Shown here in pieces: positions 1-64,000 of a DNA stretch of 64,000 bases. The first letter of the stretch is position 1; each line of letters begins with the position of its first letter. The DNA comes from Halopenitus persicus (GTDB lineage: Archaea; Halobacteriota; Halobacteria; Halobacteriales; Haloferacaceae), in NCBI RefSeq assembly GCF_002355635.1, contig NZ_AP017558.1:2728001-2792000 (forward strand). The letters run 5' to 3'. Below the pieces are notes generated by a model. It ran no database searches, was not told where the DNA came from, and saw only the letters and a program-made list of their open reading frames with translations. A program made the position numbers and the translations under genes.

Positions 1-2
1 GG

Positions 3-80
3 GTCGAAGCCGAACTCGCGGTGAGTGACCAGCAAGGGGGACGCACATCGCCAGGCTCGCGCCCGGTGCACTCCCGATGA
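3..80 (+). CDS. C-terminal end of an unknown protein (partial)
   Basis: An open frame enters from the left window edge and stops at TGA 78-80, giving only about 25 residues (ending GSRPVHSR). Its stop overlaps the ATG of the following glycosyltransferase in an ATGA arrangement, the usual sign of two translationally coupled genes of one operon. Nothing in this tail identifies a family. In haloarchaea such glycosyltransferases often sit in polysaccharide or surface-related clusters, but that is context only. Confidence 0.5.
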   Translation, partial: VEAELAVSDQQGGRTSPGSRPVHSR

Positions 81-1507
81 CATTCGATCCATACGTGTCG
101 ACCGTCCTGTTCGGGTTCGGCGTCTTCGCGATGGCGTACTTTCTCGTGATCAACGGCACCTACCTCACGCTCACGGTCTTCGCGATCACCCATATCCGGC
201 AGCGCACGGAGCTGGAATCATACGAGCCTGCTGGGATACTGCAGTCCAATCAGTTCCTTCCCGGGATCGCGATCGTTGTGCCGGCGTATAACGAGGAAAA
301 AGTGATCGTCGACAGCGTCACGTCCCTTCTATCGCTTGAATATCCGTTTTATGAGGTGATAGTCGTCAATGACGGGTCAACTGACGGCACGGTGGGCCGA
401 CTCGTTTCGGAGTTCGAGTTGGAACGCATCGATGCGGACTATCCCGTCGAATTACCGTGTGAACCGGTCGATCGGATCTACCGTGCGCCGGACACGGATC
501 TCGTCCTGATCGATAAAGCAAACGGCGGCAAAGCGGATGCGCTAAACGCGGGGCTGTTCTTCACGCAGAAGCCGCTTTTTTGTGCGATCGATGCCGACTC
601 GCTCATCGAACGGGGCGCTCTGCAGGCGATCGTTGAGCCCTTCCTGACGAAGCCAACCGCCACGGTAGCAACGGGTGGAACGGTTCGGATCGCAAACGGC
701 GTCTCGTTTGAGAAAGGTGCTCCAGCCGACGTCGCCCTCTCGAGGAGTCGGCTCGTTCGATTTCAGGCCGTCGAATATCTCCGGGCGTTCTTCTTGGGTC
801 GAACCGGGCTCAGTCGCATTCGCAGCTTGATAATCATCTCCGGAGCGTTCGGGCTGTTCGATGCGGAAACGGTCCGCGAGATCGGTGGCTACGATACCGA
901 CAGCATCACCGAGGACATGGAGCTCGTCGTTCGTCTCCATCGGCATCTCATCGACGCCGATCAAGAGTACGAGGTGACGTTTCTTCCACACCCCGTCGTC
1001 TGGACGGAGGTTCCCGAGTCGCTCTCCGTTCTGAGTCGACAGCGGCGGCGGTGGTTTCGGGGCTTGCTCGACACGCTCGTCAAACACCGGGATGCGATCG
1101 GCCGGCCATCGTACGGACTCGTCGGACTGGTTGCATTGCCGCTGTTTGTATTCGTCGAGGGAATCGGCCGGTTGGTTGAGGCGCTCGGATACGTCTTGGT
1201 GCCGTTGCTTTTCGTCATCGGGGCCCTCGACGTGTGGTTTTTCATCGCGTTCCTCTTCGTGTCCGTCGGGCTCGGTGCCATCTTGAGTACCGTCGCCATT
1301 TTTGGAGAGGTTCTCACGTATCGCCGGTACGATGATCCGAAGGACGTGGCCGTGCTCTTGGGATATGCGCTCCTCGAAAGTTTCAGCTACAGGCCGTGGC
1401 GTGCGCTCGTTTCGTGTCAAGCGACGTTTGAATATCTGCTTGGTGACAAATCATGGGGGAAGATGACCCGGACGGGGTTCGAAGAGCCAACCGACTCCTC
1501 GGACTGA
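77..1507 (+). CDS. Membrane-bound processive glycosyltransferase, family GT2
   Basis: Likely transfers sugars from nucleotide-sugar donors to a growing polysaccharide or lipid-linked glycan at the membrane. The 476 residues begin with a membrane segment (about 10-38), then a GT-A domain with VVPAYNEE (67-74), NDGSTDG (98-104), the DAD metal-binding motif (172-174), an acidic ED pair (279-280) and a Q-R-R-R-W signature (322-326) typical of processive synthases such as cellulose, hyaluronan and NodC-type enzymes. Two or three membrane helices follow (about 350-425). The start is fixed by the ATGA overlap with the upstream partial gene. The product is unknown; an exopolysaccharide role is inference. 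Confidence 0.9.
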   Translation: MTFDPYVSTVLFGFGVFAMAYFLVINGTYLTLTVFAITHIRQRTELESYEPAGILQSNQFLPGIAIVVPAYNEEKVIVDSVTSLLSLEYPFYEVIVVNDGSTDGTVGRLVSEFELERIDADYPVELPCEPVDRIYRAPDTDLVLIDKANGGKADALNAGLFFTQKPLFCAIDADSLIERGALQAIVEPFLTKPTATVATGGTVRIANGVSFEKGAPADVALSRSRLVRFQAVEYLRAFFLGRTGLSRIRSLIIISGAFGLFDAETVREIGGYDTDSITEDMELVVRLHRHLIDADQEYEVTFLPHPVVWTEVPESLSVLSRQRRRWFRGLLDTLVKHRDAIGRPSYGLVGLVALPLFVFVEGIGRLVEALGYVLVPLLFVIGALDVWFFIAFLFVSVGLGAILSTVAIFGEVLTYRRYDDPKDVAVLLGYALLESFSYRPWRALVSCQATFEYLLGDKSWGKMTRTGFEEPTDSSD

Positions 1508-1878
1508 GGAGGAACAACGCTCCAGTCGAACGTGGCGGATTCGGGCATCGGGAACTGGTGTCTCCTCGCTCATCCCCAGTGAGCCCGGCGTCCGCACGTC
1601 GGTCGATGAGTCTTCGTCGATTCTCGGCGCGGAGACCGGAGTGACGTTGGCGCGGTGGACGTTCCCGTCAAGTTCGCCCGTTCGCGGGGTGCGTCGCCCG
1701 GGAGTGCCGTGAGCGAAGTGACCGAACTCAGACGTGCTCGCTCGCGTCGCTCGCTGTGCGCGACTGAGAGGGTTCAAATCCGTCGGCGATTTCTCTCACT
1801 TCGTTCGAGAAATGCGCCGGCCGGGATCCCCGCGAGCAACGCGAGCGGGGGTACGGCCGGTAAACGACCGAAGGGAGT
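1508..1878. other. Intergenic stretch without a recognisable gene
   Basis: Between the glycosyltransferase stop and tRNA-Gly I see no convincing coding region; the open frames here lack haloarchaeal composition. It holds one complete extra copy of the tRNA 3' end (1814-1828) and a T-arm-like GGTTCAAATCC at about 1770-1780 whose flanking stems do not pair. Confidence 0.6.
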
Positions 1879-1892
1879 GCGCCGGCCGGGAT
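1814..1892. repeat. 15-bp direct repeat of the tRNA-Gly 3' end (att-like)
   Basis: The string TGCGCCGGCCGGGAT occurs at 1814-1828 and again at 1878-1892, where it forms the 3' acceptor and T-arm end of tRNA-Gly (minus strand). The copies start 64 bases apart. Duplication of a tRNA 3' end is what tRNA-targeting integrases leave behind, so this may be an attachment-site scar. No integrase gene lies between the copies. Confidence 0.55.
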
Positions 1893-1949
1893 TTGAACCC
1901 GGGTCGTTGGCTTGGAAGGCCAAAGTCATACCAGCTAGACCACCGGCGC
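1879..1949 (-). tRNA. tRNA-Gly (anticodon TCC)
   Basis: Read on the minus strand, the 71-nt sequence folds as a standard tRNA. The acceptor GCGCCGG pairs with CCGGCGC, the anticodon arm is TTGGC-CTTCCAA-GCCAA with anticodon TCC, and the T loop GTTCAAAT sits in a CCGGG/CCCGG stem. No CCA is encoded. It decodes GGA and, by wobble, other glycine codons. Confidence 0.96.
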
Positions 1950-1983
1950 TCGTCTAGGCGAAAACGCCGGTGGAATAAGGACC

Positions 1984-2808
1984 TTACTCTTTCGGGGCGA
2001 TCCCGTCCGACGGCCGCACCGTCACGTAGCAGTTCCCGCTGGAGATCTCGAACGACTCGATCGACAGGTCGCTCGCCGCGAGGTCGCCCCGGAAGCCGTT
2101 CGGCGTATAAATGTGGTAAAAGCGCGGGACCGTTTCCCCGCTGGGGAGCGTCCAGTCGACGGTCGTGTCGAACCCGATCGGGGTTCCGTCCGCGTCCGTG
2201 ACCGCGCGAACGTCCGGATCGGCGACTGGATCGACGTCGGCGAAGCGGTCGTGGGCCGCGCTCCAGGTGCTCACGAGGGCGACGCCCGCAGGATCGAGGA
2301 CGCGCGCGAGCTCGTTCAGGCTCCGGACGCGCCGGCGGCGGGGCCGAAGGTGATGGATCGTCGCCACGTAGACCCCGAGATCCGCGGCATCGGTCGCGAT
2401 CGGGAGCGACGCGGCGTCGCCCTGCAGGAACGACGCGGTCACTCCGCGGTCGGCGGCACGCGTGCGAGCCTCGGCGAGCAACCCCCGGCTCGCGTCCACG
2501 CCGACGGCCGTCTCGGCGTGGTCGGCGAGGAGTTCCGTGTGACGGCCGTTTCCACAGCCCACGTCGATCGCTCGGGTCGCGGTCCGGTCCGCGAGGAACG
2601 ACTCGACCTCCGGCCAGGCGTACTCGCGCGTCTTCGAGAAGTGGGTCGCGATCCGGTCGTAGGTCGCGATCGGGTCGTGATCGCTGAATGGGGACGCCTC
2701 GGTTCGTCCGGACTCGCCGTCGATCGACCCGGCGTCCGTCGTTTCATCGGCCGCCACCCCGCCGTCGGCCGGGTCGCCAGCCCCCGTTTTACCGGCCATC
2801 ACGATCAC
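1984..2808 (-). CDS. SAM-dependent methyltransferase, Trm9/ALKBH8-like
   Basis: A class I methyltransferase of 274 residues. After about 45 disordered acidic residues comes YDRIATHFSKTR, then the SAM-binding motif I DVGCGNG (82-88), an acidic residue after strand 2 (GVDAS), and the block ATIHHL followed by LNELARVLDPAG. The IHHL and ELARVL blocks resemble Trm9/ALKBH8 methyltransferases, which methylate wobble-uridine side chains of tRNA; that substrate is inferred from similarity. An internal Met at 2799 is an alternative start. It lies next to tRNA-Gly but is probably transcribed alone. Confidence 0.82.
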   Translation of the reverse strand: MIVMAGKTGAGDPADGGVAADETTDAGSIDGESGRTEASPFSDHDPIATYDRIATHFSKTREYAWPEVESFLADRTATRAIDVGCGNGRHTELLADHAETAVGVDASRGLLAEARTRAADRGVTASFLQGDAASLPIATDAADLGVYVATIHHLRPRRRRVRSLNELARVLDPAGVALVSTWSAAHDRFADVDPVADPDVRAVTDADGTPIGFDTTVDWTLPSGETVPRFYHIYTPNGFRGDLAASDLSIESFEISSGNCYVTVRPSDGIAPKE

Positions 2809-2899
2809 GTCCGAACCGGTCGGTCATACCGACGCTCCGGTCGTCGATCCCAAATCCCCTCCGGAACGCGTCGCGCGGCCGGGGGATCGGCGTTCGACG

Positions 2900-3634
2900 T
2901 CACGACCCGATGACCGCCCGCAGCGCGTTCAGGTACGCCGAGGGCGCACGCCGTCGTGCGCCGGCGAGCGCGTCCGCGAGCACGTCCGCCGCCCGCTCGT
3001 GAACGCCCGCGCCGTGGCCGACGAGAACTCGATCCGGCTTCAGTCCGGCGAAGGGGCGCCGCGGCGGGAACGGGCGCAACGCCGGATGGACGCCGAGGCG
3101 TTCGCCGTCGGCGAGAAAGAGGCCGTTCGTGCCGACCGCCTCGGGAACGATCAATGTCGATCCGTCGAAGAGGGCGACCTCCTGCCAGGGCGGCAGCGAG
3201 GAGTTCTTCACGCGGATCGCCTCGAAGCCGGTGTCGGCCAGGCGGGACCCGAACCGCTCGACCGGCGCGTCCAGTTCGTCCGCGACGCCCGTCATCCACT
3301 CGGGGATCCAGACGGCGACGTCGTGGCGCGTCGCGACCGCGGCGGCGTCGCGTTTGTGTCGGTCGAGACAGCACGCCACGCCCGCGACCGAACCCAGGTC
3401 CGCGAGGAGGACATCCAGCCGATCCGCGCCGTCCGCACCCGGTGGGTCGACCGGATCGATCACCCAGACGTCCGGGACGTCTTCGGCCTCCTCGTTCGGC
3501 ACCGCGACCGCGTGGCTCGCGCGCTGCATCGGCTCGTCCGGGTACGCGATCCACCCGAGCCCCTCGGCGAAGCGGTCGATCACGTGCAGCTCGTCGGTCC
3601 CGCCGGTCCCGTCGGAGGACTCGGTGTCGCTCAT
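2900..3634 (-). CDS. Conserved haloarchaeal protein, possibly a degenerate metallo-beta-lactamase-fold protein
   Basis: About 244 residues starting MSDTESSDG. I chose this start because the longer upstream reading is basic and unlike the rest, and a TATA-like TTTTAAG lies about 25 bases upstream of 3634. The alternation of strands, an LDRHKRD segment where MBL enzymes carry HxHxDH, and a later VLVGHGAGVH suggest an MBL-like fold with lost or altered metal ligands. I do not recognise a specific function. It is convergent with nothing and separate from the nhaC gene at its 5' side. Confidence 0.6.
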   Translation of the reverse strand: MSDTESSDGTGGTDELHVIDRFAEGLGWIAYPDEPMQRASHAVAVPNEEAEDVPDVWVIDPVDPPGADGADRLDVLLADLGSVAGVACCLDRHKRDAAAVATRHDVAVWIPEWMTGVADELDAPVERFGSRLADTGFEAIRVKNSSLPPWQEVALFDGSTLIVPEAVGTNGLFLADGERLGVHPALRPFPPRRPFAGLKPDRVLVGHGAGVHERAADVLADALAGARRRAPSAYLNALRAVIGS

Positions 3635-3742
3635 TGGGTCCGCTATGGCTCCGAGGCGCTTAAAAGTCGGTTCGAGGGACGAGCGCAACGATCGGTTCGG
3701 ACGTCGGCGTCGGACGGTATCCGATGGCATCGGACGGCGCGA

Positions 3743-5152
3743 CTACTCCTGATACACGATCTGCCAGCCGGTGACACCCATCACGATCAGGACGAGCGGC
3801 GAGAGGAAGCCGAAGAAGTAGAACGGGGCGTACTCCAGGGTGGAGACCCCGAGCGTGCCCGTCATGAACAGGCCGCCGCTGCTCCAGGGGATCAGCGCGC
3901 TGGTCGTCGTTCCGGAGGCCTCGATCGCGCGCGAGAGGTTCGTCGTCCGCAGCCCCTGCTCGGCGTAGAGGTTCTCGAGGGTCATCCCCGGGACGACGAT
4001 GCTCACGTACTGTTCGGCCGCCAGCGCGTTCATCGAGATCGCCGAGAGGGCCGTGACGCCGGTCAGGCTCCCGACGCCGCGTACGAGCCGGCCCAGGTGG
4101 TGCGCGAGGACCGCGAGGACGCCGGCCCGCTCGAGCATCCCGCCGAGCGAGAGCGCCGCGATCGCGATCGTGACGATCCACGCGCCGCCGATCAATCCGC
4201 CGCTCGCGAGGAGCTCGTTCACGAGTTCCATCCCGGTCTCGGGGGCCGTCCCGGACTGGGCGGTCGCCCACGCCGTTCCGAACGCGGTCCCCTGCACGGC
4301 CATCGCGGTGAACACGCCCGCGAACACGCCCGTCCCGAGCGTCGGCAGGGCTGGAATCCCGTAGATCGCGAGCCCGAAGGTGACGAGGAGGGGGAGGAAC
4401 ACGAGCGGCGAGACGACGTACGTGCCCTCGATCGCCGTCTGGATCTCGGCGATGCGGCCGGCGGGGATGTCGCCGGACGCGCGCAGCCCCAGCGCGACGT
4501 ACAGCAGGAACGACAGGCCGAAGGCGGCGAGCGTGCCGGCCCGCATCGCGTTGATGTGGTCGTAGAGGTCCGTGTTGGTGACGGCGGCGGCGAGGTTCGT
4601 CGTGTCCGACAGCGGCGACTGCTTGTCGCCGGTGTAGGCCCCGGTGAGGATCGCGCCCGCGGTCATCGGTGCGGGGATGCCGAGCCCGGACCCGATCCCG
4701 ATGAGCGCGACACCGAGGGTGCCGGCAGTCGTCCACGAGGAGCCGACGGCGAACGAGACGACCGCGGCGAGGGCGGCCGAGACCGGGAGGAAGATCGTCG
4801 GCGTGAACAGGTCCAATCCGTAGTACATCAGGCTCGGGATCGTCCCGGCCTGGATCCAGGAGGCGATGAGCGCGTAGACGGTGAACATGATGAGGATCAC
4901 CTTCATCCCCATCAACAGGCTGCTCGAGACGCCCTCGTACAGGTCGGCCCACGACAGTCCGAGATGATAGCGGGCGAACAGGCCGGTGAGGGCGATCCCC
5001 CAGAACAGCGGGAACTGCGGGTCGAGTTCGAACGCGACGATGCCGACGCTGAGAAAGAGGATCATCCCGGCGATCGGGACGAGCGCCGCGGCGAGCGACG
5101 GCCGCTCGTCCGGGTCGAGGTCCTCGTAGAGGCGGGGCTCGAAGTCTACCAT
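3743..5152 (-). CDS. nhaC: Na+/H+ antiporter, NhaC family
   Basis: An integral membrane protein of 469 residues with about 11-12 hydrophobic helices after a short acidic N-terminus. It shows NhaC features: a polar mid-membrane SSWTTAGTLGVALIGIG segment, then AGAILTGAYTGDKQSPLSDT, where charged and hydroxyl residues within the membrane are characteristic of the family. NhaC proteins exchange cytoplasmic Na+ for external H+, important for a salt-loving cell. Some NhaC-superfamily members carry malate/lactate instead, so substrate is inferred. A TATA-like stretch (minus strand AAAAGGTAATT) lies about 35 bases upstream. Confidence 0.87.
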   Translation of the reverse strand: MVDFEPRLYEDLDPDERPSLAAALVPIAGMILFLSVGIVAFELDPQFPLFWGIALTGLFARYHLGLSWADLYEGVSSSLLMGMKVILIMFTVYALIASWIQAGTIPSLMYYGLDLFTPTIFLPVSAALAAVVSFAVGSSWTTAGTLGVALIGIGSGLGIPAPMTAGAILTGAYTGDKQSPLSDTTNLAAAVTNTDLYDHINAMRAGTLAAFGLSFLLYVALGLRASGDIPAGRIAEIQTAIEGTYVVSPLVFLPLLVTFGLAIYGIPALPTLGTGVFAGVFTAMAVQGTAFGTAWATAQSGTAPETGMELVNELLASGGLIGGAWIVTIAIAALSLGGMLERAGVLAVLAHHLGRLVRGVGSLTGVTALSAISMNALAAEQYVSIVVPGMTLENLYAEQGLRTTNLSRAIEASGTTTSALIPWSSGGLFMTGTLGVSTLEYAPFYFFGFLSPLVLIVMGVTGWQIVYQE

Positions 5153-5276
5153 CGGTTCACGTCGTCGTCAGCGCGCTCCGGTACAATTACCTTTTCAGTC
5201 GCGCCCGGTTGGAGAGGGAGTCTCACCCAGTCCACGGAACGATCGCTCAGCTACGGGAAGGTCGGGCCACCGCGGG

Positions 5277-5570
5277 TCACTCGTTCAACCGGTCTGAATC
5301 GATCGCGACGTCGGGCGGGGTCACGACGAGGAAGCCGCGGAAGTGCATCAGCTCGCCGTCCATATCACGGATCTCGCGGGCGAAGCCGGCGGCGAGCTCG
5401 TTCAGATCGCCCTCGATCGACAACAGCAGCGTGTTGCCGTACTCGACGTGGCGGACCCACTCGGCGGGGTCCGTGGAGCCGTCGAGCACCCCGAGGACCA
5501 CGTCGCCGCGGGCGTCGATCTCCTCGAGCTGGTCCTCCGCGTGCCTGAGGTCGAGGTCCCAATCGCTCAT
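5277..5570 (-). CDS. Small conserved haloarchaeal protein (DUF5779-like)
   Basis: 97 acidic residues without membrane segment. Pattern: VVLGVLDGSTDP-EWVRHVEYGNTLLLSIEGDLNELAAGFAREI and a C-terminal HFRGFLVVTPP. It resembles the family I know as DUF5779, of unknown function; the name is from memory and unverified. The start is supported by CTTTTTAAG on the minus strand about 25 bases upstream, consistent with a leaderless transcript. Confidence 0.75.
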   Translation of the reverse strand: MSDWDLDLRHAEDQLEEIDARGDVVLGVLDGSTDPAEWVRHVEYGNTLLLSIEGDLNELAAGFAREIRDMDGELMHFRGFLVVTPPDVAIDSDRLNE

Positions 5571-5831
5571 ACCCTGACGTCCACGCGTGACTTAAAAAGG
5601 GTTCCCCCATCGCGGCGACCGACGCGGAACCGCGCCCCTGGACGACGATCTCGTTCGACGAACGGTCAGTCAGCATTTAAACATCGTTTCGTATCGGCAC
5701 TCCTCGAGCCACGTTACCGGCCGGCACCCGAGAGATTTCCGGCTATCAGTGTTCAGTCGGTCGATTCCTCGAGAGTCGATCCGGCACCGTGGAGGGGCCG
5801 CGGCCCGGGATCCGGCACCGTCGCGAAAAGC

Positions 5832-5838
5832 TTTAATA
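5832..5838 (+). promoter_or_regulatory. TATA box for the leuA/cimA transcript
   Basis: TTTAATA centred about 30 bases upstream of the ATG at 5865, spacing expected for an archaeal leaderless mRNA. This placement is the main reason for taking 5865 as the gene's true start despite the frame break that follows. Confidence 0.6.
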
Positions 5839-5864
5839 GGGTGACGGCCTCAACTCGAAACGCG

Positions 5865-7086
5865 ATGACACAACATACGGAGGCTTCGTCGGACACCCCG
5901 GCGGATCGAGTTCTTCCAGGGCACGATAGCTTCTAATATCGACATCGGTCCTGTCCGAATTTTCGATACGACGTTACGAGACGGTGAACAGTCACCACGC
6001 ACGTCCTTCAGTTACGACGAGAAACGACGCATAGCGTCCACGCTGGACGCGATGGGGACCCACGTCATCGAGGCGGGGTTCCCGGTCAACTCCGAGGCGG
6101 AGTTCGAGGCCGTCAGCGACATCGCGGCCGCGACCGACGCCACGGTCTGCGGGCTGGCCCGCGTCGTCGACAAGGACGTGGAGGCAGCGATCGACTCGGG
6201 CGCGGAGATGGTCCACGTCTTCGTCTCCACGAGCGACGTCCAACTCGAGGACTCGATGCACGCGACCCGCGAGGACGCGGTCGAGCGCGCCGTCGACAGC
6301 GTTCGCCGCGTGAAGGAGGCGGGCGTGGAGTGTATGTTCTCCCCGATGGACGCCACGCGGACCGACCCCGAGTTCCTGATGGAGATCGTCGAGGCGGTCT
6401 CGGACGCCGACGTCGACTGGATCAACATCCCGGACACCTGCGGGGTCGGCACGCCGACCGCGTTCGGGAAGACCGTCGAGGCGGTCGTCGAGGCCACCGA
6501 CGCGCGCGTCGACGTCCACACCCACGACGACTTCGGGCTGGCGACGGCCAACGCGTTGGCCGGCTTCGAGAACGGCGCCCACCAGGCGCAGGTCTCGGTC
6601 AACGGCATCGGTGAGCGTGCCGGCAACGCCGCCTACGAGGAGGTCGTGATGGCGGCCGAATCGGTCTACGGCGTCGACACCGGGATCGACACGACGAAGA
6701 TCATCGACCTCTCGCGGATCGTCGAGGACGCCTCGGACATCCCGGTCCCGGCGAACAAGCCCGTGGTCGGACGGAACGCGTTCTCCCACGAGTCCGGGAT
6801 CCACGCGGCCGGCGTGATGGAGAACGCCGACACGTTCGAGCCCGGCGTGATGACCCCGGAGATGGTCGGCGCCGAACGCGAGTTCGTGCTCGGGAAACAC
6901 ACGGGGACCAACGCGGTGCGGAAACACCTGACCGAGGCCGGCTTCGCCCCGACCGACGCGGAGGTCCGCGCGGTCACGAAGCGGGTCAAAAAGCAGGGCG
7001 CGAACAAGCGGCGCGTCACGGCCGGCGACGTCGAGCGGTTCGCCGACGAGGAGGGGATCGAACGACGCGAGGAGGTCACGGTCTGA
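5865..7086 (+). CDS. leuA: 2-isopropylmalate synthase / citramalate synthase with an apparent 5' frameshift
   Basis: Catalyses the acetyl-CoA condensation that starts leucine (isopropylmalate) or isoleucine (citramalate) synthesis. The main frame carries IFDTTLRDGEQSPRTSF, HVIEAGFPVN and the metal-binding HTHDDFG, and runs open from 5869 to 7086, but has no ATG, GTG or TTG before 6052. Starting at 6052 would delete the essential TLRDGEQ motif. An ATG at 5865 with a well-placed TATA box opens another frame (MTQHTEASSDTPADR) that stops at 5936. The two frames join if one base is skipped around 5904-5911, and the span of 1222 nt is one over a multiple of three. So either a real one-base insertion, a sequencing or assembly error, or programmed frameshifting. 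The short C-terminus suits either enzyme. Confidence 0.85.
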
Positions 7087-7151
7087 TGGCCGCCGCCGTG
7101 TCGGCGTTCGCCCGACAGCGACAGCCTCGCTCGAACCGCCATCGAGACAGA

Positions 7152-7157
7152 TTTATG
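7152..7157 (+). promoter_or_regulatory. TATA-like box for the ilvB leader transcript
   Basis: TTTATG within ACAGATTTATGG, about 27-30 bases upstream of the leader-ORF ATG at 7183. It predicts an mRNA beginning at or just before that ATG, so that the leader ORF would be the first thing translated on the ilvB message. Confidence 0.45.
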
Positions 7158-7182
7158 GTGGTTCGGCGACATCGCTCAGGTG

Positions 7183-7371
7183 ATGCGCCGACACGGCATC
7201 CGGACACCGCGGCGTCGCGACGCCACCACGCTCGCGAGCCGCCGGCACGGAACGCTCCGTGCCCCGCACGCCGACACCGTGACGGCGTCGACTGCGGCCA
7301 CGCCGACTGCGGCCACGCCGACCCGACCGACGGCCGCGACGATCGGCGGCATCGAGATCGTAGGGGCATAA
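7183..7371 (+). CDS. Putative 62-residue leader ORF upstream of ilvB
   Basis: An open frame starting with MRRHGIRTPRRR and ending TIGGIEIVGA. A TATA-like box about 28 bases upstream would make it leaderless. It is Arg/Thr/Ala-rich and not acidic, unlike normal haloarchaeal proteins, and contains a 15-bp perfect tandem duplication (7291-7320, giving TAATPTAATP). The C-terminus concentrates Ile and Val codons, and the stop codon TAA lies in the loop of a GC hairpin (7363-7376). This is the layout of an attenuator-type leader peptide for a branched-chain amino acid operon, but no archaeal precedent is known to me. A GTG at 7180 could also start it. Confidence 0.4.
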   Translation: MRRHGIRTPRRRDATTLASRRHGTLRAPHADTVTASTAATPTAATPTRPTAATIGGIEIVGA

Positions 7372-7376
7372 GCCCC
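7363..7376 (+). terminator. Hairpin enclosing the leader-ORF stop codon
   Basis: GGGGC-ATAA-GCCCC: a 5-bp perfect GC stem whose 4-base loop holds the TAA stop (7369-7371). A pyrimidine-rich run follows (ATCCCTTCCTTCTCCC). A ribosome terminating here would melt the hairpin; a stalled or absent ribosome would let it form. Function as attenuator or terminator is inference. Confidence 0.4.
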
Positions 7377-7420
7377 GCATATCCCTTCCTTCTCCCGGCC
7401 CGACGCACCGTTTCACCGAC

Positions 7421-7439
7421 CGACGGCACCGCGCCGTCG
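7421..7439 (+). promoter_or_regulatory. Second hairpin in the ilvB leader
   Basis: CGACGGC-ACCGC-GCCGTCG, a 7-bp perfect stem with 5-base loop, 45 bases before the ilvB ATG. With the hairpin at 7363-7376 it gives the leader two alternative structures. Confidence 0.35.
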
Positions 7440-7483
7440 ATCGATCCCGACCACGACACGCACCAGTCCGCACGACACGACCA

Positions 7484-9418
7484 ATGACTCCCCGAGACGA
7501 ACCGACCGACCACGACGAGACGGCCGACGCAACCGGATCGGCCGACAACGAGGAATCGACACGCACAGCACCGACGGACGCAACGACGGAACCCGACACC
7601 GACGCGAACGCCGCAACCAACGCCGGCACCGCCGAGGCTCCCGCGACCGACGGCGGCACTGCCGCCGCCGAAACCGACGCGGGGGCTGAGGAGGCGGCCG
7701 AGGCGGCCGGCACGCGAACGCCGACGACCGGCGCCGAGTCGGTCATCGCCGCCCTCGAGGCGGCCGGCGCCGAGACGGCCTTCGGCGTGCAGGGCGGGGC
7801 GATCATGCCCGTCTACGACGCGCTGTACGCCTCTTCGGTCCATCACGTGACGATGGCCCACGAGCAGGGCGCCGCCCACGCCGCCGACGCCTACGGCGTC
7901 GTCTCCGGCGAGACCGGCGTCTGTCTGGCCACGTCCGGCCCGGGCGCGACGAACCTGGTCACCGGGATCGCCGACGCCTCGATGGACTCGGACGCGCTAC
8001 TGGCGCTGACCGGCCAGGTCCCCACGGAGCTCGTCGGCAACGACGCGTTCCAAGAGACCGACACCATCGGCGTCACGGCGCCGATCACGAAACACAACTA
8101 CTTCGCGAGCGGGACCGACACGGTCGGCGACACCGTCGGCGAGGCGTTCGCCTACGCCGAGACCGGCCGTCCGGGGCCGACGCTCGTTGACCTGCCGAAG
8201 GACGTCACCCTCGGCGAGACCGACCAAACCCCGAAACCGCCGGAGCCGCCGGCCGGGGCCGAGGTCGATCCCGAGGCGGACCCCGAGGCCGTCGAACGGG
8301 CCGCACGCGCGATCGAGGAGTCCGAACGGCCGCTGTGTCTGTTCGGCGGCGGCGTCATCAAGAGCGACGCCAGCGACCAGGCCCGCCGGTTCGCCCGCGA
8401 CCACGGCATTCCCGTGACGACCACGATGCCCGGGATCGGGTCGTTCCCCGAGGACGACCCGCTCGCGCTGTCGTGGGCGGGGATGCACGGCACCGGTTAC
8501 GCCAACATGGCGATCACCCACACCGACTGCCTGATCGCGGTCGGGACGCGCTTCGACGACCGGTTGACCGGCGGGATCGAGACGTTCGCGCCGGAGGCCG
8601 AGGTCATCCACATCGACATCGACCCGGCCGAGATCTCGAAGAACGTCCACGCCGACCATCCGCTGATCGGCGACGCGGGGACGGTCCTCGAGCAGCTGCT
8701 CGCCGCGGTCGACGACGGGCCCGACGCCGAGGCGTGGCGCGAGCAGTGTGCCGACTGGACGGAACGGTACCCGATGACCTACGCGATGCCCGAGGACGAG
8801 CCGCTCAAGCCGCAGTTCGTCGTCGAGGCGTTCGACGAAGCGACCGACGACGACACGATCGTCACCACGGGCGTCGGGCAACACCAGATGTGGGCTGCCC
8901 AGTTCTGGACGTACACGGAGCCCCGAACCTGGGTCTCCTCGCACGGGCTGGGGACGATGGGCTACGGCCTGCCGGCCGCGGTCGGCGCGCGCCTCGCGGC
9001 CGACAACGCCGGCGAGACGGACCGTGACGTGGTCTGTTTCGACGGCGACGGCTCCTTTTTGATGACGATCCAGGAGCTGTCGGTCGCGGTGCGTGAGGAC
9101 CTGGACATCACGTTCGCGGTCCTCAACAACGAGTACATCGGGATGGTCCGCCAGTGGCAGGACGCCTTCTTCGAGGGCCGACACATGGCCTCGGAGTACG
9201 AGTGGATGCCCGAGTTCGACAAGCTCGCCGAGGCGTTCGGCGCGAAGGGCTGGGCCGTCTCCGAGTACGACGCCGTCGCCGACACGATCGAGGCGGCGCT
9301 GGCCTACGACGGTCCGTCGGTGATCGACTTCCGCATCGACCCCGCCGAGAACGTCTACCCGATGGTGCCGAGCGGCGGCGCGAACGGGAAGTTCGCCCTC
9401 TCGGAGGAGCAGCTATGA
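7484..9418 (+). CDS. ilvB: Acetolactate synthase, catalytic (large) subunit
   Basis: Condenses pyruvate (or pyruvate plus 2-oxobutyrate) to acetohydroxy acids, the common step to valine, leucine and isoleucine, using ThDP and FAD. Of 644 residues the first 80 are an acidic Asp/Thr/Ala-rich extension not needed for the fold. Then come the ThDP-activating Glu in MAHEQGAAHAADAYG (E127), the central FAD-binding domain, and the ThDP/Mg motif GDGSF through LNNEYIGMVRQWQ near the C-terminus. It begins 112 bases after the leader ORF and overlaps ilvN by ATGA. The long acidic tail is unusual in length but typical in composition. Confidence 0.95.
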   Translation: MTPRDEPTDHDETADATGSADNEESTRTAPTDATTEPDTDANAATNAGTAEAPATDGGTAAAETDAGAEEAAEAAGTRTPTTGAESVIAALEAAGAETAFGVQGGAIMPVYDALYASSVHHVTMAHEQGAAHAADAYGVVSGETGVCLATSGPGATNLVTGIADASMDSDALLALTGQVPTELVGNDAFQETDTIGVTAPITKHNYFASGTDTVGDTVGEAFAYAETGRPGPTLVDLPKDVTLGETDQTPKPPEPPAGAEVDPEADPEAVERAARAIEESERPLCLFGGGVIKSDASDQARRFARDHGIPVTTTMPGIGSFPEDDPLALSWAGMHGTGYANMAITHTDCLIAVGTRFDDRLTGGIETFAPEAEVIHIDIDPAEISKNVHADHPLIGDAGTVLEQLLAAVDDGPDAEAWREQCADWTERYPMTYAMPEDEPLKPQFVVEAFDEATDDDTIVTTGVGQHQMWAAQFWTYTEPRTWVSSHGLGTMGYGLPAAVGARLAADNAGETDRDVVCFDGDGSFLMTIQELSVAVREDLDITFAVLNNEYIGMVRQWQDAFFEGRHMASEYEWMPEFDKLAEAFGAKGWAVSEYDAVADTIEAALAYDGPSVIDFRIDPAENVYPMVPSGGANGKFALSEEQL

Positions 9419-10170
9419 GCGGCGCCGACGACCCAACCCCGAACAAGCCGGATCCCGGCTCGACGCACCGGGACACCCGCGGAAAGAACGCGGACCGGTC
9501 CGGAATGCCCGGCCCGGCGCCCGACGAGCGCCCCCATCCGGAGGGACGGCGCAACAGTCAGGGGATCCGCATCGATCCCGCCGTCGAGGCGGAACACGAG
9601 CCGCGGCGGGCGACGATCTCCGCGCTCGTCGAGGACGAGCCCGGCGTGCTCTCGCGCGTCTCCGGGCTCGTCTCCCGCCGACAGTTCAACATCGAGAGCC
9701 TGACGGTCGGCCCGACCACGGTCGCGGGCCACTCCCGGATCACGATGGTGGTCGAGGAGTCCGACCCGGGGATCGACCAGATCGAGAAACAGCTGGCGAA
9801 GCTCAAGCCCGTCATCTCCGTGGGCGAGCTTCACGACGACGCGGTCTCCGCGGAGCTGGTCCTGCTGAAGGTCCGTGGCGACGAGCCGGACAAGGTCCAC
9901 GCGATCACGGAGATGTACGACGGCCAGACGCTCGACGCCGGGCCGCGGACGATCACCGTCCAGCTGACGGGCGACGAGCAGAAGATCGACGACGCGATCG
10001 ACGCCTTCGAGCAGTTCGGCATCATCGAGATCGCCCGGACGGGCCAGACCGCCCTCTCCCGGGGCGACACGCAGACGGTTCCGGGCGAGGAGCCCGGCAC
10101 CTCCGGCGAACCGACCACCCACGCCACGGGCACGGGGGAAACGACACAACAACCCTATCGCGATCCGTAA
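9415..10170 (+). CDS. ilvN: Acetolactate synthase regulatory (small) subunit
   Basis: 251 residues. After an N-terminal disordered stretch of about 65 residues comes an ACT domain ([32 protein letters not shown]) that senses branched-chain amino acids in the family, then the second ALS small-subunit domain. A Thr/Gly-rich tail closes it. The ATG overlaps the ilvB stop (ATGA), giving coupled translation of the two subunits. The family normally has about 160-170 residues; the extra length is low-complexity at both ends. Confidence 0.93.
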
Positions 10171-10237
10171 CGAGCGGATCGGGACGACGACGATCCGTAA
10201 CCATAACCACCCAGGACGACTGCGATACACACACACA

Positions 10238-11290
10238 ATGACGAACGACACACCATTCGACTCGAACGTATATTACGAGGACGACGCCGACACGACCCAC
10301 ATCCTCGAGAAGACCGTCGCCGTGCTCGGCTACGGCTCCCAGGGCCACGCACACGCGCAGAACCTCGCGGAGAGCGGGGTCGACGTGGTCGTCGGCCTGC
10401 GGGAGGACTCCTCCTCCCGGTCCGCCGCCGAGGCGGACGGACTCACCGTCGAGACGCCGGCGGACGCGGTCGCGCAGGCGGACGTCGTTTCGGTGCTCGT
10501 CCCGGACACGGTCCAGCCCGACGTCTACGAGAACGCGATCAAGCCCAACCTCGATCCCGGCGACACGCTCCAGTTCGCCCACGGGTTCAACATCCACTAC
10601 AATCAGATCCGTCCGCCCGAGGACGTCGACGTAACGATGGTCGCACCGAAGTCGCCGGGACACCTGGTCCGCCGGAACTACGAGAACGACGAGGGCACGC
10701 CCGGCCTGCTGGCGGTCTACCAGGACACGACGGGAACGGCCACCGATGAGGCGCTCGCGTATGCGGCCGCTATCGGCTGTGCGCGCGCCGGCGTCGTCGA
10801 GACGACGTTCCGCGAGGAGACCGAAACCGACCTCTTCGGCGAACAGGCGGTCCTCTGTGGCGGCGTCACGTCGCTGGTGAAACAGGCCTACGAGACGCTC
10901 GTGGAGGCGGGCTACTCGCCGGAGATGGCCTACTTCGAATGTCTCAACGAGATGAAGCTCATCGTCGACCTGATGTACGAGGGCGGGCTCGGCGAGATGT
11001 GGGACTCCGTCTCCGACACCGCCGAGTACGGCGGGCTCACCCAGGGCGACGTCGTCGTCGACGAGCACGCCCGCGAGAACATGGAGCAGGTCCTCGAGCA
11101 GGTCCAGGACGGGACCTTCGCCCGCGAGTGGATCGCGGAGAACCAGGCCGGTCGCCCCTCTTACACCCAGCTGCGCGAGGCCGAGCGCACCCACGAGATC
11201 GAGCAGGTCGGCGAGGAGCTGCGCGCGCTGTTCGCGTGGGCCGAGGAGGAGACCGACGAGGAGACGGAGGCAGTGACCGCTGATGCCTGA
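10238..11290 (+). CDS. ilvC: Ketol-acid reductoisomerase
   Basis: Converts acetohydroxy acids to dihydroxy acids with NAD(P)H and Mg2+. A 350-residue class I enzyme: Rossmann motif [10 protein letters not shown] (31-40), the HGFNIHY and KSPGH segments, and metal-binding acids in [12 protein letters not shown] and the C-terminal domain ([17 protein letters not shown]). The 67-base gap from ilvN holds an imperfect inverted repeat GATCCG/CGGATC around 10160-10177. The gene ends inside a 16-codon ORF that runs on into leuC. Confidence 0.96.
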
Positions 11291-11333
11291 ACGGACGACC
11301 GATCGACGTCACGGGGAGGTGACTGCCGTATGA
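11283..11333 (+). CDS. Possible 16-residue coupling ORF between ilvC and leuC
   Basis: ATG at 11283 overlaps the end of ilvC, and TGA at 11331-11333 overlaps the leuC ATG (11330). It would encode [16 protein letters not shown]. It contains GGGGAGGTGA, a strong Shine-Dalgarno-like run about 8 bases before the leuC start. It may only be the ribosome-binding region of leuC, or a device that carries ribosomes from ilvC into leuC. Protein function is unlikely. Confidence 0.3.
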
Positions 11334-12751
11334 GCGAGGGCACGCTCTACGACGAGGTCTGGGACCGCCACAAGGTGACGGAGCTGCCGACCGGACAGGA
11401 CCAGCTGTTCGTCGGTCTCCACCTCATCCACGAGGTGACGAGCCCACAGGCGTTCGGAATGCTGCAGGAACGCGATCAGGAGGTCGCCTTCCCCGAGCGC
11501 ACGCACGCGACCGTCGACCACATCGTGCCGACCGGCGACCGCGACCGCCCCTTCGCCGACGACGCGGCGGAGACCATGATGGCGGAGCTCGAGGAGAACG
11601 TCCGCGGCGCGGGCATCGAATTCTCTGACCCCGACTCGGGGAACCAGGGGATCGTCCACGTCATCGGCCCCGAGCAGGGACTCACCCAGCCCGGCATGAC
11701 GATCGTCTGCGGGGACTCCCACACCTCGACGCACGGCGCCTTCGGCGCGCTGGCGTTCGGGATCGGGACCTCACAGATCCGGGACGTTCTCGCGACCGGC
11801 TGCGTCGCGATGGAGAAACAGAAGGTGCGAAAGATCGAGGTCACCGGCGAGCTCGGCGATCACGTCACCGCCAAGGACGTCATCCTGACTATCATCCGAC
11901 AGCTCGGCACCGACGGCGGCGTCGGCTACGTCTACGAGTACGCCGGCGAGGCCATCGAGGACCTCGGGATGGAGGGCCGGATGTCGATCTGCAACATGTC
12001 GATCGAGGGCGGCGCACGCGCCGGCTACGTCAATCCGGACGAGACCACCTACGAGTGGCTGCGCGAGACGGATGCCTTCGCGGATGACCCCGAACGGTTC
12101 GCGGAGCTCACGTCCTACTGGGAGTCGATCGCCAGCGACGACGACGCCGAGTACGACGACGTCGTCACGATCGACGGCTCCGCGATCGAACCCACCGTCA
12201 CGTGGGGAACGACCCCCGGACAGGGCGTCGGCGTCACCGAGCCGATCCCTGCCCCCGAGGACCTGCCGGCGGACAAGCAGGACACCGCTCGCCGCGCCCA
12301 GGAACACATGGGCGTCGAGCCGGGCGAGACGATGGAGGGCTACGAGATCGACGTCGCCTTCCTCGGATCGTGCACGAACGCCCGCCTGAAGGACCTGCGG
12401 GAGGCGGCCGCGTTCGTCGCGGGTCGCGAGGTCGACGAGGACGTCCGCGCGATGGTCGTTCCCGGCAGCCAGCGCGTCCAGCGAGCCGCCGAGGCCGAGG
12501 GCCTCGACGAGGTCTTCACCGAGGCCGGCTTCGAGTGGCGCGAGCCCGGCTGCTCGATGTGTCTCGGGATGAACGACGACCAGCTGCAGGGCGACGAGGC
12601 CAGCGCCTCCTCCTCGAACCGCAACTTCGTCGGCCGGCAGGGATCGAAGGACGGTCGGACGGTCCTGATGAGCCCGACGATGGTCGCGGCGGCGGCGGTG
12701 ACCGGCGCGGTCACCGACGTCCGCGAGATGGAGGAGGTGGTGTCGGTATGA
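11330..12751 (+). CDS. leuC: 3-isopropylmalate dehydratase large subunit
   Basis: With LeuD isomerises 2- to 3-isopropylmalate (or citramalate to methylmalate). 473 residues of the aconitase superfamily: the [12 protein letters not shown] and [21 protein letters not shown] segments and three [4Fe-4S] cysteines at CTNARL and [12 protein letters not shown] Shine-Dalgarno-like GGAGGTG precedes the ATG, which decides the start. It overlaps leuD by ATGA. Confidence 0.96.
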
Positions 12752-13452
12752 GCGGATCCGACGCCGGGATCGACCACGAAAGCTTCGCCGACGGCGAGGC
12801 ACCCGCCGAGAAGGTGACCGCGGTGTCCGGAACCGGCATTCCGGTTCGGGGCAACGACATCGACACCGACCAGATCATCCCGGCCCGATTCATGAAGGTC
12901 GTCACCTTCGACGGGCTGGGCCAGTTCGCCTTCTTCGACCAGCGGTTCGACGACGAGGACAACGAGAAGGACCACCCCTTCAACGAACAGCGGTATCAGG
13001 GCGCGAACGTGCTGGTCGTCAACGCCAACTTCGGCTGCGGCTCCTCGCGCGAGCACGCCCCGCAGGCGCTGATGCGCTGGGGGATCGACGCGATCGTCGG
13101 CGAGTCGTTCGCGGAGATCTTCGCGGGCAACTGTCTCGCGCTCGGCATCCCGACGGTGACCGCCGACCGGGAGTCCATCGAGGCGCTCCAGGACTACGTC
13201 GAGGCGAACCCCGACGCGGACGTCGACATCGACGTGGCCGCGGAGACGATCACCTACGACGACACCGTGATCGACGCGACCGTCAACGACGCCCAGCGGA
13301 AGGCGCTCGTCGAGGGCGTCTGGGACACGACGGCGCTGATGGGCGCGAACGCGAGCGCGGTCCGCGAGACCGCGCGATCGCTGCCGTACGTGCCCGAGGA
13401 GGACGTCCCCGCGACCGACGGGGGACGCGACGCCGCGGCGGGGGACGACTGA
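12748..13452 (+). CDS. leuD: 3-isopropylmalate dehydratase small subunit
   Basis: Swivel-domain partner of LeuC; 234 residues. Motifs: [32 protein letters not shown] and [11 protein letters not shown]. An N-terminal acidic extension of about 25 residues and an Asp-rich tail are haloarchaeal additions. ATG overlaps the leuC stop; leuB follows directly after the stop with no gap. Confidence 0.95.
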
Positions 13453-14463
13453 ATGAGCGAGGAGATCGTCGTCATCGAGGGCGACGGGATCGGACGGGAG
13501 GTTATCCCGGCGGCCGTCGAGGTGCTCGACGCGATCGCCGAGAGCGACGCGTCCGTCGACCCCTTCGAGTACGTCGCGGCCGACGCGGGCGACGCCGTGG
13601 CGGCGGAGACCGGCGAGGCGCTCCCCGACGAGACCTACGAGCTGGCCGCGAACGCGGACGCGACGCTGTTCGGTGCCGCCGGCGAGACCGCGGCGGACGT
13701 CATCCTCCCGCTTCGGGAGGCCGTCGGGTCGTTCGTGAACGTGCGTCCGGCGCGCGCGTATCCCGGCGTGGACGCCGTGCGGCCGGAGACCGACGTGGTC
13801 TTTCTCCGCGAGAACACCGAGGGCGTCTACGCGGGCCACGAGGACAGACTCTCGGATGACCTCTCGACGCTCACGCGCGTGGTGACGAGCTCTGGGTCGC
13901 GGCGACTGGCCGAGTACGCCTGTGAGTTCGTCGCCGACGGCCGCGGCCCGGACCACCGCGACGGGTTCACCGTCGCGCACAAGGCCAACGTGATGCGCGA
14001 GACCGACGGCCGCTTCCGCGAGGAGGTCCTCGCGGTCGCCGACGAGCACGGGATCGAGGCCGACGAGGAGCTGATGGACGCGTTCGCGACCAAGCTCCCG
14101 CTCGACCCGAGCCAGTACGGGGTCGTCGTCTGCCCGAACCTCGCGGGCGACGTGCTCTCGGATCTGGCCGCCGGACTGGTCGGCGGGCTCGGCCTGCTTC
14201 CGTCGGCGAACGTCGGGGCCGACAACGGCCTCTTCGAGCCGGTCCACGGCAGCGCGCCCGACATCGCCGGCGAGGGGGTCGCAAACCCGACCGCCGCGAT
14301 CCTCTCGGCCGCGATGTTGCTCGACCACCTCGGCTACGGCGCCGCCGCGGACCGGGTCCGTGACGCCGTCGAGTCCGTTCTCGCCGACGGGCCCCGAACG
14401 GGCGACCTCGGCGGGTCGGCCACCACCGCCGAGATGACCGACGCGATCGTCGATCGGCTGTAA
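13453..14463 (+). CDS. leuB: 3-isopropylmalate dehydrogenase
   Basis: NAD-dependent oxidative decarboxylation of 3-isopropylmalate (or methylmalate). A 336-residue beta-decarboxylating dehydrogenase: GDGIGREV near the N-terminus, the substrate arginines in [31 protein letters not shown], the metal acids around [21 protein letters not shown], and [18 protein letters not shown]. It starts immediately after leuD and ends the run; dabA converges from the other side. Confidence 0.95.
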
Positions 14464-14490
14464 CCGGTCGACGGCGACGCGGTCTCCGTT

Positions 14491-14538
14491 CGTTCGTGAC
14501 GCTCGCCGGCTAGTCGTTCGTGACGCTCGCCGGCTAGT
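14491..14538. repeat. 24-bp perfect tandem duplication across the dabA stop
   Basis: Copies at 14491-14514 and 14515-14538 are identical. The dabA stop (CTA on the plus strand, 14534-14536) lies in the second copy, so a second stop in the same frame sits 24 bases further on. It looks like a recent slippage event in the leuB/dabA convergent gap. Confidence 0.85.
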
Positions 14539-17026
14539 CGTCCGCGACGGCCGGGGCGGCGGGTTCCTTCCGAGGCGCTTCCGCCGCAGTCGACCGCGGT
14601 AGCCACTTCAGTTTCTCCTCGTAGTGGAACGCACGGTGGTTCCGCGTCGGGTCGACGACCGTCAGCGAGAGCCAGTCGTTGTCCAGCAGCTCGGTCAGTT
14701 TCTCGTGGTCGGACAGGACGTCCGTGACGCGCTCGACCGGCGCGTGGACGACCGTCGAGAGGCGGAGCGGCTGGTGGCGCGGTTCGTCGTCGGCAGCCAG
14801 CAGCGACTGCAGCGGGAGGCCGGTCATCAGGTCGCCGCCGTTGCCCTGGTGGACCCCGACGTTCCCGACCGGGTTCTGGGTTATCTTCGATCCGCTCCCG
14901 TGGACCGCGTTGTCGACCGTCGAAAAGTAGTACTGGGCGTTGATCCACTGGGTGACGACGAGCGGCCCCGTGAAGATCGCTTCGAGCGCCTCGCCGTCGG
15001 GATCGGTCGACCAGTCGTACGAGTGGAGGAACGCGCGGCCATCGAGATCGACGTCGCTCGTCAGCTCGCGGGGACCGATGACGAAGCCGGCGTTGCCGGC
15101 CAGTCCCCACTCCGGACGCGTCTCGGCCCAGTCGGCGGCGCGGCGTTCCGTCTCGCGGATGGCCGGCGAATCGTCGACGCCCATCGCCTCGGCGCGCTCG
15201 GCGGCCGCGTTCTCGCGTGCGGCCGCGAGGTCCGCACGTAACCGGTCGAGGTCGTCGGCGTGGCTCTCGGGGACGTCGCCGTCGTACAGTTCGACCTCGT
15301 CGGTCGTCGTGTTGTGTTGTCCGGCGAGGAAGACGGTGTCGTCCGGGATCTCGTAGCCACGGTCACGGAGTTCGGTTCTGACGGCATCGTCGTTACAGAT
15401 CTTCGCGAGGACGCGAGCGTTCGGACCGCCCGGGTTGCCGGCACAGGCACCGCAATCCAAGCTCGCGTCATAGGGATTGTTGGTCGTCTCACTGGCGTGG
15501 CCCGTGAAGACGACGAGGCGACCGAACCGCTCCCAGCCCATCAACTCGAAGGCGTCGACGGCGTACTCGACTTGCTCCGCGGTGGTCAGCCCCACCGGTA
15601 GATCGCTGGCGTCGGTGGTGACGTCGGTGGTGGCGTCCCCGTTGTGGATCAGCGGCTCACAGAACTCGTGGGCGTCGGGCACCGCCCCGGCGGCCGCGTC
15701 GAACAGGTCGCGGACGCGTCCGGGGATGAGCGTCCGAGCCGCAAGCGAGAGGCCGTAGCCGCTGCCGGCGGTCTCGACGTAGCCGTAGGCGGTGGCGGCG
15801 TTGGCCTCCAGCGTCTCGACGACTTCGTCGGCGACCGCACGGACGCTCGACCGGCGGTCGTGCCGTGCCCGCGTGTCGTGGTCGGCCGGCAGGTCGACGA
15901 CGTGGTGTTGCGGTTCGACGATCGGCGGACAGGAATCGACCGCCACGTCGGCGTCGTATCCCCGGTACTCCATCGGGATGCCGAAGAAGCCGGCGTAGCC
16001 GTGGGTTTCGTAGTCGCCAGCCGCCTCGACGTGACGGCGGATGATCTCCGAACGGGTGTCGATACAGAAGACCAGCTGGGCGTCCGGGCGGTCCGCGGTC
16101 CCGTCGCCGGCCGCCGATCCGTTCTCACGGTCGTTCATCGACCGGCTCTCCTCGGCGACAGTCTCGACGAGGGCGGTGCGGTAGGTCGCTTCCCACGCCC
16201 GGAGGAACGCCCGAGCGAGTTCGTCGGCCGGGTTCACGCCGGCGTCGGCGCTGGAGGGCTCGACGTCGGCTCCGACGGCATCCAGCAGTGCCAGACGCGC
16301 GGCGAGGTACCCCTCCAGCGAGATCGGTGCCGCCGACTGCCACACGCCCTCGTCCGCGGCGCGCTGCTTGATGAATCCGGTCCAGCCCGGAAGCGCGGCC
16401 AGCTGCTCCGCGAAGATCGCGTCCCACCGGTGGGTCGGGACCGACTGCAGGACCGTCTCGATGGTCTCGATCGGCGTGTCGGGCAGGTCGGCGACGACTC
16501 CCTCCTCGGGAATCTCTCCGTCGTGGGGGGCCATTCCACGGAAGGCGGTGTAGAACCCCGCTTCGCGGTTCGGCATCGACCAGTGGGCGATCCCCTCGTC
16601 GAGGAAGGCCGACAGCCACTTCGTCAGCACCCGGTCGACGTGGTCCGTGGCGGCATCCGGGTCGTCCGTTCCGGCGTCAGTCGCCGTGGCGTCGGCGTCG
16701 TTGACGTTGGCTGCCCGCGCGTCGGTCGCGTCGGCCAGCAGATCGAGCAGCGTCTCGGGGTCGTCCTCGTAGCCCGCCTCGGCGAGTTCCGTTTCGAGCC
16801 GCTCCCGGTCTATCCGGCCGCGTTTCAGCGCCGCTTCGAACGTCTCGGCGCTGGGGTACCCACGGCCGCCCAGCAGAGCCCGTGACTGCTCGACCGCCTC
16901 GCCGAACGGCCGGTCCTCGAACCCGGCGAGAGGGTTAGCCGTCACGAACGAGTGAATGGGCCAGCTGGATCCGACGGTCGTCGCCGCGTCGTCGATGCGG
17001 TCGCGGATGGTTGACTCAGTACTCAT
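14534..17026 (-). CDS. dabA: DabA, inorganic carbon accumulation subunit (DUF2309)
   Basis: Catalytic-like subunit of the DabAB complex that brings CO2/bicarbonate into the cell; the family is a distant beta-carbonic-anhydrase relative at the membrane face. 830 residues with SWPIHSFVTANPLAGFED at the N-terminus. The proposed zinc residues are present: C321 and D323 in VFCIDTRSE, H510 in FTGHASE and C525 in LDCGACAGN. The C-terminal NPVGNVGVHQGNGGDLMTGLPLQSL stretch matches the family. Its start overlaps the end of dabB by 11 bases. An acidic low-complexity insert lies at about 105-128. Confidence 0.92.
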   Translation of the reverse strand: MSTESTIRDRIDDAATTVGSSWPIHSFVTANPLAGFEDRPFGEAVEQSRALLGGRGYPSAETFEAALKRGRIDRERLETELAEAGYEDDPETLLDLLADATDARAANVNDADATATDAGTDDPDAATDHVDRVLTKWLSAFLDEGIAHWSMPNREAGFYTAFRGMAPHDGEIPEEGVVADLPDTPIETIETVLQSVPTHRWDAIFAEQLAALPGWTGFIKQRAADEGVWQSAAPISLEGYLAARLALLDAVGADVEPSSADAGVNPADELARAFLRAWEATYRTALVETVAEESRSMNDRENGSAAGDGTADRPDAQLVFCIDTRSEIIRRHVEAAGDYETHGYAGFFGIPMEYRGYDADVAVDSCPPIVEPQHHVVDLPADHDTRARHDRRSSVRAVADEVVETLEANAATAYGYVETAGSGYGLSLAARTLIPGRVRDLFDAAAGAVPDAHEFCEPLIHNGDATTDVTTDASDLPVGLTTAEQVEYAVDAFELMGWERFGRLVVFTGHASETTNNPYDASLDCGACAGNPGGPNARVLAKICNDDAVRTELRDRGYEIPDDTVFLAGQHNTTTDEVELYDGDVPESHADDLDRLRADLAAARENAAAERAEAMGVDDSPAIRETERRAADWAETRPEWGLAGNAGFVIGPRELTSDVDLDGRAFLHSYDWSTDPDGEALEAIFTGPLVVTQWINAQYYFSTVDNAVHGSGSKITQNPVGNVGVHQGNGGDLMTGLPLQSLLAADDEPRHQPLRLSTVVHAPVERVTDVLSDHEKLTELLDNDWLSLTVVDPTRNHRAFHYEEKLKWLPRSTAAEAPRKEPAAPAVADD

Positions 17027-18503
17027 TGTAGTCCTCCGTGGACGTCAGCAGGGTGTCCCCCGCCGGTTGGGTCGCGTTCAGCAACGTCACGTAGAGACGC
17101 CGGCTGTGTTCGTGGACGCCGGTCTCGATGGCGAGGTAGATGCCGACGAAGCCGACGGCGATGATCCCGTGGATCAGGGTCAACTCGGTCGTCGCGGTGC
17201 CGACCGCCAGGAGTCCCGAGACGCCCTCGTAGACCACGGCATAGATGACGATCGCCGGGAAGAAGACCATCGGGACTGCCCCGTAGCGGGCCGTGATCGG
17301 AAGCGAGGTGTGCTGGATCGCGCTCCGGGCCGCGTGGAGCGTGGTGAAGACCACGAAGACGGTCAACAGGAGGCCGCTGTCGACGCTTGTCCCCTTCCCC
17401 GTCAGCAGCATAAACACCACTCCGCCGGCGAGGCCAGTCAGCAGCGCCACGACGACGCCGACCACGCTCGTCGTGCGTCCCACCGTGTGCTCGGTGGTCT
17501 CGGTCGGTCCGGCGCGTTCGACCCGATCGCCCGAGCTGAGGAACTGGTAGGCCTTGTAGAAGCCGTGCAGGATGAGGTGGGTGATGGCGGCCCCGAAGAA
17601 GCCGAGGCCGACCTGCATGATCATGAAGCCCATCTGTCCGATCGTCGAACAGCCGAGCTTGCCCTTGACGTTCGTCTGGACCGACTTCAGGAGCTTCCCG
17701 CCGATGGCGCTGGCACCGCCGACGGCGACCACCGCGAGCATGAGCGTGGGATCGACCGTGATGACCGGGGCGAAGCGGGTCAGCAGAATGCCGCCCGCGT
17801 TGACGAATCCGGCGTGCATCAGCGCCGACGCCGGGGTGGGTGCGGTCATCGAGGAGAGCAGCCAGGTGTGAAACGGGATCAGGGCGGACTGGATCATCGC
17901 CGCGAGCACGAGCGCGACGGCGGCGACCAGCCACGCCGGGCCGCCGAGCGTGTCGGCGGCCGCGCCGATGCCGGAAACCGTCGTCGCGCCGGTCGCCCAC
18001 CACAGCGCCGTCAGCGCGACGCCGAGGAGCGCGCTGCTTGCGAGGAAGCGCGTGCGGGCGACCGTCGCGGCCGCCCGTGCCTGCTCCCAGCCGCTGATGG
18101 TCCCGATCAGGGCCGCCATCAGCAGCCCCATCGCGAGCCACAGGAGCCCGAACAGGGCGAGATGGTCGGCCGCGACCAACCCCATTACGGCCACGGTGAA
18201 GCCGGACGCGGTGAGGAAGAACTTCGTTTTGTGGGTGCTCCCGGCCAGATATCGACGCGAGTAGCTGTGGACGATGCCGCTGAAGAAGGTGACCACGGCC
18301 CACATCAACACGGTCAGTCCGTCGATGGCGATCACGCCGGGAATCCCCCAACCGCCACCGCCGTTGGCTCGGATGATGAGGGCGGCGATGCTCGCGACGA
18401 ACAGCGACCACACGAGCCACGTTACTACAACGGGGACGGACGACGATTCCGCCGTCGCGTCCGGGAGCGCTCCGACCGTCGACTTCGAACTGTTTCCTGA
18501 CAT
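17016..18503 (-). CDS. dabB: DabB, proton-conducting membrane subunit (NuoL/MrpA-like)
   Basis: A 495-residue membrane protein with about 13-14 helices, related to complex I subunit NuoL and Mrp antiporter subunits. Core motifs include PFHTWLLSSMTAPTPASALMH, KLGCSTIGQMGFMIMQ and HLILHGFYKAYQFLSSG, with the lysines and histidines used for ion movement. It is shorter than true NuoL, as expected for DabB. The pair with dabA identifies it. A TATA-like TTTAAT on the minus strand at about 18594-18599 lies some 90 bases upstream. Confidence 0.92.
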   Translation of the reverse strand: MSGNSSKSTVGALPDATAESSSVPVVVTWLVWSLFVASIAALIIRANGGGGWGIPGVIAIDGLTVLMWAVVTFFSGIVHSYSRRYLAGSTHKTKFFLTASGFTVAVMGLVAADHLALFGLLWLAMGLLMAALIGTISGWEQARAAATVARTRFLASSALLGVALTALWWATGATTVSGIGAAADTLGGPAWLVAAVALVLAAMIQSALIPFHTWLLSSMTAPTPASALMHAGFVNAGGILLTRFAPVITVDPTLMLAVVAVGGASAIGGKLLKSVQTNVKGKLGCSTIGQMGFMIMQVGLGFFGAAITHLILHGFYKAYQFLSSGDRVERAGPTETTEHTVGRTTSVVGVVVALLTGLAGGVVFMLLTGKGTSVDSGLLLTVFVVFTTLHAARSAIQHTSLPITARYGAVPMVFFPAIVIYAVVYEGVSGLLAVGTATTELTLIHGIIAVGFVGIYLAIETGVHEHSRRLYVTLLNATQPAGDTLLTSTEDYNEY

Positions 18504-18720
18504 CGTTCAATCCATCCTCCGACCCGTTCCGGCGGCCGAGCCGACCTCGGCGTCCGTTTTTGGTCGTCTCTACTCCGATAGAGAACGGACTGGCCATTAA
18601 ATCTGTTCATATTCACAGATAGTTCGAAAGTCCTGAATTATAGAACGTTATGGTTATCAGCTCGTATGGCGATCGTCTTTCGGCTCCGCGGAGGAACGGG
18701 ACGGTTCACGGGAGATCACC

Positions 18721-19200
18721 TCACGGATCGGCTTCCGTCTCGGGTTCGAACTTCCCGAAGGGCGTCGTCTCGTGGGTTCGCACGAGGACCTCGTCGGCAA
18801 CGGTGAGGCCCATATCCAGGAGTTTCTGCGCGACGGGCGTGATGTCGTCGTCCGACTCGCCAACGGCGGTGACGAGGAGGTTCTGTTCGCCGGTGACCAA
18901 CTCCTGGACCGATATGACGCCGTCGATTGCCAGGATTTCGGGGATGAGGTCGCCGCGCTCGGGTATCGACGCGGTGCAGTAGAGCAGCATTCGGAGCGGA
19001 TAGCCCGATCGCTGATAGTCGACGCTGGCGCTGTATCCTTTGATCACGCCGTCGGATTCGAGCCGCTGGATTCGTTTGCGGACGGTGCTGTCCGAGGTGT
19101 CGGTCCGTTCCGCGATGTCTCCGGACGACGTGTTTCGGGCGTCCTCCTGTAAGGCATACAGGATCGCCCTGTCCACGTCGTCGATCTCCCCGTCAGCCAT
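18721..19200 (-). CDS. Lrp/AsnC family transcriptional regulator
   Basis: 159 residues starting MADGEIDDVDRAILYALQ. N-terminal winged HTH (DIAERTDTSDSTVRKRIQRLESDGVIKGY) and a C-terminal RAM ligand-binding domain. The start is supported by a minus-strand ATAAAGTACC about 25 bases upstream. It lies upstream of dabBA on the same strand, 217 bases away, so it is the natural candidate regulator of carbon uptake; that link is inference. Confidence 0.9.
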   Translation of the reverse strand: MADGEIDDVDRAILYALQEDARNTSSGDIAERTDTSDSTVRKRIQRLESDGVIKGYSASVDYQRSGYPLRMLLYCTASIPERGDLIPEILAIDGVISVQELVTGEQNLLVTAVGESDDDITPVAQKLLDMGLTVADEVLVRTHETTPFGKFEPETEADP

Positions 19201-19271
19201 ACCAGTGTGTCCGCGACAAAGGTACTTTATTCGTGCGTTGCTCGGCCCTTTTATAAAGAACGAGGTGAATA

Positions 19272-19291
19272 CCCGCGCCTTTAGGCGCGGG
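19272..19291. mobile_element. Solitary IS200/IS605-like terminal hairpin
   Basis: CCCGCGCC-TTTA-GGCGCGGG, an 8-bp perfect stem, flanked by GAATA and GATGTCAA. The same pattern in imperfect form closes the element at 27541-28042. No transposase is attached, so it is probably a leftover end. A transcription terminator for the JAMM gene (ending at 19295 on the same strand) is an alternative. Confidence 0.45.
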
Positions 19292-19294
19292 ATG

Positions 19295-19717
19295 TCAATG
19301 CTGATCCGCGACGGCGACCGTCTCCTGCTCGAACGCATCATCCGCGTCCCGCCACCGCCACGACCCGACGAACGGGTAGCCGTCGAGCGCACAGATCACG
19401 TACGAGTGATCGGGCCACGTCGCACGCTCGGCGTCGGTCTCGCTGGGCACGGTCGGCCCGGTCGGGTGGGAGTGGTAGAACCCGACGAGGTCCAGCCCGT
19501 CCGCCTCGATCGCCTCCATGACCTCGAACTGCGTTTCGGGATCGATACGGTACCGGCTCCGCGGCGTCTCCGCCGCGTTCTCCGTCCCGTAGACGTCCGT
19601 CACGACGCTGTGCTCTGCGCCGTGAGTCCCTGCCAGCACGCCGCACACCTCTCGGTCCCCGCCCTCGTCCGCGTGGTGGACGACTTCGTCGTACGTCCCG
19701 CGGGTGAACTCGATCAC
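19295..19717 (-). CDS. JAMM/MPN+ metalloprotease, desampylase-like
   Basis: A zinc isopeptidase fold of 140 residues with a complete JAMM signature: E23, then H82-S-H84-P-x-G-P-x-x-P-S-x-x-D95. In haloarchaea a protein of this type (HvJAMM1) removes the ubiquitin-like SAMP from proteins and from sulfur-carrier adducts; similar length and motif make this a likely counterpart. A role in cysteine or molybdopterin sulfur transfer would also fit. It stands alone between an IS-like hairpin and the iron transporter genes. Confidence 0.85.
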   Translation of the reverse strand: MIEFTRGTYDEVVHHADEGGDREVCGVLAGTHGAEHSVVTDVYGTENAAETPRSRYRIDPETQFEVMEAIEADGLDLVGFYHSHPTGPTVPSETDAERATWPDHSYVICALDGYPFVGSWRWRDADDAFEQETVAVADQH

Positions 19718-19770
19718 GAACTGCGGTAGTGAGCGCGTCGTGTTAACGGTTGGTGGTCAAGGCGGACCGA

Positions 19771-21003
19771 TCACTCGGCGGTGCCGTTGACGATGTCCGC
19801 AACGCGCTGCCGGTCGAACAGCTCCTCGTCGACCCCGTAGGTCTGGCTGGCCGCCCGCTCGGTCACCACGAGGTTCGTTATCGGGCCCTGGTAGAGCGGT
19901 CCGCCGCGATGGACCGCCCCGTTCTCGACGGCGGTGAGGCTGCTCGCGACGGGATGGTCCTCCATAAACGCGACCACCGTGTCCTGAAACTCCGCCGCGG
20001 TCTTGTCTTCGTTGCCCCGAAGCAACAGCATATCGGGGTCGACGTCGAGCAGCGTCTCGTAGTCGATCCGGCTCCGGTCGCTGTGGAAGTCCCGGACGTC
20101 CGTCGTCGCGAACGCGTCCTCGACGCCGAGGTCGCGCCACTGTTTGAAGCTCGTCCCCTCGTCGATGAGGTACGGCGAGAACGCGGTGGGCTCGTCGATC
20201 GGCTGGGGCCACATGATGGCGACCGACGGTCGGTCGTCGGCCGGCGGGACGATCTCCGCCACGCGCTCCTGAAACTCCTCGTGAAGCGTCTCGAAGGCCT
20301 CATATCGCTCCCGGCGCTGGAACACCGCGGCGAGCTTCTCGAACGCCTCGTACAGCGAGAGGTAGTCGTAATCGTGCCACCCGTAGCCGCGGGAGAAGAT
20401 GCTGTTTCCGAAGAACGGCGTCCCCGTGGACGTGATCCGATCGATGTCCTCCTGGCTCCAGTTTTTCGTCCGTCCGACCAGGAAGTTCGGATCCATCACG
20501 AACATGTCGACGTCCTCGCTCAGCGCGAGGAACTCCTCGACGGACAGTTCGCTTTCCCACAGCGACGTCATATCGCTGGCGTCAACGCTCACGCCCGGGA
20601 TCTCGTCGTAGTAGTGCGTGTGGTATCGCGACGCGAGGTAGACCGCTTCCGGTGGCGCCTGCCCGAGCGCGATCCCCATATCCGCCCAGCTGCCGTTGTT
20701 GGCGGCCCACGTCTCGGGAACCGCCGCGAACTCGACCTCGCCGACCGGGGGCATCGACACCGTGTACGGTTCTCCCTCCGGAGCGTCGGTTCGGGCGTCA
20801 GTCTCGGTTCGGGCGTCAGTCTCGGTTCGGGCGTCGGTCGCCGTCGCGTCCGCTCCGCCGTCGTCCGTTTCGCCTCCCGTCGGTCCCGACTCGGCATCAC
20901 CGAGGCAGCCGGCAAACAATCCGCTCCCGGCGATCGCCCCGCCGTACTTCAGGACGTCCCTGCGCGTCGATTCCGTGTTGGACGCGGCATCATTCCGTTC
21001 CAT
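19771..21003 (-). CDS. ABC transporter substrate-binding protein for iron-siderophore or related chelate
   Basis: A lipoprotein of about 410 residues. From the chosen start the signal has the twin Arg RR followed by DVLKYGGAIAGSG and a lipobox FAGC. An acidic Thr/Asp linker follows with three copies of a TETDAR-type repeat, then a periplasmic-binding domain of the FecB/FhuD class (EFLALSEDVDMFVMDPNF, PVASSLTAVENGAVHRGG). I start at 21003 because a TATA box and operator-like palindrome lie directly upstream and would lie inside a longer protein. It is separate from, but on the same strand as, its permease and ATPase. Confidence 0.88.
   Translation of the reverse strand: MERNDAASNTESTRRDVLKYGGAIAGSGLFAGCLGDAESGPTGGETDDGGADATATDARTETDARTETDARTDAPEGEPYTVSMPPVGEVEFAAVPETWAANNGSWADMGIALGQAPPEAVYLASRYHTHYYDEIPGVSVDASDMTSLWESELSVEEFLALSEDVDMFVMDPNFLVGRTKNWSQEDIDRITSTGTPFFGNSIFSRGYGWHDYDYLSLYEAFEKLAAVFQRRERYEAFETLHEEFQERVAEIVPPADDRPSVAIMWPQPIDEPTAFSPYLIDEGTSFKQWRDLGVEDAFATTDVRDFHSDRSRIDYETLLDVDPDMLLLRGNEDKTAAEFQDTVVAFMEDHPVASSLTAVENGAVHRGGPLYQGPITNLVVTERAASQTYGVDEELFDRQRVADIVNGTAE
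20787..20835. repeat. 18-bp tandem repeat in the SBP linker
   Basis: Two perfect 18-bp copies (20787-20804, 20805-20822) and a partial third. In frame it encodes the repeated TETDAR linker after the lipobox. Confidence 0.85.
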
Positions 21004-21004
21004 A

Positions 21005-21031
21005 TTTTTAGGCCAACCTAAAAACTTATAA
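21005..21031 (-). promoter_or_regulatory. DtxR-type operator and TATA box of the substrate-binding protein gene
   Basis: TTTTTAGGccaaCCTAAAAA is a perfect 8-bp inverted repeat (21005-21024) adjoining TTATAA (21026-21031). On the minus strand the order is TATA, palindrome, start codon at 21003. A repressor bound here would block transcription start. TTAGG-N4-CCTAA resembles the boxes of haloarchaeal DtxR/IdeR-type iron regulators. Confidence 0.75.
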
Positions 21032-21106
21032 CCATTACTGTTCGCGGCGACTCCCCGTCGAGCGGACACTCGATGATGTGTTCGCACGTCCCGAACCGAC
21101 GCATCG

Positions 21107-22144
21107 TCACGGCGAGTCGTCGTGCAATGGCCCCTCCATCGTCACCGTCGGTCCGTTCCTCCCTGCTTCGACCGTCGCCTCGATCCGAAACACGTCCGCG
21201 AGCAGCGCCTCGGTCACGACCTCCGAGGGGGAGCCGCGCGCCTGTATCGCACCGTCCCGGAGGGCGATCACGTGGTCGGCGTATCTGGCGGCCTGTTCGA
21301 TGTCGTGTAGCACGAGCACGACGGTCACGTCGCTTTCGTCGTGGAGCGTTTCGACGATTTCCATCACCTCCAGCTGGTGATGCGGGTCGAGAAACGTCGT
21401 CGGCTCGTCCAAAAGCAGGATGTCCGTCTCCTGTGCAAGAACCATCGCGATCCACGCCAGCTGCCGTTGTCCGCCGCTCAAACTCCCGAGATCCCGCGTC
21501 CGCAGGTGAGCGATGCCCGCCAACTCCATCGCACGGTTCACGGCAGCCTGGTCCTCCTTCGTGACCGTCTCGAAGAACCCGCGGTGTGGATACCGACCGT
21601 GATAGACGAGGTCCTCGACGGTCATCCCGTTCGGCGACGTGCTCTCCTGTGAGAGCAGTCCCAGGTTCCTCGCCAGTTCCTTGGGTTCGAGGGAGTGGAC
21701 GTCGCTTCCGTCGACGAGCACCGACCCGGCGTCCACGTCGAGCTGGTTCGCGAGCGTCTTCAGGAGCGTGCTCTTGCCCGAGCCGTTCGGTCCGATGAGC
21801 GCCGTCACCGATCCCGGCTCGATCTCGACCGTTTCGCCCTCGATGACCGGCGACGCCGTGTCGGGATAGCCGACGACGAGATCCTCCCCGACGAGTTCGC
21901 CCCCCGCGTTCCCGCGGCCGTCGCTCTTTCGTCCGTCGGTCGTGACGTCGCTCGACGCTCCCCCGTTCCGGCGGCCGGGATCGACGGACGTCGACCGGCT
22001 CGTGCGCACCGATTCCGGGATCACCGTTCGCACCGCTTCCGGGATCACCATTCGCACCGCTTCCGGGATCACCGTTCGCACCGCTTCAGGCACCAGGGCT
22101 CGTACCGCTTCCGCGACCGACGTCGGTAACGTGTGTCCCGCCAT
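21107..22144 (-). CDS. ABC transporter ATP-binding protein (iron-siderophore type)
   Basis: 345 residues. Walker A GPNGSGKST (118-126), signature LSGGQRQLAW, Walker B DILLLDEPTT and the H-loop VLHDI are all present; FepC/FecE class. The first 50 residues are unusual: about four copies of an eight-residue VIPEAVRT unit encoded by 24-bp DNA repeats, plus a polar linker. Its start overlaps the permease stop by one base, so the two are coupled. Confidence 0.9.
   Translation of the reverse strand: MAGHTLPTSVAEAVRALVPEAVRTVIPEAVRMVIPEAVRTVIPESVRTSRSTSVDPGRRNGGASSDVTTDGRKSDGRGNAGGELVGEDLVVGYPDTASPVIEGETVEIEPGSVTALIGPNGSGKSTLLKTLANQLDVDAGSVLVDGSDVHSLEPKELARNLGLLSQESTSPNGMTVEDLVYHGRYPHRGFFETVTKEDQAAVNRAMELAGIAHLRTRDLGSLSGGQRQLAWIAMVLAQETDILLLDEPTTFLDPHHQLEVMEIVETLHDESDVTVVLVLHDIEQAARYADHVIALRDGAIQARGSPSEVVTEALLADVFRIEATVEAGRNGPTVTMEGPLHDDSP
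22013..22108. repeat. 24-bp tandem repeat at the ATPase N-terminus
   Basis: Copies at 22013-22036, 22037-22060 and 22061-22084 are near-identical and a fourth (22085-22108) is diverged. In frame each gives VIPEAVRT, an amphipathic-looking helix unit. Confidence 0.85.
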
Positions 22145-23328
22145 TAGATCTCACCCAGGTCCCGCTTCTTGCGCATCAGGTACAGAAAGTACGGTCCGCC
22201 GACGAGGCCGGTCACGATCCCGACCGGCATCTGTCCGCCGTTCGACCCCGTGATCGCCAGCAGGCCGAGGCGTGCGCCGACGTCCGCGCCGACCATGAGC
22301 GCCGGTCCGACGAACAGACATCCCACGACGAGCTGCCGGTAGTTGCTGCCGACGACGGTCCGCACCAGATGCGGAACGATGAGCCCGACGAAGCTGACGA
22401 TGCCCGCGACCGCGATGCTCGCGGCCGCCGCGAGCACGGCTATCCCGGACAGCGCGAACCGGACTCGTTCGACGGAGACGCCGAGCGACTTTGCCGTTTG
22501 CTCGCCCAGCAACAGGACGTTCATCTGGCGTGCGCTGAGGACCGCCAGCAGCATCGAGATGATCGTCCACGGGAGCACCATCCGAACCTGCTCCCAACCG
22601 ACGCCGGTGAGCGACCCCGTCGTCCACTGGATCGCGGTCTGGACGACGCCGAGATCGTCGGCGAAGAAGAACAGCGCCGTCTGGAGCGACTGGAACACCG
22701 TCGAGACGATGACGCCCGCGAGGACGAGCCGGACCGGACTCGTGCCGTTCTGCCAGGCGATCGCGTACACGATCAGAAACGCCACCGCACCCCCGAGGGC
22801 CGCAACGAGCGGCAGGAACGTGGCCAGGCCGCTGAACACGACCAGCGACAGCAGTATCAACAGTCCGGCGCCGGAGGAGACGCCGAGGATGTACGGGCTC
22901 GCGAGCTCGTTCCGTGTGACAGCCTGGAATATCGCGCCGGAGACCGCGAGGTTCATCCCGACGAACACGGCGACGAGGACCCGCGGGAGGCGGATGTTCC
23001 AGACGATGAGCGTCTCCGTCACCAGTTCCGGGAGCTCCGCACCCTGAAACCCGGTGATCGTCCGCATCAGTTCCTCACCGAGGAAGAACTGGAGCATCCA
23101 GCGCGCGTCCAACAGCACGTCGGGATCGATCACCGACTGCCACGCTCGGCCGATCGACATCGGATAGGATCCGAAACTCACCTGGACCAACCCGGCGAGA
23201 ACGACGACGCCGGCGCTGGCGAGACACAGCGTGACCAACGACGGGTCGCGAAGCCACGCGAGCCGACCCTCCTCGGCACGCCGTGACCCGTATTCGACGC
23301 TCGATGGGACCGGATCGTCCCCGCTCAT
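22144..23328 (-). CDS. ABC transporter permease, FecCD family
   Basis: About 394 residues from the chosen Met (MSGDDPVPSS), with roughly ten membrane helices. Family blocks: NIRLPRVLVAVFVGMNLAVSG, ASPYILGVSSGAGL, LGVSVERVRF and GIVSFVGLIVPHLVRTVVG. A longer frame from a GTG at 23481 would place the operator-like box inside the coding region and adds a basic, unlikely N-terminus, so the later start is preferred. It forms a two-gene unit with the ATPase. Confidence 0.88.
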   Translation of the reverse strand: MSGDDPVPSSVEYGSRRAEEGRLAWLRDPSLVTLCLASAGVVVLAGLVQVSFGSYPMSIGRAWQSVIDPDVLLDARWMLQFFLGEELMRTITGFQGAELPELVTETLIVWNIRLPRVLVAVFVGMNLAVSGAIFQAVTRNELASPYILGVSSGAGLLILLSLVVFSGLATFLPLVAALGGAVAFLIVYAIAWQNGTSPVRLVLAGVIVSTVFQSLQTALFFFADDLGVVQTAIQWTTGSLTGVGWEQVRMVLPWTIISMLLAVLSARQMNVLLLGEQTAKSLGVSVERVRFALSGIAVLAAAASIAVAGIVSFVGLIVPHLVRTVVGSNYRQLVVGCLFVGPALMVGADVGARLGLLAITGSNGGQMPVGIVTGLVGGPYFLYLMRKKRDLGEI

Positions 23329-23461
23329 AGCTTCACCGTGGCGACCGCACCGCTGTCGAGGGACGCACGAACGTGGACCGCTCCGTCCCGAAACCCGCCG
23401 CCCCACGATGTCGCCCGTCGTGGCGGTGCTTCGACCGTCGGTGGAGCCGTCTTCATATGGA

Positions 23462-23475
23462 TTAGGGAAGCCTAA
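23462..23475 (-). promoter_or_regulatory. DtxR-type operator upstream of the permease-ATPase genes
   Basis: TTAGG-GAAG-CCTAA, 5-bp arms and 4-base spacer, the same geometry as the palindromes at 21005 and 25228. It lies about 135 bases before the chosen permease start. Confidence 0.65.
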
Positions 23476-23559
23476 ATGCACATAGTCATTTCGAATCGGA
23501 AAGATCGATCGCCGGACGGACGCGCCGTCGAGCGCCGGCAGTGACGAGTACCGTCGTGA

Positions 23560-24735
23560 TCAGAACGGGGCCTCGGAGCCACCGCTTGCGGGCTTTCCGT
23601 CGTCAGCCACTACGTCATCGGTCGCTGCGCCATCGGTCGCTGCGCCATCGGTCGCCGCATCCGTGGCGTTCGACTTGCCGATGAGCACCCTGAATTCACC
23701 CGGATCCTTCAGCCGGTATTCCCATCGGAACGCTGGCCCTGCCTCGGCCGTGAACTGGTGATACAGGGGTTTGGGGTCGTGGTCGTTGACGAGGACGAAC
23801 CCCGTTCCCGACTCCAGGTCCGCGTACGTCTCGAAGATCCGCTCGTGGCGTTGGGCCGGCGGAAGATCGCGAACGTCCAGCTCCTCGATCACCTCGATCC
23901 CGTCCTCCTTCCTCGTCGGGTCGCTTCCCTCGTCGCGATCGTTCCCCTCGCCGCGAGTGCCTTCGCCGCAAGTGCCCTCACCGCGAGTGCCCTCACCGCG
24001 ATCGTCACCCTCGTCGGACCGGACGTCCTTCGTCACGCGGACGCGACAGCGACCCGGTTCGTCCTCGACGACCTCCCAGACGAACGAGTCGCCGTATCGC
24101 TGGCGGAACTCACCGCGGAGCGGCCGCGGTTCGTGCGGGGCGATCAGCTCGATCGTCCCGCCTTCGGGGATCATCCCATAGCGGTGGTGGATCGTCGGAT
24201 GCCGCTCCGCTTTGGGGATCTCGCGGACGTCGTATCGCGTGACGACGCCAGTGTCGTCGGCATTCGACTCGCCCGTTTTGACGATCTCGACGCGCCAGCC
24301 GTCGGTGCCGCGAGTCCGGTACTCCCAGTCGACCACGTCGCCGTGCATCGACGTGAGTTCGTGATACAGGGGTTTGGGGTCGTGGTCGTTGACGAGGACG
24401 AATCCCTCGCCGCCCCCGAGTTCGTCGAAAGCGGCGAGGAGCACCTGGTGGCGGCGCTGCGGTTTCAGATCGCGAACGTCGATCGCGCCCAGCGCCCCGT
24501 CGTCAAGCGGATCGCCCTTGGTCACCGTGAGCCTCCGCGGTTCCGCGTCCGGATCCGCGTACGTCCACGCCAGGTTCCGCCCGCGTTCGATCTGATAGCG
24601 AACCAGATGGACGTCGACGTCGGCGGCGGCGGTCACGTCGACCGTCTCTCCGACGTCCGCCTCGGTCAGTGCGTCGAAGAGTCCCCGTCGGCGTTCCTCC
24701 GTCGGTCGGTCCCGCAGATCGAGTTCCGGTCCCAT
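23560..24735 (-). CDS. Protein with three or four tandem DUF2249 domains
   Basis: About 391 residues (a Met at 24744 is an equal alternative). Three clear DUF2249 repeats contain DVRDLKPQRRHQVLLAAFDEL, FVLVNDHDPKPLYH and WEYR-type ends, and the N-terminal LDLRDRPTEERRRGLFDAL looks like a fourth, diverged copy. The middle copy has lost the NDHDP motif (APHEPRPL). Between copies lies a Gly/Glu-rich linker encoded by 15-bp repeats. DUF2249 proteins are often found near hemerythrin, NO-handling or respiratory genes. It follows a small membrane protein whose promoter has an iron-type operator, so iron or redox control is likely. Confidence 0.8.
   Translation of the reverse strand: MGPELDLRDRPTEERRRGLFDALTEADVGETVDVTAAADVDVHLVRYQIERGRNLAWTYADPDAEPRRLTVTKGDPLDDGALGAIDVRDLKPQRRHQVLLAAFDELGGGEGFVLVNDHDPKPLYHELTSMHGDVVDWEYRTRGTDGWRVEIVKTGESNADDTGVVTRYDVREIPKAERHPTIHHRYGMIPEGGTIELIAPHEPRPLRGEFRQRYGDSFVWEVVEDEPGRCRVRVTKDVRSDEGDDRGEGTRGEGTCGEGTRGEGNDRDEGSDPTRKEDGIEVIEELDVRDLPPAQRHERIFETYADLESGTGFVLVNDHDPKPLYHQFTAEAGPAFRWEYRLKDPGEFRVLIGKSNATDAATDGAATDGAATDDVVADDGKPASGGSEAPF
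23616..23660. repeat. 15-bp tandem repeat near the C-terminus of the DUF2249 protein
   Basis: Two perfect copies (23616-23630, 23631-23645) and a partial third. It encodes repeated ATDGA in the C-terminal tail. Confidence 0.8.
23951..23995. repeat. 15-bp tandem repeat in the DUF2249 linker
   Basis: Three near-identical 15-bp copies encode the repeated GEGTR/GEGTC linker between the second and third recognisable domains. Confidence 0.8.
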
Positions 24736-24889
24736 TGCTACCACCCCGTTTCCGGACCGGGCGTATCACCCTGTCGGCGAATCGATTCGGCGTCTGGCCG
24801 GCGGGAACCGTTCGGCACCGCAGCGATCCAGGGGCGTCGACGTTGCGGTAACCGCCTTGGACTGCCGCAAGCTCGGGTGACGACCGCGG

Positions 24890-25144
24890 TCACGCGGATC
24901 CGCCCGTTCGACAGACGTCACATCCGATCGACCAGATCGCGATGAGCGCGATCGCCGCCGGGACATGTGCCAGCACCAGCAGCGGAAGGACCAGCTGACC
25001 GAGATCAAGCGCGCTCCCGAGCGCACGCACCCCGGTCCCGAACAGGGGAAGCGACAGCAACGCCGTGACGGTTATCGCTCCCCGAACCGGAAGGGTTCGA
25101 TCGTCGATCAGCTGATGGAGATGCTGCACGTGGTTCCGGATCAT
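24890..25144 (-). CDS. Small membrane protein (84 residues), probably metal-regulated
   Basis: Two hydrophobic segments (about 22-45 and 50-75) separated by an ALDLG turn, an N-terminal His-rich HVQHLHQLIDD, and a C-terminal CDVCRTGG with a CxxC. I do not recognise the family. An operator-like palindrome lies 84-100 bases upstream, and the DUF2249 gene follows on the same strand, so the two may be one metal-controlled unit. CxxC plus His could bind metal or heme; this is inference. Confidence 0.6.
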   Translation of the reverse strand: MIRNHVQHLHQLIDDRTLPVRGAITVTALLSLPLFGTGVRALGSALDLGQLVLPLLVLAHVPAAIALIAIWSIGCDVCRTGGSA

Positions 25145-25227
25145 CGTCCGTCTCCCCTTCGCTTCGGTGTGGTCCGGGTTCGATTCGGTGTGGTCCGCTC
25201 CGTCGCCGATCCGATCTCGAGCCCTGT

Positions 25228-25243
25228 TTTAGGCCTGCCTAAA
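25228..25243 (-). promoter_or_regulatory. DtxR-type operator upstream of the 84-residue membrane protein
   Basis: TTTAGG-CCTG-CCTAAA, 6-bp perfect arms with 4-base spacer. Confidence 0.7.
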
Positions 25244-25365
25244 CACATACACGAGGGGATGTCGAGAGGATCCCAATGAACGTTATGGCGAATATGTTCT
25301 TTGCGACCGGGTCGCTACGCGATTCGGGTCACCGAAAGCCAGGAATCGCGCGCGGCACGGGGACG

Positions 25366-25830
25366 TTACGCCACACACCGCCCGCCGTCACGTGAGCCGG
25401 GACAGCGTCCGAGACAGGCCGGACTGACGAGGTCGTGGAGACGGAACACGCCGTCAGCCGGCAACGTGACGCCGATGTCGAATGCCGACTCGTCGTCGAT
25501 CGGTGCCTCCACCACCGAGTCGAAGAAGGTCGACACGACGCAGAAGCGCCAGCCCGCTTCGCTGGCGAGCGCTCTCCCCTCGTCCGTGAGCCTCACACCC
25601 GTATACTTCTCGTGGTCGAGCAATCCGCGATCGGCGAGCTTCGACACCATCTCCGTGACGCTGGCGGGGGTCACGTTCAACCGTTCCGTCAGCTCACCGG
25701 TCGTGATCCGGTCCGAACCGGACGCCGAGGCGGTCGACACGGCGAGGAGATACCGAGCTGTGCTCCGCTCGACGTCCGAAAGCGAACGCGAACTCGTCGG
25801 TGCGGTCCCCGTTCGCGGTTGCGATGCCAT
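25366..25830 (-). CDS. DtxR/MarR-like metal-dependent regulator with a Cys-rich tail
   Basis: 154 residues. Winged HTH: LSDVERSTARYLLAVSTAS, ITTGELTERLNVTPASVTEMVSKLADRGLL, YTGVRLTDEGRALA, the arrangement of DtxR/SirR repressors. After the HTH the usual helical dimerisation region is replaced by RFCVVSTFFDSVVEAP and a tail ending in VSPACLGRCPGSRDGGRC. It is divergent from the metal exporter across an operator-like box, and three more such boxes lie within 5 kb. It is therefore the obvious candidate for the local metal regulator. Confidence 0.82.
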   Translation of the reverse strand: MASQPRTGTAPTSSRSLSDVERSTARYLLAVSTASASGSDRITTGELTERLNVTPASVTEMVSKLADRGLLDHEKYTGVRLTDEGRALASEAGWRFCVVSTFFDSVVEAPIDDESAFDIGVTLPADGVFRLHDLVSPACLGRCPGSRDGGRCVA

Positions 25831-25965
25831 ACATACCCGTTCGCGGTTCCCCCGGATAAGCGTCTTCCCGAATTCCTTCGTCCCGGACGTATGGACCGCG
25901 AACGGGTCCTCCGTGGCTGTAAGTAGCGAATGCGGCCCAATGAGAGATTAGACATCGCACCTAAT

Positions 25966-26010
25966 TTAGGCACGTCTAATTATTTAGTTAGATCAACACC
26001 TTTTTAATTT
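25966..26010 (+). promoter_or_regulatory. Divergent operator/promoter region between regulator and exporter
   Basis: TTAGG-CACG-TCTAA (25966-25979) is a one-mismatch version of the TTAGG-N4-CCTAA box. An AT-rich TTTTTAATTTT at 26001-26011 sits about 35 bases before the small-peptide ATG at 26043 and can serve as its TATA region. Further half sites (ATTAGAC, CACCTAAT) flank the box. Confidence 0.55.
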
Positions 26011-26042
26011 TGGGTTATCCACTACCACTCGTTCACATCCTT

Positions 26043-26162
26043 ATGATGAAATCAGACGGAGCCGCTGCCTGGTCGGGAGACGGACTCCATCGGTGCCACC
26101 TCCACTGCGTCGTGGGCACGCGCACCGGAGAGCGGAGGACGAGGGAGGGGATGGACGAATGA
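26043..26162 (+). CDS. 39-residue peptide with an HRCHLHC motif, coupled to the metal exporter
   Basis: The frame begins MMKSDGAAAWSGDG, contains LHRCHLHCVV, and stops in an ATGA overlap with the exporter start at 26159. A TATA-like run lies at the distance expected for a leaderless mRNA. Three His and two Cys in seven residues would suit a metal-binding peptide or a metal-responsive leader. It is too short for codon statistics to settle; the overlap and promoter spacing are the evidence. Confidence 0.45.
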   Translation: MMKSDGAAAWSGDGLHRCHLHCVVGTRTGERRTREGMDE

Positions 26163-27451
26163 GTCCGCTCCAGTTACCCCCGGGATCGCTCGGATCGCCG
26201 CTCCAGGAAGTTCTCACCATCCTCGTTGGCTCGTGGCGCGAGGGGTTCGTCCAAGTCTCGGGTTTCGTCGGGGCGACGATCCTGCTGTTCAGCCTCGTCC
26301 AGTACGGCTTCGACGGCCGGATCACCGTGTGGCTCGAGGAGAACGAACGTGCCCAACCGCTTGCTGGTGCGCTTCTCGGCCTGACGCCGGGGTGTGGCGG
26401 CGCCATCATCGCGATGCCGCTGTACATCCGCGGGACGGTCAGCTTCGGGACCGTCGTCGCGGCACTTGCCGCCACCGCAGGCGACTCCGCGTTCGTCATT
26501 CTCGCGTTGGCCCCCGAAGCGGCGCTGTACGCCTACGGTTTGGCGTTCCTCTCGGCGATCCTGTTCGGCTACGCGATCGACTTCGGAGGCCTCGGGGTCG
26601 GCAGAGTCGACAGCGTCGTCGACCGGATGAGCTATCCGGTGACCGACGGCGGATTCTCCACCACCAACGTTGCTGCCGGCGGTCCAAGCATACCCGATTA
26701 CGAAGGGCCCGACCGCCACGGCCACGAAGACGAACACGCTCACAGCCATCACGGAAATGACCTGCCGAGTCGGCTGCCCGAGTCACGGCTGCTCGAGCGC
26801 TTCAGCCACGCCGTGCACGTTCTCTGGTGGTTCGTGCTCGCAGGAGCACTCGTTGCCGGCGTGATGTACCTCGTGCAGGGAGCAGCGGAGCCGGAATGGG
26901 TCCTCACCCCAACGTACGATGGGCTGTTCACGATCAGCGGGTTGGTGGGGACGACGCTCTCGTTTTACCTGTACTTCATCGGTCGACACTACATCGGTCA
27001 GGGTGAGACCGGCCGCGTCCGGGACTCGTTCGCCACCCTGTACAACACCTTCCAACACGCTGCGTTGGAGACGTCGATGGTCACCGTCTGGGTCATCGGG
27101 GGCTACCTCCTCTACGAGTACGGACTGTTGCTCACCGGCGTGGACATCCAGGGGCTCGCGGCGGCTGCCGGCGTCCTCGCTCCGATCGCGGGCGCTTTGA
27201 TCGGACTGGTCCCCGGCTGTGCGGCCCACATCGTGTTCGCACAGCTGTACGCGGTTGAGGAGGCGATCCCGTTCTCGGCGCTCGTCGCGAACGCCATCAG
27301 CCAGGACGGCGATGCGCTGTTCCCGCTGATGGCCATCGATATGAAGGCCGCCATCGTCGCGACGATCTACACGACGATTCCGGGCGTGATCACCGGCGTG
27401 CTGGTCTACTACTTCTGGCCGTACGCCCAGTTCGGGTTCGGGGTGCTGTGA
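26159..27451 (+). CDS. Putative 10-TM heavy-metal exporter (ArsP_2-like)
   Basis: 430 residues with about ten membrane helices arranged as two related halves, each with a signature: LLGLTPGCGGAIIAMPLYIRG and LIGLVPGCAAHIVFAQLY, followed in each by a small-residue helix and GDSAF/GDALF. Between the halves lies a cytoplasmic His-rich loop (HGHEDEHAHSHHG) suited to metal binding. This pattern matches the family named putative 10TM heavy-metal exporter. Given the DtxR-like regulator and operator, iron or manganese export is the likely job. The start is set by the ATGA overlap with the 39-residue ORF. Confidence 0.8.
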   Translation: MSPLQLPPGSLGSPLQEVLTILVGSWREGFVQVSGFVGATILLFSLVQYGFDGRITVWLEENERAQPLAGALLGLTPGCGGAIIAMPLYIRGTVSFGTVVAALAATAGDSAFVILALAPEAALYAYGLAFLSAILFGYAIDFGGLGVGRVDSVVDRMSYPVTDGGFSTTNVAAGGPSIPDYEGPDRHGHEDEHAHSHHGNDLPSRLPESRLLERFSHAVHVLWWFVLAGALVAGVMYLVQGAAEPEWVLTPTYDGLFTISGLVGTTLSFYLYFIGRHYIGQGETGRVRDSFATLYNTFQHAALETSMVTVWVIGGYLLYEYGLLLTGVDIQGLAAAAGVLAPIAGALIGLVPGCAAHIVFAQLYAVEEAIPFSALVANAISQDGDALFPLMAIDMKAAIVATIYTTIPGVITGVLVYYFWPYAQFGFGVL

Positions 27452-27540
27452 GATGTATGACCTCGCCCTCCCGCGATGGATACGCACGGTCGGAAAGCCG
27501 CAGCCTTCGAACGGTCGGAATCGTCACCGAACGTGTGAGG

Positions 27541-28042
27541 ATTGACATCCTCCTCCGCGGAAACGCGGAGGAATCCTGAGCGTTGGAGATGTCAGGTTTC
27601 CAGTCTCACCGAGCATCCAGTCGGCGAGAATCCGTCCGGATGCTCGCGGTCTGAGGCGGGTGAGACTGCTGGGAGTGCCAAGCTCCCGGTACTCCTATCC
27701 TCCGTTATGGGTGGACTCCCGGTGTTGTTTTTGCCACAGCGAGTCCAGCAGACATCGGCGGACTCGGAGTTACTCCGGTGCTTCCACGCAGCCGGGCACT
27801 GCATCAGTTCATTCGAGGAACCGACCGTTCACTCGACTGGTTCCGATTACTGTCTCATTGCTTGGAGCGGGCAGACCGCCATCGTAGGATTGGTGGGAAG
27901 AGTTCTCTTTCCACCCCGATTCCGACGACTGCGTACGGATGCCTGCCACTTCAACGTATGAGTACGATCTCGAGCGAGCAATCGGTGGTGGATTGTGAAA
28001 ATCCATGGATTCATCCCGCACCTTTAGGCGCGGTATTCTCCT
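27541..28042 (-). mobile_element. Non-autonomous IS200/IS605-like element (about 0.5 kb)
   Basis: On the minus strand it begins with an imperfect hairpin ACCGCGCC-TAAA-GGTGCGGG (28015-28034) and ends with a 9-bp perfect hairpin TCCTCCGCG/CGCGGAGGA (27551-27572) followed by GAGGATGTCAA, the tail I associate with tnpB right ends in haloarchaea. There are no inverted terminal repeats. Inside is only a 70-residue frame (27592-27804, minus), possibly a decayed tnpB end. Lower GC than its neighbours supports foreign origin. Confidence 0.5.
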
Positions 28043-28185
28043 TGCTTACTCTAATTCCCGTTCCGACTTCCTGCTGGAACGAATTGATATAGCATTATAT
28101 AATTTATTAGTTCTCTCAGGATCGTTCCTCGCTGAACGTGACCGACCAGTCACGACGGCATTCGACCGCGAATCGACCGGTCCGC

Positions 28186-29250
28186 TCACAGGAGCCGATA
28201 GATGTGTGTCTCGTAGGTCGCTCGGACCTGGTCACCCCAGTTGTGGGTATAGGTGTCGATGATGTCCTCGGCGACGTCCCCACGGAGGTACTTCACGACG
28301 CCCCGGTCGCCGGTTCGATCCCGGAGGTGCGTGGTGAAGAAGTGCCGGAAGTAGTGGGGGGTCACGTTCTCGCTTGCGCCGCCTCCGGTCCGATACCAGC
28401 CGTGGTCCCTGGCGTACTCCTCGACGACGTGACGGACGGTCTGGGGATCGAGACGCTCGCCCCACGACCCCGAGGTGCCCACGAACAGGGGCTCGGCCGG
28501 AGAGACGGCGTCCGGACGGACCGCGAGCCACGCCGTGAGCACGCGCTCGAGCTCGTCGTCGATCGGGATCACCGTCTCCCGCTTCCGCTTGTTGGCGGCC
28601 GGCCTGGGCTCGCCGTTGAGCTCCTCGCCGACCCGTGCGTCCCCCGTCACGTACAGCGAATCCGGTCGCGACTCGAGCGCCGGCCGAGTCCCGAGCTCGT
28701 AGGTCGACGCCGCGGCCGAGTCGGGCATCGAGACGTCGCGGAGATCGAGGTTACAGAGCTCGCCGACCCGCATCCCGGTCTTCAGCAACGTCACGATCAC
28801 TGCGCGGTGCAGGGGGTGACGAACGCGATCGAGGAACGCCCGCATCGCCGGAACGTCGATCTCGCGCCGGGCGGGATCCTTGTCGACCGATTCGTCCATC
28901 TCCTCCATCACGAGGGTCATCGGGTTCGAGTCGAAGGCGCCGACCTGCGTCATGTACGTGTAATATCGGTGGAGATACGCCGCGTACGTCGCGACCGTAC
29001 TTTCGGCGAGATCGCCCCGGAGAGAGTGGACGAAGGCCATACAATCCCTGTGAGTCGCCCGTGCGGTCACGTTCCTGCCCTCGTCAGCGGCGTCGTTTTC
29101 CCCTCGACGGTCGGCCACGAACGCCTCGAAGCGCCGCAGCACGCGCTCGTAGGACCGCTTCGTTCGGTCCGTCTTCCCGTGATAGGTGAGGTCCTCGAGA
29201 AAGTACCCGACGGGGTCCGCCGGGTCGAGGGAGTCGGTCCCGCTACTCAT
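28186..29250 (-). CDS. Xer-type tyrosine recombinase
   Basis: 354 residues: an N-terminal core-binding SAM-like domain (about 12-115) and a catalytic domain with R161 (GMRVGEL), H299 and R302 (PHYFRHFF), then IDTYTHNW with Y334 aligning to the Xer nucleophile; the usual LGH is replaced by LRGD. The start MSSGTDSL is chosen because it overlaps the preceding DUF5805-like gene by 8 bases and the longer reading is basic. It may resolve chromosome dimers or act on a nearby site; the adjacent 1.3-kb non-coding region contains candidate palindromes. Confidence 0.88.
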   Translation of the reverse strand: MSSGTDSLDPADPVGYFLEDLTYHGKTDRTKRSYERVLRRFEAFVADRRGENDAADEGRNVTARATHRDCMAFVHSLRGDLAESTVATYAAYLHRYYTYMTQVGAFDSNPMTLVMEEMDESVDKDPARREIDVPAMRAFLDRVRHPLHRAVIVTLLKTGMRVGELCNLDLRDVSMPDSAAASTYELGTRPALESRPDSLYVTGDARVGEELNGEPRPAANKRKRETVIPIDDELERVLTAWLAVRPDAVSPAEPLFVGTSGSWGERLDPQTVRHVVEEYARDHGWYRTGGGASENVTPHYFRHFFTTHLRDRTGDRGVVKYLRGDVAEDIIDTYTHNWGDQVRATYETHIYRLL

Positions 29251-29647
29251 CGACCAACACGTACCCGCCGTCCCGTCCCCGGTAGCGAACCCGTCCCCGT
29301 CCCTGCAGATCCTCCAGGACCGCGTCCAATCGTTCCTCGAGGTTTTCGGTGACCGCTTCCCGCAGCTCCTCCCAGGAGCGAACGGTGGTTTCATCGAGAA
29401 CCTCGAGGACACGGTCTTCGAGGTCCTCACCCCCAGGGTGAGCGTCCTGATCAGCCGTCTCCTCGTTGTCCGCCGGATCGCTCCCGAGATCGTCGGCAAA
29501 CCCCCGTCGTCCGGCCTGTACCATCGTTCGGACGAACTCGCTGCGTGACATCCCGAGATCCTCGGCGTGTCTGGACCACTCCTCTTTCTGATAGGTGGGG
29601 ACGTACGTCTTGACCGACGTTCGATCGGTGTCGGGTTCGGTGCTCAT
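29243..29647 (-). CDS. DUF5805-like DNA-binding partner of the recombinase
   Basis: 134 acidic residues. An N-terminal part (SVKTYVPTYQKEEWSRHAEDLGMSRSEFVRTMVQAGRR) resembles a ribbon-helix-helix protein; the C-terminal part (LEDRVLEVLDETTVRSWEELREAV...GRVRYRGRDGGYVLVDE) resembles a winged helix. I know this pairing with a Xer-like integrase as common in haloarchaea (family name from memory). Coupled translation with the recombinase suggests it acts as accessory factor or regulator. Confidence 0.78.
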   Translation of the reverse strand: MSTEPDTDRTSVKTYVPTYQKEEWSRHAEDLGMSRSEFVRTMVQAGRRGFADDLGSDPADNEETADQDAHPGGEDLEDRVLEVLDETTVRSWEELREAVTENLEERLDAVLEDLQGRGRVRYRGRDGGYVLVDE

Positions 29648-30914
29648 CGGTACTGGTCCATCTCGGTGACGTCCCTTCAATGTATCCCTTATTATTGGGA
29701 TAAGAGTCCTTATCATCATTTGAGGTGCTAAAATATGCGCCGATATAGATTATTATACTGAATTGTATCTCTCCATACGCTCATACCTAGAGCCATATTT
29801 CAGGATCAATTTCGTTGCCTTCGTATGGCCTAAATTTTGCGTTCGTCTCGTCGATCGTCCCGATCGAGACGATCGGAGATGGCGGATGCGTGATCGAGAC
29901 GGGATCGAATGCCGAAATATGCTCAATATGATATGTATCAGAGCACTCGAGGGAGCGTTCCCCTCGTCGAGGGTGCGACGCGAAACGCCGGTTGACCACG
30001 TACCGTGACGGTCACAGTCACGACCACGGCGTGTAATCGGATCCCGGGCCCGTCGAGAGCTCGGACTTGTCGAGGATCCGTCCGTCGACGTCGGGGATGA
30101 CGCCATTGGACAGACGGCAGTGGACGGAGACGATGGCGTCTCGACTTTCGAACGCGGCGACCAGAGGTGTGTGATGATGCCGTCACTCCCCACGGACGGT
30201 GGGACGGTCGCCGGTTACGAGTCGCCACGGTCGGACACCTCGGTCCCGGTCGGTTCGTGGCTTGCTGTCGGTTTCGTGTGTGGGGTGTGGTTTCTCCGTC
30301 CGGGTGTCGCTTCGCGTCCGTAACTCGTGGAGTGGTCCGTTCCGGACGCGCTCGTGGCGTCCGTCAGCGTCCGCCGTCACGTCGATCGATGGCCTCCGTC
30401 CTTTCGACAAATCCGGTTCGGAAAGGCTCTGTGACGGCCGTGGTCCTGTGAGCGACCCGATGCGCTACGTGTGGGCGACGACGGTCGTTCCCGCGCTGAG
30501 GCGCCGCGACCTGCCACGACGTCCGTATCACGTACCGGCGTCGGACGTTCAGTACACTGGATCGCTCGAACTGCGGATCCCGGGCCGGTTGGTCGCCATC
30601 GTCACGAGTCCGCTGGCGTGTCGTGGTTGGGATCGAGTGCAGCGGTCCTGCGGCGTCGTCGATCAGGGCCGAGCGTGGGACGTTGCCGATCGAACGCGAT
30701 CGTGTATATCCTATGGCGCTATATTCAATCTAACCCGGCGGAAGTTGAGACTACAGTGGGTTTACCGGGGCTGTAATGTGTGGTTTCGAACGAATCGACG
30801 AGCGGAATCAGCTTTAGATCCTTCTCCCAACGAGCATTCTTGTTGAGATGGAAACTAATTCGGGTATTTTCGCGGCCACAGACAGTGTATCCACTTAGAC
30901 ACCACGCTATCCTA
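29648..30914. other. 1.27-kb stretch without a recognisable gene
   Basis: The first 300 bases are AT-rich (promoter of the recombinase pair and beyond), the rest GC-rich. Open frames of 146 and 215 codons exist but are basic, Ser/Arg-rich and resemble no haloarchaeal protein. The stretch contains an 8-8-8 palindrome CGATCGTC/GACGATCG (29852-29875). A short minus-strand frame at 30725-30928 (VCGRENTRISFHLNKNARW) could be a decayed transposase piece. Flanks are IS-like on both sides. Confidence 0.55.
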
Positions 30915-30954
30915 GAGTAAGCTACCACGCCCTGAAGAGCGTGGTAGCTTACTC
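30915..30954. terminator. 16-bp perfect inverted repeat at the end of proA
   Basis: GAGTAAGCTACCACGC and its exact complement flank an 8-base loop (CCTGAAGA). The proA stop codon TAA (30949-30951, minus) lies within one arm. It could be a strong terminator for the proCBA transcript or, judging by the CCACGC-loop-GCGTGG form, the end of a lost IS200/IS605-type element. Confidence 0.6.
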
Positions 30955-32280
30955 ATCCGCAAGTCGGCCGGGCGTCCACTCGCCGTCGAAGGCCTCGTGA
31001 GCGAACGGCGTGGCGTCTTCACCTGCGTAGGTGGCCACGAGCTGGCCGTCGCCCTCGAGGTAGTACTTGTAGGTCGTCAATCCCGCCAGGCCGACCGGGC
31101 CACGAGCGTGGATCTTCCCCGTCGAGATGCCGACCTCCGCGCCAAGACCGTATCGATAGCCGTCGGCAAAGCGCGTCGAGGCGTTGTGGAAGACGCTCGC
31201 GGCGTCGATGCCGGTCATGAACAGCTCGGCGGTCTCGGCGTCGTCGGTGACGATCGACTCGGTGTGCTTCGAGCCGTGGGCGTTGACGTGTTCGACAGCC
31301 TCGTACACGTCCGGGATGACCTTGATCGACAGTTCGAGGTCCCCGTACTCGCTGTCCCAGTCGTCGTCGGTCGCTTCGCCCACGTCGACTATCTCGCGAG
31401 TCGCCTCGTCCCCGCGGAGTTCGACGCCGGCAGCCTCGTAGCGCTCGACCATGGCCGGCAAGAACGTCTCGGCGATGCATTCGTTGACCAGCAGCGTCTC
31501 GACGGCGTTACAGACCGCCGGATACTGGACTTTGGCGTCGAAGGCGATCTCCTCGGCCTGTTCGAGGTCGGCGGCCTCGTCGACGTAGACGTGGCAGATC
31601 CCTTCCGTGTGGCCCAGTACGGGAATTTGGGTGTTGTTCTGGATGTAGGAGACGAACTCCGAGGAGCCACGGGGCATCAGCAGATCCACTTCGTCGTCCA
31701 TCTCCAGCAGGCGGTCGACCTCCTCGTGAGCTTCGATGAGCTGGACCCAGCCGTCGGGCAGCTCGGCGGTCGCCTCGCGGATGATCTCGTAGAGGACGCG
31801 GTTGGACTTGCTCGCTTCACTGCCGCCTTTGAGGATGACGGCGTTGCCGGATTTGAGTGCGAGGGCGGCGATCTGGACCAGTGCGTCCGGCCGCGACTCG
31901 AAAATGGTGCCGACGACGCCGATCGGTACGGCGACCTTGTACAGTTCGAGATCCGCGTCCAGTTCCCGGGCTTCCAGCGTCTCGCCGAGCGGATCTTCCC
32001 GTTCGGCGACGCTCTCGACCATCTCGGCGATGCTCTCCAGCTTCGCGTCGTCGAGTTTCAGCCGGTCGACGAGTGCCTGGGTGTACTCGCCCCGTTGGAG
32101 CATAGCCTCTGCCTCCGCCACGTCGGCCGCGTTGGCCTCGCGGATCTCCGTCTCGTGGCCACGGATGGCGTCAGCGATCGATTCGAGCGCCGCGTTGCGC
32201 GTCGCTTCGTCGACGTTTGCCAACTGCAGCGCGGCGTGCTGTGCGTCGGTTACCTGGGATTCCGTGTCGTACTCAGTCAT
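30949..32280 (-). CDS. proA: Gamma-glutamyl phosphate reductase
   Basis: Second step of proline synthesis: NADPH reduction of glutamyl-5-phosphate to the semialdehyde. 443 residues of the aldehyde dehydrogenase superfamily with [35 protein letters not shown], the catalytic Cys in [16 protein letters not shown], and [14 protein letters not shown]. Overlaps proB by 8 bases and is last of the proC-proB-proA unit. Confidence 0.95.
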
Positions 32281-33121
32281 CTGTGGCTCCGTTTATCGGG
32301 ACGAATAGCGTCCCCACCGATTTGGCAGTAGCGATCCGTTCCAGCACGTCTCGTTCCGCCGAGTTCGCGATGATCGCGGGCGTGCCGTGCTCGCTCACGT
32401 CGCGTGCGCCCTCGACTTTAGTCAGGATGCCGCCGAATTCGCCGGTCGTGCTGTCGTCGACGAACGACTGGACGGCGTCGTAGTTCGTGCCGACTGCCTC
32501 GATCAGTTCCGCGTCGTCGTCGTCCTTCGGATTGCCCGTGTAGACGCCGCCAACGTCGGTCAGCGTCACCAGCAGATCGACGTCGACGCCGATGGCGACC
32601 GACGCCGAAAGCATATCGTTGTCGCCGATCTGGATCTCCTCGGTCGCGATCGCGTCATTCTCGTTGATGATCGGTACGATTCCCCAGTCGAACAGCGTCT
32701 CGATGGTGTTCCGGACGTTCGTGAACCGCTCGGGATTGGCCAGATCGTGCTCGGTCAGGAGGATCTGTGCGACCGTCTGGTCGTAGCGGTCGAAACTCTG
32801 CGTGTAGTGGCGCATCAGGTGGCTCTGACCGACGGTCGACAGCGCCTGGTTCTCCTCGACCGTCTCGGTCTCCTCGCCGATCAGCCCTTTGCCGGCACCG
32901 ACTGCGCCGGACGAGACCAACAGGACGTCCTTCCCACGCTCCCGGAGGGCCATAATGTCGCTGACCAGTTTGTCGAGTTTCACGCGATCGAGCTGGGAGT
33001 CCGCGTCAGTCAGGGAGTTCGTCCCCGCCTTCACGATCACGCGCTGGGCGGCGGCGGCCTGATCGCGTGCCTGCTCGACGGTCTCCTCGTCGATGGTCTC
33101 GATTACCGGCAGATCACTCAT
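32273..33121 (-). CDS. proB: Glutamate 5-kinase (short archaeal type)
   Basis: Phosphorylates glutamate, the first step to proline. 282 residues of the amino acid kinase fold: [43 protein letters not shown] and GDNDMLSA; the C-terminal PUA domain of bacterial ProB is absent. I start at MSDLPVIET, 8 bases inside proC, because the longer reading is basic and antisense-like. Feedback by proline is a family property. Confidence 0.94.
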
Positions 33122-33890
33122 CCTCGAACGCCTCGGCGAGTTCGCGGGACCGCTGCTCGGCCGCTTCGACGGCGTCGACGACCGCCGTATCGGCGTCGCT
33201 GTCCCAGAGCACCTCCATGCCCTCGATGGTCGTCCCGTTGGGCGAGCAGACGGCGTCGATGAGCTCCGAGACGCTTCGGTCATCCCGAAGGACCGTCTCG
33301 GCCGCGCCTTTGAACGTCTGTGCGGCCAGCGTCTCGGCCTGCTCGGGATCAAGGCCGCCGTTGACGCCGGCCTCCTTGATCGCGTCGATGAGGTAGAAGA
33401 CGAAGGCCGGGCCGCTGCCGTTGACTGCCGTCGCCACGTCCATCAGCTCCTCGTCTATCTCGACGAACTCGCCGACTGCATCGAGCATGTCCCGAACGGT
33501 GTCGTCGATCCCCTCGTGGGTGGCTGCGGCGGCCATGTCGCCGGTCTCGGCTGCCAGATTCGGCATGATTCGGACGACCGTCGCGTCCGTCTCGCTGGCG
33601 ACGAACGACCGCGGGACGCCCGCCGCGATGGTGACCAGCGACTGGTCCGGCCGGAGATCGAGATCCGAGAGCACTGCGGAGACTGCCTTTGGTTTGACCG
33701 CCAGAACGACGATCTCCGCCTCCCGGGCCGCGTCGATGTCGTCGGTCGTCCTGTCCGCGTCGTCGGCGACTGAGGCCAGTGCCTCGGGATCGAGGTCGAT
33801 AGCTGTCACTTCGTAGGCTCCGGTCCGGGAGAGCCCCTTCACGAAAGCTCCACCCATATTTCCGCAACCGATAACGCTCACGTGTGTCAT
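33114..33890 (-). CDS. proC: Pyrroline-5-carboxylate reductase
   Basis: Last step of proline synthesis. 258 residues from [17 protein letters not shown]-terminal Rossmann fold (GCGNMG), the VLAVKP motif, [11 protein letters not shown], and the helical dimer domain with [20 protein letters not shown] and [12 protein letters not shown]. Met at 33920 would add ten residues not seen in the family. First gene of the proC-proB-proA unit. Confidence 0.95.
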
Positions 33891-34764
33891 CCTATTCATA
33901 CAGCGGGGATCGAGGTACATACCAACTCCGGCTTCGTTCGAGCGATCGGCCCGTCGGGGGCGCCGTTCGTTTCACTACGGAGGGGTGGGGGGCCAAATCC
34001 AGATGCGCCCTACGTACCAGATCATCGGGTCTCTCCCAGATTCCGAGGTGGCGTCCAGCAGCGTCACGAGTCGTGAAGAGGCGCTTGGAACGGGGGGTGC
34101 GTGGGGTGTGTCGTCAGCGATGTCCTGCTCGCCGTGGAACGACCGTCCCTCGTGGTTCGAGAGAAGGCGCCAGGGCCGGGCGTCTTCCTCACCTTCGAAC
34201 GGAGCATCACCGTGAAGTACCGCGGGGACAAGCCCCGCGGCTTCGCGGTTTTGACCGCACGTCCCAAACCGGGCCGTGCCGTCGCAGGCGAATGTAATTC
34301 CCCTCGACCTTCCCGTGACTGGTCGGCTGGAATTCACACCCGAACGCTCGATGCGTCCGTGAGGGTCGGCGGCTCCACCCCGCTCGAAACCCGAGATCTC
34401 TCCGCCGGTCACCGTTCGTCCTCGACGCTCGAACGCGGTTCCCGCGGTGCATACTCACGCCGAGACTCCTCGTTCTCCTCACCAAGCTGCTCGGTGATCG
34501 TAAATGGTGTTCGGAGTGAAGGTGACGAGAACACCGGAGGAGACGAATTACCGTTCACCCGAGCATAGTGTGGTATCCCACCCCATAGTTTTTGCATACT
34601 CGTCCCGAAGACTTCGTGAAATGGACGGACACGGAGACGTTCCGCGAACGGAGATCCCCTTATGATGACCGTCAGCCGCACGCCGCTCGAACGGCGCGGC
34701 CGAGACGACGTCGGCCCGTGTGAACGCCCCATCAGAACCGTTCGGTGGACCGAAGGAAACGACG
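33891..34764. other. 0.87-kb stretch without a recognisable gene
   Basis: Lies between divergent genes (proC, and the 34765 gene). It contains an 8-bp perfect hairpin CCGCGGGG-ACAAG-CCCCGCGG (34220-34240), preceded by GTGAAGTA, similar in style to IS200/IS605 ends, and a smaller GCGGT-TTTG-ACCGC stem just after. Open frames are poor in acidic residues and look accidental. Confidence 0.5.
34220..34240. mobile_element. Solitary GC hairpin resembling an IS200/IS605-type end
   Basis: CCGCGGGG/CCCCGCGG, 8-bp perfect arms with 5-base loop, in a gene-less region with no transposase. Similar in form to the hairpins at 19272 and 27551. Confidence 0.35.
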
Positions 34765-35475
34765 ATGACTGACAAGATCGACCTCGACGACATCGAAACC
34801 GACGACGCCGACGAACCGGCGGCCAATCACGGCGACTGGTTGTGGCGCAACGAGGGCACTCCCGAGGACGAGCCCGAAGCGCCAGCATCCGAGACGCCGG
34901 CATCCGAGACGTCGACGCCGACGGTCACTCCCGGCAGTGGCAGGAGCGACACGGACGCGACCGCCGATGACGGACCCATTCCGCGCGTCCCCCGTAAAAA
35001 CGAGTCCAAACCCGCGGGCGTGCCGATCGAAAGCGGTGGCTCCGGTGCCGGCGCGACCGTCAGCAACGCTCCCGATGACGCCGAGCCGATGGCCGAAGGC
35101 CCCCACGGTGGCGGCGTCGACGACATGACGATGGCGGTGACCTACAACGCCATCTCCGAACTGGCCGATCCGCAACTGGTCCTCGTCTCGGCCCGCGAGT
35201 GGGCCGACTGGGTCGGTATCGTCGGCGACGTGAACGCGCCGGTCATCACCAAGTTCCAGCGGGAACACGGCATCGACGCCGACTTCTTCAACGGAACGGG
35301 AACCGGCCCCGCAGAACGACTCGCCGACATCGGCACGACGTCGATGTTCTACGCCGAGCGACTGGCCGTCGTCGGGACCCCCGCCGACGAGTGGATCGCC
35401 GAGGAAGCCGGCTGGGAGTTCGTCCCCCTCGAGACGGCCGCCGAGAAGGCCGGCTGGGACCTCGAGGAGGAATGA
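34765..35475 (+). CDS. Conserved haloarchaeal protein of unknown function
   Basis: 236 residues. The first 125 are disordered, acidic and Thr/Pro-rich, with a 15-bp DNA duplication giving PASETPASET. The folded C-terminal part (MTMAVTYNAISELADPQLVLVSAREWADWVGIVGD, GIDADFFNGTGTGPAERL, FYAERLAVVGTPADEWIAEEAGWEFVPLE) is well composed and clearly a real domain. I recall similar domains only as uncharacterised. The start follows GACGATGAC without a strong ribosome site. Confidence 0.78.
   Translation: MTDKIDLDDIETDDADEPAANHGDWLWRNEGTPEDEPEAPASETPASETSTPTVTPGSGRSDTDATADDGPIPRVPRKNESKPAGVPIESGGSGAGATVSNAPDDAEPMAEGPHGGGVDDMTMAVTYNAISELADPQLVLVSAREWADWVGIVGDVNAPVITKFQREHGIDADFFNGTGTGPAERLADIGTTSMFYAERLAVVGTPADEWIAEEAGWEFVPLETAAEKAGWDLEEE
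34885..34914. repeat. 15-bp tandem duplication
   Basis: Copies 34885-34899 and 34900-34914 differ at one base and encode ASETP/ASETS in the disordered linker. Confidence 0.75.
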
Positions 35476-35536
35476 TCCGGCCGGCGCCGGAGCGCGGCGA
35501 CGCGCCTGACGTGGCTGACGCGGCGATGGCTATCGT

Positions 35537-36637
35537 CTACGGAGGGACGATTCCGTCGTGGGTCGCCGCGGGTTTGTCGGCGCCGATTCGGTTGTCCAGC
35601 GCGTAGGCGCCCGCTCCCGTGATGAGCAGCGCCGAGGCGAGGCTGAAGAGGCCGATGTGCGCGAGGACGGGGTCGTCAGGGATACCGAACAACGTGAGGA
35701 CGAAGACGCTCAGCGCCGTTATCGCGGAGATCCGGGTGAAGAATCCGAACAGAATCGCGAGACCCAGGCCGAGTTCGGCGAAGCCGGCGCCGAGTACCCA
35801 CAGTTCGGCGGGGAAGGGGGCAAGTGCGGTGAGGTCGTACTGTTCGACGACGCTGAGGGCCATCTCGGGAGCCAGCAGTTTCTCGAAGAGGCCGAGAAAG
35901 GCGAAGGAGAGGCCCATCCCGACCCGGATGACCGTCGGGACGAGCCGTTCGTAGGGATCGGTGAGGCGGTTGAGCCACGACGCGGCGCGGTGGACCGGAT
36001 CGATCCGCCCGTAGACGGTGCCCTCGGCGGCGGCGACCTTCTGCAGTACTTCGTCGGCGCTGGGGCGACCGCTGCCGATCAGAGCGATGGCAGCGAGACC
36101 GGGAACCCACTCGAAGGAGTACAGCAACAGCGGCTGGGAGACGAGCGCCAACAGATACACCAGCAACCCGACGATCGCGGCCACACGCGTGGCGATGCCG
36201 AAAAGCAGGGCGAACCCGAGACCGATCTGAAACAGGCGGACGAGTCCGGGAGCGACGGTCGGATCGACGATGGGTGTGAAGAAGTAACCCGCAAAGCCGG
36301 CGCCGACGAGCGGCAGTCCGAATCCGAGGCGTAACAACCACGCCAACAGGTCCCGATAGCCGGTCATCACGTCGCGAAACACCGCGATGTCCCGCTGGAG
36401 CGGCCGGACGCGGAGATAGACCACGAGAGCGCCGAGCGTGGCGAGACCCCCGCCGCCGAGGACGACGGCGTTGACCGGATCGGTCAACGCGTCGGCGAGA
36501 AAGGCCAGCCCCTCGCCCGCCTGCTCGGCGTTCGTGACGAACCTGACGTGGGCGGCCGCGGCCTCCGAACAGACCACCGAAACGACCCCGAGAGCGGCCA
36601 ACGCACGCGAGACCGGTTTTACGTTATGAGATACCAT
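35537..36637 (-). CDS. DoxX-family membrane protein with two DoxX-like halves
   Basis: 366 residues: an N-terminal signal-like segment, a first group of helices (about 55-200), and a second (about 225-345) with PTVIRVGMGLSFAFLGLFEKLLAPEMALSVVEQY and GAGFAELGLGLAILFGFFTRISAI, the DoxX pattern. The first half (LLRLGFGLPLVGAGFAGYFFTP, GLVRLFQIGLGFALLFGIATRVAAIVGLL) repeats it. Such proteins are linked to quinone-dependent sulfur or oxidative-stress reactions; the role here is unknown. HVRFV just after the signal recalls the start of copper-resistance-type or TlpA-type periplasmic regions. Confidence 0.8.
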   Translation of the reverse strand: MVSHNVKPVSRALAALGVVSVVCSEAAAAHVRFVTNAEQAGEGLAFLADALTDPVNAVVLGGGGLATLGALVVYLRVRPLQRDIAVFRDVMTGYRDLLAWLLRLGFGLPLVGAGFAGYFFTPIVDPTVAPGLVRLFQIGLGFALLFGIATRVAAIVGLLVYLLALVSQPLLLYSFEWVPGLAAIALIGSGRPSADEVLQKVAAAEGTVYGRIDPVHRAASWLNRLTDPYERLVPTVIRVGMGLSFAFLGLFEKLLAPEMALSVVEQYDLTALAPFPAELWVLGAGFAELGLGLAILFGFFTRISAITALSVFVLTLFGIPDDPVLAHIGLFSLASALLITGAGAYALDNRIGADKPAATHDGIVPP

Positions 36638-36762
36638 GGTTCATACACGAAGGTGGAGGAGTAAAAGAACCGGTGTCGGGGGGTCGTGCGGTCGTCAGGA
36701 GGGCGCGTTCAGCGCCACGGCTGACGTGGATTGACGACGCTGGCGGCACCGGCACGTCGTGT

Positions 36763-36867
36763 CGACGATGCCGTGCTGACGGCCTTGCGGAGGCTCACGA
36801 CGATGCCGTGCTGACGGCCTTGCGGAGGCTCACGACGATGCCGTACTGACGGCCTCGTGGAGACTCA
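36763..36867. repeat. 35-bp tandem repeat, three copies
   Basis: Copies at 36763-36797 and 36798-36832 are identical; the third (36833-36867) differs at four or five positions. The repeat lies in a non-coding gap between the DoxX gene and a small membrane protein gene. No spacers, so not a CRISPR array. Confidence 0.9.
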
Positions 36868-36899
36868 CGACGACGGCGTTGGGGCTTGGGGGAGCGGCG

Positions 36900-37082
36900 T
36901 CAGAGGACGGTCGCCCACACGAGCCCCAACACGAACAACGCGACCGCCGCGACCGTTCCCCAGTCGCTCCACCGCGTCCCAGTGCCGGTCCCGTCATCGG
37001 ACTGGGTCAGTACGTAGCCGAATCCGACGATCGCCACCAGCGCCACGATGACGGCGTATACGGTGGTCAGCGCTCCAGCCAT
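36900..37082 (-). CDS. Small two-helix membrane protein (60 residues)
   Basis: Hydrophobic helices at about 4-26 and 42-60 joined by a polar loop (SDDGTGTGTRWSDW). Unknown family. It is divergent from the 37160 gene; a minus-strand TTTTTGTACG about 30 bases upstream may be its TATA region. Confidence 0.65.
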   Translation of the reverse strand: MAGALTTVYAVIVALVAIVGFGYVLTQSDDGTGTGTRWSDWGTVAAVALFVLGLVWATVL

Positions 37083-37159
37083 ATGTTAACACACAACCTG
37101 TTCGTACAAAAACGTTACCGGCACAACCGTCTTTAGCCCCCGCACCGATACATCGACGT

Positions 37160-37561
37160 ATGCGAATCGAGCTGCGGGTGTGTAAACACTGCTACGAGGG
37201 AGACCACGGGAATCAACGCAAGACCGCAGTGACGAGGGACATGGTCAACTGCGCCGAGCGAGTCCGCGAGTACAAGGACCTGATCGGCCTCGAGGCCGTC
37301 TACATCACCAGAGTCGAAGAAGGAGATCCCGGCGGAGCCGAGGCGCTGCCGGCGATCGTCGCCAGCATCGAAAGCGACCAGGTAACCCTCTCGGACACCC
37401 AGCTCGTGATGGAGGACGAGGACGGGAACATGCTGGTCTACCCGGAGCCGACGGACATTCTCGAGGTCCTCACGCGCAACATCGACCAGATCCAAGAACA
37501 GACGCGACAGGACGCCACCGTGGAGCTCTCCCAAGAGGGCGCGGAGCTACTGGCCGCGTGA
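37160..37561 (+). CDS. Conserved protein with N-terminal CxxC, unknown function
   Basis: 133 acidic residues. MRIELRVCKHCYEGDHGNQRKTAVTRDMVNCAERV suggests a metal-binding CxxC-H site; the remainder alternates strand and helix (VYITRVEEGDPGGAEALPAIVASIE) and ends with EGAELLAA. Not recognised. It lies downstream of the formate dehydrogenase operon but converges with it. A 23-bp duplication covers its stop codon. Confidence 0.7.
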   Translation: MRIELRVCKHCYEGDHGNQRKTAVTRDMVNCAERVREYKDLIGLEAVYITRVEEGDPGGAEALPAIVASIESDQVTLSDTQLVMEDEDGNMLVYPEPTDILEVLTRNIDQIQEQTRQDATVELSQEGAELLAA

Positions 37562-37585
37562 TCGCGGAGCTACTGGCCGCTTGAT
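37540..37585. repeat. 23-bp tandem duplication across a stop codon
   Basis: Copies 37540-37562 and 37563-37585 differ at one base. The TGA of the preceding gene (37559-37561) is in the first copy. Confidence 0.85.
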
Positions 37586-37638
37586 ATTCGTCCCGCGCCA
37601 CGCGCGAAAAACGAACACGAACAGGGCGGGCACGGGAG

Positions 37639-38649
37639 TCAGTCGTTCGACTGCGGGTCGCCGCCGTCGGCGACGGTTTCGCGGTTCTGCCGGCGCGCCA
37701 TCTCCTTCTCCCAGCGAACCCGCATCACGTTGCCGTACATCGAAAGGACGAGGCCGACGAACAGCACGAACATCCCGATGTTGATGCCGACGGTGAGCAG
37801 GAGGTTCGTCACGTCACCGCTGACGACCAGTTCCCGCGGAACCGGGTAGCCCTCCCGGATGATACTGCCCATCAACACCGAGACGATCCCGACGACGACG
37901 AGCGAGCCGACGATCGTCGAGACGGAATGCCAACTCGGCGAGAGTTCGAGCTGCTCGATGCCCGTCCCGTCGTGGTCCTCGTCGTCGTCGTGGCTCTCGG
38001 GGATCATGCTGCGAGGGATGAACGCCTTCGTCTCGACGGGGTAGAACGCGGGATGCATCCCGTGTTCGAAGATGTGGAACATCACTCCCATCAGCATAAT
38101 GATCCCCAGCAATCCGTGGAAGACGACGAACGCCATCGCGGCGGTCCTCGTCGCGAAGTACTGCATCAGTCCGGTCTTCGACCAGATGAGCAGCCCCGAG
38201 ACGGTGAGCAGCAGGAGCTCGACGGCGAAGATGTAGACGACGCCCTTGCCGACGTAGGACAAAAGCGGGACCTGGTCGGCCTCGTAGCCAGCGAACTGCC
38301 GGGCGTGTGGGTGGCGTTCGTCGGCTCGTCCGAGCATGAATCGAACGTCCTGGATGAACGCCTCGGTGTCGGCCTTCGCCGGGAGGATTTCCCGGAAGTT
38401 GCTCCGGCCGGTCGGGCTGATCAGCATCAGGACCGTCCAGAAGACGATGAGCGCGACGAGGCCGATCCCGGCGACGCGATGGAGCGCGGTGACGCCCGTC
38501 GCGCCGCCCATTAGCTCCATCATCCACCACAGCTCGGAGTTGAACATGATGGCATAGCCGGTGAAGAACAGCAGGAACACGTCGAGCGCCAGAAGCGAGT
38601 GGAACAACGTCGTCACCCGCGTGAACTTGCCGTGATCGAGGTTCGTCAT
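37639..38649 (-). CDS. Cytochrome b subunit of formate dehydrogenase (gamma-type)
   Basis: 336 residues, five or six membrane helices. Heme-ligand candidates: His in VTTLFHSLLALD, ALHRVAGIGL, VVFHGLLGIIMLMGVMFHIFEHGMHPAFYPVE, the NrfD/FdnI-like gamma-subunit pattern. It would pass electrons from the Fe-S subunit to membrane quinone. An acidic loop (ESHDDDEDHDG) is cytoplasmic or loop-exposed. Last gene of the four-gene operon; ATGA overlap with the preceding small subunit. Confidence 0.85.
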   Translation of the reverse strand: MTNLDHGKFTRVTTLFHSLLALDVFLLFFTGYAIMFNSELWWMMELMGGATGVTALHRVAGIGLVALIVFWTVLMLISPTGRSNFREILPAKADTEAFIQDVRFMLGRADERHPHARQFAGYEADQVPLLSYVGKGVVYIFAVELLLLTVSGLLIWSKTGLMQYFATRTAAMAFVVFHGLLGIIMLMGVMFHIFEHGMHPAFYPVETKAFIPRSMIPESHDDDEDHDGTGIEQLELSPSWHSVSTIVGSLVVVGIVSVLMGSIIREGYPVPRELVVSGDVTNLLLTVGINIGMFVLFVGLVLSMYGNVMRVRWEKEMARRQNRETVADGGDPQSND

Positions 38650-39035
38650 TCGGTCTCACCCCCGTCACCGGAGCCGTCAGCCATCACGGTCCCGGCGGTC
38701 TCGTCGGTTTCGGGATGACGCATCCGTGCGGCGATGCGGCGGAAGCTCGCCCAGTGAAGGAACACCATGAACAGGATGAACACACCCATCAGGACGTCGG
38801 CGGCGTGGATCAGCGCGATAAGGAAGTCCAGCGCCGGAATCGTGTTCCCGGCGACCCAGTCGGTGCCGACGCCGCCGCCCTCGACGGTGGGGCCGACGCG
38901 GAACAGCGTCTCGTAAAACGGCCCGAAGCCGCTGGCCCACCACACCGACAGGACGGCGACGGCGATGCCGACGAGCGCCGAGACGAAGACGGCGATCGGG
39001 GAATAGCCCTCGACCTCGGGCGTCTCGTGGCTCAT
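38646..39035 (-). CDS. Small membrane subunit of the formate dehydrogenase operon
   Basis: 129 residues with two membrane helices (about 13-35 and 65-95). The second contains two His (ALIHAADVLMGVFILFMVFLHWAS) that could ligate heme or anchor the complex. Overlaps both neighbours by ATGA, which ties it to the complex. Not part of classical FdnGHI, so this is an extra or split anchor. Confidence 0.75.
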   Translation of the reverse strand: MSHETPEVEGYSPIAVFVSALVGIAVAVLSVWWASGFGPFYETLFRVGPTVEGGGVGTDWVAGNTIPALDFLIALIHAADVLMGVFILFMVFLHWASFRRIAARMRHPETDETAGTVMADGSGDGGETE

Positions 39036-39688
39036 CGGAACTCACCGGCGTCGTCGCCGAAGACGATGTCCATCGCGACGTCGTTGAAGAACGCCCCTTC
39101 GTCGCGTTTGTCCAGTTCGTCGGCGATCTGTGAGGGTTGGCCGACGAGGATGGCGTCGGTCGAGCACTCCTCGGCACAGGCCGGTCCCTTCCCGACGTCC
39201 TGACGCTCCTCGCACATCGTACACTTGTCCATCTTGCCGCCGGTGCCGAACACCTGTGCGGCGCCGTCGTCCTCCTCGGGAAACTGCGGCGCCCCGAACG
39301 GACACGCCGACAGGCAGTACTGGCAGCCCACACAGAGGTCCTCTCGGACGGTGACGAACTCCTCGTCGGTCTTGATGAGGGAGTCGGTCGGACACACCGA
39401 CACGCAGGGTGCGTTGTCGCAGTGATAACACTGCATCGGGATGGACGTCTCACCCGGCGATTCACCTGCCGCAAGCGCGGCCGCGCCCGACGTCCCGGAC
39501 CCCTCCTGGCCCTCCAGCATCGTCGAGATGCTGATGCGTTGTTCGTCGTGGGGGACGTCCCACGTTCGCTTGCAGGCGACGACGCACCCACCACAGTCGA
39601 TGCATGCGCCGACGTCGGGGAAGATCCGCGTTCCCTCCCCGACGCTCATCACGCCATCGCCCATCACCTCCTTGTTCGATTGAGACAT
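39032..39688 (-). CDS. Ferredoxin-type beta subunit of formate dehydrogenase
   Basis: 218 residues with cysteine sets for four [4Fe-4S] clusters: CIDCGGCVVACKRTW, CYHCDNAPCVSVCPTDS, CVGCQYCLSACPFGAP and CTMCEERQDVGKGPACAEECSTDAI. It relays electrons from the catalytic subunit to the membrane subunits. No membrane anchor of its own, unlike FdnH, which may be why a separate small membrane protein follows. Confidence 0.9.
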   Translation of the reverse strand: MSQSNKEVMGDGVMSVGEGTRIFPDVGACIDCGGCVVACKRTWDVPHDEQRISISTMLEGQEGSGTSGAAALAAGESPGETSIPMQCYHCDNAPCVSVCPTDSLIKTDEEFVTVREDLCVGCQYCLSACPFGAPQFPEEDDGAAQVFGTGGKMDKCTMCEERQDVGKGPACAEECSTDAILVGQPSQIADELDKRDEGAFFNDVAMDIVFGDDAGEFR

Positions 39689-39700
39689 TTTTGTATCACC

Positions 39701-42700
39701 TCATTGAACCGCTTCGCTGTCACGGACGTCGAAGTTCTTCTGCTGGCCGATGCCGTCTCGGTCCTGCGGGAACTCCAGATCCGTGTCCATGCCGAGCTCC
39801 TCGAGCAGGTCCTGGGTGGCCGGTCGGACGGACACCATCGACACCTTCGTCTCCTGCATCTGCGTCTCGACGTCGTAGCCCCGTGACGTGATCGCGTTCG
39901 CGGAGTCGCCGATGGCGTACGGGACGGTGCCTTCAGGATACTTCTCCTCCTGACTCTTGCCCTTGAATACCCCGCCCCAGTGGAACGGGAGGAACACCTC
40001 GCCGTCGTTGGGTCGCTCGGTCACTCGTGCCTTCACGAGCACCGACCCCCGGTCGGTCGAGGAGACGACGACGAGGTCGCCGCCGTCGACGCCGAGTTCG
40101 TCGGCCTTCGCGGGGGCGATCTCGGCGTACATGTGTGGTTGCAGGTCGGCAGTGTGGATGTTCGATCGCGTCTCCGAACCGCCACCCTGGTGTTCGACCT
40201 GCCGGCCGGTCGTCATGATGGTATCGAGGGTCGGACCGTCGTCCTGGTTGTGGATGATGTCGTTGGCCTGCTGCTGTTCGACGGCGTTGTTCTGGTCGAG
40301 TCGGTAGAAGTTCCGCTGCTGACCGTTCGCCGGCCACTCCTCGACCAGGTCCGGTCGCGGACTCTCGATGGGTTCACGATGGACCGGAACCGTATCGAGG
40401 AAGCTCCAGACGACCGCCCGCGCCCGGCCACGGCCGGTCGGCGCGTCGGGCTGTGCGTAGTCGTACTGTTCGTAGAAGTCGGGATCGACGCCCTCCCCGA
40501 TCATCCTTTCGAGGTAGTCGTCGAACTCCGAACTGCCGGTGTCGGGATCGTTGATCTCCTGTGCAGCGGTGTAGACCGACTCCTGGTTGTCGAGCGCGTA
40601 CTGCTGGGGGATCGTCAGTTCGTCTGACTGGGTCGACTGGGTCGGATCGATGAGGCTCTGTGGCGGCGTGATCTTCCAGCCCGGATACTCCGGAACGCCG
40701 TGGATCCGGCCGTCGTCGGCCAGGTCCCTGTCGCCGGCCCAGTCGGGGACGTAGGGATCCCGGATCAGACTCAACGCGTCCGCCTGACTGTCGTATCCGT
40801 CGCCGACGGCATCGACCGTCTCCTGGAGCGGGTAGTCGGCGTCGGTCGGCATGTCGTCCCACTCCTCCGGCGTCGGCGCCTGGACGCCCCATCGGGTCCG
40901 GAAGTCCTGTCCCCCGTCGTTGGGATCCATGTCGTCGTTCCAGATGATGGGCGTCCCCGGGTGACCCTCACCCCAGCAGGGCCACGGGAGCATCCAGTAC
41001 TCGCCCTCGACGGGGGTCCCCTCGGCACCTTGGAGGTCCTCGCTGGAGAACGCGTAGTCGTACTCCAGATGCTGTTGGAGCCGTTCGGGCGTCTGTCGGT
41101 AGCCGATGGTGTTCGTCCCGAGGTTGAACTCCCGGATGACGTTCTCGTAGGACGATTTCCCGTTGTGTATCTCGGGGCCGCTTCCCCAGTCGAAGTGTTC
41201 CCCGAAGCCGAGTTCGTCGGCCAGCTCCTGCATGATTCGCAGGTCCGGTCGGGAGTTGTGTGCGGGCTTGGCGACCGGTTCGGACCACTGCACCGACCGG
41301 TTCGTGTTCGTCAGCGAGCGGTAGTGTTCGTACTGACTCGACGCCGGCAGCAACAGGACGGGCGGGCCGTCCTCGTAGTCCGGCAGGACGCTCGCGACCG
41401 AGGGGAACACGTCGATGACGACCAGGAGGTCGAGGTTCTCCATCCCCTCCTTCATCTGCTCCATCTCGCTGATGGAGTTCGCGGAGTGGCCCCAGAAGAC
41501 CGCGATCTTCACCTGATCGGGTTGGTAGATCGGCGTCTCCTGATAGCGGTCCTCCCGGTCGAGTGCCGCCTCGAACCAGCGGGCCACCGTCAGCCCGTTC
41601 TGGAACATCATCGAGTTCGTAGCCGGATCATTGGGCCCGTGGTTTTCGTTGGGTGGGAGCGAATCGGGATCGAGTTCCTCGTTGCCGCTCTGCCGGACGT
41701 ACTTCTCGGGCGGCATCAGCTCGAACCTGTCGTAGAGGTCGTCGAACGAGGTTGAACCGCTGGTGTAGGGGTTCTTGTCCCAGATTTCGGCCCACCACGA
41801 CCAGCCGCCGGGCGTGAGGCCGTAGTACCCCGGCAGAATGTGGCTCGCCACTGCGAGGTCGGTCGCGCCCTGAACGTTCGCGTGGCCGCGCATCACCTGC
41901 AGGCCGCCGCCGCTTCGGGCAGCGCTCCCGGACGCGAGGCTCAACGCCGCATACGATCGGATGTTCTGGGTTCCGTTGTTGTGCTGGGTGCCGCCCATTG
42001 CCCACTCGATCTGGACGTGCGGACGGTTCTCGTCGATGAGTTCGGCGATGCGTTCGATGTCCTCGACGGAGAGCCACGTGATGTCCGAGACCGTCTCCTT
42101 GTCGTACTGGTCGAGGTCGGCGTCGAGGTCCTCCCAGCCCTGGACGCGGTCGGTGATCATGTTCTGGCCCGTATCGTCGGCGTCCGGGTCCATCGCCAGC
42201 CCGTACTCGTCGCGGAGCTCCTTGATGACGCCCATCATCAACGCCACGTCGGTTCCCGGGCGGAACCGCATAAACTCGTCCGCGTGCGCCGAGGTCTTCG
42301 TGAAGCGCGGGTCGAGACTCAGGATGGTCCCGCCGCGCTTTTGCCCCTCCAGGATGTGCTGCATCGCGATGGGGTGGGCCTCCGCCGGGTTCTGCCCGAC
42401 GATGATGTTCAGGTCGAAGTTGCGGTAATCCGACACCGTGTTCGTCATCGCACCGTATCCCCACGTGTTCGCCAGCCCGGTAACCGTCGTCGAGTGGCAG
42501 ATGCGTGCCTGGTGGTCGACGTTGTTCGTGCCCATAAACGCCGCAAGCTTTCGGATGGCGTAGGACTCCTCGTTGGAGTGATGGGCACTGCCGAGGAGCA
42601 TCACGCTCTCGCGGCTGTGCTCCTCGTCGACGTCGACGGCGTCGCTCGGTGAGACGTCCGAGTCGGGCCACAGTGCCCGGATGTCGGTCCCGAGACGATC

Positions 42701-43084
42701 GTAGGCGGTATCCCACGAGAGCTTCTGCCACTCCCCGTCTTCCCGAATCATCGGGTGTTTGAGGCGCTTTTCGGAGTGTTCGGTCTCGTAGATGCCCGCT
42801 CCCTTCGAGCAGAGCGACCCGTTGTTTATGGGATGTTCTTCCCACGGTTCCATCCCGACGAACGAGTCGCCCTTCCGTTCGCCGTGGAACCCACATCCGA
42901 CCGAACAGTAGTTACAGATCGTCTTTGTCAACTCCCCGTCCGTGTCCTGTCCATCGGCCTCGTCGTCGCTCTGGGCGAGTACTTGCCCCGTCGCACCGCC
43001 ACCGAGTGCGACCACGCCCGTCAGGGCACTCGCTTTGATGAACGACCGCCGATCGAGGTCGAGGGAGACTGGTTCCGTGCTCAT
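39701..43084 (-). CDS. fdhA: Formate dehydrogenase catalytic subunit (molybdopterin), Tat-exported
   Basis: 1127 residues. Twin-arginine signal DRRSFIKASALTGVVALGGG, then a [4Fe-4S] site C57-x2-C60-x3-C64 with C92 and the following Lys94 used in formate dehydrogenases. The active site is C196-H197 in HQARICHSTTVTGLANT; the Cys-His pair marks formate dehydrogenases (Cys replacing Sec), unlike nitrate reductase Asp or DMSO reductase Ser. C-terminal MGD-binding domain: FHWGG and NAITS. Longer than FdnG by about 110 residues. Export places formate oxidation outside the membrane. First gene of the operon; divergent from the HdrA-FlpD-like gene. Confidence 0.88.
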   Translation of the reverse strand: MSTEPVSLDLDRRSFIKASALTGVVALGGGATGQVLAQSDDEADGQDTDGELTKTICNYCSVGCGFHGERKGDSFVGMEPWEEHPINNGSLCSKGAGIYETEHSEKRLKHPMIREDGEWQKLSWDTAYDRLGTDIRALWPDSDVSPSDAVDVDEEHSRESVMLLGSAHHSNEESYAIRKLAAFMGTNNVDHQARICHSTTVTGLANTWGYGAMTNTVSDYRNFDLNIIVGQNPAEAHPIAMQHILEGQKRGGTILSLDPRFTKTSAHADEFMRFRPGTDVALMMGVIKELRDEYGLAMDPDADDTGQNMITDRVQGWEDLDADLDQYDKETVSDITWLSVEDIERIAELIDENRPHVQIEWAMGGTQHNNGTQNIRSYAALSLASGSAARSGGGLQVMRGHANVQGATDLAVASHILPGYYGLTPGGWSWWAEIWDKNPYTSGSTSFDDLYDRFELMPPEKYVRQSGNEELDPDSLPPNENHGPNDPATNSMMFQNGLTVARWFEAALDREDRYQETPIYQPDQVKIAVFWGHSANSISEMEQMKEGMENLDLLVVIDVFPSVASVLPDYEDGPPVLLLPASSQYEHYRSLTNTNRSVQWSEPVAKPAHNSRPDLRIMQELADELGFGEHFDWGSGPEIHNGKSSYENVIREFNLGTNTIGYRQTPERLQQHLEYDYAFSSEDLQGAEGTPVEGEYWMLPWPCWGEGHPGTPIIWNDDMDPNDGGQDFRTRWGVQAPTPEEWDDMPTDADYPLQETVDAVGDGYDSQADALSLIRDPYVPDWAGDRDLADDGRIHGVPEYPGWKITPPQSLIDPTQSTQSDELTIPQQYALDNQESVYTAAQEINDPDTGSSEFDDYLERMIGEGVDPDFYEQYDYAQPDAPTGRGRARAVVWSFLDTVPVHREPIESPRPDLVEEWPANGQQRNFYRLDQNNAVEQQQANDIIHNQDDGPTLDTIMTTGRQVEHQGGGSETRSNIHTADLQPHMYAEIAPAKADELGVDGGDLVVVSSTDRGSVLVKARVTERPNDGEVFLPFHWGGVFKGKSQEEKYPEGTVPYAIGDSANAITSRGYDVETQMQETKVSMVSVRPATQDLLEELGMDTDLEFPQDRDGIGQQKNFDVRDSEAVQ

Positions 43085-43270
43085 ACCGTGTTTTCGTGTC
43101 CCGCCATAGTCTGATTGCTATTCACTAACATATTAGGACCTACCCTATATTAATATACGGGCCCGCGCACCGGATCGCTCGACGTGCCTCGGCGACGGCA
43201 ACTGACCGAAGTCGTCCCCGCGGTCGACTCGTCGCAAAACCTATATTCGTGGTAGCACTGCACATAGTCG

Positions 43271-45424
43271 ATGAAGGTAGGGGCATTCGTCTGTGACTGT
43301 GGCGGTACCTGTGGGCTCGACCTCGAGGAGGTTCGAGAGGGGGTTCGAGACGTCGACGTCGTCGCCTCCTCGGAACTGCTCTGTGAGGGCGGCCTCGATG
43401 GCGTCGAACACGTCATCGACGAGTACGACCTCGACCAGCTCATCGTGACGGCCTCGGACGACCGGTGTCGGCAGACGTTCCGTGAGCTGGTCGATCGAAA
43501 AGGGCTCCACCCGGATGCGACCGAGTTCGTCGACCACCGCGAGGGTGCCGCCTGGGTCCACGAGAGCGGGGCCGCGGCCGACAAGACCGCTCGGCTGCTC
43601 AACGCGACCTATGCGGGCCTCCAGGAGGAGAGCGTCTCCAGAACGGTCTCCCGGGAGGCGGGCGACCGGGTCGTGGTCGTCGGTGACCCGGAGACGGCGG
43701 CCGGGCTCGCCGATTCGGCGGACGTGACGCTCGTCGCCAACGGTCGCGAGTTGCGGACCGTCGACGTCGATCTGGATGACGTCGACGTCGCGCGCGGCGA
43801 GGTCATCGCCGTCGACGGGCGATTCGGCGAGTTCGAACTCACCCTCGCATCGCGGGTCACCGATGCCTGCATCGACTGTCTGGAGTGCGTGCGGGAGGGT
43901 CCCGACGGCGTCACCGCGCGCCCCGTCCAGATCCCGGCCGACGCCCCCGGTGGCGAGTGGACCGACGTGTGTCCCACCGATGCCATCGAGATGGAGGGGA
44001 CGACCCGCCGGATCGCCGCCGACCAGGTCATCCGTCCCGACGCCGACCCTGCTACCCGCGGCGGTCGCGTGGGGTACTACACCGGCCCCGTCGACGCCGC
44101 CACGATCGCGGCCGTCGAATCCCACCTCGGCGGCATCGAGAAACCCGCCTTCCTCGATCTGGAGATGGACGTCTGTGCCGCAGGCGCCTCCTCTCAGGAG
44201 GGCTGTACCGCCTGTACGGACGCGTGTCCGCACGGCGCGGTGGAACGGCCGTCGATCGATTCCGTCGAATTCGACGAGGTGGCCTGTCAGAACTGCGGCG
44301 CCTGCACCTCGGCGTGTCCCACCGGCGCCACCCAGCTTCGGGAGCCCTCGAATCGACGCATCGCCCGTGAAGTCGAAGCCCTTCTGAAGGCGGAAAACGA
44401 CGACGGCGGCTGGCTGTTCAACCGGGGGTCGAACGGCATCGACCAGCCGGTCATCGCCTTCGTCTGCTCGGAGCGAGCCGCCGACCGACTGCGCGAGTAC
44501 GGCCGCCGGGCGGCACTCGAGGCGGACGTCTCCTATCCGCCAGTGCTTCCCGTGGAAGTCAGCTGCACCGACACGGTCGGGGAGGCCCACGTTATGCACG
44601 CGCTGGCCGCCGGCGCCGACGGCGTCGCGATCGTCGGCTGTGGCGGTTCGTGTCTCCACTCCGGCCCGGACCCGAAGGCCGAACTCGTCGAGCGTCTGAA
44701 CCGCGCGACCGCCGACCTCGGCCTCGGCGAGCGCGTCGGCTTCTTTGCACCCGGGGCCGACGATCCCGGCCAGTTCATCGAGGAACTCTCCATGTTCGTC
44801 GTCGAACGCCTGGACGAGTCACCGATTCCCGCCGGCGAACACGAGGCCGAGGGCACCATCGAGGGCGACGTCGACCGTCCGGCGTTTGCCTCCCACGCAT
44901 GGACCCTCGAGTCCGTTCGCGCGCTCCTCGACCACGTCGTCCCCGATCGGGGGGTCATCCGCGGGTTGAAGGACTTCGGCCGGATGGACGTCTCCGACGC
45001 CTGCAACCTCACGCCGACCTGTACGAACCTGTGTCCGACCGACGCCGTCCAGCGGACGAACGACGGCGATCTACTTTTCAACCACGAACGCTGTGTCAAC
45101 TGCGGCGTCTGTGAGGAGGGCTGTCCGGAGACGGCGATCACGATGCGGGACGGTCTCGACCTGTCGCTGCTCCCCGAGAACCGTGCGGGGACCGCCGCCG
45201 ACGGGTCGGCCGAGCTCGGGGCGGCGTGGACGCGCGTCTACGAGGGCGAGATGCAGGAGTGTGTTCGCTGCGGCACTCCCTTCGCCTCCGCAGGGACCGT
45301 CGACACGATCCGCGAGGAGGTCGGCGATGCCGTCGAGGGAATCGCACCGGACTCTCCGCATTCGGTCTTCGAGTACTGCGGCGATTGTCGAACGCACCTG
45401 CTGTTCGAACGGGGTGACCACTGA
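43271..45424 (+). CDS. HdrA-N / ferredoxin / FlpD(MvhD) fusion iron-sulfur protein
   Basis: 717 residues, no signal peptide. N-terminal 1-110 is like the HdrA N-domain (VGAFVCDCGGTCG, ELLCEGG, REGAAWVH) but no FAD-binding GxGxxG domain follows. Next are ferredoxin motifs (CIDCLECV...CPTDAI; CTACTDACPHGA; CQNCGACTSACPTGAT), then an FlpD/MvhD domain (VIAFVCSERAADRL, VEVSCTD, IVGCGGSCLHS), a second ferredoxin pair (CTNLCPTDA; CVNCGVCEEGCPETA) and a C-terminal CVRCGT...CGDCRTH zinc-ribbon. In methanogens FlpD links formate dehydrogenase to heterodisulfide reductase. Position next to FDH implies electron transfer with it, but the FDH is exported while this is cytoplasmic. Confidence 0.85.
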   Translation: MKVGAFVCDCGGTCGLDLEEVREGVRDVDVVASSELLCEGGLDGVEHVIDEYDLDQLIVTASDDRCRQTFRELVDRKGLHPDATEFVDHREGAAWVHESGAAADKTARLLNATYAGLQEESVSRTVSREAGDRVVVVGDPETAAGLADSADVTLVANGRELRTVDVDLDDVDVARGEVIAVDGRFGEFELTLASRVTDACIDCLECVREGPDGVTARPVQIPADAPGGEWTDVCPTDAIEMEGTTRRIAADQVIRPDADPATRGGRVGYYTGPVDAATIAAVESHLGGIEKPAFLDLEMDVCAAGASSQEGCTACTDACPHGAVERPSIDSVEFDEVACQNCGACTSACPTGATQLREPSNRRIAREVEALLKAENDDGGWLFNRGSNGIDQPVIAFVCSERAADRLREYGRRAALEADVSYPPVLPVEVSCTDTVGEAHVMHALAAGADGVAIVGCGGSCLHSGPDPKAELVERLNRATADLGLGERVGFFAPGADDPGQFIEELSMFVVERLDESPIPAGEHEAEGTIEGDVDRPAFASHAWTLESVRALLDHVVPDRGVIRGLKDFGRMDVSDACNLTPTCTNLCPTDAVQRTNDGDLLFNHERCVNCGVCEEGCPETAITMRDGLDLSLLPENRAGTAADGSAELGAAWTRVYEGEMQECVRCGTPFASAGTVDTIREEVGDAVEGIAPDSPHSVFEYCGDCRTHLLFERGDH

Positions 45425-46071
45425 TGGACGACGCCCGGATCTACGAGGCGCGGCTGGAAGTGATCGACTTCCTCATCGAGGTGTTTTACGACGCACCCGG
45501 CGAGGAGTTCCTCGGGCGGCTGTTCTCCGATGCGGTGACCGTTCCGGACGGCGAGATCAACGAACCGATGGACCGCGGCTTTCGGCGGCTCGAGGCGTTC
45601 ATCGAGGCCAACCGATCGCGGTCGGTCGAGGACGTCGCCGACGACCTCCGGACGGAGTACACCCGGCTATTCGTGGGACCGCGACCGCCGGCACTTCCCC
45701 ACGAGACCTACTACCGCGAGGACACCGAGTTCATCGGAGAGGGACTCGCGGAGCTGGAGGCGGACTACTCGGCGGCCGGCTGGACGCCCCACGAGGACTA
45801 CCCCGAGGAGAACGACCATCTCGCCGTCGAACTCGCGTTCCTCCGGGATCTCGTCGATCGCCAGCGCCGCGGGGAGGAGGCGGCGTTCAACTACGAGCGG
45901 GTGTTCCTCGACGAACACGTCGGACGATGGCACGAGGCGTTCCTCGAAACGGTTCGATCGGAGTTCGACGGGACCGACGCCGAGACGAGCCTCCTTCTCG
46001 CCGCGGCGGAGGTGTTCGTCGGCCTCATCGAGTTCGAGGACGAACTCGTCGCGCAGCAGGTGCCTAGTTAG
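45424..46071 (+). CDS. TorD/DmsD-family chaperone for the molybdoenzyme
   Basis: 215 residues, all helical and acidic. The TorD-type features are EARLEVIDFLIEVFYDAPGEEFLGRLF, YTRLFVGPRPPALPHETYYRED and EENDHLAVELAFLRDL. Such proteins bind the Tat signal of a molybdoenzyme and hold it until the cofactor is inserted, here presumably FdhA. Its ATG overlaps the preceding stop by one base. Confidence 0.87.
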   Translation: MDDARIYEARLEVIDFLIEVFYDAPGEEFLGRLFSDAVTVPDGEINEPMDRGFRRLEAFIEANRSRSVEDVADDLRTEYTRLFVGPRPPALPHETYYREDTEFIGEGLAELEADYSAAGWTPHEDYPEENDHLAVELAFLRDLVDRQRRGEEAAFNYERVFLDEHVGRWHEAFLETVRSEFDGTDAETSLLLAAAEVFVGLIEFEDELVAQQVPS

Positions 46072-46288
46072 CAGCCATGGAGACGACGACGAACCCCGAA
46101 AGCAACGCGAGGACGCCGAGTGCGGCCGCCACCGGCGCTCCCACGTCGATGGTTCGCTCCATCAGGAAGTAACTGCGCCAGATCCCGCGCCATTCGGCGA
46201 ACAGCGAGACGACCCCGATTCCGACGACCACCGCGATCAGGGATCCGACGGTCGACACCAGCGCCGCGGTTCCGAGGTGGTCATCCAT
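46064..46288 (-). CDS. Small membrane protein C of a three-gene cluster (74 residues)
   Basis: Two helices (about 6-32 and 52-74) separated by FAEWRGIWRSYFLMERTIDVGAP. Start MDDHLG chosen from the 8-base overlap with the 90-residue gene upstream. Overlaps the end of the TorD-like gene tail to tail. Unknown family. Confidence 0.65.
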   Translation of the reverse strand: MDDHLGTAALVSTVGSLIAVVVGIGVVSLFAEWRGIWRSYFLMERTIDVGAPVAAALGVLALLSGFVVVSMAAN

Positions 46289-46553
46289 CGTACCACCGGC
46301 CAACGACGAGGATCCCGAAAAGCGGTGCCAGAAGGGCGAGCAAGTATCGTACCACCGTCGACATATACCGAATCGTCGATTCGAGGTGGATGGACCAGTG
46401 CCACGTTCCTTTCAGTCCAGCGATGACCGCGACGGTACCCACGAGGAGAAGCGACAGGCCGATCAGTCCGGTGACTACGTAGACCGCCACGCGGACGTAG
46501 CCGAGCGCTCGGTTCAGGTCGGAATCGGTCGACGTCTTCGTTTCGACGGCCAT
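46281..46553 (-). CDS. Small membrane protein B of a three-gene cluster (90 residues)
   Basis: Two long helices (about 22-46 and 65-85) with a conserved-looking loop GLKGTWHWSIHLESTIRYMS. Composition and overlaps with its neighbours indicate a real gene. Unknown; may be an anchor subunit of a membrane complex. Confidence 0.68.
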   Translation of the reverse strand: MAVETKTSTDSDLNRALGYVRVAVYVVTGLIGLSLLLVGTVAVIAGLKGTWHWSIHLESTIRYMSTVVRYLLALLAPLFGILVVGRWYDG

Positions 46554-46556
46554 AGT

Positions 46557-46685
46557 TCAGGACCAGTGTTGTCTGTACGCGTCGTACGTGACGATGACGA
46601 GGGCGACGAATCCGAGACCGAGAACGACCAGCGATGTCAGCGACGGTTGGGAGGTAGACCCAAGGTGTGCGATACCACTAACCAT
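46557..46685 (-). CDS. Small membrane protein A of a three-gene cluster (42 residues)
   Basis: A single helix (SLVVLGLGFVALVIVTY) followed by a polar DAYRQHWS end; starts MVSGIAHLG. Three bases separate its stop from the next gene's start. A TTTAGA on the minus strand about 25 bases upstream suggests a leaderless transcript. First gene of the trio, divergent from the DyP-like gene. Confidence 0.6.
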   Translation of the reverse strand: MVSGIAHLGSTSQPSLTSLVVLGLGFVALVIVTYDAYRQHWS

Positions 46686-46820
46686 AGTTCTAGTTACGAG
46701 TCGTCGTTCTAAACCGTTATGGAACCTCACAACATACCGTCAGATCCCTCCGGAGGCCGGTTCAATTTCCCGTTCAGAACCCTGAGAAACGTTTTTTGGC
46801 GTCCGGACCTATCGTTGACT

Positions 46821-48062
46821 ATGACCTCGCGACGCGGGCTACTCGGGCGGCTAACCGCCGTCGCACTCGCGGCGATACCGGGGTGTTCCACGCCGCTTTC
46901 CCAGCAGCGGGAAAACGCGGTGTCGCTCCCGCCGAACCCCTACGAGGTCCCCGATCGGCAGCACGCCTGGGACGTCGTCCTTCCCACGGACGCCCACGGC
47001 AACCGACGAGTCCCACGTCACCATCGCGTCCTCCTGCTGAATCTGGACGTCGACCCGTCAACCGACGCCGCCGACACCGTCGAGACGGCAATGCGCGAAC
47101 TGGAGGCCACCTACGAGTGGTCCGCCGATGGACTCCTGCATATGCTGGCGTGGGGAACCCGCTACTTCGAACGGATCGGGGAGCTTGCGGCCTCGCCGAT
47201 TCGGCATCCAGAGGTGCTGTCGCGGACGGACGACCCCGATCTCCTGTCGTATGACGCCGCGCTCGTGCTCGCCTCCGACGTTCGCTCCCATCTCCACAGT
47301 ACCGAGACGGCGATGTTCTCGGAGTCCGATCCTCTCGAGGGTCGAGAGGTCGAGGCGCGTCTGGGCGAGGTGTTCTCGGTCGCCGTTCGTCGGACGGGAT
47401 TCCACGGCGAGGGCCTCCCCGCCGAACACGCGGGCGTCGAAAGCGTACCCGACGACGTTCCCCGCGATGCGCCGATGTTCACCGGCTTTTCGTCGATGCG
47501 TCGAGGGACGCAACCGAGCGAGGACCGCGTCACCATCGATGGCGACCGTTTCGAGGACGGCCGGTTCGAGGGCGGAACGACGATGCACCTCTCACACCTC
47601 ACGGAGTCGCTCGACGGCTGGTGGAACATGGACGAGAGCGAGCGAGTCGACCGAATGTTCTCACCGCAGTTCTCTCCGGCGGACGTCGAGTCGTTCACCG
47701 ACGACGTGCCGTTTCACGACCGAGCCTTCGACAACGCCGAGGAGTTCGGCGTGGTCGGTCATCACGAGAAGGTCGCGCGAGCACGCGACGACGGGGAACC
47801 GGTCATCCTGAGACGGGACTTCAACACGACCGATGGCAACAGGGCAGGGGTTCACTTCCTGTCGCTACAGGCGTCGCTCGACGATTTCGTGGCGACGCGG
47901 AAAGCGATGAACGGATGGTTCCTCCGGAACGAACACGATCTGGTGACCGACAGGAAGAACAACGGCCTGTTGAACGTCATCGAGGTGGAATCACGGGCGA
48001 ACTTCTACGTGCCTCCGCGCCACAGGCGTGCGTTTCCGGGGTTCTCGCCGTCGACCGGCTAG
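46821..48062 (+). CDS. DyP-like peroxidase-family lipoprotein
   Basis: 413 residues. The N-terminal MTSRRGLLGRLTAVALAAIPGC combines a twin-arginine motif and lipobox Cys, so it is exported and membrane-anchored. The C-terminal half (HHEKVARARDDGEPVILRRDF...GVHFLSLQASLDDFVATRKAMNG) resembles the heme-binding part of DyP-type peroxidases, and LLLNLDVDPS matches the N-terminal ferredoxin-like half. The GxxDG motif is not clear, so peroxidase activity is uncertain. The start is placed about 27 bases after a TTTTTT TATA-like run. Confidence 0.72.
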   Translation: MTSRRGLLGRLTAVALAAIPGCSTPLSQQRENAVSLPPNPYEVPDRQHAWDVVLPTDAHGNRRVPRHHRVLLLNLDVDPSTDAADTVETAMRELEATYEWSADGLLHMLAWGTRYFERIGELAASPIRHPEVLSRTDDPDLLSYDAALVLASDVRSHLHSTETAMFSESDPLEGREVEARLGEVFSVAVRRTGFHGEGLPAEHAGVESVPDDVPRDAPMFTGFSSMRRGTQPSEDRVTIDGDRFEDGRFEGGTTMHLSHLTESLDGWWNMDESERVDRMFSPQFSPADVESFTDDVPFHDRAFDNAEEFGVVGHHEKVARARDDGEPVILRRDFNTTDGNRAGVHFLSLQASLDDFVATRKAMNGWFLRNEHDLVTDRKNNGLLNVIEVESRANFYVPPRHRRAFPGFSPSTG

Positions 48063-48196
48063 TCGGTAAGGGAGACGTCGCCGTCGACCTCGCCGGTGTG
48101 GAGTTCGTTCGGCCAAATGCCGTGGTCCCATACCTCGAACCCGTTGAACGTCTCGGTCGCACCTTTCGGACGCCATTCGCCGTCCTTGTGTGACAT
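48059..48196 (-). CDS. 45-residue small protein, convergent with the DyP-like gene
   Basis: Sequence begins MSHKDGEWRPKGATETFNGF and ends EVDGDVSLTD, with WDHGIWPNELH between. Acidic with well-distributed hydrophobics, unlike random frames. A minus-strand CTTAATACC box lies 22-30 bases before the start (leaderless). Its stop overlaps that of the DyP-like gene by three bases. Unknown function; Trp/His content is high. Confidence 0.65.
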   Translation of the reverse strand: MSHKDGEWRPKGATETFNGFEVWDHGIWPNELHTGEVDGDVSLTD

Positions 48197-48276
48197 ACTC
48201 CATCATACCAGGGGCGAGGTATTAAGAGTTGTGTGGGTCCCTCGGATGCCCCCTTGTCGGCGAGAAGGTCCGTTCA

Positions 48277-48609
48277 TCAGGTCGGCGGCGCGTTCGAGGG
48301 TCGCTCCTCGTCGTCGAGGAACACGCGCGCGAACAGGTCGACGTGGAGTGCGAGCACGTCCGACTCGTCGATCCCCGTCGAGGCCGCCTGTCGTTCGAGG
48401 AAGGTCGCTAACGCGTCGGTCGGCTCGTGGTGGACGGTCCGGCCGTCGACCTCGAAGTCGACCTCGTGGGCGCCGGAGACGAGGTGTTCGACCTCCAGCA
48501 GTGCCTGTTCGACCTTGGTCTCGATCGCCTCGTCCCGTTCCTCCAGTCGGGCCTCGCCCCACTCCTCGGCGGCCGCGACCAGGCGATCGCTGGCCTCGAA
48601 GGAGATCAC
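48277..48609 (-). CDS. Conserved small haloarchaeal protein (110 residues)
   Basis: Soluble, acidic, mostly helical (RLVAAAEEWGEARLEERDEAIETKVEQALLEVEHLV), with a VDGRTVHHEPTDALATFLERQA segment. Starts at GTG overlapping the stop of the zinc-ribbon gene (GTGA). Last of three coupled genes. Unknown function. Confidence 0.7.
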   Translation of the reverse strand: MISFEASDRLVAAAEEWGEARLEERDEAIETKVEQALLEVEHLVSGAHEVDFEVDGRTVHHEPTDALATFLERQAASTGIDESDVLALHVDLFARVFLDDEERPSNAPPT

Positions 48610-48752
48610 AACGACGTCCCCTCCTCGGCCTCGAAGGCGGTCTCCCAGACGGTCTCCTCCTCACAGACCGGACACCGTTGGCGGAGGGCCGACCGCTCCA
48701 TCCGCGTGAAGTTGCCCATCTGTCCGCAGTCGGTACATTCGAAGTACGTCAT
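48606..48752 (-). CDS. 48-residue zinc-ribbon protein
   Basis: MTYFECTDCGQMGNFTRMER followed by CPVCEEETVW: two CxxC knuckles 17 residues apart, a typical zinc ribbon. It overlaps its neighbours on both sides (4 bases), so the three small genes are one operon. Possibly RNA- or protein-binding. Confidence 0.7.
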   Translation of the reverse strand: MTYFECTDCGQMGNFTRMERSALRQRCPVCEEETVWETAFEAEEGTSL

Positions 48753-49003
48753 GTGGGCGGCCAACTCTCGGGCGCCGGCTCTTCTTCACCCAGTTCGCCG
48801 AACAGAGCGACCAGCAGCACGATGAGCGCCCCGAGCACGATGAGCCCGACGACGCCGCTGATGGCCGACCGGCCGACGTAGTCCATCGCCGTCCACTCCA
48901 TCAGCTCGAGCACGTCGAACCAGACGACGACCGTCCAGATGGCAACCGCGAGGGCGCCGATCGTTATCCACCGTGTCTGCCGGAGCGCGGTTCTGAGTCC
49001 CAT
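48749..49003 (-). CDS. Small two-helix membrane protein (84 residues)
   Basis: Starts MGLRTALRQTRW; helices at about 13-36 and 46-70, then an acidic end LGEEEPAPESWPPT. First gene of the three-gene unit. The longer upstream reading is basic and lies in the gap, so this start is preferred. Unknown function. Confidence 0.68.
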   Translation of the reverse strand: MGLRTALRQTRWITIGALAVAIWTVVVWFDVLELMEWTAMDYVGRSAISGVVGLIVLGALIVLLVALFGELGEEEPAPESWPPT

Positions 49004-49171
49004 GTTACCTTCCCACATTAACGTGGGGCGGGGAGGGTGAAAAATGTATTCCACGTCTCGATATCGGCTCTCCGGGAGTCCTCGACCCAACCAGCGGCGC
49101 GTATCGTCGATCGAACCCCTCACGAACACCCAACAGGCCCCCGACAGGTGGCCCGACGGATCCCCCGACGG

Positions 49172-50077
49172 TCACACGGAGAGCACCGACTCCGCGTCCT
49201 CACGCACCAACCGGTCGCGAACGCGATCGATCGCCGTCGACGCCTCGGCCGCGTTGGCCATCAGCACGGTCTCGCTCGGGAAGAGATGTTCCCCGAGGAC
49301 GAGCCCGTGTTCGCGGGCCGTCGATCCAGTGACGGTCAGGTAGACGCCGATGCCGGTGTCCGCGATCGCTGCCTCCTCCTCGTCGGCGTTCCGGGAGGGA
49401 TACGTAAAGGAGACGTTCTCGGTCACGTCGGTGCCGAGCACGGCGGTCACCAACCGCTCGTACCGCGGCGAGATGCAGAGGTCGCCCTCGTAGTCGTCGA
49501 CGAACGACCGGTCGAGATCGGCGCCGGCAGGCAGGATCTCCGGCGTCGCCATCAGCGTGTGATACACGGTGTCTCCGAGTCCGGTCACGACGCGCACGTC
49601 CGACTCCTGGGGATCGATCCGCGTGTTGACGTCGTCGAGCCCGGCCACGCCGGACGGGCGCAGATCGACGACCTCCTCCAAGACGAGATCGGCCGAGTCG
49701 AACCCGAGGGCGAACTCGTGGGTTCGGAGCGCGCGGAAGGGCTCCTCGCGGCCGACCAGATGCACCGGCACGTCGCCGACGTCGATCAGAACCGAGTCGA
49801 AGACGATCCGGCGCGGCATTCCGTCGCGGTCGTCCCGGAGCAGGGTATACTCGGGCGCGTACGGTTCCGCCGGCGAGGAGTAGTCCGCGAGCCGTTCGTA
49901 GGGGCCGTGGGCGGCCTCGAGATCGCCTTTCGTGACGGCCTTCTCGTATCGGAGGGTCGAACTGACGTCGTCGGCGAGCGACTCGGCGTCCGTCCCCGCC
50001 ACGCTCGCGAAGCGTTCCAACACGGCCTCGAGCGGGCGTCCCTTCCGGGGGACGGCGATCGGTACCGGCGTGGTCAT
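49172..50077 (-). CDS. Possible HisG-like (ATP phosphoribosyltransferase-related) protein
   Basis: 301 residues. The opening VPIAVPRKGRPLEAVLERFASVAG recalls the start of HisG (IAVPNKGRL), and the size matches long-form HisG. Other HisG blocks are not obvious, and no his genes are near, so it is more likely a paralogue with another role. A separate gene for coiled-coil protein lies upstream on the same strand. Confidence 0.55.
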   Translation of the reverse strand: MTTPVPIAVPRKGRPLEAVLERFASVAGTDAESLADDVSSTLRYEKAVTKGDLEAAHGPYERLADYSSPAEPYAPEYTLLRDDRDGMPRRIVFDSVLIDVGDVPVHLVGREEPFRALRTHEFALGFDSADLVLEEVVDLRPSGVAGLDDVNTRIDPQESDVRVVTGLGDTVYHTLMATPEILPAGADLDRSFVDDYEGDLCISPRYERLVTAVLGTDVTENVSFTYPSRNADEEEAAIADTGIGVYLTVTGSTAREHGLVLGEHLFPSETVLMANAAEASTAIDRVRDRLVREDAESVLSV

Positions 50078-50201
50078 CGGCGGTACTCCGCGCCGGAGGC
50101 TCAAACGGGTTGCGGAACGATCCGGACCGGGGCGGGACCGGCTCCGAGGTCGTAACGCACGTCGATCCGGACGCCCTCGGCGGGCGACCGACGACCCGGG
50201 T

Positions 50202-51446
50202 TCAGGTACCGAACGCGTCGCTGAGTCGGTCGCGGAACGCCTCGAGTTCGGCGAGTTCCTCGTCGATCCGGTCGATCTCCGACTCGAGCGACGCGACGTC
50301 GTCGTCGACCGCCCCGACGGTCGACTCGAGGTCGCTGACGGTCGCGTCGAGTCGTTCCACGTCCGACTCGACGGCCTCGACGTCGGCGACACGGTCTTCG
50401 AGAATCTCGAGCTCGGCGAGCGCGTCGTCGAGCGTCGATTCGACCGTCTCGACGTTCTCACGGACTGTCCGGCGTTCGTCGGCGGCAGCCTCGAGCCGAG
50501 ATTCGGCGTCCGCAAGCGCGTCGGCGACCGCCTCGGTCCGTTCGCGGGTCTCCTCGAGGGCCTCCGTGGCGGTCCCCTCCTCGTCGATGAACTCCTCGAG
50601 CGCGTCGGCGTAGGCCGCGAGGTCCTCCATCCGCGATTGGAGTCGGCTGATCCGCACGTCGACGCTTCGCGGAGTCCCCAGGTCGAGCTCCTCACGAAGG
50701 AGTTCGAGGTCCGCCTCCGGGACGTCGCCGGAGCGTATCTCCGACGCGAGCACCGACGCGACCGGGACGGAGCCCGCCTCGCTTGGCACCGTCGCCGCGT
50801 CCGTTCCGGCGTTCTCGTCGGCGTCGGCGTCGGCTTCGGGGTCCGGGTCCGCGACGGTCACCGCAGGCGTCGTCTCCCCGTCCGTCGACCGGGGCGTCGG
50901 GCGGGTCTCCGCGGTCTCACCGTCGGCGGCGGACTGGGCCTTCGCCTCGGTCCTCCTCGCGTCCGTCGGTTCGGCGTCCGTCGGTTCGGCGTCATCGTCC
51001 ATTCCGGACAGGGAGTCCCGATCGCCGGCCACGACCTCCCGGACTACGTTGCTCCCGTCGGCGCCGAGCACGTCCTCGATCGTCTCGCCCTCCGGGACGT
51101 GCTCGACCGTCGGCGGGGAGAGGAAGGCGTCGGGGTCGATCTCGTCACCGCGGATCCCGAAGACGGTGCGGACGGTTGCGCCGGGGTCGAGCTGGCGTTC
51201 GAACTCGACGCGGTGGTCGCTGTAGGCGGTCCAGTGTTCGCTGCCGAACTCCGGGTGGAAGCCGACCCGCTCCATCGGGAAGTCCTCCGGGATCGTGTCG
51301 GTCAGGCGGACGCGAACCGGCTCCGAGCGGCTCGACTCGATCCGGAAGGTGACCGCGGGGACGGGGAACTCGTCGGTCGCGAACGACTTCTCGACGGTTA
51401 TCCCGTCGGATTCCACGACGCGTTCGGACCGTTGCGGATCGCTCAT
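50202..51446 (-). CDS. Coiled-coil protein with N-terminal beta domain
   Basis: 414 residues. Residues 1-150 form a beta-rich domain (ERVVESDGITVEKSFATDEFPVPAVTFRIESSRSEPVRVRL), 150-250 a disordered acidic linker with a TDAEP duplication, and 260-410 a long coiled coil (heptads such as VESTLDDALAELEILEDRVADVEAVESDVERLD). No membrane segment. Unknown; a structural or scaffold role is inference. Confidence 0.75.
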   Translation of the reverse strand: MSDPQRSERVVESDGITVEKSFATDEFPVPAVTFRIESSRSEPVRVRLTDTIPEDFPMERVGFHPEFGSEHWTAYSDHRVEFERQLDPGATVRTVFGIRGDEIDPDAFLSPPTVEHVPEGETIEDVLGADGSNVVREVVAGDRDSLSGMDDDAEPTDAEPTDARRTEAKAQSAADGETAETRPTPRSTDGETTPAVTVADPDPEADADADENAGTDAATVPSEAGSVPVASVLASEIRSGDVPEADLELLREELDLGTPRSVDVRISRLQSRMEDLAAYADALEEFIDEEGTATEALEETRERTEAVADALADAESRLEAAADERRTVRENVETVESTLDDALAELEILEDRVADVEAVESDVERLDATVSDLESTVGAVDDDVASLESEIDRIDEELAELEAFRDRLSDAFGT

Positions 51447-51493
51447 AGGCAAGGGGTTCGTTACCAGCCTCTTAAATCGAACGGGGGATCTGA

Positions 51494-52336
51494 TTAGACG
51501 TCGACCCGGTCGCCGATCTCGACGATCTCGAGGCGTCGTGGGTGGTCGAAGCTCCGAACGTGGGGATACAGCGCGGTCGGATCCGCCGTCAACCCCTTCC
51601 ACATGTCCCAATGGGTGGGCAGGAGGCGGTCGATCTCCAGCGCGTTCGCGGCGTCGACGATCTCGGTCTCGTCGGCGTACCACTTCGTACGTTTCTGCTC
51701 GCGGGTCTCCTTGTCCGGGATGGTTCCGGCCGATCCGAACGCGAGGATCCCCAGATCGATGTCGTATTGGTCGCCGATCTCGGCGAACGCGTCCGTGGGC
51801 TTCGTATCCCCGCCGTGGAAGATCGTCCCCGAGTCGTGCTCGATGACGTAGCCGACCGGGTGGGTCGCGTCGGGGTCGTTCACGGCGACGACGTCGACGG
51901 CGAACTCGCCGACACGAAGCCGATCGCCCTCCGATATCTCCGTGAACTGGTCCGCGGAAACGTCCCACCGGTCGGTCCAGTTCCCCTCGTCGGCGACCGC
52001 CAGCGAGTCGTCGGGCGCGACCAGCTCGGCGTCGGCGTTCGCGAGGATCGGCGCCTGGGACGGTCCGTGCGCGTGGTCGCTGTGTTCGTGGGTGATGAAC
52101 AGCGCGTCCCCGACCGTCACGTCAGTTGGATCGAACGGGACGGGGATCATCCGGACCGTCCGCGGCGGGTCGCCGAGCCCGAGATACGGGTCGATCCACA
52201 GCACCGTTCCCTCCGAACCCTTGATCGCGAAGCCGTTACAGCCGAGATACCACAGCGCGACCGTGTCGGGGTCGGCGTCCTCGATCGCGCGGGGTAGCCA
52301 GTCGCCCCAGTCGGACTCGCCCAGAGCGTGTGTCAT
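51494..52336 (-). CDS. MBL-fold metal-dependent hydrolase, UlaG-like
   Basis: 280 residues with LWIDPYLGLG, the metal motif HEHSDH (in LFITHEHSDHAHG), IFHGGDTKPT and LLPTHWDMWKG. The ligand set and the long N-terminal WYLGCNGFAIK match the UlaG-type L-ascorbate-6-phosphate lactonase branch. True substrate unknown. Single gene, minus strand. Confidence 0.88.
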   Translation of the reverse strand: MTHALGESDWGDWLPRAIEDADPDTVALWYLGCNGFAIKGSEGTVLWIDPYLGLGDPPRTVRMIPVPFDPTDVTVGDALFITHEHSDHAHGPSQAPILANADAELVAPDDSLAVADEGNWTDRWDVSADQFTEISEGDRLRVGEFAVDVVAVNDPDATHPVGYVIEHDSGTIFHGGDTKPTDAFAEIGDQYDIDLGILAFGSAGTIPDKETREQKRTKWYADETEIVDAANALEIDRLLPTHWDMWKGLTADPTALYPHVRSFDHPRRLEIVEIGDRVDV

Positions 52337-52388
52337 ACCGCAGGCTGTGATCGGTAGCTCCCTAACCGTTGCGAAGGCGTTCGGCGGC

Positions 52389-52452
52389 GAGTGGTCGTGG
52401 CGTTCGGCGACGAGTGGTCGTGGCGTTCGGCGACGAGTGGTCGTGGCGTTCG
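52389..52452. repeat. 23-bp tandem repeat, 2.8 copies
   Basis: Perfect copies beginning at 52389, 52412 and 52435 (the last one 18 bases). It lies in the gap between divergent MBL and cysteine synthase genes, upstream of the latter. Confidence 0.88.
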
Positions 52453-52528
52453 ACCGCGGACGATCGGCGACGATCGACTCACCGCTCCGATGGAAACCTA
52501 CACAAACGGGCACGTCCTTGCGTTCGGT

Positions 52529-53509
52529 ATGACCGCCTTTCGGGAGCCGCTGTCGTCGGTGAACGAGACGATCGGCGAGACGCCGCTCGTCCGCGTTCAC
52601 GCCTCGTCGGACGCGGCGCCGGTGTACGCGAAGCTGGAGTCGTTCAACCCGGGCGCGAGCATTAAAGACCGGATCGGAAAGTACATGCTCGAACGGATGC
52701 TCGAGCGCGGCGACGTCGATCCCGGCGGCACGGTCATCGAGCCGACCGCCGGCAACACGGGGATCGGGATCGCAGTGGCCGCCGGTCGGCTCGACCTGGA
52801 GGCGGTGTTCGTCGTGCCGGAGCGCTTCTCGGTGGAGAAACAGCAGCTGATGCGCGCGCTCGGCGCGGAGGTCATCAACACGCCCAGCGAGGAGGGGATG
52901 GGGTACGCGATCGAGCGCGCACACGCGCTCGCGGAGGAGCTCGAGAACGCGGTGGTTCCCGAGCAGTTCTCGAACCCCCTCAACGCCGAGGCGCACTACG
53001 AGACCACCGCGCCGGAGATCGACGCGGCGCTGGACGGGGAGGTCGGCGCCGTCGTCGTCGGCTGTGGCACCGGCGGCACGCTGATGGGCCTTGCCGAGTA
53101 CTTCCTCGAGCGCGACCCGGACGTCCACGTCGTGGCCGTCGAGCCCGAGGGGTCGGCCTACCGTGAGTTCTTCGATGAGGACGTCGCCCACGAGGAGTAC
53201 AAGACCGAGGGGATCGGCACCCACGACGTCGAGACGAACGTCCTCTTCGACCCGGAGCTGGTCGACGAGATCGCGACGATCCCCGACCGCGACACCCACG
53301 AGGAGATGTCCCGGCTCGCGGCGGAGGAGGGCCACCTCGTCGCCTCCTCCTCGGCGGCCAACAGCCTGGCCGCCCGGCGGGTCGCCGACCGGATCGATTC
53401 GGGGGACCTCGCGGTCCCGCACGACGCGGTCGTCACGGTGTTTCCCGACTCCGCCGAACGGTACCTCTCGAAGGGCGTCTATCGAGACTACGAGGAGTGG
53501 GAGGGCTAG
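52529..53509 (+). CDS. cysK: Cysteine synthase (O-acetylserine sulfhydrylase family)
   Basis: 326 residues of the fold II PLP family: IGETPLVRV, the PLP lysine in NPGASIKDRIG, TAGNTGIGIAVAA, the phosphate-binding GCGTGGTLMG, and SSSAANSLAA near the end. Makes cysteine from O-acetylserine and sulfide, or could act as cystathionine beta-synthase. Start at MTAFREPL; a Met at 52490 is an alternative. Confidence 0.87.
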   Translation: MTAFREPLSSVNETIGETPLVRVHASSDAAPVYAKLESFNPGASIKDRIGKYMLERMLERGDVDPGGTVIEPTAGNTGIGIAVAAGRLDLEAVFVVPERFSVEKQQLMRALGAEVINTPSEEGMGYAIERAHALAEELENAVVPEQFSNPLNAEAHYETTAPEIDAALDGEVGAVVVGCGTGGTLMGLAEYFLERDPDVHVVAVEPEGSAYREFFDEDVAHEEYKTEGIGTHDVETNVLFDPELVDEIATIPDRDTHEEMSRLAAEEGHLVASSSAANSLAARRVADRIDSGDLAVPHDAVVTVFPDSAERYLSKGVYRDYEEWEG

Positions 53510-53571
53510 GTCGAAACTGGGCTGACCGGATGATCCGCCACGATGGGAACTCCTATTACGACGGCGGCCGG

Positions 53572-55680
53572 ATGACACGGAACATGGGCTCGTCGATCCG
53601 GGTGCTCCACGTCGACGACGACCCGGCCTTCCTCGAGTTAGCCGCGACCTTCCTCGAACGAGCGGGGGACGGGTTCGAGGTGGTCACCGCCTCGAGCGCG
53701 GTCGAGGGATATGACGTCCTCGAGCGGGAGCCGATCGACTGTCTCGTCTCCGACCACGACATGCCCGACTGGAACGGGATCGAGTTCCTGCAAACGGTCC
53801 GGGAGGAGCACCCGGACCTGCCGTTCATCCTGTTTACGGGGAAGGGCTCGGAGGAGGTCGCCAGCAGGGCGGTTTCGGCCGGCGTGACCGACTACCTGCA
53901 AAAGGAGACCGGCACGGACCAGTACACGATCCTCGCCAACCGGATCGAGAACGCCGTCGAGCGGGACCGCTCCCAGCGGGCGGTCACGGCGCAGAAACGA
54001 CGTCTCGAGACGCTGGTCGACAACGTTCCCGGAGTGGTCTACCGGTGCCGGAACGAACCCGGCTGGCCGATGGAGTATCTCGGCGGCGAGTGCGAGTCCC
54101 TCACCGGCCACCCGGCCGACCGGCTCGAATCCGGCGAGATCACGTGGGGCGAGGACGTGATCCACCCCGACGACCGCGATCCGGTCCGGGAAACGGTGCA
54201 GACATCGATCGCCGCCGACGAACCCTTCGAGGACACCTACCGAATCCGGACGGCCGACGGGGACACCAAGTGGGTGTGGGAGCGTGGTCGCGGCGTCCCC
54301 GACGACGACGTTCCCGACACGATTTCGAGCGTCATCGACGCCAACACGAAGACGGCCGACGCCAACACGAAGACGGCCGACGCCAACACGAAGACGGCCG
54401 ACGCCAACACGAAGACGGCCGACGCCAACACGAAGACGGCCGACGCCAACGTCGAATTTCTCGAGGGATTCATCACCGACGTTACCGACCGAAAGGAACG
54501 CGAACGCGAGCTCCAGCGGTACGAACGCCTGTTCGAGGCCGTCTTCCACGACCCGAACGTGCTCGTGGGGTTGCTCGCGCCCGACGGGACGGTGCGGACG
54601 GTCAACCGGACCGCGCTCAAGTACGTGGACGCCGACCGGGAAGCGATCGTGGGCGAACCGTTCTCCGAGACGCCCTGGTGGCCGGACGACCGCCGTACGG
54701 ACGTCCGCGAGTGGATCGAGCGGGCAGCCGCCGGCGAGTACGTCGAATACGAGGCGACCCATCCCACCGAAGACGGGTCGCCGATCGTCGTCGAGGGGAC
54801 CTTTCGGCCGGTGGTCGACGACGGGGACACGTCGGCGCTGGACGGGGACACGTCGGCGCTCGACGAGGGCGAAACGACCTCGGGCGACACGCGTGCTGAC
54901 CACGACCGCCCCGGATCGATCACGGGGATCGTCGTCTCGGCCAAGGACGTCACGGAACGCCGCCGCCGCGAACGGGAGGTGAAACGGCAGGCCGACCGGC
55001 TCGACGAGTTCGCGAGCGCGGTCTCACACGACCTCCGGAGTCCGATCTCGGCCGTCGACGGCCGTCTGGACCTCGCGCTCGAGACCGGCGACCGCGAGCA
55101 TATCGAGCGGGCGGCGGAGGCGATCGATCGCGTCGACGACCTCCGTGAGGACATCGTCGCGACGCTCCGGAGCGGCGAGATCGTCTCGGAGCGCGAACCG
55201 GTCCTGCTCGAGGAGGCGGTGGAGTCGGCCCTGATCGCGGTCGATCCGCCCGCCTCGACCGACGTGACCGTCGACGATGTCGAGATCGAGGCCGATCCGG
55301 ATGCCTTCGCCCGACTGCTCGAGAACCTGCTTCGGAACTCGGTCGAACACGGCGGTGCGAGCGTCACGGTTCGATTCGGCCGGCTCGGCGCCGGGGACGC
55401 GGAGAGTCGGGAGCGACCCGGCGGGCCCGGGGACGGAGCTGCCGGGGGCGACACTCGGACCACCGGATCCGGGATCGTCTACGAGGACGACGGCCCGGGA
55501 ATCGACCCGGCAGACCGCGATCGCGTGTTCACGCCGGGGTTCACGACCAAGACCGACGGCGACGGGATCGGGATGGGGATGGCGAGCGTCCGCCAGATCG
55601 TCGCCGCACACGGATGGTCGATACGGATCACGGACGCGACCGTTCTCGACGGCGTTCGGTTCGAGATCCGGACGGAGTGA
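53572..55680 (+). CDS. Hybrid response-regulator/PAS sensor histidine kinase
   Basis: 702 residues. Order: receiver domain (about 5-125, phosphoacceptor Asp in CLVSDHDMP), PAS (about 140-250, GVVYRCRNEPGWPMEYLGG), a repeated linker of 5.4 copies of DANTKTA, second PAS (about 310-460), HisKA with SHDLRSP (about 480-545), and HATPase (NLLRNSVEHG, DDGPGID, GIGMGMASVRQ). Unusually the receiver comes first, as in HTR-type haloarchaeal sensors. The start is preceded by a CCTATTACG TATA-like box. Signal unknown. Confidence 0.88.
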   Translation: MTRNMGSSIRVLHVDDDPAFLELAATFLERAGDGFEVVTASSAVEGYDVLEREPIDCLVSDHDMPDWNGIEFLQTVREEHPDLPFILFTGKGSEEVASRAVSAGVTDYLQKETGTDQYTILANRIENAVERDRSQRAVTAQKRRLETLVDNVPGVVYRCRNEPGWPMEYLGGECESLTGHPADRLESGEITWGEDVIHPDDRDPVRETVQTSIAADEPFEDTYRIRTADGDTKWVWERGRGVPDDDVPDTISSVIDANTKTADANTKTADANTKTADANTKTADANTKTADANVEFLEGFITDVTDRKERERELQRYERLFEAVFHDPNVLVGLLAPDGTVRTVNRTALKYVDADREAIVGEPFSETPWWPDDRRTDVREWIERAAAGEYVEYEATHPTEDGSPIVVEGTFRPVVDDGDTSALDGDTSALDEGETTSGDTRADHDRPGSITGIVVSAKDVTERRRREREVKRQADRLDEFASAVSHDLRSPISAVDGRLDLALETGDREHIERAAEAIDRVDDLREDIVATLRSGEIVSEREPVLLEEAVESALIAVDPPASTDVTVDDVEIEADPDAFARLLENLLRNSVEHGGASVTVRFGRLGAGDAESRERPGGPGDGAAGGDTRTTGSGIVYEDDGPGIDPADRDRVFTPGFTTKTDGDGIGMGMASVRQIVAAHGWSIRITDATVLDGVRFEIRTE
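54337..54450. repeat. 21-bp tandem repeat, 5.4 perfect copies
   Basis: Unit GACGCCAACACGAAGACGGCC, five perfect copies 54337-54441 and a partial one. It encodes the seven-residue linker DANTKTA between the PAS domains. Confidence 0.95.
54820..54861. repeat. 21-bp tandem duplication
   Basis: Copies 54820-54840 and 54841-54861 differ at the last base and encode DGDTSAL twice in the second PAS region. Confidence 0.9.
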
Positions 55681-55781
55681 GCGTGGCTCGACGACCGCGG
55701 CCGCAGCCATATCGGTCGTGCGAGCGACTCATCGGCAAGAATTTATCCGTCGGGTCGTCAATGGTGCCACGACGGTGAAGG

Positions 55782-56945
55782 ATGGGAACGGACACGGATT
55801 CGGACACGCTGCCGGTCGACTCCGAGGAGTTCCACCGGACGCTCGTTGAGAACGCCGCGGAGGGGATGTTGACGATCGACGAAGACAGTCGCATCGTCTA
55901 CGCGAACCCCGCGATCGAGGACGTTTTGGGGTATACGCCCGAGGAGCTCGTCGGGAGTTCGAAAACGCGGATCGTTCCCGAGCGGCTCCGTCCGGTTCAC
56001 GGTGCGGCGCTCGCGTCGTACGCCGACACGGGAGAACGGAACATCGACTGGGACGGCGTCGAGCTGCCCGCCCTTCACAAGGACGGCCACGAGGTCCCGA
56101 CGCTCATCAGCCTCCGCGAGCACCGCCACGACGGAGAGCAGTATTTCACGGGGATCGTTCGGGACATATCCGACCGGACGGAGCGGGAGCGGGAGCTCCG
56201 GCGGCGCAAGGACCGTCTCGACGAGTTCGCCGACGTCCTCGCCCACGACATCCGCAATCCGCTGTCGGTCGCGCAGGGCTACACCGAGCTGGCCCGCGAG
56301 GACCACGACGCGCCGGATCTCGACCGCGTCGCGGACGCCCTCGGCCGCATCGAGGAACTGATCGACGACCTGCTGGCGCTCTCGAAGGAAGGCGCCCGAA
56401 TCGGCGAGACCGCTCCCGTCTCCCTCGCCGACTGCGTTCGAGAGTCGTGGGACGGCGTCGATGCCCGCGACGCCGAACTTCGGATCGAGGCGCCGCTTGG
56501 AACGATCGAGGCCGATCGAAGCCGGCTGCGTGACCTCTTCGGAAACCTCCTCCGGAACGCGGTCGAGCACGGTAGCGCGGACGTCACGGTCACGGTCGGA
56601 CTCCTTGCCCACGAGGCCGACTCGGACGCGGGGACGCCGGACGGGTTCTACGTGGCCGACGACGGCCCCGGAATCCCGTCGGCCAGCCGGGCCGAGATCT
56701 TCGACCGCGGCTACTCGACGCAGGACGGGGGGACCGGATATGGCCTCGCGATCGTTCACGGCATCGCCGAGGCGCACGGCTGGGACGTGTCGATCGCATC
56801 GGCATCCGGCGGAGCCGGGAGCGGGACCGACGGAGCCGGGAGCGGGACCGACGGAGCCGGGAGCGGGACCGACGGAGAGTCGTCGGACGCGAACGGGGCT
56901 CGGTTCGAGTTCAGGAACGTCGAGTTCGTCTCCGACGACGCCTAG
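55782..56945 (+). CDS. PAS-domain sensor histidine kinase
   Basis: 387 residues: PAS (15-135, ENAAEGMLTIDEDSRIVYANPAIEDVLGY), HisKA with AHDIRNPLSVAQGYTEL, HATPase with NLLRNAVEHG, DDGPGIP and GTGYGLAIVHGIAEAHG. A GAGSGTD linker repeated three times interrupts the end of the HATPase domain. Soluble. Neighbour of the other kinase but with a 101-base gap, so probably separately transcribed. Response regulator unknown. Confidence 0.9.
   Translation: MGTDTDSDTLPVDSEEFHRTLVENAAEGMLTIDEDSRIVYANPAIEDVLGYTPEELVGSSKTRIVPERLRPVHGAALASYADTGERNIDWDGVELPALHKDGHEVPTLISLREHRHDGEQYFTGIVRDISDRTERERELRRRKDRLDEFADVLAHDIRNPLSVAQGYTELAREDHDAPDLDRVADALGRIEELIDDLLALSKEGARIGETAPVSLADCVRESWDGVDARDAELRIEAPLGTIEADRSRLRDLFGNLLRNAVEHGSADVTVTVGLLAHEADSDAGTPDGFYVADDGPGIPSASRAEIFDRGYSTQDGGTGYGLAIVHGIAEAHGWDVSIASASGGAGSGTDGAGSGTDGAGSGTDGESSDANGARFEFRNVEFVSDDA
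56811..56873. repeat. 21-bp tandem repeat, three copies
   Basis: Perfect copies of a unit encoding GAGSGTD at 56811-56831, 56832-56852 and 56853-56873. Confidence 0.92.
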
Positions 56946-57397
56946 TCGGACTGGTACTCCTTCTCGAAGCCGCGGAACTCGGTGCGGTGGGCCTCCTCCT
57001 CGGCGAGGACCGTGACGGCGAGGTCCTCGGTGACCGGGTCGTTCGCGTCCTCGGCCGCGTCGATGAGGTCGCGGTAGGTGGCGATCGCGTCCTCCTCGGC
57101 GTCGAGCACCCCGCGAATGACCGAGAGGACGTCCGTCGAGTCAGCCGGCGGCTGCAGGGAGTCCTGTCGGGCGGTGAACTCGGCCGACCCCGGCGGTCGA
57201 GCGTCCAGCTGCTTGAGTCGCTGGCCCAGCTGTTCGGCGTGCGCCAGTTCCTCCTGGATGTCGGTCTGGAGGCTTTCCTTGATCTCCTCGGCGCGAACGC
57301 CGTCGAGGACGATCGCGTTCGTCTGGTAGTTCATGACCGTCTCGATCTCGTCGCTATACGCCTTCCGGAGCAGCTCGATGACGCGGTCGTTCGACAT
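56942..57397 (-). CDS. Ferritin-like / rubrerythrin-type diiron protein
   Basis: 151 residues in four helices. Likely diiron ligands: E in EIETVMNYQTN, E and H in QEELAHAEQL, E in DAEEDAIATYRDL, and E and H in LAEEEAHRTEF, the Ex2H pairing of the ferritin-like superfamily. No rubredoxin tail. Probably iron or oxidant handling. Its stop overlaps the kinase stop tail to tail (3 bases). Confidence 0.85.
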   Translation of the reverse strand: MSNDRVIELLRKAYSDEIETVMNYQTNAIVLDGVRAEEIKESLQTDIQEELAHAEQLGQRLKQLDARPPGSAEFTARQDSLQPPADSTDVLSVIRGVLDAEEDAIATYRDLIDAAEDANDPVTEDLAVTVLAEEEAHRTEFRGFEKEYQSD

Positions 57398-57476
57398 ACG
57401 ATGTATCGTTTCGCCCCGAGGATAATGGGTGTTCTGGCGAAGCCGAATCCCGAAACGCCGATCGGGGACGCGCGGC

Positions 57477-60347
57477 TCAGGCGGAGCCGGAACCGGCGAC
57501 AGCCCCGGTCGATCCGGCTCCCGCCTCCGGATCCGCACCAGGGCCATCACTCTCGCCGTCCGCCTTTCGACGGTTACGGACCGTGAGCAGGGCGAACAGG
57601 ACGAATCCGACGCCACGGAGGGTGAGATCGAGCAGGAGCGCGTCGACCGAGACGGAGATCCCGACGAGCCCGAGCGTGTCGAAGACGGCCTCGGAGAGCA
57701 ACCGCGGCGCCATCAACAGCAGGGAGCTGACCGCGAATCCGACCCGTCCGGCGCGGTCGACGCGCGTGTACAGCGTTCCGATGACGGTCGCGCCGAGCGC
57801 GATCACGCCGAGGAAGACCCCGATGACCGGCACGAGGATCTCGGGGATCGAGTACGAGAGCTCGGCGAGGTCCTCGAAGCCGACCACGCGGTAGCGCTCT
57901 CGGAGCTGCAGCTCCGCGGCGTTCGCCTTCTCGCGCAGCAGGACGATCCCCGGCGCGAGCACGAACGCGAAGGGGACGATCGCCTTGTTCAACGACAGCG
58001 AGAACGCCTTCACGCCGGTTTCGAAGGGGTCCGACTTGGCGACCCCGCTGGCCGCGTACGCCGCGACGGCCACTGGCGGCGTGATGTCGGCGATGACGCC
58101 GAAATAGAGGATGAACAGGTGGGCGGCCAGAAGCGGGATGCCGAACTCGACGAGCGGCGTCGCCAGCATCGAGATGAGGATGATGTAGGTGACCGTCGTC
58201 GGCATCCCCATCCCGAGAATGATGCTCGAGACGGCCGTCACGAGCAACATGACCACGATCGAGCCGCCGGAGAGCGCGAGCAACAGCGAGGTCAGGTTCG
58301 GACCGAGCCCGGAGACGCTGATGACGCCGGGGATGATCCCGGCGGCCGCGACCGCGACGACGACCGGGACCGCGGTGCGTGCGCCCTGCTCCATCGACGT
58401 GACCACGAAGGTGCCGAGCTTGAACGGCTGGCTCTCGCCCAGGTCCCGACCGGTTCGGTCGCCGATCGATTCGGCGGTTTCCCGGACCGAGGGGTTGAGA
58501 TCGAGCAACGACGCATCGAGGTCCGGCTTCGAGAGCAGCGTCAGCGTCCCCGCAAGCATCGCGTACCACTCGATCCGCGAGAGCACGACGCCGGCCGCCT
58601 CGCCGAGCGGGATTCCCGCGCCGCCGGCCCCCGTAAGGAGGCCGGTGACCGGCACGCCCGCGATGGTGTGGCTTGCCAGCTCGACGCCGACGACGGCGGC
58701 GAACACGCCGAGCAGCCGCAGCCGCGTCTCCTCGCTGTACGCCGAGACGAGCGCGATCAGCGCGACGAGCGCCACGAGAGTGAACCACGCGGACCGCGAG
58801 ACCGAGAGCCGCTCGATGATGAGGTAGTACAACAGCAGGCCGATCGGAACGAGGTAGAACCAGCCGCGCTTGAGGTGGCTCCACATGGAGACGGTGTCCG
58901 CGTCGGACACGCCGCCGATGCCCTCCTGGACCGCCTTGAGGTGGACCATCACCCAGACGCCGAAGAAGAAGACGATCGCCGGAATCGTCGAGATGATGAT
59001 GATGTCGGCGAACGGCGTCGCGGTGTACTGGACCATCAGGAACGCGGCCGCCCCCATCACGGGCGGCAGGATCTGCCCGCCCGAGGAGGCCGACGACTCG
59101 ACGGCACCGGCGAACTCCGGCGAGTAGCCCGACCGCTTCATCAGCGGGATGGTGAACGCGCCGGTCGTGACCGTGTTGGCGATCGACGACCCCGAGATGG
59201 TTCCCATGAATCCGCTGGCGAGGATGCTCGCCTTCGCCGGACCGCCCTTCCGGCTGCCGGTCGCCGCGTACGCGAGGTCGATGAACCACTGGCCGGCCCC
59301 GCTCATCTCGAGGAATGCGCCGAAGAGGATGAAGATGTAGATGAAGCTCACCGAGACCGTCACCGGAATCCCGAAGACGCCGTTCTCGGTGTTGTACCAG
59401 AGGTTCTGAATGATGTCCGGCCAGGTGAGTTCCGGAATCGCGAGCAACCCGAGGAACGGCGTGTTCCCGCTGATGAGGAACCCCCAGCGGGCGTAGACGA
59501 TGAACGTGGCGACGATGATCATCAACGGGAGGCCCAGCGTCCGACGAGTCGCCTCCAGCACCAGCAGGACGCCGATCACGCCCAGCGCCATCGCGTAGGA
59601 GTACTCGCTCACGAACGGGACGCCGCCGAGGATCGGCTGGAGGAACGCGTACACCTCGGTGACCGGACGTCCCGAGTCGATCCCGAAGACGCGCATGTTC
59701 TGGATCTCCGAGAACTCCGTCAGGAAGTAGATCGCCGACAGGATCGCCGCCACGATGCAGACCAGATCGAACGGCGTCACCCGGTCGCGGTCGGGGTCGA
59801 TGAACGCCCAGCGGACCGCCGACCGAATCCTCGCGAACAGCCGCGTGAGCGGGTTTCGGTCGCCGAGCCGGTCCGCGAAGGCCGGAACGATCCGGCCGAG
59901 GTTCCGGGAAACGATGCCGTCACCCATGCTGCCCGGGAACAGCAGGAACGTGAGCACGAGCGCGAAGGCAACGTGGATCGCGTTCGCTTGGAGGAGCTGC
60001 AGCGAGACCGGTATCGGCGCGATCGAGAGTCCGGCGATCTCGATGGTGGGGAGCCAGATCGTGAACGAGAAGCTCCGGGCGGCGAGGAACAGTTGGAAGA
60101 CCGAAAAGAGGATCCCGATCACCGCGACCGCCACCGCGGCGATCCCCCGCAGCGACCGGCGGCGCTCGATCTCCTCGATCAGCTCCTCGGCCTCCTCGCG
60201 GGAGATCTCGTCGGTCGTTTCGTCACTCGGCGGGATCGAATCGGGGCCTCCGGGACCGTCCCCGGGATCGTCGCCGGGATCGGGCGCTCGCGAGCCGCGG
60301 TCGTTCGAATCGTCGATGCCGCCGTCCGTTCGATGGTTCGTGGTCAT
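57477..60347 (-). CDS. TRAP transporter permease, fused 4TM/12TM
   Basis: 956 residues. A disordered acidic N-terminus (about 1-65), a small-subunit part, then the large DctM-like permease with KASILASGFMGTISGSSIANTVTTGAF, ESSASSGGQILPPVMGAAAF and GMGMPTTVTYIILISM. Gly/Ser-rich permease motifs occur in both halves. Such fused permeases work with TAXI-type binding proteins. Overlaps the DUF1850 gene by ATGA. C-terminal tail is Gly/Ala/acidic. Confidence 0.92.
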   Translation of the reverse strand: MTTNHRTDGGIDDSNDRGSRAPDPGDDPGDGPGGPDSIPPSDETTDEISREEAEELIEEIERRRSLRGIAAVAVAVIGILFSVFQLFLAARSFSFTIWLPTIEIAGLSIAPIPVSLQLLQANAIHVAFALVLTFLLFPGSMGDGIVSRNLGRIVPAFADRLGDRNPLTRLFARIRSAVRWAFIDPDRDRVTPFDLVCIVAAILSAIYFLTEFSEIQNMRVFGIDSGRPVTEVYAFLQPILGGVPFVSEYSYAMALGVIGVLLVLEATRRTLGLPLMIIVATFIVYARWGFLISGNTPFLGLLAIPELTWPDIIQNLWYNTENGVFGIPVTVSVSFIYIFILFGAFLEMSGAGQWFIDLAYAATGSRKGGPAKASILASGFMGTISGSSIANTVTTGAFTIPLMKRSGYSPEFAGAVESSASSGGQILPPVMGAAAFLMVQYTATPFADIIIISTIPAIVFFFGVWVMVHLKAVQEGIGGVSDADTVSMWSHLKRGWFYLVPIGLLLYYLIIERLSVSRSAWFTLVALVALIALVSAYSEETRLRLLGVFAAVVGVELASHTIAGVPVTGLLTGAGGAGIPLGEAAGVVLSRIEWYAMLAGTLTLLSKPDLDASLLDLNPSVRETAESIGDRTGRDLGESQPFKLGTFVVTSMEQGARTAVPVVVAVAAAGIIPGVISVSGLGPNLTSLLLALSGGSIVVMLLVTAVSSIILGMGMPTTVTYIILISMLATPLVEFGIPLLAAHLFILYFGVIADITPPVAVAAYAASGVAKSDPFETGVKAFSLSLNKAIVPFAFVLAPGIVLLREKANAAELQLRERYRVVGFEDLAELSYSIPEILVPVIGVFLGVIALGATVIGTLYTRVDRAGRVGFAVSSLLLMAPRLLSEAVFDTLGLVGISVSVDALLLDLTLRGVGFVLFALLTVRNRRKADGESDGPGADPEAGAGSTGAVAGSGSA

Positions 60348-60841
60348 GAGATCATCTCGAGAAGCGACCGTCGTTCGATGTGCAGTCTGACGTCGTTCCC
60401 CCGGGTCACCGCGACGAGGTCGTGTCGCCGTCCGTCGACGATCAGCGTGTGGTCGGCGATCCGCCCCGGCGAGACGGAGAGGGTCTCGAGTTCGGTGATC
60501 GGTTCCTCGGGGTCGTAAACGAGGGTCCCGTTGACGTTCGTAACGTCGACGCGTGCCGGGAGTCCCCAGCCGTAGGACTCGAACTCCATCCGAGTGTTCA
60601 CGAGCGTCGTCCCGTCCACGCGGTACTCGTCGTAGACGCGTGATTTCTCGACGCTGTGGGTGTACTCGAGGGCCACCGTGCTCCCGTCGTTGACCGGCGC
60701 CGTGAGGTAGCGCTCGCCCGTCTCCACGTCCTCGACGACGAGGACGGCCTCGACTGGCGCGGTCGCCGCCAGGGCGACGAGGGCGACGACCGCCGCGAGC
60801 AGGACCGCGGCACGAACGTTCGGTCGGGAAAAGCGGCCCAT
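60344..60841 (-). CDS. DUF1850 protein of the TAXI-TRAP transporter
   Basis: 165 residues: N-terminal membrane helix (AAVLLAAVVALVALAATA) followed by beta-rich domain with VALEYTHSVEKSRVYDEYRVDGTTLVNTRMEFESYGWGLP. DUF1850 genes sit beside TAXI-TRAP permeases; role unknown. Start at MGRFSRP is preferred over an upstream Met giving a basic tail. Confidence 0.85.
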   Translation of the reverse strand: MGRFSRPNVRAAVLLAAVVALVALAATAPVEAVLVVEDVETGERYLTAPVNDGSTVALEYTHSVEKSRVYDEYRVDGTTLVNTRMEFESYGWGLPARVDVTNVNGTLVYDPEEPITELETLSVSPGRIADHTLIVDGRRHDLVAVTRGNDVRLHIERRSLLEMIS

Positions 60842-61042
60842 ATTTCCGGGTATCACTCGGGGTATCGCCCTTGAAACGTTTTTGAAACGCGGCTTACGCA
60901 CCGTGAACCCGCGGCGACCGCCCCCGTGGGGTCAGTTGGCCGTTCGACTCAACGGGTGAGTGGGGCGGGCCGGATCGTCCGTGGATCGGTCGGGTTGTAG
61001 ATGGTTGGACCGGGGTCGCACCCCCGGACCGTCCCGTGGCGT

Positions 61043-62107
61043 CTACGCGTCGAAGTAGGCCGCCGCGCCCTCGTGCAGCTCGATGGACATCCCGTCCTGT
61101 GCGCTGTCGACGGTGATGAAGTCGGTCTTGATCGAGAGCTCGTCGAGGTTGTCGAAGATGGCCGCGGTGACCGTCTCGACGGTGTCGGCGGGCACGTCGG
61201 AGTGGGTCGCGATCATCGCCTGCACGGCGACGGTCTCGACGTCCTCCTCGACGCCGCTGTAGGTGCCGCCGGGGATGGTGTCGTTCGCGAACCAGGAGGC
61301 GTCCGCCTTGACCGCCTCGCGGTTCTCGCCGGCGATCGGGATGATCTCGACGTCGTTGGTGTTCGCGAGGTCCTCGATCGCGCCGACCGGCCAGCCGCCG
61401 ACGACGAAGGCCGCGTCGATGTCGCCGTTCGCGAGCTGTTCGGACGCCTGCGAGAAGCCGGCGTTCTGCTCGTTGTAGTCGGTGATGCCGAGCGACTCCA
61501 GGATCTGCTGCGCGTTGACCTGCGTACCCGATCCGAGGTCGCCGGTGTTGATCGTCGCGCCGCTGAGGTCGTCGACCGTGGAGATGTCGTTCTCCGCCAG
61601 CGTGACGAGCGTGATCGTTTCGGGGTACAGCGTCGCGACGCCCTGGAGCGTCTCGATCGGGTTGTCCTGGAAGGCGTCGATGCCCGTGCCGTTCTTCGCG
61701 AACGAGGCGATGTCGTTCTGGATCAGCGCGAAGTCGGCCGACCCGTCCGCGAGGCTGCCGACGTTCTCGACGCTCGCCCCCGTCGATTGGACGTTCAGCG
61801 AGAAGTCGGTGTTGGCCTCGACCACCGTCTTGAACTCGTTCGAAAGCGGGTAGTAGGTCCCGCCGGTTCCGCCGGCGTGCCAGCTCAGTCGGTTCTGCGT
61901 CCCGCCGTTGCCGCCGCCGTTTCCGTTGCCGTTTCCGTTACCGCCACCGTTTCCGTTGCCGCCGCCGTTTCCGTTGCCGCCGCCGTTTCCGTTGCCGCCG
62001 CCGTTTCCGTTGCCGCCGTTACCATTGCCGCTACAGCCGGCCAGCGCGACGATACCCGCTGCGCCGGTCACTTCGAGGAATCGCCGTCGTGTTCGTTGGG
62101 ATGACAT
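61043..62107 (-). CDS. TAXI-family TRAP substrate-binding lipoprotein
   Basis: 354 residues. The signal MSSQRTRRRFLEVTGAAG with lipobox LAGC is Tat-type. A low-complexity Gly/Asn linker (repeated GNGNGG, about 34-70) follows, then the TAXI domain (LSWHAGGTGGTYYPLSNEFK, DFALIQNDIASFAKNG, LSGATINTGDLGSGTQVNA, FVVGGWPVGAIEDLA). TAXI proteins bind C4-dicarboxylates, glutamate or other organic acids. ATATATA 27 bases upstream supports the start; 201 bases separate it from DUF1850. Confidence 0.92.
   Translation of the reverse strand: MSSQRTRRRFLEVTGAAGIVALAGCSGNGNGGNGNGGGNGNGGGNGNGGGNGNGGGNGNGNGNGGGNGGTQNRLSWHAGGTGGTYYPLSNEFKTVVEANTDFSLNVQSTGASVENVGSLADGSADFALIQNDIASFAKNGTGIDAFQDNPIETLQGVATLYPETITLVTLAENDISTVDDLSGATINTGDLGSGTQVNAQQILESLGITDYNEQNAGFSQASEQLANGDIDAAFVVGGWPVGAIEDLANTNDVEIIPIAGENREAVKADASWFANDTIPGGTYSGVEEDVETVAVQAMIATHSDVPADTVETVTAAIFDNLDELSIKTDFITVDSAQDGMSIELHEGAAAYFDA
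61911..62015. repeat. Approximate 18-bp tandem repeat encoding the Gly/Asn linker
   Basis: Repeated CCGCCGCCGTTTCCGTTG-like units, several near-perfect. They encode the GNGNGG linker of the SBP. Confidence 0.8.
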
Positions 62108-62133
62108 ACCTTATTAAAAATGCCAACCGAGAC

Positions 62134-62140
62134 ATATATA
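62134..62140 (-). promoter_or_regulatory. TATA box of the TAXI-TRAP operon
   Basis: ATATATA, 27 bases before the ATG at 62107, consistent with a leaderless message. A second AT-rich run (TACATACTATATG) lies just upstream. Confidence 0.65.
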
Positions 62141-62281
62141 GTTACTTGTTACATACTATATGAGGGTATTTGAATGAACGAATGACTCGTTTATCCTGGA
62201 ATAGGTTCCGGATATAACGTGTACATTGGTAGATCTGACCACGGGTTGGTTGATCGCGACCGGGTCCTCGGCCGGCCGCGT

Positions 62282-62289
62282 CATTTTTA
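62282..62289 (+). promoter_or_regulatory. TATA-like box of the CoA-binding protein gene
   Basis: CATTTTTA about 30 bases before ATG 62316; supports leaderless start. Confidence 0.5.
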
Positions 62290-62315
62290 CGCCGTCTCCG
62301 TGTAGATACACGTCT

Positions 62316-62771
62316 ATGTCCGCGGACGACCCGACCACGTCCGGCGAGTCGACCGACGTCGAGGGACGCATCGACGAGCTCCTCGACGCGGAGACGGTGG
62401 CCGTCGTCGGCTGCTCGACCACGCCCGAAAAGGCGGCCCACCGGATCCCGAAGTACCTCCAGGAGCACGGCTATCGGATCGTCCCGGTGAATCCGTACGC
62501 CGAGACCGTCCTCGGCGAGCCGGCCTACGACGCCGTGACCGAGGTCCCGCGCGAGGTCACGATCGACGTGGTCGACGTGTTCCGCCCGAGCGAGGACGTC
62601 CCGGGCGTGGTCGACGACGTTCTCGAACGTCGGGATCTCGCGGGAGACGTCGGCGGCCTCTGGCTCCAGCTGGGGATCCGCAACGGCGAGGCGGCGGCAC
62701 GGGCCGAAGCCGCAGGGGTCGCCGTCGTGCAGGACCGCTGTATGAAGGTCGAACACGAGCGTCTGCGGTGA
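62316..62771 (+). CDS. CoA-binding domain protein (YccU-like)
   Basis: 151 residues with a Rossmann core: AVVGCSTTPEKAAHRIPKYL, YRIVPVNPYAETVLGEPAYD, IDVVDVFRPSEDVPGVV, and GLWLQLGIRNGEAAARAEAAGVAVVQDRCMKVEH. Similar proteins bind CoA and may regulate thiol metabolism. The first 25 residues are an acidic tail. TATA box placement and acidic composition support the start at 62316. Confidence 0.88.
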   Translation: MSADDPTTSGESTDVEGRIDELLDAETVAVVGCSTTPEKAAHRIPKYLQEHGYRIVPVNPYAETVLGEPAYDAVTEVPREVTIDVVDVFRPSEDVPGVVDDVLERRDLAGDVGGLWLQLGIRNGEAAARAEAAGVAVVQDRCMKVEHERLR

Positions 62772-62865
62772 CGGAGCCACGTGGCACGCGCGGGATCGGC
62801 CGCGTGGCGGTTGACCCTGGAGGATCCGCCGTCAGACACTACTTCGTCGACGTCATAGGTGAGGT

Positions 62866-63096
62866 ATGCCCTCCATTGACACGGACGACGTCGAGGCGAT
62901 CGTCCGTCTCGTTTCCGAACACCCCGGCAGTACGGCCACCGAGCTCACTGAGCACGTCGCCGATGCGGGGATCGATCCCCGCCGGACGAACCGGCTCCTG
63001 CAGGCCGCCGTCCGCCGCGACGCACTCATCGAATCCCGATCGACCTACTGGGTCGTCCGTGACGCCGAGAACGAGCCCGAGGGGATAGACGGCTAG
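62866..63096 (+). CDS. Small winged-helix protein (76 residues)
   Basis: DDVEAIVRLVSEHPGSTATELTEHVADAGIDPRRTNRLLQAAVRRDALIESRSTYWVV forms a helix-turn-helix plus wing. A small DNA-binding or regulatory factor. The stop is covered by a 17-bp tandem duplication. Confidence 0.75.
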   Translation: MPSIDTDDVEAIVRLVSEHPGSTATELTEHVADAGIDPRRTNRLLQAAVRRDALIESRSTYWVVRDAENEPEGIDG

Positions 63097-63117
63097 CAGC
63101 GATAGACGGCTAGCAGC
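63084..63117. repeat. 17-bp perfect tandem duplication across a stop codon
   Basis: GATAGACGGCTAGCAGC at 63084-63100 and 63101-63117; the TAG stop (63094-63096) is in the first copy. Confidence 0.9.
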
Positions 63118-63186
63118 GTGAGAGCGTGCGCGACGTCGGCGGCGGTGGACACGAGCCGCCCTCGGCCACCTGACCGGTGGTGATGG

Positions 63187-64000
63187 TCAGCGCCGGTTGA
63201 CCCGAAGCGCTTTCAACAACATGACCACGAGCGCCGCGAGCGCCGCCGTGACCCCGAAGCCGGGTTCCTCCGTCGTGGTCGGCTGCGTCGTCGGTCCCGT
63301 CACGGTGTCGGTCGCCGTAGGTGGCTGCGTGGTCGGGGGTCGTTCGGACGTTCCCGGTGCCGTAGTCGGGTGCGGTGATGAGGTCTCGGTCGGGGATGCA
63401 GCGGGCGTCGCAGTCGGTGACGCAGTGGGTGGTGGTGACGTGGTGGGCGTCGGTGAGGCGGCGGGGGTCGACGTGTCATCGGTGCCGACGGTGAACCGGA
63501 TCGTTTCGACCGCGTCGCCGGTGGTCAGATCGTCGACCCCCTCGACGCGGAGCGTGTACGTTCCGTCGTCGACGGCGCCGAGGTCGAACAGCCAGTAGGC
63601 GGTGCTGGCGTTCGTCGCCCCGATCCCCTGTTCCTCCCGTGCGAGAGTGTCCGCGTCGACGTCGTCGGGAAGCCGGTCGGATTGGGCCTGGGTCGGGTCC
63701 GTCGAGAGGACCTCGCGCTCGATCGAGAGGTCGCCGTCGTGGTCGATCAGGTCGACCTGGAGGTCCTCGGCCGCGGCGTAGTTCCAGTCGACGACCACGA
63801 GCAGGGACTCGTCTCGCTGCAGCTCCGAGGGGTCCTCGAGCTCGCTTCCGACGCTGTTGTAGAGGGTGACCGTCCGGATTCGTGGTTGCTGGACGCGCAC
63901 CGTGAGGTCGTCGCCGGCGTATCGGCCGGCCGGCTGGTCGGCCGGGATCGCGTTCGACAGCCGGAACGGTTCACCCTCGCTCCGCCCGGCGACCCCCTCG
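63187..64000 (-). CDS. Surface protein with PGF-CTERM anchor (5' end beyond window)
   Basis: About 270 C-terminal residues. Beta-rich extracellular region (AIPADQPAGRYAGDDLTV, SLLVVVDWNYAAAEDLQVDLIDHDG, GTYTLRVEGV), then a Thr/Pro/Ser stalk (about 90 residues, likely O-glycosylated), then PGFGVTAALAALVVMLLKAL and RVNRR: the PGF-CTERM tripartite signal cleaved by archaeosortase A and lipid-attached in haloarchaea. The reading frame stays open to 64000. Possibly S-layer-type or a putative adhesin. Confidence 0.88.
   Translation of the reverse strand, partial: EGVAGRSEGEPFRLSNAIPADQPAGRYAGDDLTVRVQQPRIRTVTLYNSVGSELEDPSELQRDESLLVVVDWNYAAAEDLQVDLIDHDGDLSIEREVLSTDPTQAQSDRLPDDVDADTLAREEQGIGATNASTAYWLFDLGAVDDGTYTLRVEGVDDLTTGDAVETIRFTVGTDDTSTPAASPTPTTSPPPTASPTATPAASPTETSSPHPTTAPGTSERPPTTQPPTATDTVTGPTTQPTTTEEPGFGVTAALAALVVMLLKALRVNRR

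Follow-up and report, generated by a model that had tools for sequence, protein, structure and literature searches.

A stretch of 64,000 nucleotides of Halopenitus persicus (NZ_AP017558.1, positions 2,728,001 to 2,792,000), hereafter the window, contains a predicted metal exporter gene that is preceded by a short open reading frame (ORF), here called the leader ORF. The following features were recognised at the locus.

25366..25830, minus strand: DtxR/MntR-like winged-helix regulator, divergent, 154 aa, PF01325
25966..25979, no strand assigned: DtxR/MntR-type operator TTAGGCACGTCTAA, palindrome TTAGRC-N2-GYCTAA, 77 nt before the leader ATG, found by pattern search
26001..26010, plus strand: TATA-like element TTTTTAATTT, recognised as AT-rich sequence and from an AT-rich peak in class-A loci (see below)
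26043..26162, plus strand: leader ORF, 39 codons and stop, starting at the first ATG of the predicted transcript
26088..26108, plus strand: HRCHLHC codons, real, lineage-specific and not conserved
26144..26148, plus strand: GGAGG, Shine-Dalgarno (SD)-like, inside the leader ORF, 10 nt before the exporter ATG
26159..26162, plus strand: ATGA stop/start overlap, predicted termination-reinitiation junction, from the sequence and its relatives
26159..27451, plus strand: 10-TM metal exporter, PF11449 / NF037962, 430 aa, His-rich loop HGHEDEHAHSHHG

The small ORF (26043-26162, +; translation MMKSDGAAAWSGDGLHRCHLHCVVGTRTGERRTREGMDE, then the stop) had been correctly described in an earlier note on this DNA, as had the three His and two Cys within the seven residues of HRCHLHC and the overlap with the exporter start, in which the leader stop TGA (26160-26162) and the exporter ATG (26159-26161) share the letters ATGA. 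The same note regarded the ORF as leaderless and as coupled to the exporter. A predicted (near-)leaderless start and a coupling layout are indeed found, and both are conserved across haloarchaea, but the start may not be strictly leaderless. The TATA-like stretch TTTTTAATTT lies ~33-42 nt upstream of the leader ATG at 26043, and because this distance leaves room for a short 5' UTR, the exporter transcript may have some 5' leader, at most roughly 10 nt long. The operator TTAGGCACGTCTAA and the internal GGAGG had both been overlooked; the operator pattern was matched four times in the window, against 0.04 matches expected. The leader peptide had no Pfam or NCBIfam match in profile searches, and the leader had no match in an Rfam search.

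The exporter belongs to PF11449/ArsP_2 (profile search, E=1.5e-107; 360 bits against a curated cut-off of 32.5) and also matches NF037962 (253.7 against a cut-off of 100), and its start at 26159 was picked as well by a codon-usage gene caller that is blind to overlaps. PF11449 relatives are named 'putative manganese transporter' in haloarchaeal plasmid records, and manganese is the predicted substrate. A palindromic operator is present at the exporter promoter in the window and in relatives, as in a DtxR/MntR regulon; the identity of the regulator, and its occupancy of the operator at this promoter, are predicted. In the divergent DtxR-like regulator (25366-25830, -), only the DNA-binding domain profile was matched, the dimerisation domain profile remained without a match in the profile search, and the protein has a Cys-containing tail SPACLGRCPGSRDGGRCVA. 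A fixed cassette of exporter and divergent DtxR-like regulator was considered and rejected, as regulator-like genes lie near few relatives only.

Exporter loci were collected through searches at the levels of order, family and genus, together with named contigs and retrieved stretches, and the exporter was present in 126 of 392 genomes of the order. After removal of duplicates, 88 haloarchaeal loci in which an operator TTAGAC-N2-GTCTAA could be recognised were compared. In 82 of them the first ATG after the promoter opens a short ORF that ends, often as NTGA, at the exporter start, defined as -17 to +8 nt from a start in the exporter frame, whereas mock starts placed in these sequences predict about 28 such cases. 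In four loci the first ATG is the exporter's own start, which is the other way of meeting the same rule. The two left over, L066 with a tandem ATGA-to-ATGA chain of two leader ORFs and L081, where an ATGA-coupled leader starts 9 nt ahead of the operator, are close variants of the layout.

Two promoter classes were distinguished. In class A, to which the window belongs, the operator lies upstream of the TATA element, the first ATG follows the operator start by 68-77 nt (31/31 loci, first tally), and an AT-rich peak occupies positions -40 to -29, counted from the leader ATG (33 loci). In class B a TATA-like peak is found 32-29 nt upstream of the ATG (54 loci), and the ATG lies inside the operator at 46 of 54 loci, compared with 7 of 33 in class A (Fisher p=3e-9), so that class-B leaders begin with MSN, MSK, MSL or MRL. 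Compared with mock starts, first-ATG leaders occur at 32 of 33 class-A loci against 11.8 expected (P about 5e-14), and for class B, where 16.3 of 51 were expected, P is about 3e-25; these values are optimistic since the loci are phylogenetically related, class A comprising about 21 genera. The stop/start overlap (-4/-1), or a spacing of less than about 14 nt, that marks a coupled pair is found, the commonest class-A junction being an overlap of exactly -4 (24/31). Leader length, judged by eye, ranges from 5 codons (L059) to 73 codons (L015). In four annotated plasmid copies of the exporter, whose gene table is incomplete, no leader ORF is annotated, and the annotated exporter start sits on an NTGA junction in three of the four. 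Two bacterial relatives (Aliifodinibius MAG; L042, L043), 58-59% identical to the haloarchaeal exporter, keep operator-like palindromes, and no coupled leader ORF was seen there; the similarity suggests transfer between haloarchaea and salt-loving bacteria.

The frame of these leaders is kept open without the marks of a protein-coding sequence. No stop was found in 950 leader codons, whereas the two alternative frames contain 15 and 20. GC contents at codon positions 1/2/3 were 0.645/0.649/0.642 in 34 leaders of class-A type and 0.673/0.492/0.902 in the exporters, and a protein-coding codon signature was absent from the 34 leaders pooled. Arg, Ser and Gly are abundant in the leaders, which are basic on average and resemble out-of-frame translation. 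As the leaders are open yet lack a coding signature, the constraint on them is that of staying open in the right frame. Between genera the 34 leader peptides are unrelated, with no shared residue or run. Within Halococcus they resemble one another; among five pairs compared, L008/L009 has fewer nonsynonymous changes than random placement (P=0.02), two more pairs are borderline (0.07-0.08) and L027/L068 has no such deficit, so some constraint on the peptide is possible in this genus.

It was reported for Haloferax volcanii that 72% of protein-coding transcripts are leaderless (PMC4983044), that SD motifs located in 5' UTRs are ineffective for initiation (PMC3986360), and that ATGA pairs are strictly coupled by termination-reinitiation, SD motifs being used only there (PMC6728339). 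Coupling falls at a spacing of 13 nt and is gone by about 22 nt (PMC10666635). Because haloarchaea do not initiate de novo at internal SD sites (PMC3986360, PMC6728339), an upstream translated frame would be needed; and because SD motifs are inactive in 5' UTRs and coupling is limited by distance, a gene 40-200 nt from its promoter gains from such a frame. An SD-like motif inside the upstream ORF, a mark of the coupled pair, is found in the window as GGAGG (26144-26148). Among 34 class-A leaders, 14 have such a motif immediately ahead of the exporter start, against 1.4% of windows elsewhere in the leaders; by the definition used, the other 20 lack it.

The anatomy of the locus, its conservation and the missing peptide constraint between genera are observed directly, and the transcription start and reinitiation at the exporter locus are inferred. 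We consider it likely that the ORF is a near-leaderless leader which delivers ribosomes to the exporter by termination-reinitiation, its role lying in its position and not in its product. According to this model, a DtxR/MntR-type metalloregulator would bind the TTAGRC-N2-GYCTAA operator and thereby control the promoter, RNA polymerase would start at most about 10 nt from the ATG at 26043, and ribosomes would initiate there in leaderless fashion. They would then read some 40 codons, the sequence of which is essentially arbitrary, and terminate at the TGA of the ATGA, and reinitiation at the overlapping exporter ATG would be helped by the internal GGAGG. The metal signal would act at transcription, and the leader peptide would probably be discarded. 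A further proposal is more tentative, and we hold it somewhat less probable than its opposite: with the leader start built into the operator or rigidly spaced from it, a single element might set both metal control and obligatory ribosome entry, with reinitiation efficiency as a fixed throttle on a membrane exporter across a whole archaeal class. Coupling gated by RNA structure was rejected, as no excess structure occurs at the junction (mean z -0.38), and so was a riboswitch, the leader being without an Rfam match.

The earlier note had proposed a peptide that uses HRCHLHC to bind metal and serves as a translational sensor or as a chaperone of the exporter. The motif is real and the ORF lies next to a metal exporter. 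Five or more Cys/His within seven residues were found in only two of 2270 six-frame ORFs of an own-genome control of 464 kb (20 stretches of 20 kb and the window); such runs are uncommon, yet several to about a dozen are expected per genome. The exporter is missing in both congeners compared, and the closest comparison was therefore at 85% identity. The search for short ORFs with the same motif before haloarchaeal exporters, which the note had suggested, recovered the layout but HRCHLHC at none of them: neither the motif nor the peptide has a counterpart at any of ~90 related exporter loci, and a peptide search in 392 genomes of the order gave scattered weak matches, none at an exporter locus. 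Conserved His/Cys ligands, the mark of a metal-binding small protein, were not found, and neither sequence nor length of the peptide is conserved. Cys and His make up 2.0% and 2.1% of leader residues, the frequencies of the other two frames (1.7-2.0% and 2.2-3.3%). The metal-binding proposal is thus not borne out, absence of the motif from relatives being what the note itself had named as refuting it, and we regard it as highly improbable; HRCHLHC is, from the sequences compared, best taken as an accident of one genome. The peptides could instead be fast-evolving functional small proteins, such as subunits of the exporter produced at a fixed ratio, since overlapping pairs often encode subunits of a complex (PMC10666635), and the similarity within Halococcus would agree with this. 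The flat codon-position GC, the lack of any conserved residue, and a basic, Arg-rich composition like out-of-frame translation and unlike acidic haloarchaeal proteins speak against it, as do loci with only 5-10 codons and four loci without any leader, which makes this reading quite improbable.

A leader-peptide attenuator was also considered, in which ribosome speed or stalling would respond to a metabolite or metal and so determine reinitiation. The layout is that of mycobacterial leaderless coupled ORFs, the Cys-rich ones of which were proposed as attenuators (PMC4633059), ribosomes would have to pass through the leader, and there is the weak sequence constraint in Halococcus. Against it, the conserved regulatory codon run that marks a Cys-type attenuator was not found in the 34 leaders, which share no codon run or residue across genera and contain 2.0% Cys; the length varies between 5 and 73 codons, and neither a conserved structure nor an Rfam riboswitch was found. 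An attenuator is consequently judged unlikely. Finally, the open frame might come about by chance from GC-rich DNA and exporter starts of the NTGA form, as the junction is likewise reached from roughly one in three mock starts, and in the own genome an ATG ORF ending with NTGA at the start codon precedes 28 of 216 leading genes, compared with 9 in the decoy frame (464 kb). The figure of 82 of 88 loci against about 28 expected, the fixed promoter spacing and the diverged sequence leave almost no probability to this explanation, which the mock-start test rejects. Part of the 28 NTGA cases are ordinary small genes, and a leader as a generic feature of all genes was also rejected, as only these 28 of 216 leading genes (decoy 9) have one.

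The proposed ribosome-delivery leader has known ingredients: leaderless initiation, NTGA coupling, leaderless coupled small ORFs (PMC4633059) and the concept, reviewed in PMC12548453, of a short ORF whose only task is ribosome delivery. With the overlapping pairs of H. volcanii (PMC6728339, PMC10666635) it has in common the ATGA or very short spacing, the internal SD motif and the haloarchaeal host, but both genes of those pairs encode normal proteins, whereas here the upstream ORF is a leader of 5-73 codons with no conserved product. The mycobacterial leaderless coupled small ORFs (PMC4633059) are similar in the short ORF, which is putatively leaderless here, the RTGA junction, the predicted delivery of ribosomes and a largely irrelevant peptide; they differ in that the present leaders are archaeal, belong to one exporter family, contain no residue-specific run and often start within a metalloregulator operator. 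The uORFs of H. volcanii, of 15-31 aa in long 5' UTRs, are likewise short haloarchaeal ORFs upstream of genes including transporters, but the available part of that report describes 16 peptides with a low isoelectric point and gives no analysis of junctions or conservation (PMC4983044), whereas the present leaders have a basic average composition and stop on the exporter's start codon. DtxR/MntR-regulated genes of manganese homeostasis, among them the exporters that Bacillus MntR is reported to activate (PMC11275975), resemble the present case in a DtxR-family-like palindromic operator before a predicted metal exporter; here, however, the promoter is archaeal, and regulator and metal are predicted from sequence. 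A literature search that covered few subscription journals found no description of a family-wide, sequence-free leader that is conserved before a metal exporter and whose start lies in, or is rigidly spaced from, a metalloregulator operator. The leader would answer, for one gene family, how haloarchaea translate genes 40-200 nt from the promoter, namely by a throw-away frame. It would also explain a class of small ORFs that can be mistaken for new peptides, and it counsels caution in reading function into motifs.

Haloarchaea may use this layout as a general solution, because the window holds a second case, at an iron permease, which is one of the 28 NTGA cases:

23475-23462: DtxR-type box, preceding the FecCD leader ORF
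23456-23325, minus strand: second leader ORF MKTAPPTVEAPPRRATSWGGGFRDGAVHVRASLDSGAVATVKL, 43 codons, ATGA onto the start of a FecCD iron-siderophore permease

In the congener locus L146 the FecCD leader, the 19 nt between box start and ATG, and the ATGA are kept and the peptide has diverged. In other genera the FecCD permease starts soon after the box or is read with an upstream gene, and the leader is not kept.

Several further boxes and one RNA match were noted as well. An iron-siderophore binding-protein-like gene extending to 19771 (-) is preceded by the DtxR-type box TTAGGTTGGCCTAA (21021-21008), with a leaderless-looking ATG (MERNDAAS...) immediately after it, and a longer, GTG-started ORF would begin inside the promoter. 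A perfect box TTAGGCCTGCCTAA (25229-25242) separates the DtxR-like regulator from a predicted membrane ORF of 84 aa (25144-24890, -); boxes like it, with at most one mismatch, number 21 in the genome, against 15 for a reversed control pattern. At L114 (own genome, C1, about 2,799,650), two tandem exporter-type boxes, TTAGACGTGTCTAA and TTAGATGAGCCTAA, precede a gene judged by eye to be multicopper-oxidase-like, which may tie the exporter's regulator to manganese or copper. The segment 27551-27730 (-) gave a sub-threshold match (32 bits, E=6e-6; gathering score 88) to Rfam sot0042, a sense-overlapping transcript RNA family, and is possibly the remnant of an insertion element.
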